Origin: Microcoleus sp. CSU_2_2
GTDB lineage: Bacteria > Cyanobacteriota > Cyanobacteriia > Cyanobacteriales > Microcoleaceae
DNA: 43,016 nt
Direction of reading: 5' to 3'
Assembly: GCA_012035135.1 (NCBI GenBank)
Contig: JAAUPI010000014.1
Location: 1 to 43,016, forward strand
In this document: piece after piece, positions 1 to 43,016 of the stretch
Layout of the letters: the number at the start of each line of letters is the position of its first letter
How positions within the stretch are numbered: the stretch's first letter is position 1
Translations under genes and position numbers: made by a program
Notes under the pieces: generated by a model
Seen by the model: only the letters and a program-made list of their open reading frames with translations
Told to the model about the DNA's origin: nothing
Databases searched by the model: none

Positions 1-77
1 ACGGTGGCAAAAGAAGAACTTGAGCCACCGCGCCGGGAGAGAATGAGGGTGAAAAAGAAAACCTATCCACTCCCTCA

Positions 78-1379
78 ATGAACAGTGAACGATTAAAGGA
101 CTTTCGTCAAGCAGCATACGAGTTATTGGTGAGGGCGAAAGATGCTACATTCGAGCTAATGGATGCAGTGATGACCACCAGAAATGCGTCATGTTTGGCA
201 GAATTTTCACTCAGCCCGCTATTCAATCGACAATGGCCAAGCGTCTATGAAGCCTTACAAGACACAAGACCAGACCGAAAAAAACTGATGGAGTTGTATC
301 AAAAGCAATTAGAACAGCAAGTACCCCCAACAGAACATATATTAGTGGCGATCGATCGTACTGTATGGGGGAGACCAGATGCTCAAACCTTAAAAGACAG
401 AACCCATGAATATCAGGGAGGCGTAATTATCGGGCAGGGGTACAGTACAATTGCCTGGATACCTGAAGCTCGTGGAAGTTGGGCATTACCCCTACTCCAC
501 GAACGAATTAGTAGTGAGTCTTCACCCATACTTCAAGCAGCTTCCCAACTCAAACTGGTCTGCGAACACAGCGTCAACCCAGTTTTAGCAGTCTTAGACC
601 GAGAATATGGCAATGCCAGTTGGGTATTAGCGCAAGCAGATATTCAAGCTGATTGCTTAATGAGAGTCCGAAAGAATGCCTGTTTTTGGTCGGCACCACC
701 AGCCTATAGTGGTCGCGGTAGACCGCGTAAGCACGGGTCCAAAATGAGACTCAATGACCCAACCACATGGCTTAAAGTGGATACTACGATCGAAATTGAC
801 TCTCATCCAGAGTTGGGACCAGTCCGAGTCAGTCAATGGCTGGACTTACATTTTTATCGCGCCCCTGAACATCGCGTCAATTTAATTCTCATCGAAAGAC
901 TCAATCCCATGTCAAACGGTCAGCCATTTCCACCCTTGTGGTTGGTTTGGGTGGGAGAACGAACTCTACCCTTAGAAATTGTTTGGTCTGAGTATTTACG
1001 ACGTTTTGGGGTGGATCATTGGTATCGGTTTGCCAAGCAACGATTGCATTGGACATTGCCTAACTTGAGAACTCCCTCTCAATGTGAGCGGTGGAGTGAT
1101 TTAATGCCGTTGATGAGTTGGCAACTCTGGTTGGCTAGGGATTTAGTTGAAGAAAATCGACTGCCTTGGCAGCCTGCTACGATCGATTTAACCCCCGGAC
1201 GTGTTGCCCAATCAATGTTGTCGGTTTTAGTTGACATTGGTACTCCTACGAAATTACCTAAACCTAGGGGAAAATCTCCAGGTTGGGAAACAGGAAAGGT
1301 ACGGATACCGGCACCACGATATCCTACTGTCAAAAAACGTGTTTCTCGACACAAAAAGTCTTCAAGATTAGTTGTTTAA
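78..1379 (+). mobile_element. DDE transposase (cyanobacterial IS701/IS4-like family)
   Basis: A 433-residue protein that resembles a family of transposases common in filamentous cyanobacteria. Visible DDE-type landmarks are an acidic residue in AIDRTVWGRP (about residue 92), a second in VLDREYGN (about 172) and, towards the C-terminus, an acidic/aromatic stretch around GVDHWYRFAKQRL (about 325). The C-terminus is very basic. The length is full for the family and no internal stop is seen, so the gene may be active. The left end of the element is probably at or before the window edge: a GGTGGC/GCCACC hairpin lies at about positions 3-28. No terminal inverted repeat or target duplication could be established on the right side. 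It could equally be assigned to a neighbouring DDE family; the transposase call itself is fairly secure. Confidence 0.8.
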
Positions 1380-1497
1380 TCTCCTCTATGCGTGAGTTGT
1401 TGAGCAATAACTTGCCTGATGTTGAAAGGCAGGTACTTTTAGATGCGATCGTTTTTAGTCTAAACTCCAGATTTTCACGCTTAAACCAATATTAAAC

Positions 1498-1550
1498 GAG
1501 CGACGCACCATACAGTTTATAACGGGGATGAACAACCCGGATTTGCTGTG
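1498..1550 (-). repeat. solo half of a dispersed nested-palindrome element
   Basis: Read on the minus strand this segment (AAATCCGGGTT, CATCCCCGTTATAA, GGTGCGTCGCT) matches the left half of the complete element at 13679-13830. Only one half is present, just downstream of the transposase. Confidence 0.6.
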
Positions 1551-1564
1551 AGGTCGATTTAGAG

Positions 1565-1587
1565 CTGAGATCCGCAAGGGATCTCAG
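1565..1587. repeat. short perfect palindrome
   Basis: CTGAGATCC and GGATCTCAG form a 9-bp stem with a 5-nt loop. It has no T-run, so it is more likely an intergenic repeat than a terminator. The rest of the gene-free stretch 1380-1959 holds the half element at 1498-1550, the inverted repeat at 1811-1827, and no recognised gene. Confidence 0.5.
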
Positions 1588-1810
1588 GTTCGTAGTGAGG
1601 ACTTCAGTTACTTCTAGTAAGAATGAAGCATCATCCAAATGGCATAAACGGGACTTACCTATCGGCGATGAACAATAGACGTTGCGATTGCGTCGCTACC
1701 GCTGCCAATGACAGAAATAGGTTATTGATGCGTCAGCCCCGATCGAACAATAGGTTGCACGAGCAATTTTTAGACAATTTCTGGGGGAAGATATAACTTA
1801 TCAGTATCCT

Positions 1811-1827
1811 ACACATAGTGTATGTGT
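1811..1827. promoter_or_regulatory. possible operator, inverted repeat upstream of the polysaccharide genes
   Basis: ACACATA-GTG-TATGTGT is a perfect 7-bp inverted repeat with a 3-bp spacer, lying about 130 bp upstream of the first GT4 gene. The size and spacing would fit a dimeric repressor site, but no regulator is identified, so this is inference. Confidence 0.25.
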
Positions 1828-1959
1828 GTAAGCCCTGTCGATTCTACGTACACACCAGGAAAGCGGTAATTAACCTCCACCCGCCCCTCTTTCCTGACCC
1901 GCTCTGATACAAGCGCTCCCAGCATTGTCTAGAGTCGGAATTTTCAGCGGGACTTTAAC

Positions 1960-3111
1960 ATGAAGATAACTTTTGTTCTTCCTACTCTCAATCTGACCGG
2001 TGGCATTCGAGTAGTGTCTATTTTCGCAGAGCTTCTGAGAAAGCGAGGTCACGAGGTGTTAGTCATTTCTGTACCGCACTCCCAAGCCACTCTGCGCCAA
2101 CAAGTAAAGTCACTGTTGCGGGGACGAGGCTGGATTTCTCCACCTCAAAGCCAGCCATCATTCTTCGATAACTCGAGTGTAGAACAGAAAATTACTGAAA
2201 AGTGGCGTCCGATCGAAGATAAAGATGTACCGGACGCTGACGTAATAGTTGCTACTTGGTGGGAAACCGCAGAGTGGGTGGCGAAACTCTCTCCTAGCAA
2301 AGGAGCAAAAGCTTATTTTATTCAGCACTACGAAGCTTTTGACTACCTACCTAAAGGTCGAGTAGAAGCAACCTGGACGCTGCCAATGCACAAAATTACC
2401 ATCTCCGAGTGGTTAGTTGACCTAGCGGCGAATAAATACGGAGATTACAAGGTTTCCTTGGCTCCTCCCAGTGTAGACACCAAGCAATTCTATGCCCCTT
2501 TGCGCCACAAACAGTCGATTCCTACAATTGGAATGTTTTACTCTCAAACTGCCTGGAAAGGAACTGACATCGCTCTCAAAGCTTTTTCCTTAGCAGCTTC
2601 AAAAATCCCGAATCTGCGTTTAGTTGCCTTTGGTACAGACGCCCCATCTCCAGATTTACCGCTGCCCGCCAACACCGAGTATGTAATTAAACCCGATCAA
2701 GACAAACTCAAAGACTTCTACAGTAAATGCGATGCGTGGCTGTTTGCCAGCCGATCGGAAGGCTTCGGTTTACCAATTATAGAAGCAATGGCGTGCCGCA
2801 CTCCAGTCATCGGTACTCCTGTCGGCGCTGCTCCTGAAATGTTGAGCGGTGGTGCTGGCATACTGGTCAAACCAGAAGATCCCGAAGCAATGGCAAACGC
2901 CATCGAGCGTATCTGTCAGTTGCCCAATTCCGAGTGGCTGGCCATGTCCGAAGTTGCCTATGCCAAAGTTGTAAATTATACTTGGGAAAATGCCACGGAT
3001 CTTTTTGAGGCGGGATTACAAGCTGCCGTAGAGCAATCCAAAGAACGGGATGTTCAGGTAGTTTCGTTTTCTCCCTATGCGGAAAAAGTTGAGGCTGAAT
3101 GGCAACTGTAG
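1960..3111 (+). CDS. GT4-family glycosyltransferase (first of a tandem pair)
   Basis: A 383-residue retaining glycosyltransferase of the GT-B fold. The N-terminus MKITFVLPTLNLTGGIRV is the typical first beta-strand and glycine loop of the acceptor domain. The C-terminal half has the GT4 nucleotide-sugar site SRSEGFGLPIIEAMACRTPV with its E-x7-E pair, followed by GTPVGAAPEML. It probably adds a sugar from an NDP-sugar to a growing surface glycan at the cytoplasmic face of the membrane; donor and acceptor cannot be read from sequence. It is followed by a close paralogue and then by a polymerase-like membrane protein, which makes a polysaccharide role likely. The start is chosen because the beta-strand begins directly at this ATG; no strong Shine-Dalgarno sequence is seen. 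Confidence 0.85.
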   Translation: MKITFVLPTLNLTGGIRVVSIFAELLRKRGHEVLVISVPHSQATLRQQVKSLLRGRGWISPPQSQPSFFDNSSVEQKITEKWRPIEDKDVPDADVIVATWWETAEWVAKLSPSKGAKAYFIQHYEAFDYLPKGRVEATWTLPMHKITISEWLVDLAANKYGDYKVSLAPPSVDTKQFYAPLRHKQSIPTIGMFYSQTAWKGTDIALKAFSLAASKIPNLRLVAFGTDAPSPDLPLPANTEYVIKPDQDKLKDFYSKCDAWLFASRSEGFGLPIIEAMACRTPVIGTPVGAAPEMLSGGAGILVKPEDPEAMANAIERICQLPNSEWLAMSEVAYAKVVNYTWENATDLFEAGLQAAVEQSKERDVQVVSFSPYAEKVEAEWQL

Positions 3112-3386
3112 CAAGTTGAAATTCTGCGATTCCTGGGTGCGCGATATTCTCAATAGGAGATAAATCTCATCCGAGGGGTGCTTCTACCGCTAAAATTTCC
3201 CGTGTCTGTATTAAAAGGGGCATCCACCAAGATCTCAGGTCAGTTCAATCTAAGCAACAGCAACAAGTAGATTCCTAACTCCGAACTTACTATTGCTATT
3301 ATAGATAAGTTCGATAAAACTCTCGCGTGAGAACCAGTCGCTTGCCGGGAGCGTCACCAAGCAGTGTCAAACTTCTGACTCAATTC

Positions 3387-4493
3387 ATGAAAATTACTTT
3401 TGTCCTTCCCACTCCTACTCTGGCGGGTGGTATTAGGGTGTTATCCACATATACAAAACTTCTCCAACAGCGAGGACACAAAGTATTTATCGTCTGCGCG
3501 CCCCGAGAACAGCCAACTTTGTTCCAACAATTGCGATCGATCCTGAAAGGTAAGGGTTGGACATCAGTTCCTCAAAGGGAACCGTCTCACTTTGACAACT
3601 TAGATGTAGAACTTCGATTTCTCGACAAGAATCGTCCAGTTACTGACAAAGACGTACCTGATGCCGATGTGATCATGGCTACCTGGTGGGAAACTGCCAA
3701 TTGGGTATCAAAACTCTCTCCTAGCAAAGGAGCAAAAGTCTATTTCCTCCAACACTACGAGGCTTTTAGTTACATACCCAAAGGTCAAGTAGAGGCCACT
3801 TGGTCGTTACCGCTGCACAAAATCGCTGTTTCCCAGTGGCTGGTTGACCTAGCTCGGGATCGATACAACGATCCGTATGCATCCCTTGTGCCTCCCAGCG
3901 TAGACCTCGAACACTTTCGCGCTTCGCCGCGAAGCAAACAGTCGGTTCCTACAGTCGGGATATATTACAATACCATTCACTGGAAAGGCTGCGACATCGC
4001 TCTGAAAGCATTTTCCCTAGCTGCTGCCAAAATTCCCAACCTTCGTTTAGTTGCCTTTAGTTCACGCGAATCTCCTTCTCCCAATTTGCCCCTACCGGAT
4101 GGTACTGAGTACCAGATGTTACCTACTCAAGACCAAATTAGACAGTGTTACAGCAAATGCGATGCTTGGCTTTTTTCCAGTAGGTCAGAAGGCTTTGGTC
4201 TGCCAATTTTGGAGGCAATGGCGTGTCGCACTCCAGTCATCGGTACTCCTGCGGGCGCGGCTCCGCAACTACTCGCCAGCGGCGGCGGGATATTGGTCAA
4301 GCCAGAAGACCCTGTTGATATGGCAAAAGCCATCGAGCAGGTTTGTCAGTTGTCTGATGCCGAATGGCAGGTAATGTCTGATGCTGCTTTGGCTGAGGTG
4401 ACCAAATATACTTGGGAAGATGCCACTAATCTCTTTGAGGCTGCTCTACACACAGCTATAGAACGTCAGTCGCAATTAACAAAGAAAGCCTAA
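3387..4493 (+). CDS. GT4-family glycosyltransferase (second of a tandem pair)
   Basis: About 368 residues and clearly a paralogue of the preceding gene: the same N-terminus (MKITFVLPTPTLAGGIRV), the same KLSPSKGAK segment, and the same GT4 motif SRSEGFGLPILEAMACRTPV. The open frame extends 60 bp upstream to a GTG, but the ATG at 3387 aligns with the paralogue's first residue, so it is preferred. Sequence differences are concentrated in the loop after RGKGW/KGKGW and in the segment after the PPSVD motif, which could mean different donor or acceptor specificity (inference). The gap to the first copy is 275 bp and contains no gene. It probably works in the same glycan pathway as the genes on either side. 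Confidence 0.85.
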   Translation: MKITFVLPTPTLAGGIRVLSTYTKLLQQRGHKVFIVCAPREQPTLFQQLRSILKGKGWTSVPQREPSHFDNLDVELRFLDKNRPVTDKDVPDADVIMATWWETANWVSKLSPSKGAKVYFLQHYEAFSYIPKGQVEATWSLPLHKIAVSQWLVDLARDRYNDPYASLVPPSVDLEHFRASPRSKQSVPTVGIYYNTIHWKGCDIALKAFSLAAAKIPNLRLVAFSSRESPSPNLPLPDGTEYQMLPTQDQIRQCYSKCDAWLFSSRSEGFGLPILEAMACRTPVIGTPAGAAPQLLASGGGILVKPEDPVDMAKAIEQVCQLSDAEWQVMSDAALAEVTKYTWEDATNLFEAALHTAIERQSQLTKKA

Positions 4494-4581
4494 AATTGGG
4501 GTGGGGCGATCGTTTATCGATAATTTCCATAGGGCGAATTGAGTTGTCCTTCTGCAATTTTATTGCCACCAAACAAAAGCT

Positions 4582-5952
4582 ATGACTCAACTGATCCCAA
4601 TTGTAATGTACGGCTGGATTCCAGTTACTTTATACCTGTTTATTAGATTTCCAACTCAGCGGGCAGTCATTATAAGTTTTATTTTAGCTTGGTTGTTTTT
4701 ACCACAGTCTTCTTTTCCTATTCCCGTATTGCCACCATACACCAAGATCACAGCAACTTGCTATGGCATTTTGATAGCTACTATTGTCTATGATACTGGG
4801 CGCTTAACTTGTTTTAGACCCGGTTGGCTCGACGTGCCAATGCTAGTGTACTGTTTGTGTCCTATTGTGTCACAAATTAGTAATGGTGGCAGCCCGATTT
4901 CTCCGACTTTTGGCCAAATTATTGCCTGGGGACTGCCTTATTTTTTGGGTCGTTTGTATCTTAATAATTTAGACGGGCTGCGACAATTAGCGATCGGGAT
5001 TTTTGCAGGTGGGTTAGCCTACGTTCCTTTTACCCTGGTTGAAGGAGTTAAGGGCCCACTGCTGCACCAAATAGTTTACGGCGTGAATGCCGTGGATGAC
5101 TGGAGTCAAGCAAGGCGTTTGGGAGGCTGGAGACCGGTTGTATTCATGCAGCACGGTTTGATGGTTGGTGTGTGGATGATGACAGCAGCTTTAATCGGAA
5201 TTTGGCTGTGGCAAACTGGGACACTCAAAAAATTTCAAGGTCGCAAAATAAAGCCTTTAGTAATTGTATTGACTATCGCTTTTTTCCTGTGTCGCTCTAC
5301 GGGCGCGTACAGCTTATTTGCAATTGGGCTAATCGTATTGTTTTGTGCCAAATGGTTTCGCACCTCTTTGCCACTGCTATTGGTAATTGGTTATGTGGTG
5401 TTTTACCTGTACATGGCTGCATCGGGTCAATTTTCAAGCGCAGAAGTTATTGGTTTCATAAGTCAAATATTTGGCGAAGAACGAGCAGGTTCTCTGAAGT
5501 TTAGATTTGACAATGAAGAGATATTGGGAGAAAAAGCGAGGCAAAGATTTCTTTTTGGCTGGGGAGATGCAGGTGGAAACCGCGTATATGATGATGAGGG
5601 TAAAGATATCTCCATCACCGACAGCTTGTGGATTATTGCATTTGGCGTACATGGTGCAGTGGGTTTAGCTAGTTTATTTTCTTCACTGTTACTTCCTGTT
5701 CTCGCCTTTTCCTTGTTTACTTATCCTGCCAGAACATGGTCTCATCCTAAAGTAGCGCCAGCAGCAGCAATGGGGGTTGCTTTAACTATGTATGCGTTTG
5801 ACTGTCTGTTGAACGCGATGACTAACCCAATTTTTGCGTTCATTGCTGGAGGAATAGCGAGTGTGGCACTAAACGCTCCAGAAAATCTTAAGGCAAAGAA
5901 AATGAGTTCACCAACAACAAAACGGTCGTTGGTTCACCAAAAATCAAGTTAA
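4582..5952 (+). CDS. polytopic membrane protein, O-antigen ligase/Wzy polymerase-like
   Basis: A 456-residue protein made largely of hydrophobic helices (roughly 10-12 segments) with one long hydrophilic loop between about residues 285 and 345, the usual layout of O-antigen ligase and Wzy-type polymerases. The loop contains charged residues around FGEERAGSLKFRFDNEE and FGWGDAGGN, where such enzymes often carry functional arginines and a GWG-type turn. Family members join or polymerise lipid-linked oligosaccharides at the outer face of the plasma membrane. The neighbours, two GT4 transferases upstream and a WecG/TagA-type transferase downstream, support this. The gene starts 88 bp after the second GT4 gene and could be cotranscribed with it. 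Polymerase versus ligase cannot be decided from the sequence. Confidence 0.7.
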   Translation: MTQLIPIVMYGWIPVTLYLFIRFPTQRAVIISFILAWLFLPQSSFPIPVLPPYTKITATCYGILIATIVYDTGRLTCFRPGWLDVPMLVYCLCPIVSQISNGGSPISPTFGQIIAWGLPYFLGRLYLNNLDGLRQLAIGIFAGGLAYVPFTLVEGVKGPLLHQIVYGVNAVDDWSQARRLGGWRPVVFMQHGLMVGVWMMTAALIGIWLWQTGTLKKFQGRKIKPLVIVLTIAFFLCRSTGAYSLFAIGLIVLFCAKWFRTSLPLLLVIGYVVFYLYMAASGQFSSAEVIGFISQIFGEERAGSLKFRFDNEEILGEKARQRFLFGWGDAGGNRVYDDEGKDISITDSLWIIAFGVHGAVGLASLFSSLLLPVLAFSLFTYPARTWSHPKVAPAAAMGVALTMYAFDCLLNAMTNPIFAFIAGGIASVALNAPENLKAKKMSSPTTKRSLVHQKSS

Positions 5953-6168
5953 TTTTTGGTCATTAGATAATTTGCTTTATAAAGTCTTTACTGGAGCGAG
6001 CTTATGCTTTACAGAATCTTTATCATTTCTGACTGGACGGGTACGTTGTATGAGGTATACTTAAAAAAGTTTATTCATAAAAGCGTCATAGTTAGTGAAA
6101 ACACAAGTTGGTAGTGCGAGTTTTAGTTTGAGTTGTAATTTAGGAATATGGTTTGAAGGAGAGCAAAA

Positions 6169-6963
6169 ATGAACACTGTTAACTTATTAAATGTATCCAT
6201 TGATAATTTTTCAATAGAACAGTTGTTTGAAAAACTAGACACCGAAGGCGGTGTCGTATTTACGCCCAATGTAGATCACTTGGTAAAATTGCAATATGAC
6301 CGCGACTTTTATGAAGCTTACAAGCACTCCACTTACAGAGTCTGCGACAGTCAAATATTGATGTATGCCTCAAAGTTTTTGGGTACTCCTCTCAAGGAAA
6401 AAATTTCTGGTTCTGACTTGTTTCCTGCCTTTTACAAGCATCACCAAGCAAATGACGACATTAAAATATTTTTGTTAGGAGCTGCAGAAGGTGTTGCTAA
6501 AAAAGCCCAGGAAAATATCAATAAAAAAATGGAGAGAGAGATAGTAATTGAAGCATATTCTCCTTCTTTTGGGTTTGAAAAAAATGAAAAAGAGTGTGAA
6601 AAGATCTTTGACTTAATTAATAAATCTGGAGCTACAGTATTGGCAATAGGAGTAGGTTCACCCAAGCAAGAGAACTGGCTTGCTAAATATAAACACAGAA
6701 TGACCAACATCAAAATTTTCTTAGCAATAGGTGCAACCATTGATTTTGAAGCTGGTGTTAAAGCAAGAGCTCCTAAATGGATGAGCGAAGTAGGAATAGA
6801 ATGGGGCTACCGATTGCTAAGCGAACCAAAAAGGCTGTGGAAAAGGTATTTGGTAGATGGTATGCCTTTTTTCCGATTAATTGTAGAACAAAAATTAGGG
6901 TTTTATAAAATGCCTGTCCTCGATGGCGAAACCAGAAATCTAGAATGGGAGGGTGGTTCCTGA
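6169..6963 (+). CDS. WecG/TagA/CpsF-family glycosyltransferase
   Basis: A 264-residue protein with the family's hallmarks: TPNVDHLVKLQYD near residue 32, the VCDSQ segment near 58 where the family places a conserved aspartate, the SGSD motif, and AIGVGSPKQENWLAKY near residue 160. Family members transfer a HexNAc-type sugar from a UDP-sugar to lipid-linked intermediates, and many act peripherally at the membrane through the C-terminus; here the C-terminal basic tail (PKRLWKRYLVDG) fits that. A strong ribosome-binding site, AAGGAG, lies 8 bp before the ATG. It closes the polysaccharide block and is separated from the polymerase by 216 bp, so it may have its own promoter. The exact sugar is not predictable. 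Confidence 0.85.
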   Translation: MNTVNLLNVSIDNFSIEQLFEKLDTEGGVVFTPNVDHLVKLQYDRDFYEAYKHSTYRVCDSQILMYASKFLGTPLKEKISGSDLFPAFYKHHQANDDIKIFLLGAAEGVAKKAQENINKKMEREIVIEAYSPSFGFEKNEKECEKIFDLINKSGATVLAIGVGSPKQENWLAKYKHRMTNIKIFLAIGATIDFEAGVKARAPKWMSEVGIEWGYRLLSEPKRLWKRYLVDGMPFFRLIVEQKLGFYKMPVLDGETRNLEWEGGS

Positions 6964-6989
6964 AAATTTGATGACAAATCAAAAAATTG

Positions 6990-7094
6990 TTACCTGAGTT
7001 TGAACTCGCAGCCTTCCTGACAAAAATTATCCACGTTTGTGACTACGCTCAGAAAGGGAATCCAGTTTTTTCATAGCCTGTCAAACTCAGGTAA
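6990..7094. repeat. small element with 14-bp terminal inverted repeats
   Basis: TTACCTGAGTTTGA at 6990-7003 and its exact complement TCAAACTCAGGTAA at 7081-7094 bound a 105-bp segment without coding potential. The arrangement is that of a MITE or a large stem-loop. No clear target-site duplication is visible. Confidence 0.5.
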
Positions 7095-7279
7095 TCTCCA
7101 ATCTGCTTGCATTAGAATGATGAGTTCGATCACTAATTGGTAATTAGGGTTTGCCTGATTGCGTTGAGTGATTCCGATGCAACCGAAAAGAATGTAACAA
7201 TTTTTTTAAATTGCTAAACTTTAGCAGTTTTTAATGAAAAAAGATTCCAAAAATCTGGCACAGCTTTGCATTCCAACAA

Positions 7280-7582
7280 TTAATTGCTTTCCACAAAAAT
7301 TCGATCGCCCTCAATCTTTACCGGATAAGATTGCAGCGCGGATGCAGGTGCATTCAAACATTTACCAGTATCTAACTTGTACTGAAATTTGTGAAAAGGA
7401 CAGGTAATGATGCCATTTCTGACCTTACCCATGTCGATGGGATATTCTAAGTGAGTGCAAGCATTGCGGTAACAAGTGACATTCATGCCTTGACGGTTTA
7501 GGATGAGCGAAATTCCCTCAACTTGTACTGTCAAAATACCCCATTCTGGAACGCGATTTAGCGCCGTTATTTCTACCCACAT
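7280..7582 (-). CDS. Rieske [2Fe-2S] ferredoxin-type protein
   Basis: A 100-residue single-domain protein. The Rieske cluster ligands are complete: C42-T-H44 in the first loop and C61-P-F-H64 in the second. Standalone Rieske proteins of this size act as soluble electron carriers for oxygenases or resemble NirD-type small subunits. There is no signal peptide or membrane helix, so it is cytoplasmic and not the cytochrome b6f Rieske protein. It stands alone, divergent from cysS and convergent with wecG, so its redox partner cannot be inferred from context. The start MWVEITAL matches the usual beginning of the domain. Confidence 0.85.
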   Translation of the reverse strand: MWVEITALNRVPEWGILTVQVEGISLILNRQGMNVTCYRNACTHLEYPIDMGKVRNGIITCPFHKFQYKLDTGKCLNAPASALQSYPVKIEGDRIFVESN

Positions 7583-7814
7583 ACAAGCTTTCTCACTTTA
7601 AATAAATTATCGCATACTAATACGCGATCGCCCTTAAATTCCACATTCCGCACCCCCCAACTGGCACATACACGGATTGAGCAGCGAGAGTCAATCATCC
7701 GAGATAATGAGTAAAAATACTCAATATTCTCGGTCAATCAGCATCACCGAGTCAGGAATTCCTGAAAATTGAGGTGAGGGCGTGAGTTAAATAGTCATGC
7801 CGGTTCAAATTGTG

Positions 7815-8003
7815 TTAGCGTTGACGGGGGAGAACGTCACAAATAGTGTAAACTTGCGATCGAAGCGTCAAGCTCAAATCTCGATACAAACAACAAGCAC
7901 GATCGTCATTCAAAATGCGCTCGTGGATCATTCTTGTCCATTCAGAGCCAACGAGCATTAATTGCAGTACAACTGTAACAAACGCTTGAATCTGTGCTGA
8001 CAC
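7815..8003 (-). CDS. small hypothetical protein
   Basis: A possible 62-residue protein starting at GTG. It has an amphipathic helical start followed by the charged stretch SEWTRMIHERILNDDRACC and LYRDLSLTLRSQVYTI. The composition looks protein-like rather than random, and the start lies just upstream of, and divergent from, cysS. No family is recognised. A longer frame exists, but it would overlap the cysS coding region, so the internal GTG is preferred. It may also be a chance open frame. Confidence 0.3.
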   Translation of the reverse strand: MSAQIQAFVTVVLQLMLVGSEWTRMIHERILNDDRACCLYRDLSLTLRSQVYTICDVLPRQR

Positions 8004-8053
8004 ATCAAAAGATTCCAGAAACAGCAGTACATCAATCCCAAATCTCAAATCCC

Positions 8054-9616
8054 ATGTCCCTAACGCTTTACAACAGCTTAACCCGTCGCGAATCACCTTT
8101 TGAGCCGATCGAACCAGGCAAGGTGCTGATGTACTGCTGTGGCGTTACGGTGTACGATTACTGCCACGTCGGCCACGCCCGCGCTTACATTGTCTGGGAC
8201 ATGGTGCGCCGCTATTTGATATGGCGCGGATACGATGTTCGCTACGTGCAGAATTTTACAGATATTGATGACAGAATTCTCAATCGCGCCAGCGAAATAA
8301 ATTCAACAATGGAAGCCGTAGCGGAACGCTTCATCGATGAATATTTTGTAGACATGGACAATCTGAATATTCTCAGGGCCGATGAATATCCCCGCGCCAC
8401 GCATACAATGGACGGCATAAAAAGACTGATTCACGAATTAGAAAATAAAGGCTATGCCTATGCGTCTGGTGGCGACGTTTACTACAATGTTAGACAGTTT
8501 GCAGATTACGGAAAGCTTTCGGGTCGCAAGTTGGAAGAAATGCAGGCAGGGGCGAGTGGTAGATTGGAAACTGAAGAAATAGAAGGTCAAAAAAAGCAAG
8601 ATTCCTCCGATTTTGCGCTGTGGAAAAGTGCTAAACCAGGTGAATCTGCTTGGGATTCATCTTGGGGAAAAGGTCGCCCCGGATGGCACATTGAATGTTC
8701 GGCGATGGTGCGCGATTGCTTGGGCGAAACTATTGATATTCATTGCGGTGGTACCGATTTAATTTTTCCGCACCATGAGAACGAAATTGCTCAATCTGAA
8801 GCGGTGACGGGCAAGTCCCTTGCTAATTATTGGATGCACAATGCTTTTGTGACTGTCAATGGCAAAAAGATGTCTAAGTCGTTGCACAATTTTATTACAA
8901 TTCGCGATTTGTTGGAGGGGAATTGGTCGGGAGAACCGGAATCTGACCCCCCCAAACTAGGGCAGGCATGGGGGCACCGCCCCTACAAGGGGGGGAGTAA
9001 GAGTCAGAGTGGGGGGAAAGCTGTTGAACCGATGGCGGTGAGGCTGTTTGTGTTGATGGCGCAGTATCGCAGTCAAATTGATTTTACCGAAGAGGCGATC
9101 GCCAGTGCTAAAAATGGCTGGCAAACTCTGAAGGAAGGCTTACTTTTTGGCACTCAACATGGTTCTAAACTCGGTTGGGATGTTGAAAAAATAGATAATT
9201 TGACTGAACAAGATAGCACAGTTGTGCACCAATTTCAAGCAGCGATGGATCAGGATTTTAATACTCCGGGTGCTTTGACTGTGTTGTTTGAATTGGCTAA
9301 GGAATTGGCAAAGGAAGGTAATGTTTTGGTGCATCAAGGAAAAACTGAAACTGCTGCGGAATTGTTGCAGCAAAAGTGGGTAACTTTGGTGAATTTGGCG
9401 GGGGTTTTGGGTTTGGAAGTTGAGCCGGAAGCTGAGACGGAAATCTCGGTTGGTGGTTTGACGGATGAGGAGATTGAGGCAATGATTCAGCAGCGGAAAG
9501 ATGTGCGGAAGGCGAAGGATTTTGCTGAGGGCGATCGTATTCGCAATGAACTTAAGGATCGGGGTATTATTCTGATAGATCAAAAGGATGGTACAACTAT
9601 CTGGCACCGCAGTTGA
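8054..9616 (+). CDS. cysS: cysteinyl-tRNA synthetase
   Basis: Class I synthetase that charges tRNA-Cys with cysteine in the cytoplasm. The HIGH-type motif is HVGHARAY near residue 36 and the KMSKS loop is GKKMSKSLHN. Zinc ligands are visible as CCGVTVYD, the cysteine of IECSAM, and the histidines of FPHHENE. The C-terminal anticodon-binding region ends with RNELKDRGIILID, typical for the family. The open frame continues upstream to a GTG at 7994, but MSLTLYNSLTRR is the normal cyanobacterial N-terminus, so ATG 8054 is chosen (520 residues). Unusually, about 37 residues rich in G, S, P and K are inserted between ITIRDLLE and PMAVRL, directly after the KMSKS loop; the DNA there contains a dispersed repeat (see 8960-8987). 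Confidence 0.95.
   Translation: MSLTLYNSLTRRESPFEPIEPGKVLMYCCGVTVYDYCHVGHARAYIVWDMVRRYLIWRGYDVRYVQNFTDIDDRILNRASEINSTMEAVAERFIDEYFVDMDNLNILRADEYPRATHTMDGIKRLIHELENKGYAYASGGDVYYNVRQFADYGKLSGRKLEEMQAGASGRLETEEIEGQKKQDSSDFALWKSAKPGESAWDSSWGKGRPGWHIECSAMVRDCLGETIDIHCGGTDLIFPHHENEIAQSEAVTGKSLANYWMHNAFVTVNGKKMSKSLHNFITIRDLLEGNWSGEPESDPPKLGQAWGHRPYKGGSKSQSGGKAVEPMAVRLFVLMAQYRSQIDFTEEAIASAKNGWQTLKEGLLFGTQHGSKLGWDVEKIDNLTEQDSTVVHQFQAAMDQDFNTPGALTVLFELAKELAKEGNVLVHQGKTETAAELLQQKWVTLVNLAGVLGLEVEPEAETEISVGGLTDEEIEAMIQQRKDVRKAKDFAEGDRIRNELKDRGIILIDQKDGTTIWHRS
8960..8987 (+). repeat. dispersed GC-rich repeat inside cysS
   Basis: A 28-bp segment containing GGCATGGGGGCACCGCCCCT. It matches 24 of 28 positions of the right arm of the intergenic palindrome at 10173-10200. 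It is read in frame as part of the extra loop of CysRS. Confidence 0.6.
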
Positions 9617-9732
9617 AACTCAATTCATAGTCTAGAGATCTAAGATCGATAAACCCCCCACCTTCGGGTTGAGAAATTGTTAATTAATTGGTTAATACCT
9701 CAATCTCCCCCTCTCCCCCTCTCCCCTTCTAC

Positions 9733-10104
9733 TTAATGAGGTTGGTGCAAAATTAGGCGGTTACCTGCGGGGTCGAAGGCATAGATTTCGCGACCGTGAG
9801 AAGCTGTTACAATTTCTCCTGGGGGCGGATATCCCAAAGCCCAAATCCGGGCGATCGCAGTTTCGATGTCGCTGACTTCCAAGCATAAACTCATCCCTGT
9901 TTTTCCTCTACCTACAAATTCCGATTTGTGAGAATTTTTAGGTTTGAATATGCCGAGTCTTAAACCAGGAAGTTGAAATTCAGCATAGGTATTAGGAATG
10001 TAAGGATTCGGTTCTAGGTCGAGAAACTTTGTGTAAAATTTGACGAGAATTTCATTATCGAGATCTGCTAAAGTCACTAGGGCGGCGCGATACTGGAAGT
10101 TCAT
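9733..10104 (-). CDS. VOC-superfamily (glyoxalase-like) protein
   Basis: A 123-residue protein with the paired beta-alpha-beta-beta-beta pattern of the vicinal oxygen chelate fold: ALVTLADLDNEILVKFYTKFLDLEPN at the N-terminus, a middle segment TGMSLCLEVSDIETAIARI that starts the second module, and the C-terminal YAFDPAGNRLILHQP, which is the usual last strand. Such proteins can be metal-dependent lyases, dioxygenases or resistance proteins; the substrate is not predictable here. It is convergent with cysS and separated from it by a pyrimidine-rich stretch (CTCCCC repeats near 9703-9727). Confidence 0.8.
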   Translation of the reverse strand: MNFQYRAALVTLADLDNEILVKFYTKFLDLEPNPYIPNTYAEFQLPGLRLGIFKPKNSHKSEFVGRGKTGMSLCLEVSDIETAIARIWALGYPPPGEIVTASHGREIYAFDPAGNRLILHQPH

Positions 10105-10134
10105 ATAGCTAACCTATATCATTTGTGTAATTCT

Positions 10135-10200
10135 TGTAGGGGCAGTCCCCCCGTGGTTGCCCCTACTTTTCGGGGTAGGCACGGGGGCACTACCCCTACA
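10135..10200. repeat. 66-bp imperfect palindromic intergenic repeat
   Basis: TGTAGGGGCAGT... on the left is complementary to ...GCACTACCCCTACA on the right, with an internal GTAGGGGCA/TGCCCCTAC pair. It belongs to a GC-rich repeat family, part of which is also found inside cysS. Confidence 0.65.
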
Positions 10201-10238
10201 TATTTGTACGAATGATTTAGACCCACTATATATAGCAC

Positions 10239-10312
10239 TTGACAGTTGACAGTTGACAGTTGACAGTTTACCCTTCGACTACGCGAGCGGGCAGGCAGTT
10301 GACAGTTGACAG
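10239..10312. repeat. TTGACAG heptanucleotide tandem repeats around a palindromic core
   Basis: Four perfect TTGACAG units occupy 10239-10266 and two more 10299-10312. Between them lies a 32-bp segment (10271-10302) containing CTACGCGAGCGGGCAGGCAG, which recurs inverted at 13960-13991. Heptameric short tandem repeats are known from cyanobacterial genomes. Confidence 0.8.
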
Positions 10313-10375
10313 CACTTCGTCTGTACATAGTACGGGAATCAAACCGTTTATTAAGCGCGGGGTCATGGATCTATT

Positions 10376-11542
10376 TTACTCAAAAATTCCGCCGCGCTTC
10401 ATCAACTCAATTTTAACTCCTTCAGAAATACCCAAACAACCACCAAACCTCGTATTCTCAACCACCACATTTTTCAAATCAGCGCGACTCAAATCAGCAC
10501 CCTTCAAATTTGCGCCGCTCAAATTAACACCGCTCAAATCAGCATTCTTCAGATCGGCATTTGTCAAATTTGCATCTACCAAAAGCGCGTTCGGCAAATA
10601 AGCACTACTCAAATTTGTTCCGCTCAAATTCGCACGGCTCAAATTTGCCCTCGGTAATTTTGTTCGCAAATCCGCACCGCTCAAATTCGCGTTGCAAAGC
10701 TCGGCATCCCGCAAATTAGCATTGCACAAAGTAGCATCAATTAAAATGGCACTACTCAGCAAAGCACCGCTGAGATCCGCCAGTGTTAAATCAGCGCGGC
10801 TGAGGTTCGTCTCCCGCAAATCCGCACCGTTCAAATCAGCGTAGTGCAAGTCAAAACCGCTTAAATCTGCCCCGGCAAAATCCTCAACCGGATTCAAACC
10901 AACTATTTCTGCAAGTTGTACAAAATCGCTATTTTTATCAGTTACAAATAGTTCCCACAGGATCGACAATTGCTGCTGGCGGTACTCGTTTGCTTTCTCG
11001 TAATCTGCTAAATACTTGTAAGCTAGCTTCAAACTTTTCAGCGCCTGACGTTCCATGCGATCGTCCTTGCTGTCCCGTGCGATCGACAACTGCTGCTGGT
11101 AACAGTCGATCGCACCAGCTAAATCTCCTTTCCCATCGCAAGCTAACGCCAAATTGCCCAAAGCTTCCTGTTCCCCGCGCCAGTCGCCAGTGTCCCGCGC
11201 GATCGCCAAACGCTGCTGCTGGTAATTAATCGCACTGTCAAAATCTTCCAAAGCGTAGCAAGCATTGCCCAGATTTCCCAAAGCATTCGCCTCTCCCCGG
11301 CGATCGCCAATTTGCCGCGCTAGCACCAAATGCTGTTGGTAGCAGTCGATCGCCCTTGCATAATCTCCTAGCGCTTCATAAGCCACCCCCATATTTCCCA
11401 ACGCGGCACCCGATCGCCGCGGGTCGTTCATTTCCTGATACAGCGCTAGTGCTTCTTGCCAAGATTTCAGCGCTTCCTCAAATTGGTGCGCCTGATATTG
11501 CGAAATCCCTTGTTTGAGTAGCCCGTTAGCTTGTTCGCTCAT
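10376..11542 (-). CDS. TPR and pentapeptide-repeat protein
   Basis: A 388-residue protein with two repeat domains. Residues about 1-205 are tetratricopeptide repeats of the Rapsyn/LGN type (ARAIDCYQQHLVLARQIGDRRGEANALGNLG and similar), which bind protein partners. Residues about 225-375 are pentapeptide repeats of the A(D/N)LxX type (ADLNG ADLRE TNLSR ADLTL), predicted to fold as a right-handed quadrilateral helix. One register break is visible, ADLRT-KLPR-ANLSR, where a repeat has four residues. There is no signal peptide. The frame extends 29 codons upstream, but MSEQANGLLKQGISQY is the natural TPR start, so 11542 is chosen. The combination is common in cyanobacteria and its function is generally unknown; scaffolding is the usual guess. 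Confidence 0.85.
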   Translation of the reverse strand: MSEQANGLLKQGISQYQAHQFEEALKSWQEALALYQEMNDPRRSGAALGNMGVAYEALGDYARAIDCYQQHLVLARQIGDRRGEANALGNLGNACYALEDFDSAINYQQQRLAIARDTGDWRGEQEALGNLALACDGKGDLAGAIDCYQQQLSIARDSKDDRMERQALKSLKLAYKYLADYEKANEYRQQQLSILWELFVTDKNSDFVQLAEIVGLNPVEDFAGADLSGFDLHYADLNGADLRETNLSRADLTLADLSGALLSSAILIDATLCNANLRDAELCNANLSGADLRTKLPRANLSRANLSGTNLSSAYLPNALLVDANLTNADLKNADLSGVNLSGANLKGADLSRADLKNVVVENTRFGGCLGISEGVKIELMKRGGIFE

Positions 11543-11705
11543 TGTTTGAAAATTACTCAAATATAACCCAAAGTTGATAGTAATCGGTAATTGGTAAATT
11601 GCCCCTACGCTTACACCATATATGGACACTGTGCGTAAGTCCTGTACAAGTTAAATATGGCAGAATCCCCCAATTCTTTCTCCCTCTCCCAATCTGCAAA
11701 AAAAG

Positions 11706-11800
11706 ACAAAAAAAATAGAGAGAGTGACTTAAGTCACTCTCTCTGCCATCAGGGTGCATCTACGTAACATAACATATCATAGTAGGCTTGAAGGGCGAAA
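11706..11800 (-). ncRNA. candidate small RNA, copy 1 of a tandem pair
   Basis: Read on the minus strand: a -10-like box TATATT (11812-11807), then a 5' hairpin GGGG-TTTCG-CCCT, an A/T-rich unpaired stretch, a core containing GTAGATGCACCCTGATGGC, and a strong terminator. The same order, with the identical core, recurs at 12024-12116. No convincing coding frame is shared: a short frame MHPDGRES exists in both but runs into the terminator T-tract. The 5' hairpin, open middle and terminator hairpin resemble the general layout described for the cyanobacterial regulator PsrR1, but no family assignment is made. The predicted start site is an inference. Confidence 0.5.
11708..11744 (-). terminator. 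intrinsic terminator of small RNA copy 1
   Basis: A perfect 28-bp palindrome (11717-11744; each arm AGAGAGAGTGACTT or its complement) is followed on the minus strand by ATTTTTTTTG, a textbook stem plus U-tract. Confidence 0.75.
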
Positions 11801-12023
11801 CCCCTAAATATAAAGTTCTTGTCAAGAAATGTCTATTTGATTGTGAACTTACCACAAAGAGAAAGATATAGCAGGAGTCAAAGGCTTAATTATTAAGGGT
11901 TTCAGCAATCATCAGGGCGATCGCTCTTTCGATCCGTCGGCTTTCGAGTTTTGAGGTCAGTAACAGTAATTCTCAAATCTCAAATCGGCTGATTCTCGCA
12001 ACAGTATTTTTACTTAAAAAAAG

Positions 12024-12116
12024 ACAAAAAAAAGAGAGAGCCACCTAAGTAACTCTCCCTGCCATCAGGGTGCATCTACATAACATAATATAACACCATA
12101 AGAGTGGGGGGTAACA
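12024..12116 (-). ncRNA. candidate small RNA, copy 2 of a tandem pair
   Basis: Same architecture as the unit at 11706-11800: -10-like TATAAA (12128-12123), 5' hairpin GGGGT-GTT-ACCCC, unpaired middle with TTATGTTATGTAG, the identical core GTAGATGCACCCTGATGGC, and a terminator. The sequence outside the core and terminator differs between copies while both hairpins are kept by compensating changes, which argues for selection on RNA structure. Similarity continues upstream through the putative promoter (GGTAA...TTTAT...TAGGGG), so the duplication included it. The target is unknown. Confidence 0.5.
12026..12059 (-). terminator. intrinsic terminator of small RNA copy 2
   Basis: On the minus strand GGGAGAGTTAC-TTAG-GTGGCTCTCTC forms an 11-bp stem including G-U pairs and is followed by a run of eight T. 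Confidence 0.7.
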
Positions 12117-12180
12117 CCCCTATTTATAAAGAAGTTGTAAAAATATCTACATTTCACGTAAAGTTACCGTGAAGAGGAAA

Positions 12181-12863
12181 GGGCGAAAGAGTCATGGGCT
12201 AAGGGAAAACCGATAGTGGGTGGCTGTATCGGCTACACGAACCCCCTTTTAAACCAGGGCTGTTTCATTCTTTTGTAGGGGCTGTCTAAGAGTCGCTGCC
12301 CGAAAGTAGCTGTATCGGTATCGCGTTAGCAAGTTGAATGAAATATTCCCCCGATCTTCTTACCTTGTTGCATTAAATTGTTAAAAAGGTCTACAGCCAA
12401 TTTGGTATGCCCAATATAATACTCAATACCTCTTTGACTTAGCAGGTATTATGAATATAAAAGATTATAAAGTACAATAACTCAGTAATTTGGCAGCAGC
12501 GATAATCTCTCTCGCTACAAGCCGCGCCCAATGTTCGCAGTTGAACCGAAATAATTCATACTGCCAGTATTAGTGAAACTCTTTAACAGACAGGTGCAAT
12601 GCCAGATTAATTCGTTCTCGTTCCCATTTTTTCACCAATTCACTCTTGGTAGTTAATAGGTATTTGGCATTTTCGCGATCGATTCACTAATTATACAGTA
12701 ATCTTACAGTAAATTTTTGTTAAAAAAGGCACAAAATCACAAAAATGAGTTGTTGCTCTCTGTAAAAAAGAGCGCCCTCAACAAGCAGAGTCTTATCTAT
12801 CTGTAGAGGTATCAAAAAAAAACATTTTTTGATAACATAACTTTAAATCTAGGTTAAAAAAAT
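12181..12863. other. gene-free stretch
   Basis: No supported gene. The phrase GCTGTATCGG occurs twice (near 12223 and 12309), and the last 200 bp are A/T-rich, as expected for a promoter region of the following gene. Nothing else is recognised. Confidence 0.5.
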
Positions 12864-13646
12864 ATGAAATTCCAAATTTCCCTAGCTCCTGCGGCTGTGA
12901 CCCAATTTTTGCTGCGAGTGGTAGCCTGTCTAGTGGTAATATCTTTGTTAACTCAGATGACATTGTACTTCTTGCCCGGTTACCCATCTAGAGACTACTT
13001 CGCAAAGGCATTCAGCCTTGATGCCGAGCGGAACGTTCCAACCGTATACTCTGTTTTAGCATTGCTGTTTAGTTCTATCCTGTTGGCTGCGATCGCTCAT
13101 GCCAAGAATTTGGATAGTTCTCGCTATAAACACCACTGGAAAATTTTATCTTTCATATTTTTATATCTATCTTTAGATGAAGCTGCTCAATTTCACGAAC
13201 AGTTTATCTACCCTATGCGAAGGCTGCTAAATGCTACAGGATTTCTTTACTTTACTTGGGTTGTGCCGATCGGTTTTTTGGTAGCGATCTTTTTATTATC
13301 CTACACGAAGTTTCTGTTCCACCTTCCTATTGCTACAAGAAAACTGTTTGTTGCAGCGTGCATTTTTTATATTGGCGGAGCAATCGGAATGGAAATGCTG
13401 GGGGGGAACAAAGCTTATCATGAGGGAACGCAAACTATACCCTACGTGATAATATCGACCATTGAAGAATCATTAGAAATGTTGGGAATTGTAGTGTTTA
13501 TTCACGCCTTGATGTCATATATTAACACATATTTAGGCGGGATAAGTTGGCATCTTTTTTTAGGAACAGACAGACAATTTACCGAGACTAAAAATGTTGA
13601 AATAGCTGCCATTGTCGAACCAGAAAACCGAAATTATCGATCGTAA
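12864..13646 (+). CDS. polytopic membrane protein of unknown function
   Basis: 260 residues with about six hydrophobic segments (near residues 12-37, 63-78, 95-105, 127-147, 160-175 and 205-222). Conserved-looking polar residues lie inside or next to the helices: LDEAAQFHEQ (about 106), GAIGMEMLGGNKAYHEG (about 176) and TIEESLEMLG (about 202). Clusters of Asp, Glu and His at membrane edges suggest a metal site or an intramembrane enzyme, but no family is recognised. The hydrophilic C-terminal tail begins after WHLFLGTDRQF. A clean ATG follows an A/T-rich leader; no strong ribosome-binding site is seen. It stands alone and shares no operon with the small-RNA units upstream. Confidence 0.7.
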   Translation: MKFQISLAPAAVTQFLLRVVACLVVISLLTQMTLYFLPGYPSRDYFAKAFSLDAERNVPTVYSVLALLFSSILLAAIAHAKNLDSSRYKHHWKILSFIFLYLSLDEAAQFHEQFIYPMRRLLNATGFLYFTWVVPIGFLVAIFLLSYTKFLFHLPIATRKLFVAACIFYIGGAIGMEMLGGNKAYHEGTQTIPYVIISTIEESLEMLGIVVFIHALMSYINTYLGGISWHLFLGTDRQFTETKNVEIAAIVEPENRNYRS

Positions 13647-13678
13647 ATTAAAGGACATCATTAGAGTTTATAGGATTT

Positions 13679-13830
13679 ATACCAAATCCGGGTTTCCCAT
13701 CCCCGTTATAATTGGTATGGTGCGTCGCTATGAGATCTCCCAATAGCAACGAGAGTTGTTCGTAGCGACGCACCCTACATTTACTACATTTACGAGATTA
13801 TAAAAGGGGTAAGTTACCCGGATTTGGTAT
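13679..13830. repeat. 152-bp nested-palindrome element (MITE-like)
   Basis: The outer inverted repeats ATACCAAATCCGGGT (13679-13693) and ACCCGGATTTGGTAT (13816-13830) are exact complements. An inner 60-bp module (13719-13778) is bounded by GGTGCGTCGCTA and TAGCGACGCACC. The inner module belongs to the family found at 34702, 42822 and 42914; the outer half is found alone at 1498-1550. There is no coding capacity, so it would need a transposase in trans. The surrounding gap 13647-14031 holds only this and other repeats. Confidence 0.7.
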
Positions 13831-13959
13831 TAGTTGAACATCCATATGAGAGCGATGATGATGAAGGGAAGCTTCTCCATAGTCTATTTTGTGAACTTTA
13901 TCTTGTTCGTCTTTAGATGTTAGATTTTAGATTGGATGATTACTGTCAACTATCAACTA

Positions 13960-14023
13960 TCAACTGCCTGCCCGCTCGCGTAGTCGAAGGGTCAACAGTT
14001 CGGCAAGCTCACTGCAAGCTGTC
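13960..14023. repeat. inverted copy of a dispersed 32-bp repeat plus a 31-bp repeat
   Basis: 13960-13991 is the exact complement of 10271-10302. Directly after it, 13993-14023 (containing GTTCGGCAAGCTCACTGCAA) recurs in the same orientation at 42175-42205. Confidence 0.75.
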
Positions 14024-14031
14024 CACTGCTA

Positions 14032-15966
14032 TCATGGATTTCTACCACATAGCCTGGATAAAAGATTCAACAACTCAGGAGCGGTGAAAGGTTTTGCTAA
14101 AAACGCTTGTGCGCCTTCATTCATTGTTTTGCTCACAGACTCATTGGTTGCCAATCCACTCATAGTAACGATCTGGACTTGAGAATTGAGTTTACGGAGA
14201 GTCCGAATAGTAGTAACTGAATCTAAAGAAGGCATCATCATGTCAAGCAATATGACCTTGATTTCATGCTTATGTTCGGCATACAGAGCGATCGCCTCAA
14301 TTCCATCGTTAGCAGTCATTGCTTTGTAGCCATGCGCTTCTAGAGTTGCCTGGGTAATCTCTTGTATTGGGACTTCATCATCGACCACCAAAATTAATTC
14401 GCCTTCTCCCATCTGAGGTTCAACATCGACAACAGTTTCAGCTTCACTCGCGTCCGTTGCAGGTAGATAAACTTTGAATTGCGAGCCTTTACCAACTTCA
14501 CTGTAAACGTTGATAAACCCATGATGACTTTTCACAATCCCGATCGCGGTTGCTAATCCTAACCCTGTCCCCTTCCCAATTTCTTTGGTAGTGAAAAAGG
14601 GATCGAAGATGCGATCGAGAATCTCTGGCTGCATCCCCATGCCTGTATCGGCAATCGCCACCACCACATAGGAACCAACTTGGGCATCCAAGTGCATCCG
14701 AGCATAATTTTCATCGATCGCTATATTTTCGGCGACGATCGACAGTTGGCCACCATTGGGCATGGCATCGCGGGCATTGACACAGAGGTTCATAAAAACT
14801 TGATGTAACAGTGTAGCATCGGCCGCAATTAGCTTTAAATTTTGGGGTAGATCCGTAGAAAGTTCAATATTTTTGGGGAATACTTGTTGGATAACTTTTT
14901 GGATTTCCAAAAGTAAATGACTCACCTGAGTGTTGGTGGGCTTGCTCTCAATACCGCTAGTAAAAGAGAGAATTTGCTTCACCAAATCAGTCCCCCGATA
15001 AGCACTTTCATTCAGAATTTGCAATAATCGGCGAGCTTGTTCATCCAGATTGGGGGCTTGCAGGGGAAGCAGTTGCGCGATTCCGATAATCGGAGTCAAG
15101 ACGTTGTTCAGATCGTGGGCAATCCCACTTGCTAATGTACCCAAACTTTCCAGACGTTCGGTACGACGCAGGGCTGCTTCTATCAATTTGCGATTGGTGA
15201 TATCTTCAGCAATGCCAACAACTCGGTAAGGAATTCCTGTAAGATCTTTAATAGGAAAGCCACGATCGCGAATCCACCGAATTGAACCATCAGGACGCAT
15301 AATTCGATACTCCTCGTCATAGTTGCCCAGCAACGACTGCTCAAAAAACTTAGTTTGAATACGTTGCCGATCCTCTGGAACGATCGCCTCTATCCATTCC
15401 ATAAAATTGGTATACAAACTTTCGCTAGAACGTCCCCAAATGCGATTGTAAGCAGGACTAACATACAGTATCTGAAGTCTTGTGGGGTCAGACATCCAGA
15501 AAACACTTTCAGTAATATTCTCTGCCAATTGCCGAAAGCGTTCTTCACTTTCCCGCAAGGCTTGTTCTGCATAGACACGTTTCTGCCGTTCCTGTGCCTC
15601 CCGTAATTCCCGTTCCACTGCCGGCACCAAACGGGCAAGGTTATCCTTAAGCAAGTAGTCATGGGCACCGGCTTTCATAGCAGCAACAGCAACTTCTTCA
15701 CCGATCGTACCAGAGACAATAATAAAAGGTAAATCTGGCTGATGATTTTGCAGCAATTGCAAAGCTTCTGGTGCACTGAACCTAGGCAAGGTGTAATCAG
15801 CAATGACAATATCCCACGATTGGCGATCTAAAGCCGCTTTCATATCAGACGCAGTTTCCACCCGCAAATAGTCAAGTGCATAACCACCTCGACGCAGTTC
15901 CCTTAGAAGTAGAAGCATATCGTCTTCGGAATCCTCGACTATTAGAAGACGTAAGTGTGCGTTCAT
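14032..15966 (-). CDS. hybrid sensor kinase/response regulator (REC-PAS-HisKA-HATPase-REC)
   Basis: 644 residues. Domain order: receiver (about 5-120, phospho-acceptor D57, conserved K107); PAS (about 143-260, ending in the PAC motif GIAEDITNRK); dimerisation domain with H284 in GIAHDLNN; HATPase with N397 (CVNARDAMP), the G1 box ADTGMGM and the G2 box GKGTGLGLA; second receiver (about 524-640, D575, K625). All phosphotransfer residues are present, so a full internal phosphorelay is possible. There is no membrane segment, so the protein is cytoplasmic. It follows the Rcp1-like regulator gene on the same strand after about 250 bp and is probably the last gene of the light-sensing operon, taking input from the upstream kinase or regulator (inference). 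Confidence 0.9.
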   Translation of the reverse strand: MNAHLRLLIVEDSEDDMLLLLRELRRGGYALDYLRVETASDMKAALDRQSWDIVIADYTLPRFSAPEALQLLQNHQPDLPFIIVSGTIGEEVAVAAMKAGAHDYLLKDNLARLVPAVERELREAQERQKRVYAEQALRESEERFRQLAENITESVFWMSDPTRLQILYVSPAYNRIWGRSSESLYTNFMEWIEAIVPEDRQRIQTKFFEQSLLGNYDEEYRIMRPDGSIRWIRDRGFPIKDLTGIPYRVVGIAEDITNRKLIEAALRRTERLESLGTLASGIAHDLNNVLTPIIGIAQLLPLQAPNLDEQARRLLQILNESAYRGTDLVKQILSFTSGIESKPTNTQVSHLLLEIQKVIQQVFPKNIELSTDLPQNLKLIAADATLLHQVFMNLCVNARDAMPNGGQLSIVAENIAIDENYARMHLDAQVGSYVVVAIADTGMGMQPEILDRIFDPFFTTKEIGKGTGLGLATAIGIVKSHHGFINVYSEVGKGSQFKVYLPATDASEAETVVDVEPQMGEGELILVVDDEVPIQEITQATLEAHGYKAMTANDGIEAIALYAEHKHEIKVILLDMMMPSLDSVTTIRTLRKLNSQVQIVTMSGLATNESVSKTMNEGAQAFLAKPFTAPELLNLLSRLCGRNP

Positions 15967-16215
15967 TATTTAATACCTTCGTGACGACTCCCAGCCCTAA
16001 CTCGCGGACGAGTACTGGAAAAGTGTTTTGTGGAATGAGTCATATTCGATCGCGCCTTATGGCGGTGTCACAATTTGTGTACTTAAGAAATATATTGAGC
16101 AGCAAGACACCCCAGAAGATAGTCCATCTGCGGGGCATCGAACCCCAGAAGAGGACGCGCTTACATCCCGTCACTCAACGGATTACCGTTAGAGTGCGGG
16201 GATTTCGCTTAGAAG

Positions 16216-16665
16216 CTAAACAGGCGGAGGTTCATTCATCAACAGCCAGTACATTCCTAATTGCCGAATGGCTTCAGAAAACTGGACGAAATCTACAGGT
16301 TTGCGGATGTAACTATTGCATCCCAAACTGTAACTATTAATGACATCCAATTCCTCGTTGGAAGTCGTCAAGACGACCACGGGCAAAAATCTCGTGCGTT
16401 GATCTTCCCGTAAGCGACGCAAGACTTCAAGACCATCAACTCGTGGCAGTTTCAAATCCAGCAGGATCACAGAGGGTTTGTTAGTGATATCTCGCCCCGC
16501 ATACATACCCGTGCCAAATAGGTAATCTAGTGCTTCAACTCCATCATGAGCCACAACAATTTCGTTGCCAATGTGATGACGCTTGAGGGCACGGATCGCC
16601 AAGGCCTCATCGTCAGGATTATCTTCTACCAAAAGAATAACCTTGTTATTTACTTTTTCCTTCAT
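16216..16665 (-). CDS. single-domain response regulator, Rcp1-like
   Basis: A 149-residue receiver with the extended loop typical of phytochrome-partner Rcp1 regulators (HDGVEALDYLFGTGMYAGRD). Phospho-acceptor D70 (VILLDLKLPRVDG), the acidic pocket EDNPDD at 15-19, the threonine switch near T101 and K122 (RKP) are intact. It has no output domain, so it probably relays phosphate. In related operons the gene directly follows a phytochrome-type kinase; here the kinase gene (18269-19717) is on the same strand but an IscB element lies between them. The start is the ATG following GGGGAAGACAG. Confidence 0.9.
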   Translation of the reverse strand: MKEKVNNKVILLVEDNPDDEALAIRALKRHHIGNEIVVAHDGVEALDYLFGTGMYAGRDITNKPSVILLDLKLPRVDGLEVLRRLREDQRTRFLPVVVLTTSNEELDVINSYSLGCNSYIRKPVDFVQFSEAIRQLGMYWLLMNEPPPV

Positions 16666-16687
16666 CTGTCTTCCCCGCGAGTGACTC

Positions 16688-16714
16688 CCGCCATAACTGT
16701 ACTCAGTTTGGCGG
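16688..16714 (-). mobile_element. right-end hairpin of the IscB element
   Basis: On the minus strand CCGCC-A-AACTG-AGTA-CAGTT-AT-GGCGG forms an imperfect hairpin 24 bp after the iscB stop. Subterminal hairpins are the transposase recognition sites in IS200/IS605-type elements; a matching hairpin of different sequence lies at the left end (18232-18264). The exact element tip, between 16666 and 16687, is not resolved. Confidence 0.5.
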
Positions 16715-16737
16715 TGAGAGGAAACGGGGGGCAGGAG

Positions 16738-18021
16738 CTATGACGCATAGGAATAACCATCCTTTTTGTGAATAATTGAACAATATCTGTGACTGATTCC
16801 CTGAACCAGTCCGTCTTTGGCTGAAATGTTAAAGCTACCACTAGCACGGGTAACAATTCGCCCGACATACTCACCGACTTTTTTGCCCCTAGTAACGACA
16901 GCTTTAACAAGATCCCCAGTCTGAAAACCAAAGTGGAACTTAGTTCTAGAACAGTGGCGAATCGGAAAACCGAATTTATCGGTGCGGCACGATTGCCTCG
17001 TACCGTGACCGTTGGCACAAATCAACAAAGGCTTAACTCCTTTAATATTTAGAATTGGCGTGGATATTCCTACACAAGCTGCGTCTAGCCAGTGAGATTT
17101 TTCTAGGTTTTGTTGGCTGCGGTTGAATTTTGTTAGACCTCCTGAACCTATTTCCACGGGTAGTCCAGTTTCTTTTAAAACATAGAGCAATGCAAATCTA
17201 GTTGCATTAACTGCTGCTGCATCTGCCAATGGTCTTTTTGCTTGTTTCAAGATTTTTTCTAACCTTGACTGGTCTTTTTTGAGGAATTCTTTAAGAGCCT
17301 TAGTTCCTTTCTTTTTGTTACATTTTTCGCAACTTAAAGTCAGATTTGTAATTGAGTTAGAGCCTCCTTTTGCTCGGGGGTAAATATGTTCTATCTGAAG
17401 TGGAACATCCTTTACGCCACAATAAGCGCATTGTCTATTCCATTTTTCGAGCAAGTATTCTCTAGTTTCATAACCCGCAAGTGTACCTTGTTGGTATTCC
17501 TTACCTTGAAGATCTGGATTGCGCATTAGTTGCAGATCGAAGCGTACTAATTCCTGGCTAATTGCTGCAATTGGTGCGAATTTGCGTAGTTTCTCGACCC
17601 AAGCTTTAATATTCCCAATCCGACTTTGTAGACTTGGCGCTAGCCATCCTAACGGTCTAGTTCTGTTTAAGAATCTTGGTGGGCGATAACGTGTTTTACG
17701 ATTTCTTCTACTTCTGCGAAGTTGCCTTCTTGACGTTAAAGAATCTCGAATTGCCAAACCTCTATGCTTTAATTCGGCTGCAAATACGACCTCTCCTGTT
17801 GAATCGTTGACCAGTGCAATTCCCGTAAATTTTGCACCAGGGTCAATTTTTAATCTTAAAGGTGAGATCGGGGAATCAGGACGTGATTCTTTGAGAATCA
17901 AAGTGAACGGGAAACGCCTAAAAACTGCTGCCTTTTTGTTTCTTAACAATTGCCTCGCTTGGGCTGGATAAATTGGGCTTAACGGTCTTTTTTCGGTGTC
18001 AATTAATAGAACTTTGCACAT
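16738..18021 (-). CDS. iscB: RNA-guided nuclease IscB (OMEGA system, Cas9 ancestor family)
   Basis: 427 residues, the usual size for IscB. N-terminal PLMP-type domain (LLIDTEKRPLSPIYPAQARQLL), split RuvC with D60 (LKIDPGAKFTGIAL), E157 (AISQELVRF) and H310/D313 (HWLDAA), an arginine-rich bridge helix (about 98-120), and an HNH domain with CAYC and CEKC zinc pairs and catalytic H212 (IEHIYPRAKGG). All catalytic residues are present, so RNA-guided DNA cleavage is expected. The start is ATG 18021, with a strong AAAGGAGG site 6 bp before it; an upstream ATG at 18057 is less likely. There is no tnpA transposase in the window, so the element is non-autonomous. It sits between a sensor kinase and its probable response regulator, in the same orientation. 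Confidence 0.93.
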   Translation of the reverse strand: MCKVLLIDTEKRPLSPIYPAQARQLLRNKKAAVFRRFPFTLILKESRPDSPISPLRLKIDPGAKFTGIALVNDSTGEVVFAAELKHRGLAIRDSLTSRRQLRRSRRNRKTRYRPPRFLNRTRPLGWLAPSLQSRIGNIKAWVEKLRKFAPIAAISQELVRFDLQLMRNPDLQGKEYQQGTLAGYETREYLLEKWNRQCAYCGVKDVPLQIEHIYPRAKGGSNSITNLTLSCEKCNKKKGTKALKEFLKKDQSRLEKILKQAKRPLADAAAVNATRFALLYVLKETGLPVEIGSGGLTKFNRSQQNLEKSHWLDAACVGISTPILNIKGVKPLLICANGHGTRQSCRTDKFGFPIRHCSRTKFHFGFQTGDLVKAVVTRGKKVGEYVGRIVTRASGSFNISAKDGLVQGISHRYCSIIHKKDGYSYAS

Positions 18022-18035
18022 AAAGTGCCTCCTTT

Positions 18036-18264
18036 CGGGTAATGTTAGCTTCGTCAATGTTTAAGGTCGGTAACTATCCACGCACGACACTGGTTTAACC
18101 CTTTAAGCCTGTTTAATCGTTGGGTTCTAGAGCAAGGGACTAGCTTCGCATCCCCTGGTAGGTCTTTAACACTTGCCTTAAACGTAGTGATTTAACACTT
18201 AGACTGGTAAACTAGAGCTTCTTTAAAAGCCCCCACCATATTGCTCTTAGCAATTGGTGGTGGG
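18036..18264 (-). ncRNA. probable omegaRNA of the IscB element
   Basis: IscB guide RNAs lie directly 5' of the gene, and this 229-nt stretch is the only sequence between the kinase stop and iscB. It is rich in secondary structure: a left-end hairpin CCCACC...ATTGCT-AAG-AGCAAT...GGTGGG (18264-18232), a GGGGA...TCCCT pair around GATGCGAAGCTAG, and AACCC...GGGTT near the 3' side. The guide segment should be the bases 5' of the left-end hairpin, that is, the last codons of the kinase gene around 18265-18290. The ends are estimated. Confidence 0.6.
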
Positions 18265-18268
18265 TTGT

Positions 18269-19717
18269 TTACTTCCTCACATCCTCTGTCGCTAGGGTGA
18301 AATAAAATGTCGCACCCTCTTCCAAACACCCTTGGGCCCACACTCGTCCCCCATGACGATGCACAATTCGCTGCACAGTAGCAAGTCCAATGCCATTGCC
18401 CGGAAATTCGCTGACGCTGTGCAATCGCTGAAAAGGGGAAAATAACTTGTTAACATAGGTCATATCAAAACCTACACCATTATCACGCACAAAGTAAGTT
18501 GGAACATGGTTTCCCTCTTCCTCCATCGCATCAATCTCGGACAAAATTGCGCCCAACTCAATTTTTGCTTGAGGTTTTTTAACCGTAAATTTCCAGGCAT
18601 TATTCAGCAAGTTATCTAAAACCACTTGCAGTAAACGGCTGTCTCCTTGGGCGACCAAACCAGGCTGGATTTGAAACTCCACCTGCCGTTCCGGGTGAGC
18701 TAGTTGTAGTTCCGTGCAGATATGATCCGCTAATCGGCTCAGATCGACGGATTCTCTACGCATCTCGCTTCTAATCACCCGTGATAGCGTTAGAAGATCG
18801 TCGATCAACTGTCCCATACGTTGGGTAGCAGCACGAATCCGTCGCAAATAATCATGGCCCGTTGCATCCAATTGATCCATACAATCTTCTAGCAACGCCT
18901 GACTGAAGCCATCAATACTTCGTAGGGGAGCACGTAAATCGTGAGAAACCGAATAGCTAAAGGTTTCCAGTTCCTTATTAACCGCTTTCAGTTCAATAAT
19001 GGCTTGCTGCAATCCTTGATTGAGTTCTTGAGCACGTTGTTCGGCTTGCTGGCGTTCAATAATTTCAGCTTGTAGTTGTGCCAAAAGTTCAGCGTGTTGG
19101 AGGGCTACTCCTAAATGATTGGCAATTTGAGTAACAAACTCAATCTCTGTTTCCTCCCATTGTCGTGGCGCGCGACATTGATGAATACAAAGTAGTCCCC
19201 AGAGATGGCTACCCTGCAATAGAGGAACAGCTAAATTTGCCCTGACTTGAAATCTGGCTAAAACATCGATATGGCAGTCGCTGAGTCCTGCGTTATAGAT
19301 GTCTGCAACAGCCTGTACTCGACCCTGTTGATAATGAATTGCAAATCGATCGCCGAAGCAGTGATCGTGGATTTTCTCGGACATGGCTGAAGGAAAATCT
19401 CGATCGACATCCTCCGACACAAGTTCTCCATCATTCCAATTAGAATCAGGATAGAAACGAAACATTCCCACTCGATCTGCTGCCAGAAGTTGGCGAACTT
19501 CGGTGGCGGTAGAGTGAAAAATTGTTTCTAGATCCAGGGGGCTTCGCAGTCTGGTAATCGCGTCGAATAATGCTTTCTGCCGCTCCAATTGGAAATTTGC
19601 TTGACTGATTTGCTGTTCGAGGGGTTTGATTTCGTCAGTTACGATCTGTTGAAGAGATTCAAATACTGTTTCATCTTGACAGATACTGCGTAATTTTGCC
19701 GATAGGTCTGGGGACAT
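18269..19717 (-). CDS. GAF-domain sensor histidine kinase, candidate DXCF-type cyanobacteriochrome
   Basis: 482 residues. A phytochrome-like GAF domain (about 55-215) is followed by a coiled coil (215-250), a HisKA domain with H259 (SVSHDLRAPLRS) and an HATPase (N369 region, DNGVGFD, GNGIGLA). The GAF domain carries both cysteines used by two-cysteine cyanobacteriochromes: C120 in D-H-C-F and C148 in DCHI, followed by FQVRANLAVP and LWGLLCIHQC. This suggests bilin binding and light sensing in the blue-green range, although similar GAF domains that bind no chromophore exist. There is no membrane segment. It heads a minus-strand set with the Rcp1-like regulator and the hybrid kinase. The final residues sit at the insertion point of the IscB element, but the C-terminus looks complete. 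Confidence 0.85.
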   Translation of the reverse strand: MSPDLSAKLRSICQDETVFESLQQIVTDEIKPLEQQISQANFQLERQKALFDAITRLRSPLDLETIFHSTATEVRQLLAADRVGMFRFYPDSNWNDGELVSEDVDRDFPSAMSEKIHDHCFGDRFAIHYQQGRVQAVADIYNAGLSDCHIDVLARFQVRANLAVPLLQGSHLWGLLCIHQCRAPRQWEETEIEFVTQIANHLGVALQHAELLAQLQAEIIERQQAEQRAQELNQGLQQAIIELKAVNKELETFSYSVSHDLRAPLRSIDGFSQALLEDCMDQLDATGHDYLRRIRAATQRMGQLIDDLLTLSRVIRSEMRRESVDLSRLADHICTELQLAHPERQVEFQIQPGLVAQGDSRLLQVVLDNLLNNAWKFTVKKPQAKIELGAILSEIDAMEEEGNHVPTYFVRDNGVGFDMTYVNKLFSPFQRLHSVSEFPGNGIGLATVQRIVHRHGGRVWAQGCLEEGATFYFTLATEDVRK

Positions 19718-20206
19718 AAATTTGTAATGTTTTAGATCGTGTTTTAGCTATTATTTTTGGTAAGGTTGAAAGTTGATGATTTTATATTCCCATAAAAAAC
19801 TAAATTTTTGAGATTTGGACACTGGGACAAGGGTTGCGTAAGTTAATCGTTAATCTATTATATGAATATATCAATGATTTTCTGACTTTGTTTAATAGAC
19901 ATCTCCTGAAAAGCGAGTCTCGAACAGGCATCCTGCCTGTTCCACAAGAATTATGCCAGATGTCTAAGCTCGTTTGGTTATGGTATATTGGACCTCTCCT
20001 AAAAAGAAATTAGCCCCGGAGCGATCGATCGACCGCAGGCTCTTGAGGGTGAAGTATTTGGACATAAAATCGATGGTTTTCGACACAGACTGTCGCCCTC
20101 GGCGTACCCCCTACATTTAACGAATGGCTTGAGATTCTTTTTACCAGATGTCTATTGGAGAATAATTATTGAGTCCCCAAAAAACATTGAATTAGAGTTT
20201 GCGATT
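19718..20206. other. gene-free stretch with a short palindrome
   Basis: Contains the perfect inverted repeat GAACAGGCA-TCC-TGCCTGTTC (19922-19942), a kind of intergenic repeat frequent in cyanobacteria. Otherwise it holds the promoter region of the kinase gene and no recognised gene. Confidence 0.5.
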
Positions 20207-20365
20207 ATGAAACTCAAACCTAAAATCACCATCGCCGACCATTTTGCCGACTTAGAAGATCCAAGAGTTGAGCGAACGAAACGCCATCAATTAATGGATA
20301 TTGTCACCATCTCAATTTGTGCCGTGATTTGCGGTGCTGATACATGGGTGCTTTTTATTATCTAA
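20207..20365 (+). pseudogene. ISAs1-family transposase, 5' fragment
   Basis: The first ~47 residues (ITIADHFADLEDPRVERTKR, then HQLMDIVTISICAVICGADTW) match the N-terminus of ISAs1/H-repeat transposases. Similarity stops at about position 20347 and the frame ends in a few unrelated residues. The DDE catalytic core is missing, so this is a relic. Confidence 0.75.
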
Positions 20366-20441
20366 AAATAGGCAGCAAGTAACAACCACCATTAATCAGT
20401 TAGGGTTTTCGGTATTGGTAATTGATTATAGAGGTTTTGGA
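20355..20441 (+). pseudogene. alpha/beta-hydrolase fragment
   Basis: In the frame overlapping the end of the transposase relic, TTTINQLGFSVLVIDYRGFG resembles the beta-strand and RGxG turn near the oxyanion hole of alpha/beta hydrolases. Neither the nucleophile elbow nor the rest of the domain follows. The junction with the transposase relic suggests deletion or insertion scars. Confidence 0.4.
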
Positions 20442-20754
20442 GCAAATTTATTGGCTGGATTTCTGTCTACAACATTCTGGGCTTGTATCTTTTGGGCTTC
20501 TGCACAGCTTAAAAGTTTTGCGTTGAAAAGAGGAGAGGCTTTAAAAAATAAACGTTGACTGGTTCCATGAAAAAATAGAATACCTCCTTAAGCGCAGCAC
20601 TTAAAGCCTGGGGAGATTTAACAGAAAAAGAGCAACCTACCTATCGACACGCATTGGTAACAAGTTAAGCTAAGAAAGCATTTGTCAATCAGCAATTATG
20701 CTCAGCATTTACTCGGATTTTGGGCATAAAACTGAGATTTCGGCAATCGAGGAA

Positions 20755-21093
20755 TTATACCTCATCTTGAGGCTCGCCGATCGCGCGCTGGACTGCATTG
20801 CGAATGTGGAGAATCCTCACAGTCGGTATGGGTTGATTGTCAAGAACAGTGAAGAGTATGCGATATGTAGTTTTGCCACTTCCATAAAGAAGCTGGCGAA
20901 TCTCCTGGCTGAAGAATGCGTTTTCACGGGCTAGGGAACAGCGACGGGGCATTTCTTGGAGTGAGGAAATGGCTTTGATTAGACCTTGATACCATACTTG
21001 AGCGCGTTCGGGAGTAGTGAATTGAGCAAAGTTTACAAAAGCAGCATCAGCTTCAGCTTGACCTTTGCTAGAGAAGTCTATACGATAGGTCAT
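20755..21093 (-). CDS. RelE/ParE-type toxin
   Basis: A 112-residue protein with the ParE-like pattern: an N-terminal helix pair (AEADAAFVNFAQFTTPERAQVWYQGL), then EMPRRCSLARENAFF and the beta-sheet core REN...IRQLLYG, TYRILFTV, VRILHIRNAVQRA. The RILHIRxA ending is characteristic of the superfamily. It would poison gyrase or translation when free; the target is not predictable. It overlaps the upstream antitoxin by 4 bp (ATGA), indicating translational coupling. Confidence 0.8.
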   Translation of the reverse strand: MTYRIDFSSKGQAEADAAFVNFAQFTTPERAQVWYQGLIKAISSLQEMPRRCSLARENAFFSQEIRQLLYGSGKTTYRILFTVLDNQPIPTVRILHIRNAVQRAIGEPQDEV

Positions 21094-21344
21094 GCTTCCA
21101 GGGAAAGTCCGTATTTTCGGTTCTGTTCGGCGATAAATTCTTCTAGGCTGGAAAATTGACCTTGCTCGAAATCGTCAAGTCCGCGCTGAATGCCTTCTAA
21201 CGCTTCAAAGAAATCGCTTTCATCAAAACTGAGCCCGAAAGCGAGGACGGCGAGAGCAATACTGGCTATATCCTGTCCTGTATTCTCGGCACGTTGGCGG
21301 AGAAGTGCTTCAATTTTGGGTGGTAAGGTAAGTGTAAGGGACAT
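21090..21344 (-). CDS. antitoxin of the ParE-type pair
   Basis: About 84 residues. MSLTLTLPPKIEALLRQRAENTG looks like a ribbon-helix-helix or related DNA-binding N-terminus, followed by an acidic C-terminal tail (GLDDFEQGQFSSLEEFIAEQN) that would wrap the basic toxin. The start at 21344 is chosen over an upstream one because it begins the beta-strand. Antitoxin first, toxin second with 4 bp overlap is the usual order; autoregulation is expected. Confidence 0.75.
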   Translation of the reverse strand: MSLTLTLPPKIEALLRQRAENTGQDIASIALAVLAFGLSFDESDFFEALEGIQRGLDDFEQGQFSSLEEFIAEQNRKYGLSLEA

Positions 21345-21498
21345 AAAAATTTTGTGGAAAGTTAACTTTATTGTGGCATAGGTTTGCAACAGTTGGAGGG
21401 AGCCAAGCTGACGAATAGAATATCTCCTGTTAAAAATTCAAGAAGCCAATACCCAAAAAACGCATTGAATCTGTTTGATATCTTTTGGCGTTGCTGAA

Positions 21499-21684
21499 TC
21501 AAGATATGACTGCCCCAGGAATGGGAATATCGTCAAACTTCAAGTAATGTATTAATAACTTAAGAGAATGCTTGAGCATTTCCTCACATTTAGAATAACA
21601 AAGAGTCTTACGATGTAATCTGGCTAGATAATGTCTTAGTCTTGTATTTTCTCCTTCTAAATGTCTTGGCACTACGATCGACAC
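21499..21684 (-). pseudogene. IS1-family transposase, C-terminal fragment
   Basis: RLRHYLARLHRKTLCYSKCE followed by EMLKHSLKLLIHYL is the conserved C-terminus of cyanobacterial IS1 transposases, including the E of the DDE triad region (LEGENTRLR). The upstream catalytic part is missing, so it cannot be functional. It lies directly upstream of the toxin-antitoxin pair, in a stretch of transposon debris. Confidence 0.65.
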
Positions 21685-21805
21685 GCGATTTTACTTTGAG
21701 CCGATCGCCCCCGAAACCCCCTCGATCGAGCAGACGAGTAGCGCTACTCTCAAATCTGGTCTAAAATGATCGAAAACTCTTCACAACAAGCCTAGAGGCG
21801 CTGAG

Positions 21806-22279
21806 GTGACTCCTAACGAGAGCAAAAGTCAGAAAATGCCAGGAAAAGCCCCCTTGGGTTCTAGTTACTACGGCTGGTTAGGGCTGCATCCTTCCGCATC
21901 GGCGATCGAAATTCGCCGATCGTACCGGGAACTGAGCAAACTCTACCATCCCGATACCACAGACCTGCCACCCGCAATCGCTATCGCCAAATTTCAGCAG
22001 CTTAACAACGCCTACGCCACCCTCAGCAACCCAGAACGTCGCCTCGCCTACGACCTCAAGATAGGCTATTCTCGCATCAACGTGATTCAGCAGCCGCCTG
22101 ACTTCAACACTCCGGTTTCCCAATCGCGGGCAAAAAATTTCAACTCGGCTTACCTCGATCCCACGGATCGCCCCCTTTCTCCAGGAGAAATATTCGCTCT
22201 ATTTATTATGGGAACTACCTTAATCGGATGCTTGATGTTGGCGATCGCGATCGCTTTAATTCGTGGCGAAGTCACTTAA
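21806..22279 (+). CDS. J-domain protein with C-terminal membrane anchor
   Basis: 157 residues. Residues about 20-85 form a DnaJ domain with an intact HPD motif (SKLYHPDTTD), so it should stimulate Hsp70 ATPase. There is no G/F-rich or zinc domain. The C-terminus is one hydrophobic helix (ALFIMGTTLIGCLMLAIAIA), so the J-domain is probably tethered to the thylakoid or plasma membrane with the domain in the cytoplasm. The start is uncertain: GTG 21806 or ATG 21836 just before the domain. It is convergent with the large surface-protein gene. Confidence 0.85.
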   Translation: MTPNESKSQKMPGKAPLGSSYYGWLGLHPSASAIEIRRSYRELSKLYHPDTTDLPPAIAIAKFQQLNNAYATLSNPERRLAYDLKIGYSRINVIQQPPDFNTPVSQSRAKNFNSAYLDPTDRPLSPGEIFALFIMGTTLIGCLMLAIAIALIRGEVT

Positions 22280-22299
22280 TCGAGACCTACTCAAGCAGT

Positions 22300-25200
22300 C
22301 TAAATAATAAAGGCGATCGTGCTGAGTTCTACTCCTGGCAATAATGTTAAATTAGCTTCATTTACTTTGCCGATCGAAGTGCTTATCTGAGTTTGACTAA
22401 TTATCAAATCTTTCATGTTTCCCCCTAAATAGTCAAGCACATCCAGCTCTTTGCCAAAGCTAAAAATAGTATCAAAACCTTCCGCATCACCCAAGACAAA
22501 AATATCACAGCCACAGGCAATTAGACTTTCATCCCCAAAACCTCCGTACAAAATATCGTTTTCATTGCCACTGCACAAAGTGTCGTCACCGCTACAGCCT
22601 AATAAGATATCGCTGCTGTTCGTGATCGACACAGTATTAATAGAAAGTGAGACAACACTTAGAGTGGAAGCATTAAAATCGGCGATCGAATTCTCTGAAG
22701 CAGCATACTCAAATTTCGATGAATTGCTCACTTTCAGCAAGTAAAAATACTGCGGAGTTGTATCTGAACCTTTATTTAAAACTGGCTGGTCATCGCAGTT
22801 GTTTGGTGCCGGTGTTGGTGTGGGCACGGGAATTGGTGTGGGCGCTGGTGTCGGTACCGGTGTTGGAGTTGGCGCTGGAATCGGAGTGGGGGTTGGCGTG
22901 GGTTCGGGTGTTGGAGTTGGCGCTGGTGTGGGTGTTGGAATTGGTGTTGGTGTGGGACTTGGAATATTAACAGCGAAAGTTCCTAAATTGCTAATAGTAT
23001 TAACATTACCAACCGTATCTTTCACTTGATTAGCTTGCAAACTAATCGCGTAACTACCATTATCTGAAATACCCCAACTGCCGCCTGGGGGAGTCAACAA
23101 ATAACTCGCTGTTGGGGACGTGCCATTACTATTCGGAACTACGCTTACAAAAGTAGCAGGAATTGTGCCGCCAGACCAATTAATAATCATATCTGAGTCG
23201 TCAAGACTGCTAACATCAACAGCAGTATTATCGCTAAAAGCAATAGTAAATGTTTGACTCGTTCCTCCTGCTGTCGCAATGTCAGCAACAGGATTCAGAC
23301 TAGCAGTTGGTGCTGTTTTGTCTGTACTGTAAACTTGTCCTGCAAAGTCGCCGTTGCCATTCCCGGTAGCGCCTAACGGCACGTTTAATAAATTTTTGAT
23401 GCTGTCATCGTCAGCTAAATTTAAGCCGATCGTACCGTCGCCACTTCCTGTATTTACTTGCAATATATAGTTTTGGCGATCGGTTGCTGTCAAATTCCCA
23501 ATGGCTGCACCCGTTCCCCCAGAAGCGATCAAACTAAAATCGCTAGCGTCTACTCCCGTAACATCTTGACTGAATTTAATTTCGTATTCGACTGTTGTGG
23601 CATTTGTCGGCGATGAATTGAGTCGGTTAATAGAAGTAACTGTGGGAAATGAGGCGTCGTAAATAATAGTATTATCTGTACTCGTGCTGGCAATGTTGGG
23701 ATTTCCAACTCGATCGGCAACAGCATTAGCATTAATACTGGCAACCACATTACCATAACTTGTCATACCGCTGACAGCAACGTTATAAGTGTTAGTGCCT
23801 GTTGAGGTAACGGTTGATGTTAAAGTGCCGCCTGCTGTACTTCCCGTAAAGCTGATATCTGAGGCGTCAAAACCCGTTACTTCTTCGCTGAAAGTAACGG
23901 TAAAATTGACGGGAGAATTGGTAGTAGGGTCTGGTTGTGCTGTTGCTCGATCGACTGTAACAGTAGGGGAATCAGTGTCAATGACAAGATCTTTATTAGC
24001 ACCCAAGGAGTTTGCAGCACCCGGTGCAGGCAGAGTTAAATTTACACCGTTACCTGCAAGGTCGGTAATCGTGCCACCGCTCAGAGCAGCGGTTGCAGTG
24101 TAGTCTAAGTCAGAGCTGTTATTTCCGGCTGCGACGGTATAAGTGAAAGTCAGGGTGTTGCTGCCGCTACCGCTAACATAAGACGCGATCGCATCTGCTG
24201 TTCCGGTTTCCAAGGTAAACTCCGGCGTCCCCGCCACAGTAACTGGTTCCGAGAATGTTACCGTTATGGGAATTGCTGTCCCCGTGCCATAAATACCGTT
24301 AGCTTGGGCTGAGGTAATATTAGTGACTGTTGGCAATGCTTTGATGGCGATGCTAGCCGTCTCGCTGACGCTGCTGAAAGGACTGGAATTGCCGTTACTC
24401 CTTAGATCTTCAACGATGTTGGCAGTGCCGCCGTTTGTACCTGTAATCTGGTCCCAAGCATTGAAAGTAATGGCATTGGCGATCGTCCCGGAGAAATTGG
24501 GATTGGGAATGAAGCGGATGCGGGTGGCGGTGTCGGCTGCAAGCAGTCTCGCATTATCGCCAGACACGGTAAAAGCGTTCCAATTTGTGGCGTCTGTGGT
24601 GTACTCCCAACGGCCGTTTGTCGTATCTAAATTCGCGATCGCGATGCCTCTGGGACGCACAGAAATGGCGTCGTCGGGATCGGAGATGCTGCTGCCAATC
24701 AGATCGGAAATTAGAGTGCCACTGTTGTTGGTGTCGTTAACGTTGATGCCCAAAAGAGTCGCAGCAGCCGTATTGTCTAAAATAGGAGAGTCGTTGACCA
24801 AAATGCTGACAGCAGCAATGCTAGTTGTCGTGCCATCAGTAACGTTGTAAGTGAAAGAGTCTACACCGTTAAAACCGGCGTTGGGAGTGTAATTGATATT
24901 GCGTCCGGCATCGATCGCGATCGCATCGACAACACCATTAGCATTGGGGTTGAACGCGACATCAGCCGTGCCCGTAGTGCCATTCAATTTAGCAAGAGAG
25001 TTGCGAGGCTGCCCGCCAATATTAGTGAAAGTGCCTCCTACGATCGTATTGCCCTGCGCGTCTACTGCGATCGCCCAGACTCTCTGGTCGGGGTTGGGCT
25101 TGAATGCAGCATCAGCAATGCCCGTTACGGGGTTAAATTTAGCAATATAGTTGCTATCTTGCCCGCCAATATTGGTGAAAAACCTGCGGCGATCGGGTTG

Positions 25201-26618
25201 CCGTTTGCATCCATTGCGATCGCCTGGACTGAATTGTTGGCGCTGGAGTTAAACACTGCATCAACAGCGCCGGTGCTGCCGTTCAATTTAGCAATATTGG
25301 CCTTGTTTTGTCCGCCAATACTGGTAAAATCACCCCCGACTGTTGGGTTACCACCTGCGTCTAGGGCGATCGTATATACTCTACCGTTGGCATTGGCATT
25401 GAACGCCGGATCTGCCGTGCCGCCGCTGCCGTTCAATTTCGCAATATAGCTGTTTCCTTGCCCGCCAATACTGGTGAAATACCCCCCCACGATCGGGTTG
25501 CCGTCAGGGCCGATCTGGATCGCCACCACCCAGCTACTGGCATTCGGGTTGAACGCGACATCAGCCGTGCCGGTACTAGCATTCAATTTCGCAATATAAT
25601 TGCGGGCCTGTCCGCCAATATTTGTAAAACCGCCTCCGACGATCGGATTGCCCTCTGGGTCAAAGGCGATCGAGTAAACCCAACTGTTAGCATTGGGGTT
25701 AAAAGTAGCATCAGCCGCGCCGTCACTGCCGTTTAACTTAGCAATATAGTTGCGCTGCTGTCCCCCAATATTGGTAAAATCCCCCCCCACTATCGGGTTG
25801 CCACTTTTGTCAAGGGCGATCGAGTAAACAATTCGATCGGCGTTGGGGTTAAACGCAGCATCCACGCTGCCGTCGCTGCTATTTAACTTGGCAATTCTGT
25901 TGCGTTCTAGTCCGCCAATACTCGTAAAATCGCCGCCAACATAAATCGAGTCATTAACAGTAGCAGTACCGTTAGTAGGAGCAGCTACAATATTAGAAAT
26001 TTTCAGGCGATCGGCGTCTGCATCTGTATCGTTAACTAGTACGTCGATTTTGATATTGGCGCTACCTCTAGCAATGGCAATTTTGTCGGGATTGGCGACA
26101 GGAGATGCGAGGGTATGCTGGTAATTGGCAGCCTCAATTCCCGGAACTGTTTCAATATTGCCTGTCACAACTTCTAAGTTCCAATCTCCTCCCTGGCTAG
26201 CATTTCCTGTGAGGTTATTCGAGGCGGCAATATCAGCCCCAGTGAGTTGGCCCAGCCTTGATATGAAAGCTTCCCCAACCACTTCGGCAGCAACGCCGCA
26301 CCCGTACACCAGTATGTCGGCACCGGGGGCTAACAGAGTTTGCCATTGCTGCAACTGCGGGGCATAACCGTCTAAGTTGTCAGCATTTAGCCCCGTCAGT
26401 CCGAGTTGAATGCTGCCGGGGCTGCCGTGAGAAAAGATTTCGATCGACGAGTAAGTATCGCCTTTGAGGGCTTCGCCAATTTGCTCTAACTCTTTACCAT
26501 TCGCCGTCAAGAGTACAGCCTGCGTCCCAGGTTTCAAGCCCTCAACCAGGCTTTCTACATCTGGTACGTCAGGAGCAAAGAAAGCGATCGCCTTGACGCT
26601 AGACACAGGCTGCGACAT
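22300..26618 (-). pseudogene. giant DUF4347/delta-60/tandem-95/RTX-like surface protein, one frameshift
   Basis: Two frames (26618-25125 and 24987-22300) form one protein of about 1,440 residues once a single-base loss near 25178-25182 is corrected. Order: DUF4347 (about 8-170; EIFSHGSPGSIQ, DILVYGCGVA); the first half of a tandem-95/cadherin-like repeat; seven 50-residue delta-60 repeats (GGDFTNIGGQxxNYIAKLNG...AFNPNAN); the second half of the tandem-95 repeat ([17 protein letters not shown]); Ig-like SwmB-type and Big repeats; a long PTPTP linker; and degenerate RTX-like calcium repeats (GCSGDDTL...[10 protein letters not shown]). DUF4347 plus RTX-like repeats is typical of large exported adhesins of cyanobacteria, exported without a cleavable signal. 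The frameshift may be a true mutation, a switch, or a sequence error. The delta-60 units alone give strong plus-strand shadow frames, which are not genes. Confidence 0.8.
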
Positions 26619-26897
26619 AATATAAATCCTTCGGTAAACTGGTGAGATGACACTGGAAAGACCTTTAATTTAGCATTTTTTTTAGCTTTGTCAAAATAAT
26701 TACCGCTCACTTCACAAAGTCTTTAATGCCTCTTTACAAAATCTTTAAATTAAGGCACGAGCGAAGGGGCTCATGACTCCAATCAATTTGAAGATAGTTA
26801 GACAATGTGTGGGCAACTTTACTCTGTGTAGTCACTCCTTGGCAAACAATCGCTAAACGATCGAAAAATATCAACTTAACACCAGCACTCAGATCCC

Positions 26898-27170
26898 ATG
26901 ACTCTTCCTTCCGCCGATACCCCTTTGTATAATCATCCACTCCCAGAAATTGAGCAGTGGCTGAAAAGTCGCGGCTGCGAGCAAAACCTGCGGGAACTCC
27001 ACTGCTGGCAGATCGATCGACCCTCTTGGAAAGCAGAACTGTCCCTTGATATAGACCAACTCACCGTCCGCTACATCAATGCCGGAAACGATGGTCAAGA
27101 CATTAACCGAGCCTTTAAATACTCGCTCTCGCGTCATGACATTGAAGCAGCCGTCTTTTCAGGGCCATGA
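26898..27170 (+). CDS. DUF3143 protein
   Basis: A 90-residue cyanobacterial protein (LPEIEQWLKSRGCEQNLRELH, then WKAELSLDIDQLTVRYINAG, ending with FKYSLSRHDIEAAVFSGP). This matches the DUF3143 family, small soluble proteins of unknown function conserved in cyanobacteria and plastids. It is divergent from the surface-protein gene. The start MTLPSADTPLYNHP is typical. Confidence 0.8.
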   Translation: MTLPSADTPLYNHPLPEIEQWLKSRGCEQNLRELHCWQIDRPSWKAELSLDIDQLTVRYINAGNDGQDINRAFKYSLSRHDIEAAVFSGP

Positions 27171-27347
27171 TTCGATTTTAGATTTTAGATTTTGGATTGG
27201 CGATTTTTGATTGGTAAATAAAGACAAGAACGTTTGCTGTAAAATCACCGATCGACCCACAATCTAATATCAATTCCGGTTGCACTCTCTGCGGTTTAAT
27301 CATTCCGGTGCAGCCGGATTTGATCTAAAATCTCAAATCTAAAATCG

Positions 27348-28094
27348 TCACACTTTCCCAAAGCGACGGCTGCGCTGCTGATAAGCCGACAGCGCCCGGT
27401 GAAACTCAGCTCGATCGAAATCCGGCCACAGCGTTTCAGTAATGTAAATTTCCGAATAAGCCATTTGCCAAAGTAGAAAATTACTCAACCGCATTTCCCC
27501 ACTTGTCCGAATCAGCAAATCCGGATCACAAACATCAGCAGTATACAAATAGCGTTTAAATAAAGCCTCATCAATCTCTTCTGGCTGCAACTTTCCCTGC
27601 TGCACCTGAGTCGCGATCGCCCGACAAGCCTGTACAATCTCCTGACGCCCCCCATAATTCGTCGCCACCGTAAACCGAATCCCCAGGTTATCCTGAGTTG
27701 CCGACACAGAACGCTCAATTTCCGCCTGCAAAGACTTCGGTAAAGCCTGCAAATTCCCCACAAACTGAATTTGCACGTCCTCTGCCACCATCTCCCGCAA
27801 TTCTTCCCGCAATTTTCCCTCAAACAGACTCATCAAAAAATCAACCTCACCCTCAGGCCGACCCCAATTCTCTGTCGAAAAAGCATAAACCGTTAAAGCT
27901 GGAATACCCCAATCTTTGCAGCAGCGCAGCAGTTCCTTAAGAACGCTCGCCCCTCGGCGGTGCCCCATAATCCTCGGCAACCCCTTATCTCTAGCCCAGC
28001 GCCCGTTCCCGTCCATAATCACCGCTACGTGCTTAGGCAGCCGTTCTTGTTCCAGATCCACAGGCAACTCTTGCAAGCAAATTCCTTGACTCAT
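27348..28094 (-). CDS. uppS: undecaprenyl diphosphate synthase (cis-prenyltransferase)
   Basis: 248 residues, normal family length. It condenses isopentenyl diphosphate onto farnesyl diphosphate to build the lipid carrier for peptidoglycan and polysaccharides. The P-loop-like [10 protein letters not shown] with catalytic D28, [17 protein letters not shown] and the C-terminal [22 protein letters not shown] are all intact. Its ATG overlaps the stop of cdaA by 4 bp, so translation is coupled and expression follows the cdaA promoter. Confidence 0.97.
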
Positions 28095-29011
28095 TTTTTC
28101 TCCCGATTAGCCGACGACGGACGACGCAGTATCTGCTTTAACAGCGTCCATCCCTTCAATCCTATCTGGCGTCCGAGATTACCTATCGGAATTGGAGTCA
28201 CAACTCTTTCTCCCTCCGACGGAAACAGTTTTGCCTCCAGCAACTCCTTAAGTTTATTGCTAGTCAAAGGCCGATTCAAAGTTCCCATCTGGGCTAAAGA
28301 AATAGAACCCGTTTCCTCAGACACAACCACGCACACACACGCTTGCACCCGTTCCGTAATCCCCATCGCCGCCCGGTGGCGGGTTCCCAACTGCCGCGAC
28401 GCGGTACGATCGGACAAAGGCAAAATCACCCCCGCTGATACGATCCGCGAAGCTCGAATCAACACAGCCCCGTCGTGCAACAAAGTTTGCGGCTGAAAGA
28501 TTGTTTGCAATAACTCCTTAGAGACTTCTGCATTTAGCTTCACTCCCGGCACCGAAAAATCCCGATCGTCGATCGGAGAATCTGTTTCTACAATTAGTAA
28601 AGCACCCGTGCGGTTTTGCGAAAGTTCTTTTACTGCATCCACAATTTCATCTATTACACTGTCCGGTTCAGGAGTAGGTCGGCGATCGCGTCCAAACAAC
28701 TGCAAAACTTCCCCCCGACCCAATTGTTCCAGAAATCGGCGAAACTCCGACTGCAATATTACCGCCATTGCCACCGCCGAACCCGTCACCAAGCTGTTGA
28801 GAGCAACGTGCAACAGCCTCAATCCAGCCCAGTTGCTCACCGCCGCCGCCAGCATCAAAATAATAAATCCCCGTACCATCCATAGCGTCCGGCGCTCCCC
28901 GACAATGACGAGCACCAGATACGCAAGGGCAAAAACCAATCCAATATCGATCGCCTGAATCAATATGGACTGAATGAGACCAAAGTCATAGCCAGATTGT
29001 TGATTGTTCAT
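28091..29011 (-). CDS. cdaA: diadenylate cyclase, CdaA type
   Basis: 306 residues. Three N-terminal transmembrane helices (about 20-38, 43-60, 70-88) are followed by a DAC domain with DGA at 180-182 ([10 protein letters not shown]) and RHR at 211-213 (GTRHRAAMG), the residues that bind ATP and make c-di-AMP. It makes c-di-AMP at the inner face of the membrane; the nucleotide typically controls potassium and osmotic balance. It precedes and overlaps uppS. It follows lysA on the same strand with a gap of about 175 bp that contains an inverted GTGAACC/GGTTCAC-type repeat, so lysA may be transcribed separately. Confidence 0.95.
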
Positions 29012-29185
29012 GGTTCATCGAACGCTACCGCCTGTGAACCGCGAACCGTGATGCACTCGAACCTGTGAACCATGAACGGTTTTTATTCCAATCGCGTAAC
29101 TGAACAATGTAAAAGTAAAAAGTTAAAATAGAACCATCAATAATTTAAAATCAACAATCTTATCTTACTTTTTACTTTTTACATC

Positions 29186-30601
29186 TTACTTTTGAGTTTT
29201 GAGTTTTTCGGGAAGGCGGTCAAACCTCAGCAAATCCTGGTAGGTTTCCCGCTCTATAATCGTGTCAACTTTCCCATCTCTCACCAAAACCGCTGCCGGT
29301 CGGGGCACTCGGTTGTAGTTAGAAGCCATGCTGTAATTGTATGCGCCTGTAGCCGGAACGGCGAGAATATCTCCAGTTCCGCACTCTGGCAACTTGGCAT
29401 CTTTAATCAGAATATCCCCTGATTCGCAGTGTTTCCCAGCAATTGTCACTGTTTCCGTTAAGGGAACAGACATTTTGCCGGCTGCGAGGACTCGATAGAG
29501 TGATTGGTAGGTAATCGGACGCGGATTGTCCGACATCCCGCCATCGACAGCTAAGTAGGTCCGCACTCCCGGAATGACTTTCTGAGAGCCAACTGTGTAA
29601 GCTGTAACGCAAGCCGTACCGACGAGCGATCGACCTGGTTCGCAAAGCAATTTCGGTAATGGCAAATCCTGCCGCTTGCAAGCTGCTACCACTGCGGTGC
29701 AAACTGTACTAGCCCAGGCTTCAATGCTGGGAGGATCGTCCGCTTCAGTATAGCGAATGCCCAACCCGCCGCCAATATTTATTTCTGTTGCTGGCAAACC
29801 GTAGCTAATGGCTTTTGTCAGAGCATCAACAATAACATCTGCTAAATCGTCGTGAGGTTGCAGTTCAAAAATCTGAGAGCCGATGTGAGCGTGCACTCCT
29901 ACACAATATAAGGAGGGCTGTTCGCTGATGAACTTAAATACGTCATTGAGCGAATTGGGATCGAAGCCAAATTTACTGTCGATTTGACCCGTCTTAATGT
30001 AATCGTGAGTGTGACACTCAATTCCTGGAGTAAACCGCACCATAATTCGTGTCGGGCCGCCTATCTTGCTGCTGACACCCAATTTTCCCAACTCGGAGAG
30101 AGTCTCTAAATCATGCCAATTGTCGGCTACGGTAATGCAGCCGCTTTCGACAGCTAGCTGGAGTTCCTCCCGCGACTTGTTGTTACCGTGAAAGTAGATT
30201 TTGCCAGGGCTAACGCCAGCTTGCAGTGCAGTGTGGAGTTCGCCGGCGGATACGACATCAATGCCTAAACCTTCGTCTGCCACGATCGCGCAAACTGCCA
30301 AACAACTCCAAGCTTTGGAAGCGTAGAGCACTTGAGATTCGCCCCGATAGTAACGTTTAAAAGCATCTCGGTACTGGCTGCAAGCAGTTCGCAGCGTCTC
30401 TTCGTCTAAAATATACAGGGGCGAGCCAAATTGCTCTACCAATGCTGTTACCTCGCAGCCTCCGATTTCCAGCCTGTCTCGGCTGTTAACGTTAGCTGTC
30501 AGCGGTAACAGTTGTTGGTTCGGCGATCGATTTTCCTTGGCTGCTCCAGACTCAGGCAAGTACCGAAGTCCAGATTCCACGATCAATTGAGTTGATACCA
30601 T
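29186..30601 (-). CDS. lysA: diaminopimelate decarboxylase
   Basis: 471 residues. A PLP enzyme that converts meso-diaminopimelate to lysine, the last step of lysine synthesis. The PLP lysine is K96 (LYASKAW); the glycine loop is EINIGGGLGIRY; substrate residues appear in CEPGRSLVG and the C-terminal CESGD...GAYNYSMASNYNR. The longer N-terminus before EIGGCEV (about 45 residues) is common in cyanobacterial LysA. The start at 30601 (MVSTQLIVESG) is preferred over an upstream in-frame codon at 30640, which would overlap the rimI start. A -10-like TATAAAAT lies about 25 bp before the ATG. It is divergent from rimI, with only 39 bp between the start codons. Confidence 0.95.
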   Translation of the reverse strand: MVSTQLIVESGLRYLPESGAAKENRSPNQQLLPLTANVNSRDRLEIGGCEVTALVEQFGSPLYILDEETLRTACSQYRDAFKRYYRGESQVLYASKAWSCLAVCAIVADEGLGIDVVSAGELHTALQAGVSPGKIYFHGNNKSREELQLAVESGCITVADNWHDLETLSELGKLGVSSKIGGPTRIMVRFTPGIECHTHDYIKTGQIDSKFGFDPNSLNDVFKFISEQPSLYCVGVHAHIGSQIFELQPHDDLADVIVDALTKAISYGLPATEINIGGGLGIRYTEADDPPSIEAWASTVCTAVVAACKRQDLPLPKLLCEPGRSLVGTACVTAYTVGSQKVIPGVRTYLAVDGGMSDNPRPITYQSLYRVLAAGKMSVPLTETVTIAGKHCESGDILIKDAKLPECGTGDILAVPATGAYNYSMASNYNRVPRPAAVLVRDGKVDTIIERETYQDLLRFDRLPEKLKTQK

Positions 30602-30640
30602 CGCGCAATAACTATCCTTACTGTATTTTATAGTGTACAA

Positions 30641-31336
30641 TTGAAAGCTCTGCGTTTTCTAAAAATTAAACATCTCGTACCAGAAGACTTACCATCAGCC
30701 CTAGAGATCGATCGACTCTGTTTTGGAGGACTTTGGTCGATCGAAGGCTACAGGCGGGAGTTAGACAGTCCTAACAGCGATTTACTCGGTTTGTGGGTAT
30801 GCGAAACTGAGGACTGCAAATCGACAAGATTGTCCACAGAAAAAGAGTCTTTTGATATTTTCACCCCTCAAAATTCAGAACACCCGAAAGCCGATCGAAA
30901 TGCAGCGGGTGTCGGGGAACCGCCTCTACAGATTTTCCCCACTCTCATCGGTTTGGGTTGTCTATGGGCAATTTTAGAAGAAGCTCACATTACAATTTTG
31001 GCGATCGATCCTCGCTGGCAAAATCAGGGTTTGGGACAAGCTCTACTTTGGGCTTTGCTAAAATCCGCAAACCAGAGACAATTAGAACGGGCAACTTTAG
31101 AAGTGCGATCTTCTAATTTAGCGGCAATTTCTATATACAAAAAATTTGGATTTAAAGAGGCTGGGCGACGAAAAGGATATTACGCAGACACCGGAGAAGA
31201 TGCTCTGGTCATGTGGCGCAGCGGCCTTGAAAAAACCGAATTTCATCAATATTTGGCAATCCAAAAGCAGGAAATTTGCGATCGGCTACATCAGAAAAAC
31301 TGGCACAAGTCAATCGATTTGAGATTTGAGATTTGA
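30641..31336 (+). CDS. rimI: ribosomal-protein-alanine N-acetyltransferase (GNAT)
   Basis: A 231-residue GNAT protein. The acetyl-CoA loop is DPRWQNQGLGQALLWALL, followed by LEVRSSNLAAISIYKKFGFKEAGRRKGYY, the RimI signature. A hydrophilic insertion of about 45 residues (CKSTRLSTEKE...VGEPPLQIF) sits between the first strands and makes it longer than bacterial RimI; cyanobacterial members often vary here. It probably acetylates the N-terminus of S18 or other proteins. The start is a TTG, since no ATG fits upstream within the short divergent gap with lysA. Confidence 0.85.
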   Translation: MKALRFLKIKHLVPEDLPSALEIDRLCFGGLWSIEGYRRELDSPNSDLLGLWVCETEDCKSTRLSTEKESFDIFTPQNSEHPKADRNAAGVGEPPLQIFPTLIGLGCLWAILEEAHITILAIDPRWQNQGLGQALLWALLKSANQRQLERATLEVRSSNLAAISIYKKFGFKEAGRRKGYYADTGEDALVMWRSGLEKTEFHQYLAIQKQEICDRLHQKNWHKSIDLRFEI

Positions 31337-31359
31337 GAATTGAGAATTGAAGAAAGAGA

Positions 31360-31520
31360 CCCCACTCATAAATCCGGGGGCTTTGTACCTTGGCTGATCA
31401 AGGTAAAATATTGAAGGCGGCGGTCACTGAGCGAAGCTGAAGTGTTGAAACCGCTGCCGACTTCCGACCCAAATCGGGAGCCACGGGCTTCCGTCTCGTT
31501 CTTTGGTCAAAAAAACTCTC
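31360..31520 (-). mobile_element. possible solitary right end/omegaRNA remnant of an IS605-type tnpB element
   Basis: Read on the minus strand the segment ends in AAAGCCCCCGGATTTATGAG followed by TGGGGT, which resembles the right-end hairpin of cyanobacterial IS200/IS605 tnpB elements. It is preceded by structured sequence (GAAGCCCGTGGCTCCC...GGGTCGG) as expected for a TnpB guide scaffold. No tnpB coding sequence remains. The plus-strand phrase CACTGAGCGAAGCTGAAGTG within it is also a common cyanobacterial palindrome, so the assignment is tentative. Confidence 0.3.
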
Positions 31521-31559
31521 TGTACTGCAATAGTTATCGCTTTTAAAGTTGCATAACAG

Positions 31560-31858
31560 CCAAAAAGATTGTGCTAGAATCCATCAATACGTAACGTCGT
31601 CGTCGTAGGTTGGGCACGGGCCGAGAAGAGTAATCTTCTTGCAGTCTAGGGGAGGTTGTAGGTCAGCCACCATCTGGGCCTTCCCAGTTGAAAGCCACCC
31701 TGCAACAGTAGCCTAGAATCTGCAACCGCAGCCGAGTGCGGCAGAGCGGTTGGGAGTGTCACGCTAGAATTAGCATTACGAGGTAACACTCGAACGTAAA
31801 CGCTCGTCGTGCGAGCGTGACCTCGAAACGGGCACATAGCAGGTGATGGGAATAAATC
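31560..31858 (+). promoter_or_regulatory. long structured leader of clpC
   Basis: A gene-free 300-bp stretch before clpC rich in complementary arms: CGAGGT (31779-31784) with ACCTCG (31820-31825), enclosing the hairpin ACGCTCG-TCGTG-CGAGCGT (31800-31818). A competing 8-bp pairing GTCACGCT (31758-31765) with AGCGTGAC (31814-31821) would break that hairpin. Mutually exclusive helices next to the start codon suggest post-transcriptional control, but no known riboswitch is recognised. Confidence 0.4.
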
Positions 31859-34339
31859 ATGTTTGAACGCTTCACAGAAAAAGCAATAAAAGTAATCATG
31901 CTGGCCCAGGAAGAAGCTCGCCGCCTGGGTCACAACTTCGTAGGGACAGAACAGATCCTCCTGGGTCTGATCGGAGAAGGTACCGGAGTTGCAGCTAAAG
32001 TCCTCAAATCAATGGGGGTCAACCTCAAAGATGCTCGGATTGAAGTTGAAAAAATCATCGGTCGCGGTTCCGGCTTCGTAGCAGTCGAAATTCCGTTCAC
32101 TCCGCGCGCCAAGCGGGTTCTAGAACTATCCCTAGAAGAAGCTCGCCAACTCGGACACAATTATATCGGTACCGAACACCTGCTGCTGGGCCTGATTCGC
32201 GAAGGTGAAGGAGTAGCAGCCAGAGTATTAGAAAACCTGGGAGTAGACTTGTCGAAAGTCCGCACCCAAGTCATTCGGATGCTGGGAGAAACCGCAGAAG
32301 TTGCAGCCACCGGTGGCGGAGCTCGCACGAAAACCCCAACCCTCGACGAGTTCGGTGCTAACCTCACTCAAATGGCGGTCGATGGCAAACTCGACCCAGT
32401 AGTCGGACGCCAAAAAGAAATTGAACGAGTAATTCAAATCCTCGGTCGCCGTACCAAAAATAATCCGGTGCTAATTGGCGAACCTGGAGTTGGCAAAACT
32501 GCGATCGCCGAAGGTCTAGCCCAACGCATCGCTAACAACGACATCCCAGATATCCTCGAAGAAAAGCGCGTCGTTACCCTCGACATCGGTTTGCTAGTTG
32601 CTGGTACTAAATACCGGGGGGAATTTGAAGAACGCCTGAAAAAAATCATGGACGAAATCCGCACTGCGGGCAACGTCATTTTAGTGATTGACGAAGTGCA
32701 CACTTTGATCGGTGCTGGTGCGGCTGAAGGGGCGATCGACGCAGCCAACATCCTCAAGCCAGCTTTGGCAAGAGGCGAACTCCAGTGTATCGGTGCTACC
32801 ACCCTCGATGAATATCGCAAGCACATCGAGCGCGACGCGGCCCTGGAACGACGCTTCCAACCCGTGATGGTCGGCGAACCCACCGTTGACGAAACGATCG
32901 AAATTCTTTTCGGTCTACGGGAACGCTACGAACAGCACCACAAGCTGAAAATCTTGGATACGGCCCTGGAAGCCGCAGCCAAACTCTCGCACCGATATAT
33001 CTCCGATCGCTACTTACCCGACAAAGCGATCGATTTGGTAGACGAAGCAGGTTCCAGAGTTCGCTTGATCAACTCGCAACTGCCCCCCGCAGCCAAAGAA
33101 CTTGACAAAGAACTTCGCCAAGTCCTCAAAGATAAAGACGAAGCGGTGCGTTCTCAAGACTTTGACAAAGCCGGAGAATTGCGCGATCGTGAAATGACGA
33201 TCAAAGCCGAAATTCGCGCGATTTCCCAAGCCAAAAAAACTGATGCGGCGGCCCGCACCGGCGAAACTGACCCATCACCAGTAGTCACCGAAGAAGACAT
33301 CGCCCAAATCGTGGCTAGCTGGACGGGCGTACCGGTCAACAAACTGACCGAATCCGAATCCGAAAAGCTGCTGCACATGGAAGATACCCTGCACCAGCGC
33401 TTGATCGGACAGGAAGAAGCGGTCAAAGCCGTTTCCCGGGCCATCCGCCGCGCCCGCGTTGGCTTGAAAAACCCCAACAGGCCGATCGCCAGTTTCATCT
33501 TCTCCGGCCCCACCGGCGTTGGTAAAACCGAACTGACAAAAGCCTTGGCTGCCTATTTCTTCGGTTCCGAAGAAGCCATGATTCGGCTGGATATGTCCGA
33601 GTACATGGAACGGCACACCGTCTCCAAACTGATCGGTTCCCCTCCCGGCTATGTCGGCTATAACGAAGGCGGACAACTGACAGAAGCAGTCCGACGCCGG
33701 CCCTACACTGTGGTGCTGTTCGACGAAATCGAAAAAGCTCACCCCGATGTCTTCAATATGCTGCTGCAAATATTAGAAGACGGCCGTTTAACTGATGCCA
33801 AAGGTCGCACCGTGGACTTCAAAAACACGTTGCTAATCATGACCTCAAACATCGGTTCCAAGGTAATTGAAAGTGGTGGCGGCAGCCTCGGTTTCGAGTT
33901 CAGCGACAACCAAGCCGATGCTAATTACAACCGCATTCGCTCTTTGGTTAACGAAGAACTCAAAAACTACTTCCGCCCAGAATTCCTCAACCGACTTGAC
34001 GAAATTATCGTCTTCCGCCAGTTGAACAAGGAAGAAGTCAAGGAAATTGCAGTCATTATGCTCAAAGAGGTGTTTAGCCGCTTGACAGAACAGGGAATCA
34101 CCCTCGAAGTCACCGAACGGTTCAAAGAACGCCTTGTAGAAGAAGGTTATAACCCCAGCTACGGAGCAAGGCCTCTACGCCGCGCTATCATGCGGTTGTT
34201 GGAAGACAGCTTGGCTGAGGAAATTCTTTCGGGCCGCATCAAAGACGGCGACATCGCCCTTGTGGATGTCAACGATGACGGCATCGTGAACGTGCTGCAA
34301 GGTGAAAAGCGGGAATTATTGCCACAAGGTGCTGAGTAA
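31859..34339 (+). CDS. clpC: ClpC, AAA+ unfoldase of the Clp protease
   Basis: 826 residues, full length. Two Clp_N repeats (about 1-145; [18 protein letters not shown] and [18 protein letters not shown]), first AAA+ domain with [13 protein letters not shown] and [15 protein letters not shown], a UVR/middle domain ([12 protein letters not shown], about 435), second AAA+ domain with [14 protein letters not shown], and the D2 small domain [14 protein letters not shown]. The LGF tripeptide (GGSLGFEF, about 677) would dock to ClpP. Cyanobacterial ClpC is essential and works with ClpP3/R in protein quality control and at the chloroplast-type import-related membrane; that is family knowledge. It is transcribed alone, with a long structured leader upstream and a terminator downstream. 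Confidence 0.98.
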
Positions 34340-34418
34340 GATTGGGTAAAGTACGATCGCCCATCGAGATTTGAATTAATTTCGGGCGATCGGCTAACTC
34401 AAAATTATAGCATAAAAG

Positions 34419-34452
34419 AAGCAGAGAATTGCAAAAAATCTCTGCTTTTTTT
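34419..34452 (+). terminator. intrinsic terminator after clpC
   Basis: GCAGAGA (34421-34427) pairs with TCTCTGC (34439-34445), followed by a run of seven T. A separate longer palindrome, CGATCGCCC...GGGCGATCG, lies just upstream at about 34354-34392. Confidence 0.75.
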
Positions 34453-34701
34453 GATCGGAATACATAATAGCCGTAGGGGCGGGTTCACCAATAATAATCG
34501 CCACCAAACAAACAATCTCAAAAACCCGCCCTCAACCCAACAAACAAGATTAATGTACCTTCAAATTCACCGTGGGGCGGGGTGGGTTTAAGGCTGTGTC
34601 GCTCTCGAAAATTCCTAAAAAAAATCGACAATCTGATAGCGACGCACCTTGATTTAACTAGAAAATTTGTATGGGGTTTGTTTGATTAACCCTATTTATC
34701 A

Positions 34702-34762
34702 GGTGCGTCGCCATGAGATTGTTTGTCTTGCTTCAGGAATTTTCAACGGCGACACACCCTAC
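34702..34762. repeat. 61-bp GGTGCGTCGC element
   Basis: Starts with GGTGCGTCGCCATGAGAT and ends with GGCGACACACCCTAC, the same ends as the modules at 13719-13778, 42822-42882 and 42914-42973. A related arm (GGCTGTGTCGCTCTCGAAAA) at about 34591 is inverted relative to it, so 34591-34762 may be a larger nested unit. The element ends 5 bp before the start codon of the next gene. Confidence 0.65.
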
Positions 34763-34767
34763 AACAA

Positions 34768-35172
34768 ATGTCTCTAAATCGCAGAAAAGATGCTGTTCCT
34801 AAAGAAACAGGAAGCGGTAAGTTTTTAGGAGGGAAAGTATTTGAGTTTTGGGGAGATAAGATTGATGATAACTTGCAATTGTTGGTAATTTTATATCCCG
34901 ATGATGCTGCTTGTAAACAATGGGCGAAAGATTTTGATATAAATTGGGTCGGGCTGTCAACTGGCGGCACCGTTGCCTCTGCAAGTGCCAATTACAAAAC
35001 GCAAATCGCAGCCAATCCCGCTATCAATACTGCAATAAATACGCTATTCCCAGTTTTTGAACCAGGTTCGGGATTGAGAATAATTATGGGGTTTACGATT
35101 ATATCAGGAGTGGCTGCTAGCCTGGTTACTGCGATAATTATAGCTGTGTGGTCGCGCATTTTCCGCCGTTAG
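34768..35172 (+). CDS. small membrane-anchored protein of unknown function
   Basis: About 134 residues from the ATG at 34768. The N-terminal part is soluble (GGKVFEFWGDKIDDNLQLLVILYPDDAACKQWAKDF), then an alanine-rich linker (ASANYKTQIAANPAINTAIN), then one transmembrane helix at the C-terminus (IIMGFTIISGVAASLVTAIIIAVW) with a basic tail. No family is recognised. An in-frame start 45 bp upstream lies inside the repeat element, so the later ATG is preferred. The immediate upstream sequence is repeat DNA, so the promoter may be contributed by the element. Confidence 0.6.
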   Translation: MSLNRRKDAVPKETGSGKFLGGKVFEFWGDKIDDNLQLLVILYPDDAACKQWAKDFDINWVGLSTGGTVASASANYKTQIAANPAINTAINTLFPVFEPGSGLRIIMGFTIISGVAASLVTAIIIAVWSRIFRR

Positions 35173-35190
35173 TTTTACAAAAAATATTAA

Positions 35191-35267
35191 CTGGTTCCCA
35201 GGCTCTGCCTTGCCTAGGAGGAGGCAGAGCCTCCGGATCTGCGTTACCAGGCTCTGCCTGGTAACGA
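35191..35267. repeat. double palindromic intergenic repeat
   Basis: AGGCTCTGCCT (35200-35210) and AGGCAGAGCCT (35222-35232) form one hairpin; GTTACCAGGC-TCT-GCCTGGTAAC (35243-35265) forms a second. This GGCTCTGCCTGGTAAC repeat type is frequent in cyanobacteria. The rest of the gap to lepB shows no gene. Confidence 0.65.
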
Positions 35268-35478
35268 GTAGTAGCCACCATATATTATTTTAGCGCTAAA
35301 TAAGTTAACTCAATAAGCTGAATCATACTTCAAGTAAATGACTACGATCGCCGATCGTTGATTTACAATAACATAAGATTGCGATCGAAAATGAATCCCA
35401 GAAATTTACAGTCAGGACGGCTGTTGCACAGATACCACCTAGGAACAGAAGAGTTAGTTACTTATAGCGGAGAAATAC

Positions 35479-36072
35479 ATGACATCTGAGAACAAGAATT
35501 TGGGTGCAGAATCAACAGAAAATCAGACTGAATCCTGGTGGCAGAAAGCGTGGAAGTCCCAGCGAGAAAATCTTCAGATAGTGACTATTGCTTTGGGGTT
35601 AGCAATACTGATTCGAGCATTTGTTGCCGAACCGCGCTTCATACCGTCAGATTCAATGCTGCCCACTTTGCAAATAGGCGATCGCGTTGTAGTCGAAAAA
35701 GTTTTATACTATCTGCAACCCCCTACAATGGGCGATATCGTAGTATTTGCTCCGCCCGACAAGTTGCAAGAACAAGGCTTTACTCAGGACCAAGCTTTCA
35801 TTAAGCGGATAATTGGCTTACCTGGTCAAACCGTCGCCGTTAAAAAAGGTCTAGTCTATGTCAACGACAAACCCCTCGTCGAAAAATACATTGCCGAACC
35901 CCCTAAATATCAGTGGGGGCCTTATCGTGTCCCTGAAAATCAATATTTCGTGATGGGAGACAACCGCAACAACAGCAATGACTCTAGCAGATGGGGATTT
36001 TTACCTCAAAAGAACATCATTGGCCGCGCTGTAGTCCGGTTTTGGCCCTTGGAACGAATCGGGAAGGTTTGA
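35479..36072 (+). CDS. lepB: signal peptidase I
   Basis: 197 residues. One N-terminal transmembrane helix (about 32-48), then the catalytic region: S59 in FIPSDSMLPTLQIGDRVVVEK and the general base K109 in AFIKRIIGLPG; the C-terminal MGDNRNNSNDSRxWGFLP box is conserved. It cleaves signal peptides on the periplasmic or lumenal side of the plasma or thylakoid membrane. Size and motifs match the plant/cyanobacterial type. An AGCGGAG-type ribosome-binding site precedes the ATG. It is a single gene, followed by TTGACAG repeats. Confidence 0.95.
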   Translation: MTSENKNLGAESTENQTESWWQKAWKSQRENLQIVTIALGLAILIRAFVAEPRFIPSDSMLPTLQIGDRVVVEKVLYYLQPPTMGDIVVFAPPDKLQEQGFTQDQAFIKRIIGLPGQTVAVKKGLVYVNDKPLVEKYIAEPPKYQWGPYRVPENQYFVMGDNRNNSNDSSRWGFLPQKNIIGRAVVRFWPLERIGKV

Positions 36073-36163
36073 ATGCAGTTGACAGTTGACAGTTAACCAA
36101 TCGGAAATTATCCCTCTTTTGTCACTTTCGAGGAGAGGATAAATTTAGGCGACAACTAAAGTT

Positions 36164-36939
36164 TTAAACCTGCTTTTGAAAAATTCCCGTGATGACTTTT
36201 TTTGCCATTGACATGGGTGGAGGTTGAGGTTTAATCTGCCTGACAACTTCGTCAAAGGGCAAAATTCGGACTTGAGCGTTAAATACATTGACTTGATAAA
36301 CCCTGCGGTAGCTGAGGTCAAATCCTGTTAACCAACCACTCTTGGGATGATAAGCACCCGTATCAATATCTAACCACCCTTGTCCTCTAACTAATTCCCC
36401 TGGTTCTATACCTTCAAATGTAAAAGTGATGGTGTGACCCGTGATAATTAATTTATCGGGAAAATAGGGTTTCGACATATTGTGAAATTCTTTGCGAATC
36501 CAGCAAAGTTGTTCGATCGACTGTTTGTCAAGGGGGAGTTTGGGATGGACGCCGGCGTGGACTAACCAAATATCGCCCAAGTCGAGGTGCGTGGGGAGCG
36601 ATCGCATCCACTCTAGATGTTTGTAGGGCATCATCCCTGTCTCTCTGTAGCTGGCTACTGTCGCTTCGCCACCACTATACAGCCAAGCTTGCCACGCCCG
36701 CAAGTCGATCGGTCCGTCGGGCAAAGCGTCTAACATCAGTTGTTCGTGGTTTCCCAACAGTGTTTGGTACGGGCTTTGCTTTACAAATTCTAATACTTGA
36801 GCGCTTTTGGGCCCGCGATCGATTAAATCTCCCAAAAAATATACGCGATCGTCGAGCTCGGGGCAAGTGCCTCTAGCAGGGTCATTAAACCATCGAAATG
36901 CCCGTGTACATCCCCAATAACAATGCGCCGATGCTCCAT
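36164..36939 (-). pseudogene. metallophosphoesterase (Ser/Thr phosphatase-like), frameshifted near the N-terminus
   Basis: Family motifs are present but in two frames. From ATG 36939 the frame reads MEHRRIVIGDVHGHFDGL, the first metal-binding box (GDVHGH). After about residue 30 it runs out of frame; the other frame continues as GDLIDRGPKSAQVLEFVK, then GNHEQLML, HAGVHP and ITGHT, all metal ligands of the calcineurin-like fold. A missing base near 36853-36858 (CGAGCTCGA) explains it. Corrected length is about 258 residues, normal for bacterial PrpE/PphA-like enzymes acting on phosphoproteins or dinucleotide polyphosphates. It is either a recent mutation or a sequence error. A fragment starting at the second box would lack an essential metal ligand. 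Confidence 0.8.
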
Positions 36940-37185
36940 TGTGTTTATCCGGTTTCCTGAATCAAAACACAAACTAGTAGCTTATAGCCTCTAATTTTAC
37001 TGCTATTTTTCTGCCCCCCTTATTGGAAGAGGGGGTGTTACCCATTATACTGCTTTCTTTGACTTTTTCCCCACCTTCAACGAAGGAATTGGGGATGCCA
37101 AAGATCGCTCTTTCTTACATCATGTCTGGTTGAATAGTTATAGCTGAAGGAAGAAGGAAGAAGGAAAAAAGTTTTAACTGCCAAC

Positions 37186-37227
37186 GCCCTATGCCCTATG
37201 CCCTATGCCCTATGCCCTATGCCCTAT
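37186..37227. repeat. six tandem copies of GCCCTAT
   Basis: A perfect array of six 7-bp units, preceded by an AAGGAAG purine tract (37146-37170). It lies in the gap 36940-37446, which otherwise contains no recognised gene. Confidence 0.9.
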
Positions 37228-37446
37228 GTCCGTACAGGTTCGATCGGTAATTAACCGGACTTGATATTACTTCCCCAAGCTACTACGCGCAGGATGCGGA
37301 TTACAAAACTTTACTCAAACTCTCAGCAAATGCGATCGAATATTACGGCTTTTCGATCGAATTTTAAGTAAAGCTCGCCAGTATCAATTTTGCTGGCTAC
37401 TGATAGTAAGACTGGCAAGCTGTTAAATGTGTTTCTGCAACTACGT

Positions 37447-38193
37447 TTACTGAGTCAATGCTTTGAGGAATGTCTGGAGTTCTGCCAAAAAACCTTTCTT
37501 TTTTAGTGGTTTGGCAGGTGCGGTGGAGTCAGGATCGGCTAGTCCCATAGCTTTGGCTAAAATCCGCTCTAAATCGTCTCCGACGGGTTTGTGGGCGGTT
37601 TCGGAAATTAGTTCGTATTCATCGTTTGTTTCCAGCCAAACTTGCCAGGATTGAGGGTAGCAGCGGAATAGGGCTCCACTTTCTAGGGGTCTGATGTAGT
37701 AGCAGGATTCAATTTGGTTGAGGAATCGATCGCGCAGTTGGCGACCCGCATAGCCTATACCTATGGTTGCAACGTCTTCGAGGCGGGGATTGAGTAGAAT
37801 TACGGGGCGACCGGCCGCAGCTATGGATAGTTTTTCGACTTGAGCAACCTCTACCGCTGCCGGATTTATCAGGAGAAACAGTTGGTCTTCCGGTTCTATT
37901 TTATCTTCGATTGGAGAGCGGCTGCTGCCTAAATCTGTGACTTTAAACAATGTTTGTCCCCAGTCGCGGCGCGCGAGGGCGGCAGCACCTGTGTCGGGAA
38001 AGAAGACTTTAACTCCCGAATAGATTTGTTCAAATTCTGGGAGGAATTGTTCGGCGATAGACTGTGCTTGGAGTGCGATTTCGGGGAATACTAATTCGAC
38101 TTGTAGTAGGGTTTTGCCGTCTGAGAGGGCGGCGGCGGTTGCGAGGCGGGATTGGGCGATCGCCTCATTGAGATCCTTTGGCAGTTCGGTCAT
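37447..38193 (-). CDS. DUF1995-family protein
   Basis: 248 residues. MTELPKDLNEAIAQSRLATA, LLQVELVFPEI and FLLINPAAVEVAQVEKL match the DUF1995 family of cyanobacteria and plastids, to which the plant LPA3 photosystem II assembly factor belongs. There is no signal peptide or membrane helix. The C-terminal tail (PLKKKGFLAELQTFLKAL) is a basic amphipathic helix. A photosystem-assembly role is inferred only from the plant relative. Confidence 0.75.
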   Translation of the reverse strand: MTELPKDLNEAIAQSRLATAAALSDGKTLLQVELVFPEIALQAQSIAEQFLPEFEQIYSGVKVFFPDTGAAALARRDWGQTLFKVTDLGSSRSPIEDKIEPEDQLFLLINPAAVEVAQVEKLSIAAAGRPVILLNPRLEDVATIGIGYAGRQLRDRFLNQIESCYYIRPLESGALFRCYPQSWQVWLETNDEYELISETAHKPVGDDLERILAKAMGLADPDSTAPAKPLKKKGFLAELQTFLKALTQ

Positions 38194-38241
38194 TAATCTT
38201 GTTTTGTTCGATCGTACTTTTATCTATCTAATTTTACAATA

Positions 38242-38646
38242 TTAACTCACAAAAGCTAGCACCGATACCGGGGAGCCGGAACCTCCCAAAAGAGGCAAAA
38301 TTCCAATAACTAAAGTGATGCCAACGGCGGGTAACTGGTCTAAATTTGCCAGATTTTCCAGCACGATTCGCTGCTGTGCTAATACCAATGTGTTGACAGC
38401 AAAACTTTCATCTTGTCCCGGATCTACTCCGTGAGTGTCGGTTCCAACTCCAGCGATTAACCGTTCTTCTAGCAAAAATTTAGTGGCTGCTGTACCCAAT
38501 CCGGGAAAGTGGCAAATTCCCCGATCGTCTCGATTGAAAAATGCTCGATCGTCACCCCATTTTTCTTGCCATCCGGTATCCAAAATATCGAAGGACTTGC
38601 ATTCCTGACTATAAACCTTTTTTATTATGAGCGCTCGATGGGACAT
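38242..38646 (-). pseudogene. cyclase/arylformamidase family protein, N-terminally truncated
   Basis: 134 residues that match only the C-terminal half of the family: TGWQEKWGDD, HFPGLGTAATKFLLE, GVGTDTHGVDPGQDESFAVN and LLGGSGSPVSVLAF. The N-terminal half, which carries the HxGTHxDxPxH metal-binding motif, is absent, and no trace of it is seen upstream within about 100 bp. It is therefore probably an inactive remnant. The start MSHRALIIKK may be fortuitous. Confidence 0.65.
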
Positions 38647-38753
38647 GATATTAAATATTAAGTTGGGCGGGGGCGGTTTTTTGAGATTTTGGGTTTGAGG
38701 CGATTATAGTTGGTAAAACTCGCCTCGACGATAATTTCGGCAAAGTCTATCGC

Positions 38754-40415
38754 TTATTTTCGAGTTACCAAAACCCAATCATCAACTGTTTTCACAACCT
38801 CAGCATTCTTCAATCTTAGATGTTTCAAAACGGGTTTTTCTAATAGAAAATAAGGCTGAGGCAGAGTATACCATTTTTGTTGAAGTGTCTGCCCGTCGGC
38901 AACAATAACTTGACGATCGCTGTAAAAATTTAGCGATGGACGGGGCAATCGGTGAGAGGTGAAAACCTCCTGACCGATTGGAGTTCCTTGACGGACAATT
39001 TCGGCGATCGGCTTGACAGGATAATTCTCTGCGAGTTCCCAAACCCAGTTATCGGAGGCGAAAAATACTAATAGCGTAACGTAAGTTCCCCAAATTAAAA
39101 CTAATAGAAACTGCCTGTCTTTGCGATGCAGCAACATGGCTGTCATGGTCATTGTCAAAGCTACAAACATCAGCATTAACTGCAAATCTCCATCGATCGA
39201 CACAATTTGTCCCCCGATGCGTATCAAACCGCCGAAGTACAGGCAACCTCCGACAGCAACGACAGCTAACAGTGCCAAAATCGCCGGATGAGGCAGACAA
39301 GATAAAGCATCAAAAGTTTCGTCAGCTTCATTTTTTCCAGTATCTTCTCGCACGTCCATTTGCTCCCAAACTTCAGCGAGATAACTGCCAACTGCCAAAG
39401 CAAAAGCTGGATAAATCGGCAAAATATACCAAGGCAATTTAGTATTCATTACCGAAATAGCCAGCAAGTAAACTCCACTCCAAACCACAACTAATTTTGC
39501 CCCAGAAAAATTGCGATTTTCCCAACTCAAACGCAACCCTTGTAACCAAAATAACTGCCACGGCCAAGCTGATTCTAAAATTTCTAAAAGGTAATACCAA
39601 GGCGGGCCTTTGTGATTCCCCACAGTATCCGAAATGCGGCGAAAAGATTGGCTAACTAAATTAGTGTTGATAAAATCTTGTCCGTAGTGCCACCACTGGG
39701 CAAAATACCAACCTGCTACTGGCAAAGTTCCGATCGCCAATCCGCCCCAAAGATACCCAGATGTCAGGAGTCGGGGGGTATCCCAAACTAAGAACAAAAA
39801 TCCGATCGACCCTAGCAGCAGCCCCAACATCACGCCTTTAGTCAAGCAAATGAGTCCAAACCCAATCCCCGCAGCCAAAGCGTAGCGCAAATCACGGCGC
39901 GATCGTAGCAAACACCAGATTGCCACCAGCAAAAAACAAAGTACAGCCCCATCCAACATTGCCAAACGCCCGTGTCGCACTACCGGCATCAGCGTTAGGT
40001 AAACCAAAGCCGAAAAAATCGCGATCGTCCGTTTCGGAAATAATTCCCTAGCAATGGCGTAAAGTAGTGGCACTGAAGTTGCTGTCAGCATTGCCGGTAT
40101 CAACCGTGCCGTCCATTCGCTGACGCCGCCAACAGCAAAACACAGGCCAATTAGCCAGTGTACCAGTGGTGGCTTGTTCAGATAAGGCATTCCGCCGATC
40201 GTCGGATACAGCCAATTTAACTTGCTGCGCCAGATTTCGCGGCCCACCTGCGCCACAATGCCTTCATCCCAATCCCGCAAGGCTACGTTGCCCAGATTCA
40301 GCCCGAAAATCAGTACCGCAGCCAAGAGAAAAACCAACATCCACAGTTTGTCTGTCGAGTTGTCATGTAGGCGACTTGTGTATTTTCGGGTAGTCGGTGG
40401 AAAGATTTCTGACAT
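38754..40415 (-). CDS. GT39/ArnT-like membrane glycosyltransferase
   Basis: 553 residues with about 10-12 transmembrane helices. After the first helix, NVALRDWDEGIVAQVGREIW contains the Asp-Glu pair that is the catalytic site of GT-C glycosyltransferases, and NKPPLVHWLIGLCF follows as in ArnT and PMT family members. The hydrophilic C-terminal part is periplasmic (SHRLPRPSLNFYSDRQVIVAD). Such enzymes transfer sugars from polyprenyl-phosphate donors to lipids or proteins outside the plasma membrane. uppS at 27.3 kb makes the precursor of that carrier, but the two genes are not linked in an operon. Confidence 0.85.
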   Translation of the reverse strand: MSEIFPPTTRKYTSRLHDNSTDKLWMLVFLLAAVLIFGLNLGNVALRDWDEGIVAQVGREIWRSKLNWLYPTIGGMPYLNKPPLVHWLIGLCFAVGGVSEWTARLIPAMLTATSVPLLYAIARELFPKRTIAIFSALVYLTLMPVVRHGRLAMLDGAVLCFLLVAIWCLLRSRRDLRYALAAGIGFGLICLTKGVMLGLLLGSIGFLFLVWDTPRLLTSGYLWGGLAIGTLPVAGWYFAQWWHYGQDFINTNLVSQSFRRISDTVGNHKGPPWYYLLEILESAWPWQLFWLQGLRLSWENRNFSGAKLVVVWSGVYLLAISVMNTKLPWYILPIYPAFALAVGSYLAEVWEQMDVREDTGKNEADETFDALSCLPHPAILALLAVVAVGGCLYFGGLIRIGGQIVSIDGDLQLMLMFVALTMTMTAMLLHRKDRQFLLVLIWGTYVTLLVFFASDNWVWELAENYPVKPIAEIVRQGTPIGQEVFTSHRLPRPSLNFYSDRQVIVADGQTLQQKWYTLPQPYFLLEKPVLKHLRLKNAEVVKTVDDWVLVTRK

Positions 40416-40516
40416 AAGTTAAGCGTGCCGAGATGGTTCTGAGATCTTCATCTGAATGTAAAATTAGACAGCACTCCCCCACTTGAGTCCCTGGCGAACT
40501 ACCAAAGGAATTTACC

Positions 40517-42015
40517 ATGAACTTACCTGTAATTATAGACATTGTTATTGGCCTAGTTTTTATCTACATGGCTTTAAGCTTGCTCGCTTCGGAAATTCAG
40601 GAACTGATTGCTACGGTTTTACAGTGGCGGGCGGAACATTTAAAAAAGTCGATCGAAGTCCTGATTTCTGGTGGTAGCGAAGGCACGCAAGATCCGATGC
40701 AACGTCAGCGAGTGAGACAGTTCGCAAATTTGATTTATAGCAATCCCATTATTAACGATTTGAATCAAGGAGCGAAAGGGCGTTTATCACAGTTCTTCCG
40801 GTCGATTGTGCGCCTAATAGGTGAATTTTACCGTTTAGTTACTCGCACAAAAAATGTTTTTGGCAAAAATCAACGGCACCTTCTTACCTACCATCTGAGA
40901 GTTTTTCAACGAGCCTTTTGGAGACTTTAAAGATTACTAGTTTGATGCGATCGATTACTGAAACGAGATTGGAAAGATTTAAAGATTTACAGTTGGCACA
41001 AATTCAGGTGATTAAAGACAACTTGCCGGAGTCCACTCAACCGATTGTCGAGAAAGAATTGGATTGGCTGACTGGGGAATTTAATAAAGTTGTTGAAGAT
41101 TATAAAAATAATCTGGGAAGTTTAGAAAACAGCTTGGAACGGATGTCTGAAAAACTAGGTTTTTACATTAAGGATTCTCAGGTTTATTTGCCAGAAACTG
41201 AGGTGGGAGGGAGAGAATTTCAAAGACAGATGGAATTTGTGAAGGCAAGTTTTGATAGCGAATTTGAGCGATCGGCACTGCGAGCGCAACTGCAACCTAG
41301 TTTGAGTAATGTTTTAAATACAATTAGGAAAGTTAGGAAGTCTCATGAGACTGTATCCGAAATTCTGGATGAGCAAGCAGAAAGTCCGATTTACCAACAA
41401 ATTCAAGAAACAGTTAGCAGTATGCCCGAATCTCTGAAAAACAGCCTTTACGTTTTAGCCCAGCGGGCTGAAAAAGGTGGCGGAGATACTCAGCAACAGT
41501 TGCAGCAGTTTCAGCGAGAAATTGAAATTTGGTTTGACCAATCGATGGAACGGGCTTCTGGCGTTTACAAGCGGAATTCTAGAGGGGTGGCGATTTTGCT
41601 GGGAACTGCGATCGCGATCGCTGCTAATGCTGATAGTATCAATATTATTAATCGGTTGTCGAAGGATTCGATGCTGCGATCGACTGTTAATTTGTATGCT
41701 CAGCAGTTGGTGGAAAAAAACACTTCAACTAAATTAGATGGGAACGCGAGCAATCTGACAAAAATCCAAGGTGAAGTCGATCGAGCTTTAGATAATTTAG
41801 CTTTGCCTTTCGGATGGAGTCAAGCGAACAAATTAGAAATAGATGAGCAGGGGAAACTATTGTGGCCTGCTTTTATAACAAAACTTTTTGGTTGGATTTT
41901 GAGTGGAATAGCTATTTCGATGGGAGCTGGTTTTTGGTTTGACTTGCTGAACAAATTTATTAATATTCGCAATGCAGGAAAGAAACCGCCATCTTCTACA
42001 GATTCTGTAGAATAA
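40517..42015 (+). pseudogene. two-ended membrane protein of unknown function, frameshifted
   Basis: The frame opens with an N-terminal transmembrane helix (LPVIIDIVIGLVFIYMALSL) and a charged region ending FGKNQR. It then shifts: one missing base near 40875-40876 separates it from the downstream frame PSYLPSESFSTSLLETLKIT, which runs to 42015. Corrected, the protein has about 499 residues, with a long coiled-coil-like middle (LEKEL...YKNNLGSLENSLERM) and two C-terminal hydrophobic segments (GVAILLGTAIAIAA and LFGWILSGIAISMGAGFW). No family is recognised. The continuity of sense across the shift argues that the gene was, or is, intact apart from this base. Confidence 0.7.
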
Positions 42016-42821
42016 AGGGGAAGTAAGTAGATGAGTAAAACAATATATATAGTCTGTCTCAGTTAGGTGAGGTAATGGGTAATGGGCATCCGACAATTTT
42101 AGATTTTAGATTTTAGATTAAAGAATTGATGAATGACTTTAATCTAAAATCTGCCAATGACTAATGACTAATTTCAACAGTTCGGCAAGCTCACTGCAAG
42201 CTGTCAACTGCTATAAGTGAAATCACGGAGAATGTAAATTCCGTGCGATCGCGGATGCGATAATAACAAAAACAGGTGAAACTGATAGGTGGGTTGTTAA
42301 ATCGACATGGGTCAAGACTAGGGGTCAAAACATAAGTCCCTCCGCCCTAAGTAGCGGTAAGGTGCGCAGAGGCGCACCCTAAAGATAGAGTTGATACGCA
42401 AACGCTGTTGGTGAAACAACTATGCTCAACGCCCAACCCTACCAATTCCTACCTGACAGTCTGACTCTAGAGGTGTATCTACCAATCAGCACTCTCTTGG
42501 AGCCAGTAATATGTCAAGTTCTTTAAGGGAGACAAATCCCGCATCCATTATCCCTGTATTCATCGATCGAAAGCAATTTGAGTCGAGGCTTCCGAATTCA
42601 TTCCTTCCCAGCCTCAGGATGAATACATACGTAAAAGCTTTGCATTTTCAAAAGCCCTCGCATTCATCTGTGGACTTAATTTCAAATCTCAAATAGGGTA
42701 ACTTTAGCATAAATGACGATCTATTGCGTGTCTTTAGGATTCTGACTGAGAAACCAGTAATATTATGTCCGGTTGATTCGTGCTGGTATGAGATGGAGGT
42801 GTGTTTATGAATTTGTTGTCT
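42016..42821. other. gene-free stretch with short repeats
   Basis: Holds TTTTAGA heptamers (about 42098-42118), the 31-bp dispersed repeat at 42175-42205 and a short GGTGCG...CGCACC palindrome near 42361. A 61-codon open frame at 42511-42696 has no protein-like features. Nothing else is recognised. Confidence 0.5.
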
Positions 42822-43016
42822 GGTGCGTCGCTGCGAGATTTTTGAGCTGATCAAGGAGATTGTAGATGGCGACACACCCTACGGTATCTACTGGTGAAGG
42901 CAGCCCCTTTTATGGTGCGTCGCTGCGAGATTTTGAGCTGATCAAGAAGATTGTAGATGGCGACACACCCTACGGTATCTACTGGTGAAGGCAGCCCCTT
43001 TATGGTGCGTGTCACT
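42822..43016. repeat. tandem array of about 91-bp units containing the GGTGCGTCGC element
   Basis: Unit 1 is 42822-42913 and unit 2 is 42914-43003; a third unit starts at 43004 and is cut by the window edge. The units are almost identical (one indel and one A/G difference in the first 61 bp). Each consists of the GGTGCGTCGC...GCGACACACCCTAC element plus a 30-bp spacer containing TATCTACTGGTGAAGGCAG. Confidence 0.8.

What the first reader, a model, noticed from the sequence alone, without database searches (positions are those of the whole stretch)
16666..18268. IscB element inserted inside a light-signalling operon
An intact IscB (D60, E157, H212, H310/D313 all present) sits exactly between a phytochrome-like kinase and its probable Rcp1-like regulator, in the same orientation. 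Such genes are normally adjacent, so the element splits the module without breaking either reading frame. IscB may now depend on the operon promoter, which would tie nuclease expression to light signalling, or it may separate kinase from regulator transcription.
Basis: partly seen in the sequence, partly recalled or inferred. Interest (0 to 1): 0.7.

Follow-up and report, generated by a model that had tools for sequence, protein, structure and literature searches.

The report
Jumping gene docked at start codon
An RNA-guided mobile element sits exactly where one bacterial gene's stop signal overlaps the next gene's start signal; its left end restores the lost stop and its right end leaves the start intact, and related elements also sit directly in front of genes far more often than chance.

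Summary
An intact IscB element (omega RNA plus iscB, window 16666-18272, minus strand) lies between a GAF histidine kinase and a CheY/Rcp-type regulator. In 11 of 13 orthologous loci, none with the element, the two genes overlap as ATGA (kinase stop TGA, regulator start ATG); the element sits exactly before that ATGA. Its left end, G|TAA, replaces A|TGA, so the kinase protein is unchanged letter for letter; its right end leaves the regulator's ATG intact behind a GGGGA motif.

This is part of a pattern. Of 87 distinct cyanobacterial ATGA-flanked HEARO/IscB insertions, 63 sit directly before a start-like ORF (flanking ATGA: 307 of 3260); GTGA-flanked ones do not (3 of 19). A later check set gave 7 of 12. 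On plasmids from three phyla, 8 of 14 ATGA-flanked IscBs precede a CDS annotated from that ATG. GTAA left ends favour stop/start overlaps (5 of 14 versus 2 of 73), but the small check set (1 of 5 versus 1 of 7) did not confirm this.

Most likely these elements dock at start codons and are transcribed with the host gene. Light control of iscB is unshown. Three primary papers were not available, so prior report cannot be excluded.

The parts
16666..18272 (-). whole IscB element, 1607 bp, no target duplication seen
   Evidence: left end = first base of the HEARO model, right end = base before ATGA; both agree with the element-free loci and with other copies
18039..18272 (-). omega RNA scaffold (HEARO)
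   Evidence: RF02033 138.5 bits, model 1-211 complete
18269..18272 (-). left-end tetranucleotide GTAA; its TAA serves as the kinase stop codon
   Evidence: sequence; kinase protein identical with and without the element
18273..18288 (-). predicted 16-nt omega RNA guide CAGAGGATGTGAGGAA, the 3' end of the kinase gene, holding the native GAGGAA before the regulator start
   Evidence: sequence; guide position by analogy with IscB (17-bp guide-target heteroduplex, PMC9640706, passages)
16738..18021 (-). iscB, 427 aa, RuvC and HNH residues present
16666..16737 (-). right-end hairpin and linker
   Evidence: folded; same architecture in L048 and in part of the L200 series
16672..16676 (-). GGGGA, Shine-Dalgarno-like, 6 nt before the regulator ATG; its Gs are predicted paired in the right-end hairpin
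   Evidence: sequence; pairing
16662..16665 (-). ATGA: predicted TAM, and regulator start codon plus first base of codon 2
   Evidence: NTGA TAM reported for DtIsrB in PMC9581776 (passages)
18269..19717 (-). GAF-HisKA-HATPase histidine kinase, 482 aa
16216..16665 (-). single-domain response regulator, 149 aa
   Evidence: Response_reg PF00072; PDB matches include RcpB and RCP1, though not as the best ones
14032..15966 (-). hybrid kinase that follows in the operon
   Evidence: a relative of it follows the regulator in the 13 loci
15989..16105 (+). remnant of a Y1 transposase C-terminus in the next junction
   Evidence: PF01797 28.7 bits, one stop in the stretch

Best explanation
This is an IscB (OMEGA) transposon that inserted directly before ATGA, here the 4-nt overlap of the kinase stop and the regulator start. 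SHOWN: the position; the element-free state in relatives; the left end G|TAA restoring the kinase stop with no protein change; the intact regulator ATG behind a purine-rich motif brought by the element; and that elements of this type sit before ATGA start codons far more often than flanking ATGA does. INFERRED: ATGA is also the TAM of the nuclease. The host transcript runs through the element, so the omega RNA (guide = the sequence just 5' of the start codon) and iscB are transcribed with the host gene. The RNP then cuts any allele that has lost the element, so it is kept or copied back. The ends (stop-like left end in some; SD-like right end in most long ones; in the betaproteobacterial plasmids seen, an iscB stop that overlaps the host ATG) keep the insertion close to neutral, at the price of separating kinase and regulator translation.
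For: Element-free site: 11 of 13 orthologous loci are ATGA overlaps. Kinase identical with and without the element, 482 aa. Second own element L048 lies directly before the glutathione synthase ATG; 19 of 19 same-genus loci examined lack it there (26 other genomes had a match). Survey: 63 of 87 ATGA insertions start-like versus 307 of 3260 flanking ATGA (p 6e-43); outside other long ORFs 56 of 78 versus 177 of 815; four cut-offs agree. Check set: 7 of 12 (p 4e-5 against the same background). GTGA insertions 3 of 19. GTAA left end 5 of 14 overlaps versus 2 of 73 (p 9e-4), all five upstream C-termini unchanged; a sixth case on a Deinococcus plasmid. SD core before ATGA in 38 of 45 long elements versus 7.0% background. 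Annotated plasmid starts 8 of 14. Nine named host genes match their family models from model position 1-4.
Against: GTCA left ends add 4-8 residues to an upstream frame in six survey loci and 17 in L338. Short non-coding elements sit at starts as often (36 of 46 decided) but rarely carry an SD core (2 of 47), so the SD is not needed for the habit; the window's own GGGGA is not an SD core by that rule. In the five right ends folded the SD-like motif is wholly or partly paired, so it may exist for transposition and may be masked. The guide of the window differs from the element-free sites of the eight relatives compared at 5-7 of 16 positions, so homing is untested. No expression, cleavage or transposition data.
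Confidence: 0.66

Rival explanations
1. Survivorship only: the transposase and nuclease need ATGA, insertions inside genes are purged, and what remains looks like start-codon targeting; the ends have no adaptive role.
For: Only ATGA is shared by the sites; there is no clear wider motif. Only 9 of 87 ATGA sites lie inside another long ORF. The SD-like motif is a hairpin arm.
Against: Against ATGA outside other long ORFs the excess remains (56 of 78 versus 177 of 815). Insertion between a promoter and its gene should, I would expect, be worse than elsewhere between genes, yet it dominates. The GTAA left end is concentrated at stop/start overlaps in the survey.
Confidence: 0.3
2. One reading: the insertion ties IscB expression to light signalling or uncouples kinase from regulator as a regulatory change.
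For: Same strand, no promoter-like or terminator-like site on the sense strand inside the element; the GAF domain has the Cys-His pair.
Against: The same placement is seen at glutathione synthase, lysyl-tRNA synthetase, L18, trigger factor, aroE and other genes unrelated to light. No data on expression.
Confidence: 0.12
3. The element has been taken over by the host as a regulator of the downstream operon.
For: Low dN/dS of iscB.
Against: Catalytic residues are kept; the low dN/dS is against elements at other sites, so it fits a mobile family; none of the 13 orthologous loci holds the element.
Confidence: 0.04

Closest known systems
IscB / OMEGA elements with HEARO omega RNA (RF02033, NF040563)
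   Same: protein family, complete scaffold RNA, element layout, NTGA-type motif on the 3' side as reported for DtIsrB (PMC9581776, passages)
   Different: in the passages and listings I saw there is no description of docking at start codons, of a left end that rebuilds a stop codon, or of a right end that supplies an SD-like motif for the host gene; the primary HEARO, ISC and OMEGA papers could not be read
IS200/IS605-type insertion
   Same: small ends with a hairpin, one fixed flanking tetranucleotide, no duplication seen
   Different: no transposase gene in this element; the partner transposase was not identified (10 Y1_Tnp matches in the genome)
IStrons (PMC4227781, start of the abstract in a search listing)
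   Same: a mobile element with a way of making its insertion harmless
   Different: IStrons splice out of RNA; here the suggestion is that the ends fit into the translation signals
Cyanobacteriochrome-type kinase and Rcp-type regulator
   Same: GAF-HisKA-HATPase kinase followed by a single-domain regulator
   Different: light sensing not tested

Membership tests
IscB (OMEGA nuclease) | guided_IscB protein model above cut-off | tested here: met
   442.5 bits against 175
IscB (OMEGA nuclease) | RuvC and HNH catalytic residues | tested here: met
   D60, E157, H212, H310, D313 present (roles of the residues recalled)
IscB (OMEGA nuclease) | omega RNA directly upstream | tested here: met
   RF02033 complete, 138.5 bits
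IscB (OMEGA nuclease) | RNA-guided DNA cleavage | not testable with these tools
   needs biochemistry
IS200/IS605-type transposon | precise insertion next to a fixed tetranucleotide without duplication | tested here: met
   element-free loci for kinase/regulator and gshB
IS200/IS605-type transposon | own Y1 transposase | tested here: not met
   besides iscB the only ORF of at least 80 aa in the element is a 118-aa one overlapping iscB in another frame, and no Y1_Tnp match falls in the element; mobilisation in trans is assumed
Start-codon docking | excess of insertions directly before start-like ORFs | tested here: met
   63 of 87 against 307 of 3260; check set 7 of 12
Start-codon docking | left end rebuilds the upstream stop codon | tested here: inconclusive
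   true for the window and five other loci; enriched for GTAA ends in the survey, not in the small check set
Start-codon docking | host gene expressed through the element | not testable with these tools
   needs RNA-seq or reporters
Cyanobacteriochrome kinase | GAF domain with chromophore cysteine | tested here: inconclusive
   GAF 84.5 bits, Cys148-His149 present; binding not tested

The most novel reading that the evidence does not exclude
Start-codon docking is a general strategy of RNA-guided IscB/HEARO transposons. The recognition motif doubles as the host start codon, so the element always points the way the host gene is read and has its guide RNA transcribed from the host's promoter. 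The element's ends have evolved to fit the host's translation signals (stop codon at the left; ribosome-binding site, or an overlapping iscB stop, at the right), which lets it spread into operons and in front of essential genes at little cost.
Probability: 0.4. Interest if true: 0.8.

Novelty: new variant of a known kind. Interest (0 to 1): 0.62.

Why it matters
IscB is thought to be the ancestor of Cas9, and how such elements live in genomes without harming the host is, as far as I know, little studied. If the motif they recognise is also the host start codon, it would explain why the motif is NTGA, how the guide RNA gets transcribed, and how dozens of copies (up to 42 HEARO matches per genome) coexist with essential genes. 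It gives direct tests: insertion mapping, transcript reads across the element, and translation of the downstream gene.

Tried and rejected
Tried without result: a general right-end regex missed most families and was replaced by alignment ends plus motifs. Some families (for example L252-L259) gave no clear right end and were left out. A search for a wider target motif found only ATGA. The 1.56-kb insert at the same junction in L110 looked like a second IscB insertion but is a D-Ala-D-Ala carboxypeptidase-like gene (name recalled). Domestication was rejected because none of the orthologous loci holds the element. Ten literature searches listed nothing that I recognised on start-codon docking of IscB; I saw listings and, for four papers (PMC9581776, PMC9755519, PMC13180657, PMC9640706), passages only. 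The primary HEARO, ISC and OMEGA papers are not held. From memory, the HEARO paper reports insertion next to ATGA or GTGA; whether it mentions start codons I could not check.

Sample limits. HEARO loci: I copied 141 of the places listed (the list itself is cut off) and fetched the first 80, so the sample leans to high scores. IscB loci: 74 of the 80 were used (L263, L267, L271, L274, L277 and L278 left out as cut short or remote). Own genome: 13 of 14 matches were used (the one cut by a contig end was left out). Of these 167, 35 had no right-end candidate, 9 were dropped by hand as doubtful, 12 were duplicates, and 5 more lacked a left end. Right ends were looked for as ATGA or GTGA only, so other sites (such as GTGG in L315) are not counted. 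Check set: 18 loci (3 duplicates left out, 5 without an assigned right end, 10 read) and the first 12 plasmid loci (2 left out as duplicates, 10 read); ends were set by eye with typed anchors, so it is not a blind test. Plasmids: 18 of 81 records with a match were fetched, chosen by me. The 20 host proteins were chosen by me, because they looked recognisable.

Full report
What is there. On the minus strand the window carries a histidine kinase (18269-19717), an IscB element (16666-18272), a 149-aa response regulator (16216-16665) and a hybrid kinase (14032-15966). Against the five relatives compared dN is 0.09-0.14 and dS 1.3-2.0, which points to purifying selection. The own genome has 14 HEARO matches, 8 over the family cut-off.

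The site without the element. One search listed no close full-length relative of the kinase in the 28 same-genus genomes (best near-full-length match 41%), but a DNA search of 291 genomes drawn from the order found twelve loci at 71-76% identity. These and one partial locus were read. In 11 of 13 the kinase ends in a TGA that overlaps the regulator's ATG as ATGA, with no element. One (L100) has a gap of about 110 bp, and one (L110) carries an unrelated gene between the two; neither has a HEARO.

How the ends fit. Removing the element leaves AGG AAA TGA; with it the sequence reads AGG AAG TAA. The kinase is the same 482 residues either way. The regulator keeps its ATG. The native purine-rich GAGGAA before it now lies 1.6 kb upstream, as part of the predicted guide, and the element ends in GGGGAAGACAG, an SD-like GGGGA six bases before the ATG. 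In the RNA fold the Gs of this motif are paired with the 5' arm of the right-end hairpin, so it may be masked.

A second case in the same genome. L048 carries a full element whose right end is followed directly by ATGAAATTTGC, the start of glutathione synthase (TIGR01380 positions 1-309 matched from residue 1). The gene was found in 26 of 28 other same-genus genomes. I examined 19 of these 26 loci: all 19 lack the element, and most but not all have a similar leader before the ATG (L297 clearly differs). Of the seven own sites counted, six are ATGA: five start-like and one undecided at a contig end; the seventh is GTGA and not start-like.

The survey. I collected 167 HEARO or IscB loci, found the right end for 123, and kept 111 distinct sites, 106 with both ends. 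The counted sites are cyanobacterial. The right end was taken from alignment ends and end motifs without looking at what follows. A site counts as start-like if at least 60 codons are open downstream and fewer than 60 upstream in the rejoined sequence. For ATGA sites this holds in 63 of 87; for all other decided ATGA in the same flanks in 307 of 3260 (p 6e-43). Leaving out sites inside other long ORFs it is 56 of 78 against 177 of 815 (p 7e-19). Other cut-offs give the same picture. GTGA sites give 3 of 19, against a background of 8.2% (p 0.2). Of the 63, 3 have another in-frame ATG upstream. The window itself scores 59 open codons upstream, just under the limit; its start is supported by the relatives.

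A check set. Ten chromosomal loci and ten plasmid loci were read afterwards with the same rule but with ends set by eye. ATGA sites with both ends: 7 of 12 start-like (p 4e-5 against the survey background). GTGA sites: of seven, L314 is start-like (its frame runs through a repeated right end), L310 has a long open frame but no left end was found, and five are not. One site is GTGG (L315), with a long open frame.

Which genes. Ten ORFs at right ends, chosen because they looked recognisable, were compared with NCBIfam: gshB, argG, mnmA, lysS, tig, chlB (cut by the contig end), ribosomal L18, ndhF3 and aroE were named, nine of ten; the match begins at residue 1-6 except in tig (residue 12). A further ten were compared with Pfam, nine with a match. 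Two of the twenty (L210, L228) have no left end and are not among the 63. Several of these genes are usually essential and single-copy (recalled).

Stop codons. Among the 87 ATGA sites the left end is GTCA in 71, GTAA in 14 and other in 2. GTAA ends are found at stop/start overlaps in 5 of 14, other ends in 2 of 73 (p 9e-4). In all five the upstream protein is unchanged (K, K, R, Q, L as last residue with and without the element). In the six survey loci with a GTCA end in a long upstream frame, that frame gains 4-8 residues. A sixth GTAA case is a Deinococcus plasmid with parA-IscB-parB, where ParA's annotated stop lies in the element and its end is unchanged; its left end was set by eye, and its omega RNA does not reach the Rfam cut-off.

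Ribosome-binding motifs. An SD core (GGAG, GAGG or AGGA, 4-12 nt before the site) is found in 38 of 45 long elements at ATGA, 5 of 15 at GTGA, 2 of 47 short elements at ATGA, and in 7.0% of background stretches; of 66 start-like sites, 25 right ends and 10 native leaders have one. The window's own GGGGA is not counted by this rule. Short elements dock as often without it, so it is at most an extra.

Annotated plasmids. Of 18 plasmid loci fetched (of 81 records with a match), 14 have ATGA at the right end, and in 8 of these a CDS is annotated from that ATG (L338, L339, L342, L343, L346, L350, L351, L353): Cyanobacteriota, Deinococcota and Pseudomonadota. Three have GTGA and none has a CDS there; one (L355) is undetermined. 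Two are not independent of the survey: L342 resembles L224, and L349 is the same record as L229. In all four betaproteobacterial loci fetched iscB runs to the last base of the element and its stop codon is TG plus the A of the target ATGA; in three of them a host CDS is annotated from that ATG.

Reading. The flanking motif is known as a TAM of this type: NTGA for DtIsrB, with cleavage on TTGA and ATGA (PMC9581776, passages). The guide of IscB is the 5' segment of the omega RNA (PMC9640706, passages), here the end of the kinase gene. Since the motif lies at the 3' side, an element at a start codon always points in the direction of the host gene. A host transcript would then hold omega RNA, iscB and the host gene in one piece; I infer this, helped only by the absence of promoter-like and terminator-like consensus sites on the sense strand inside the element. 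That the nuclease then protects the insertion by cutting element-free alleles is taken from work on OMEGA elements (recalled).

Limits. The counted sample is cyanobacterial and its HEARO part leans to high scores; start-like is an ORF rule, not annotation, except on the plasmids; selection against other insertions can explain part of the excess; no expression or activity data exist here; and three primary papers could not be read. That start-codon docking is unreported is not claimed; I only did not find it in the ten searches listed under Tried and rejected.

Noticed in passing
window 15989-16105 (+): Remnant of a Y1 transposase C-terminus in the regulator/hybrid-kinase junction, a second IS200/605-like scar in the same operon; in three relatives (L101, L103, L104) the two matches lie only about 12 bp apart.
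   Followed up: partly
L346, L347, L350, L351 (betaproteobacterial plasmids): The iscB stop codon is completed by the A of the target ATGA, so iscB overlaps the host start by one base. L346 holds a second IscB that I did not analyse.
   Followed up: partly
L343 2256-3878 (Deinococcus plasmid), L342 and L224 (cyanobacteria): IscB inserted directly before parB in different phyla, with annotated ParA upstream in L342 and L343.
   Followed up: partly
L110 2266-3805: A D-Ala-D-Ala carboxypeptidase-like gene lies at the same kinase/regulator junction in another genome (name recalled).
   Followed up: no
kinase orthologs: Close relatives of the kinase were found in other families of the order but not listed in the same genus, which suggests transfer or many losses.
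   Followed up: no
L316: A GTGA-flanked IscB lies directly before a short (35-codon) RelE-like reading frame (name recalled).
   Followed up: no
L297: In this relative the leader before glutathione synthase differs from the others and holds an inverted-repeat-like stretch.
   Followed up: no
G000:C253, L053: Short HEARO match whose tail does not resemble the other right ends; no right end found.
   Followed up: no
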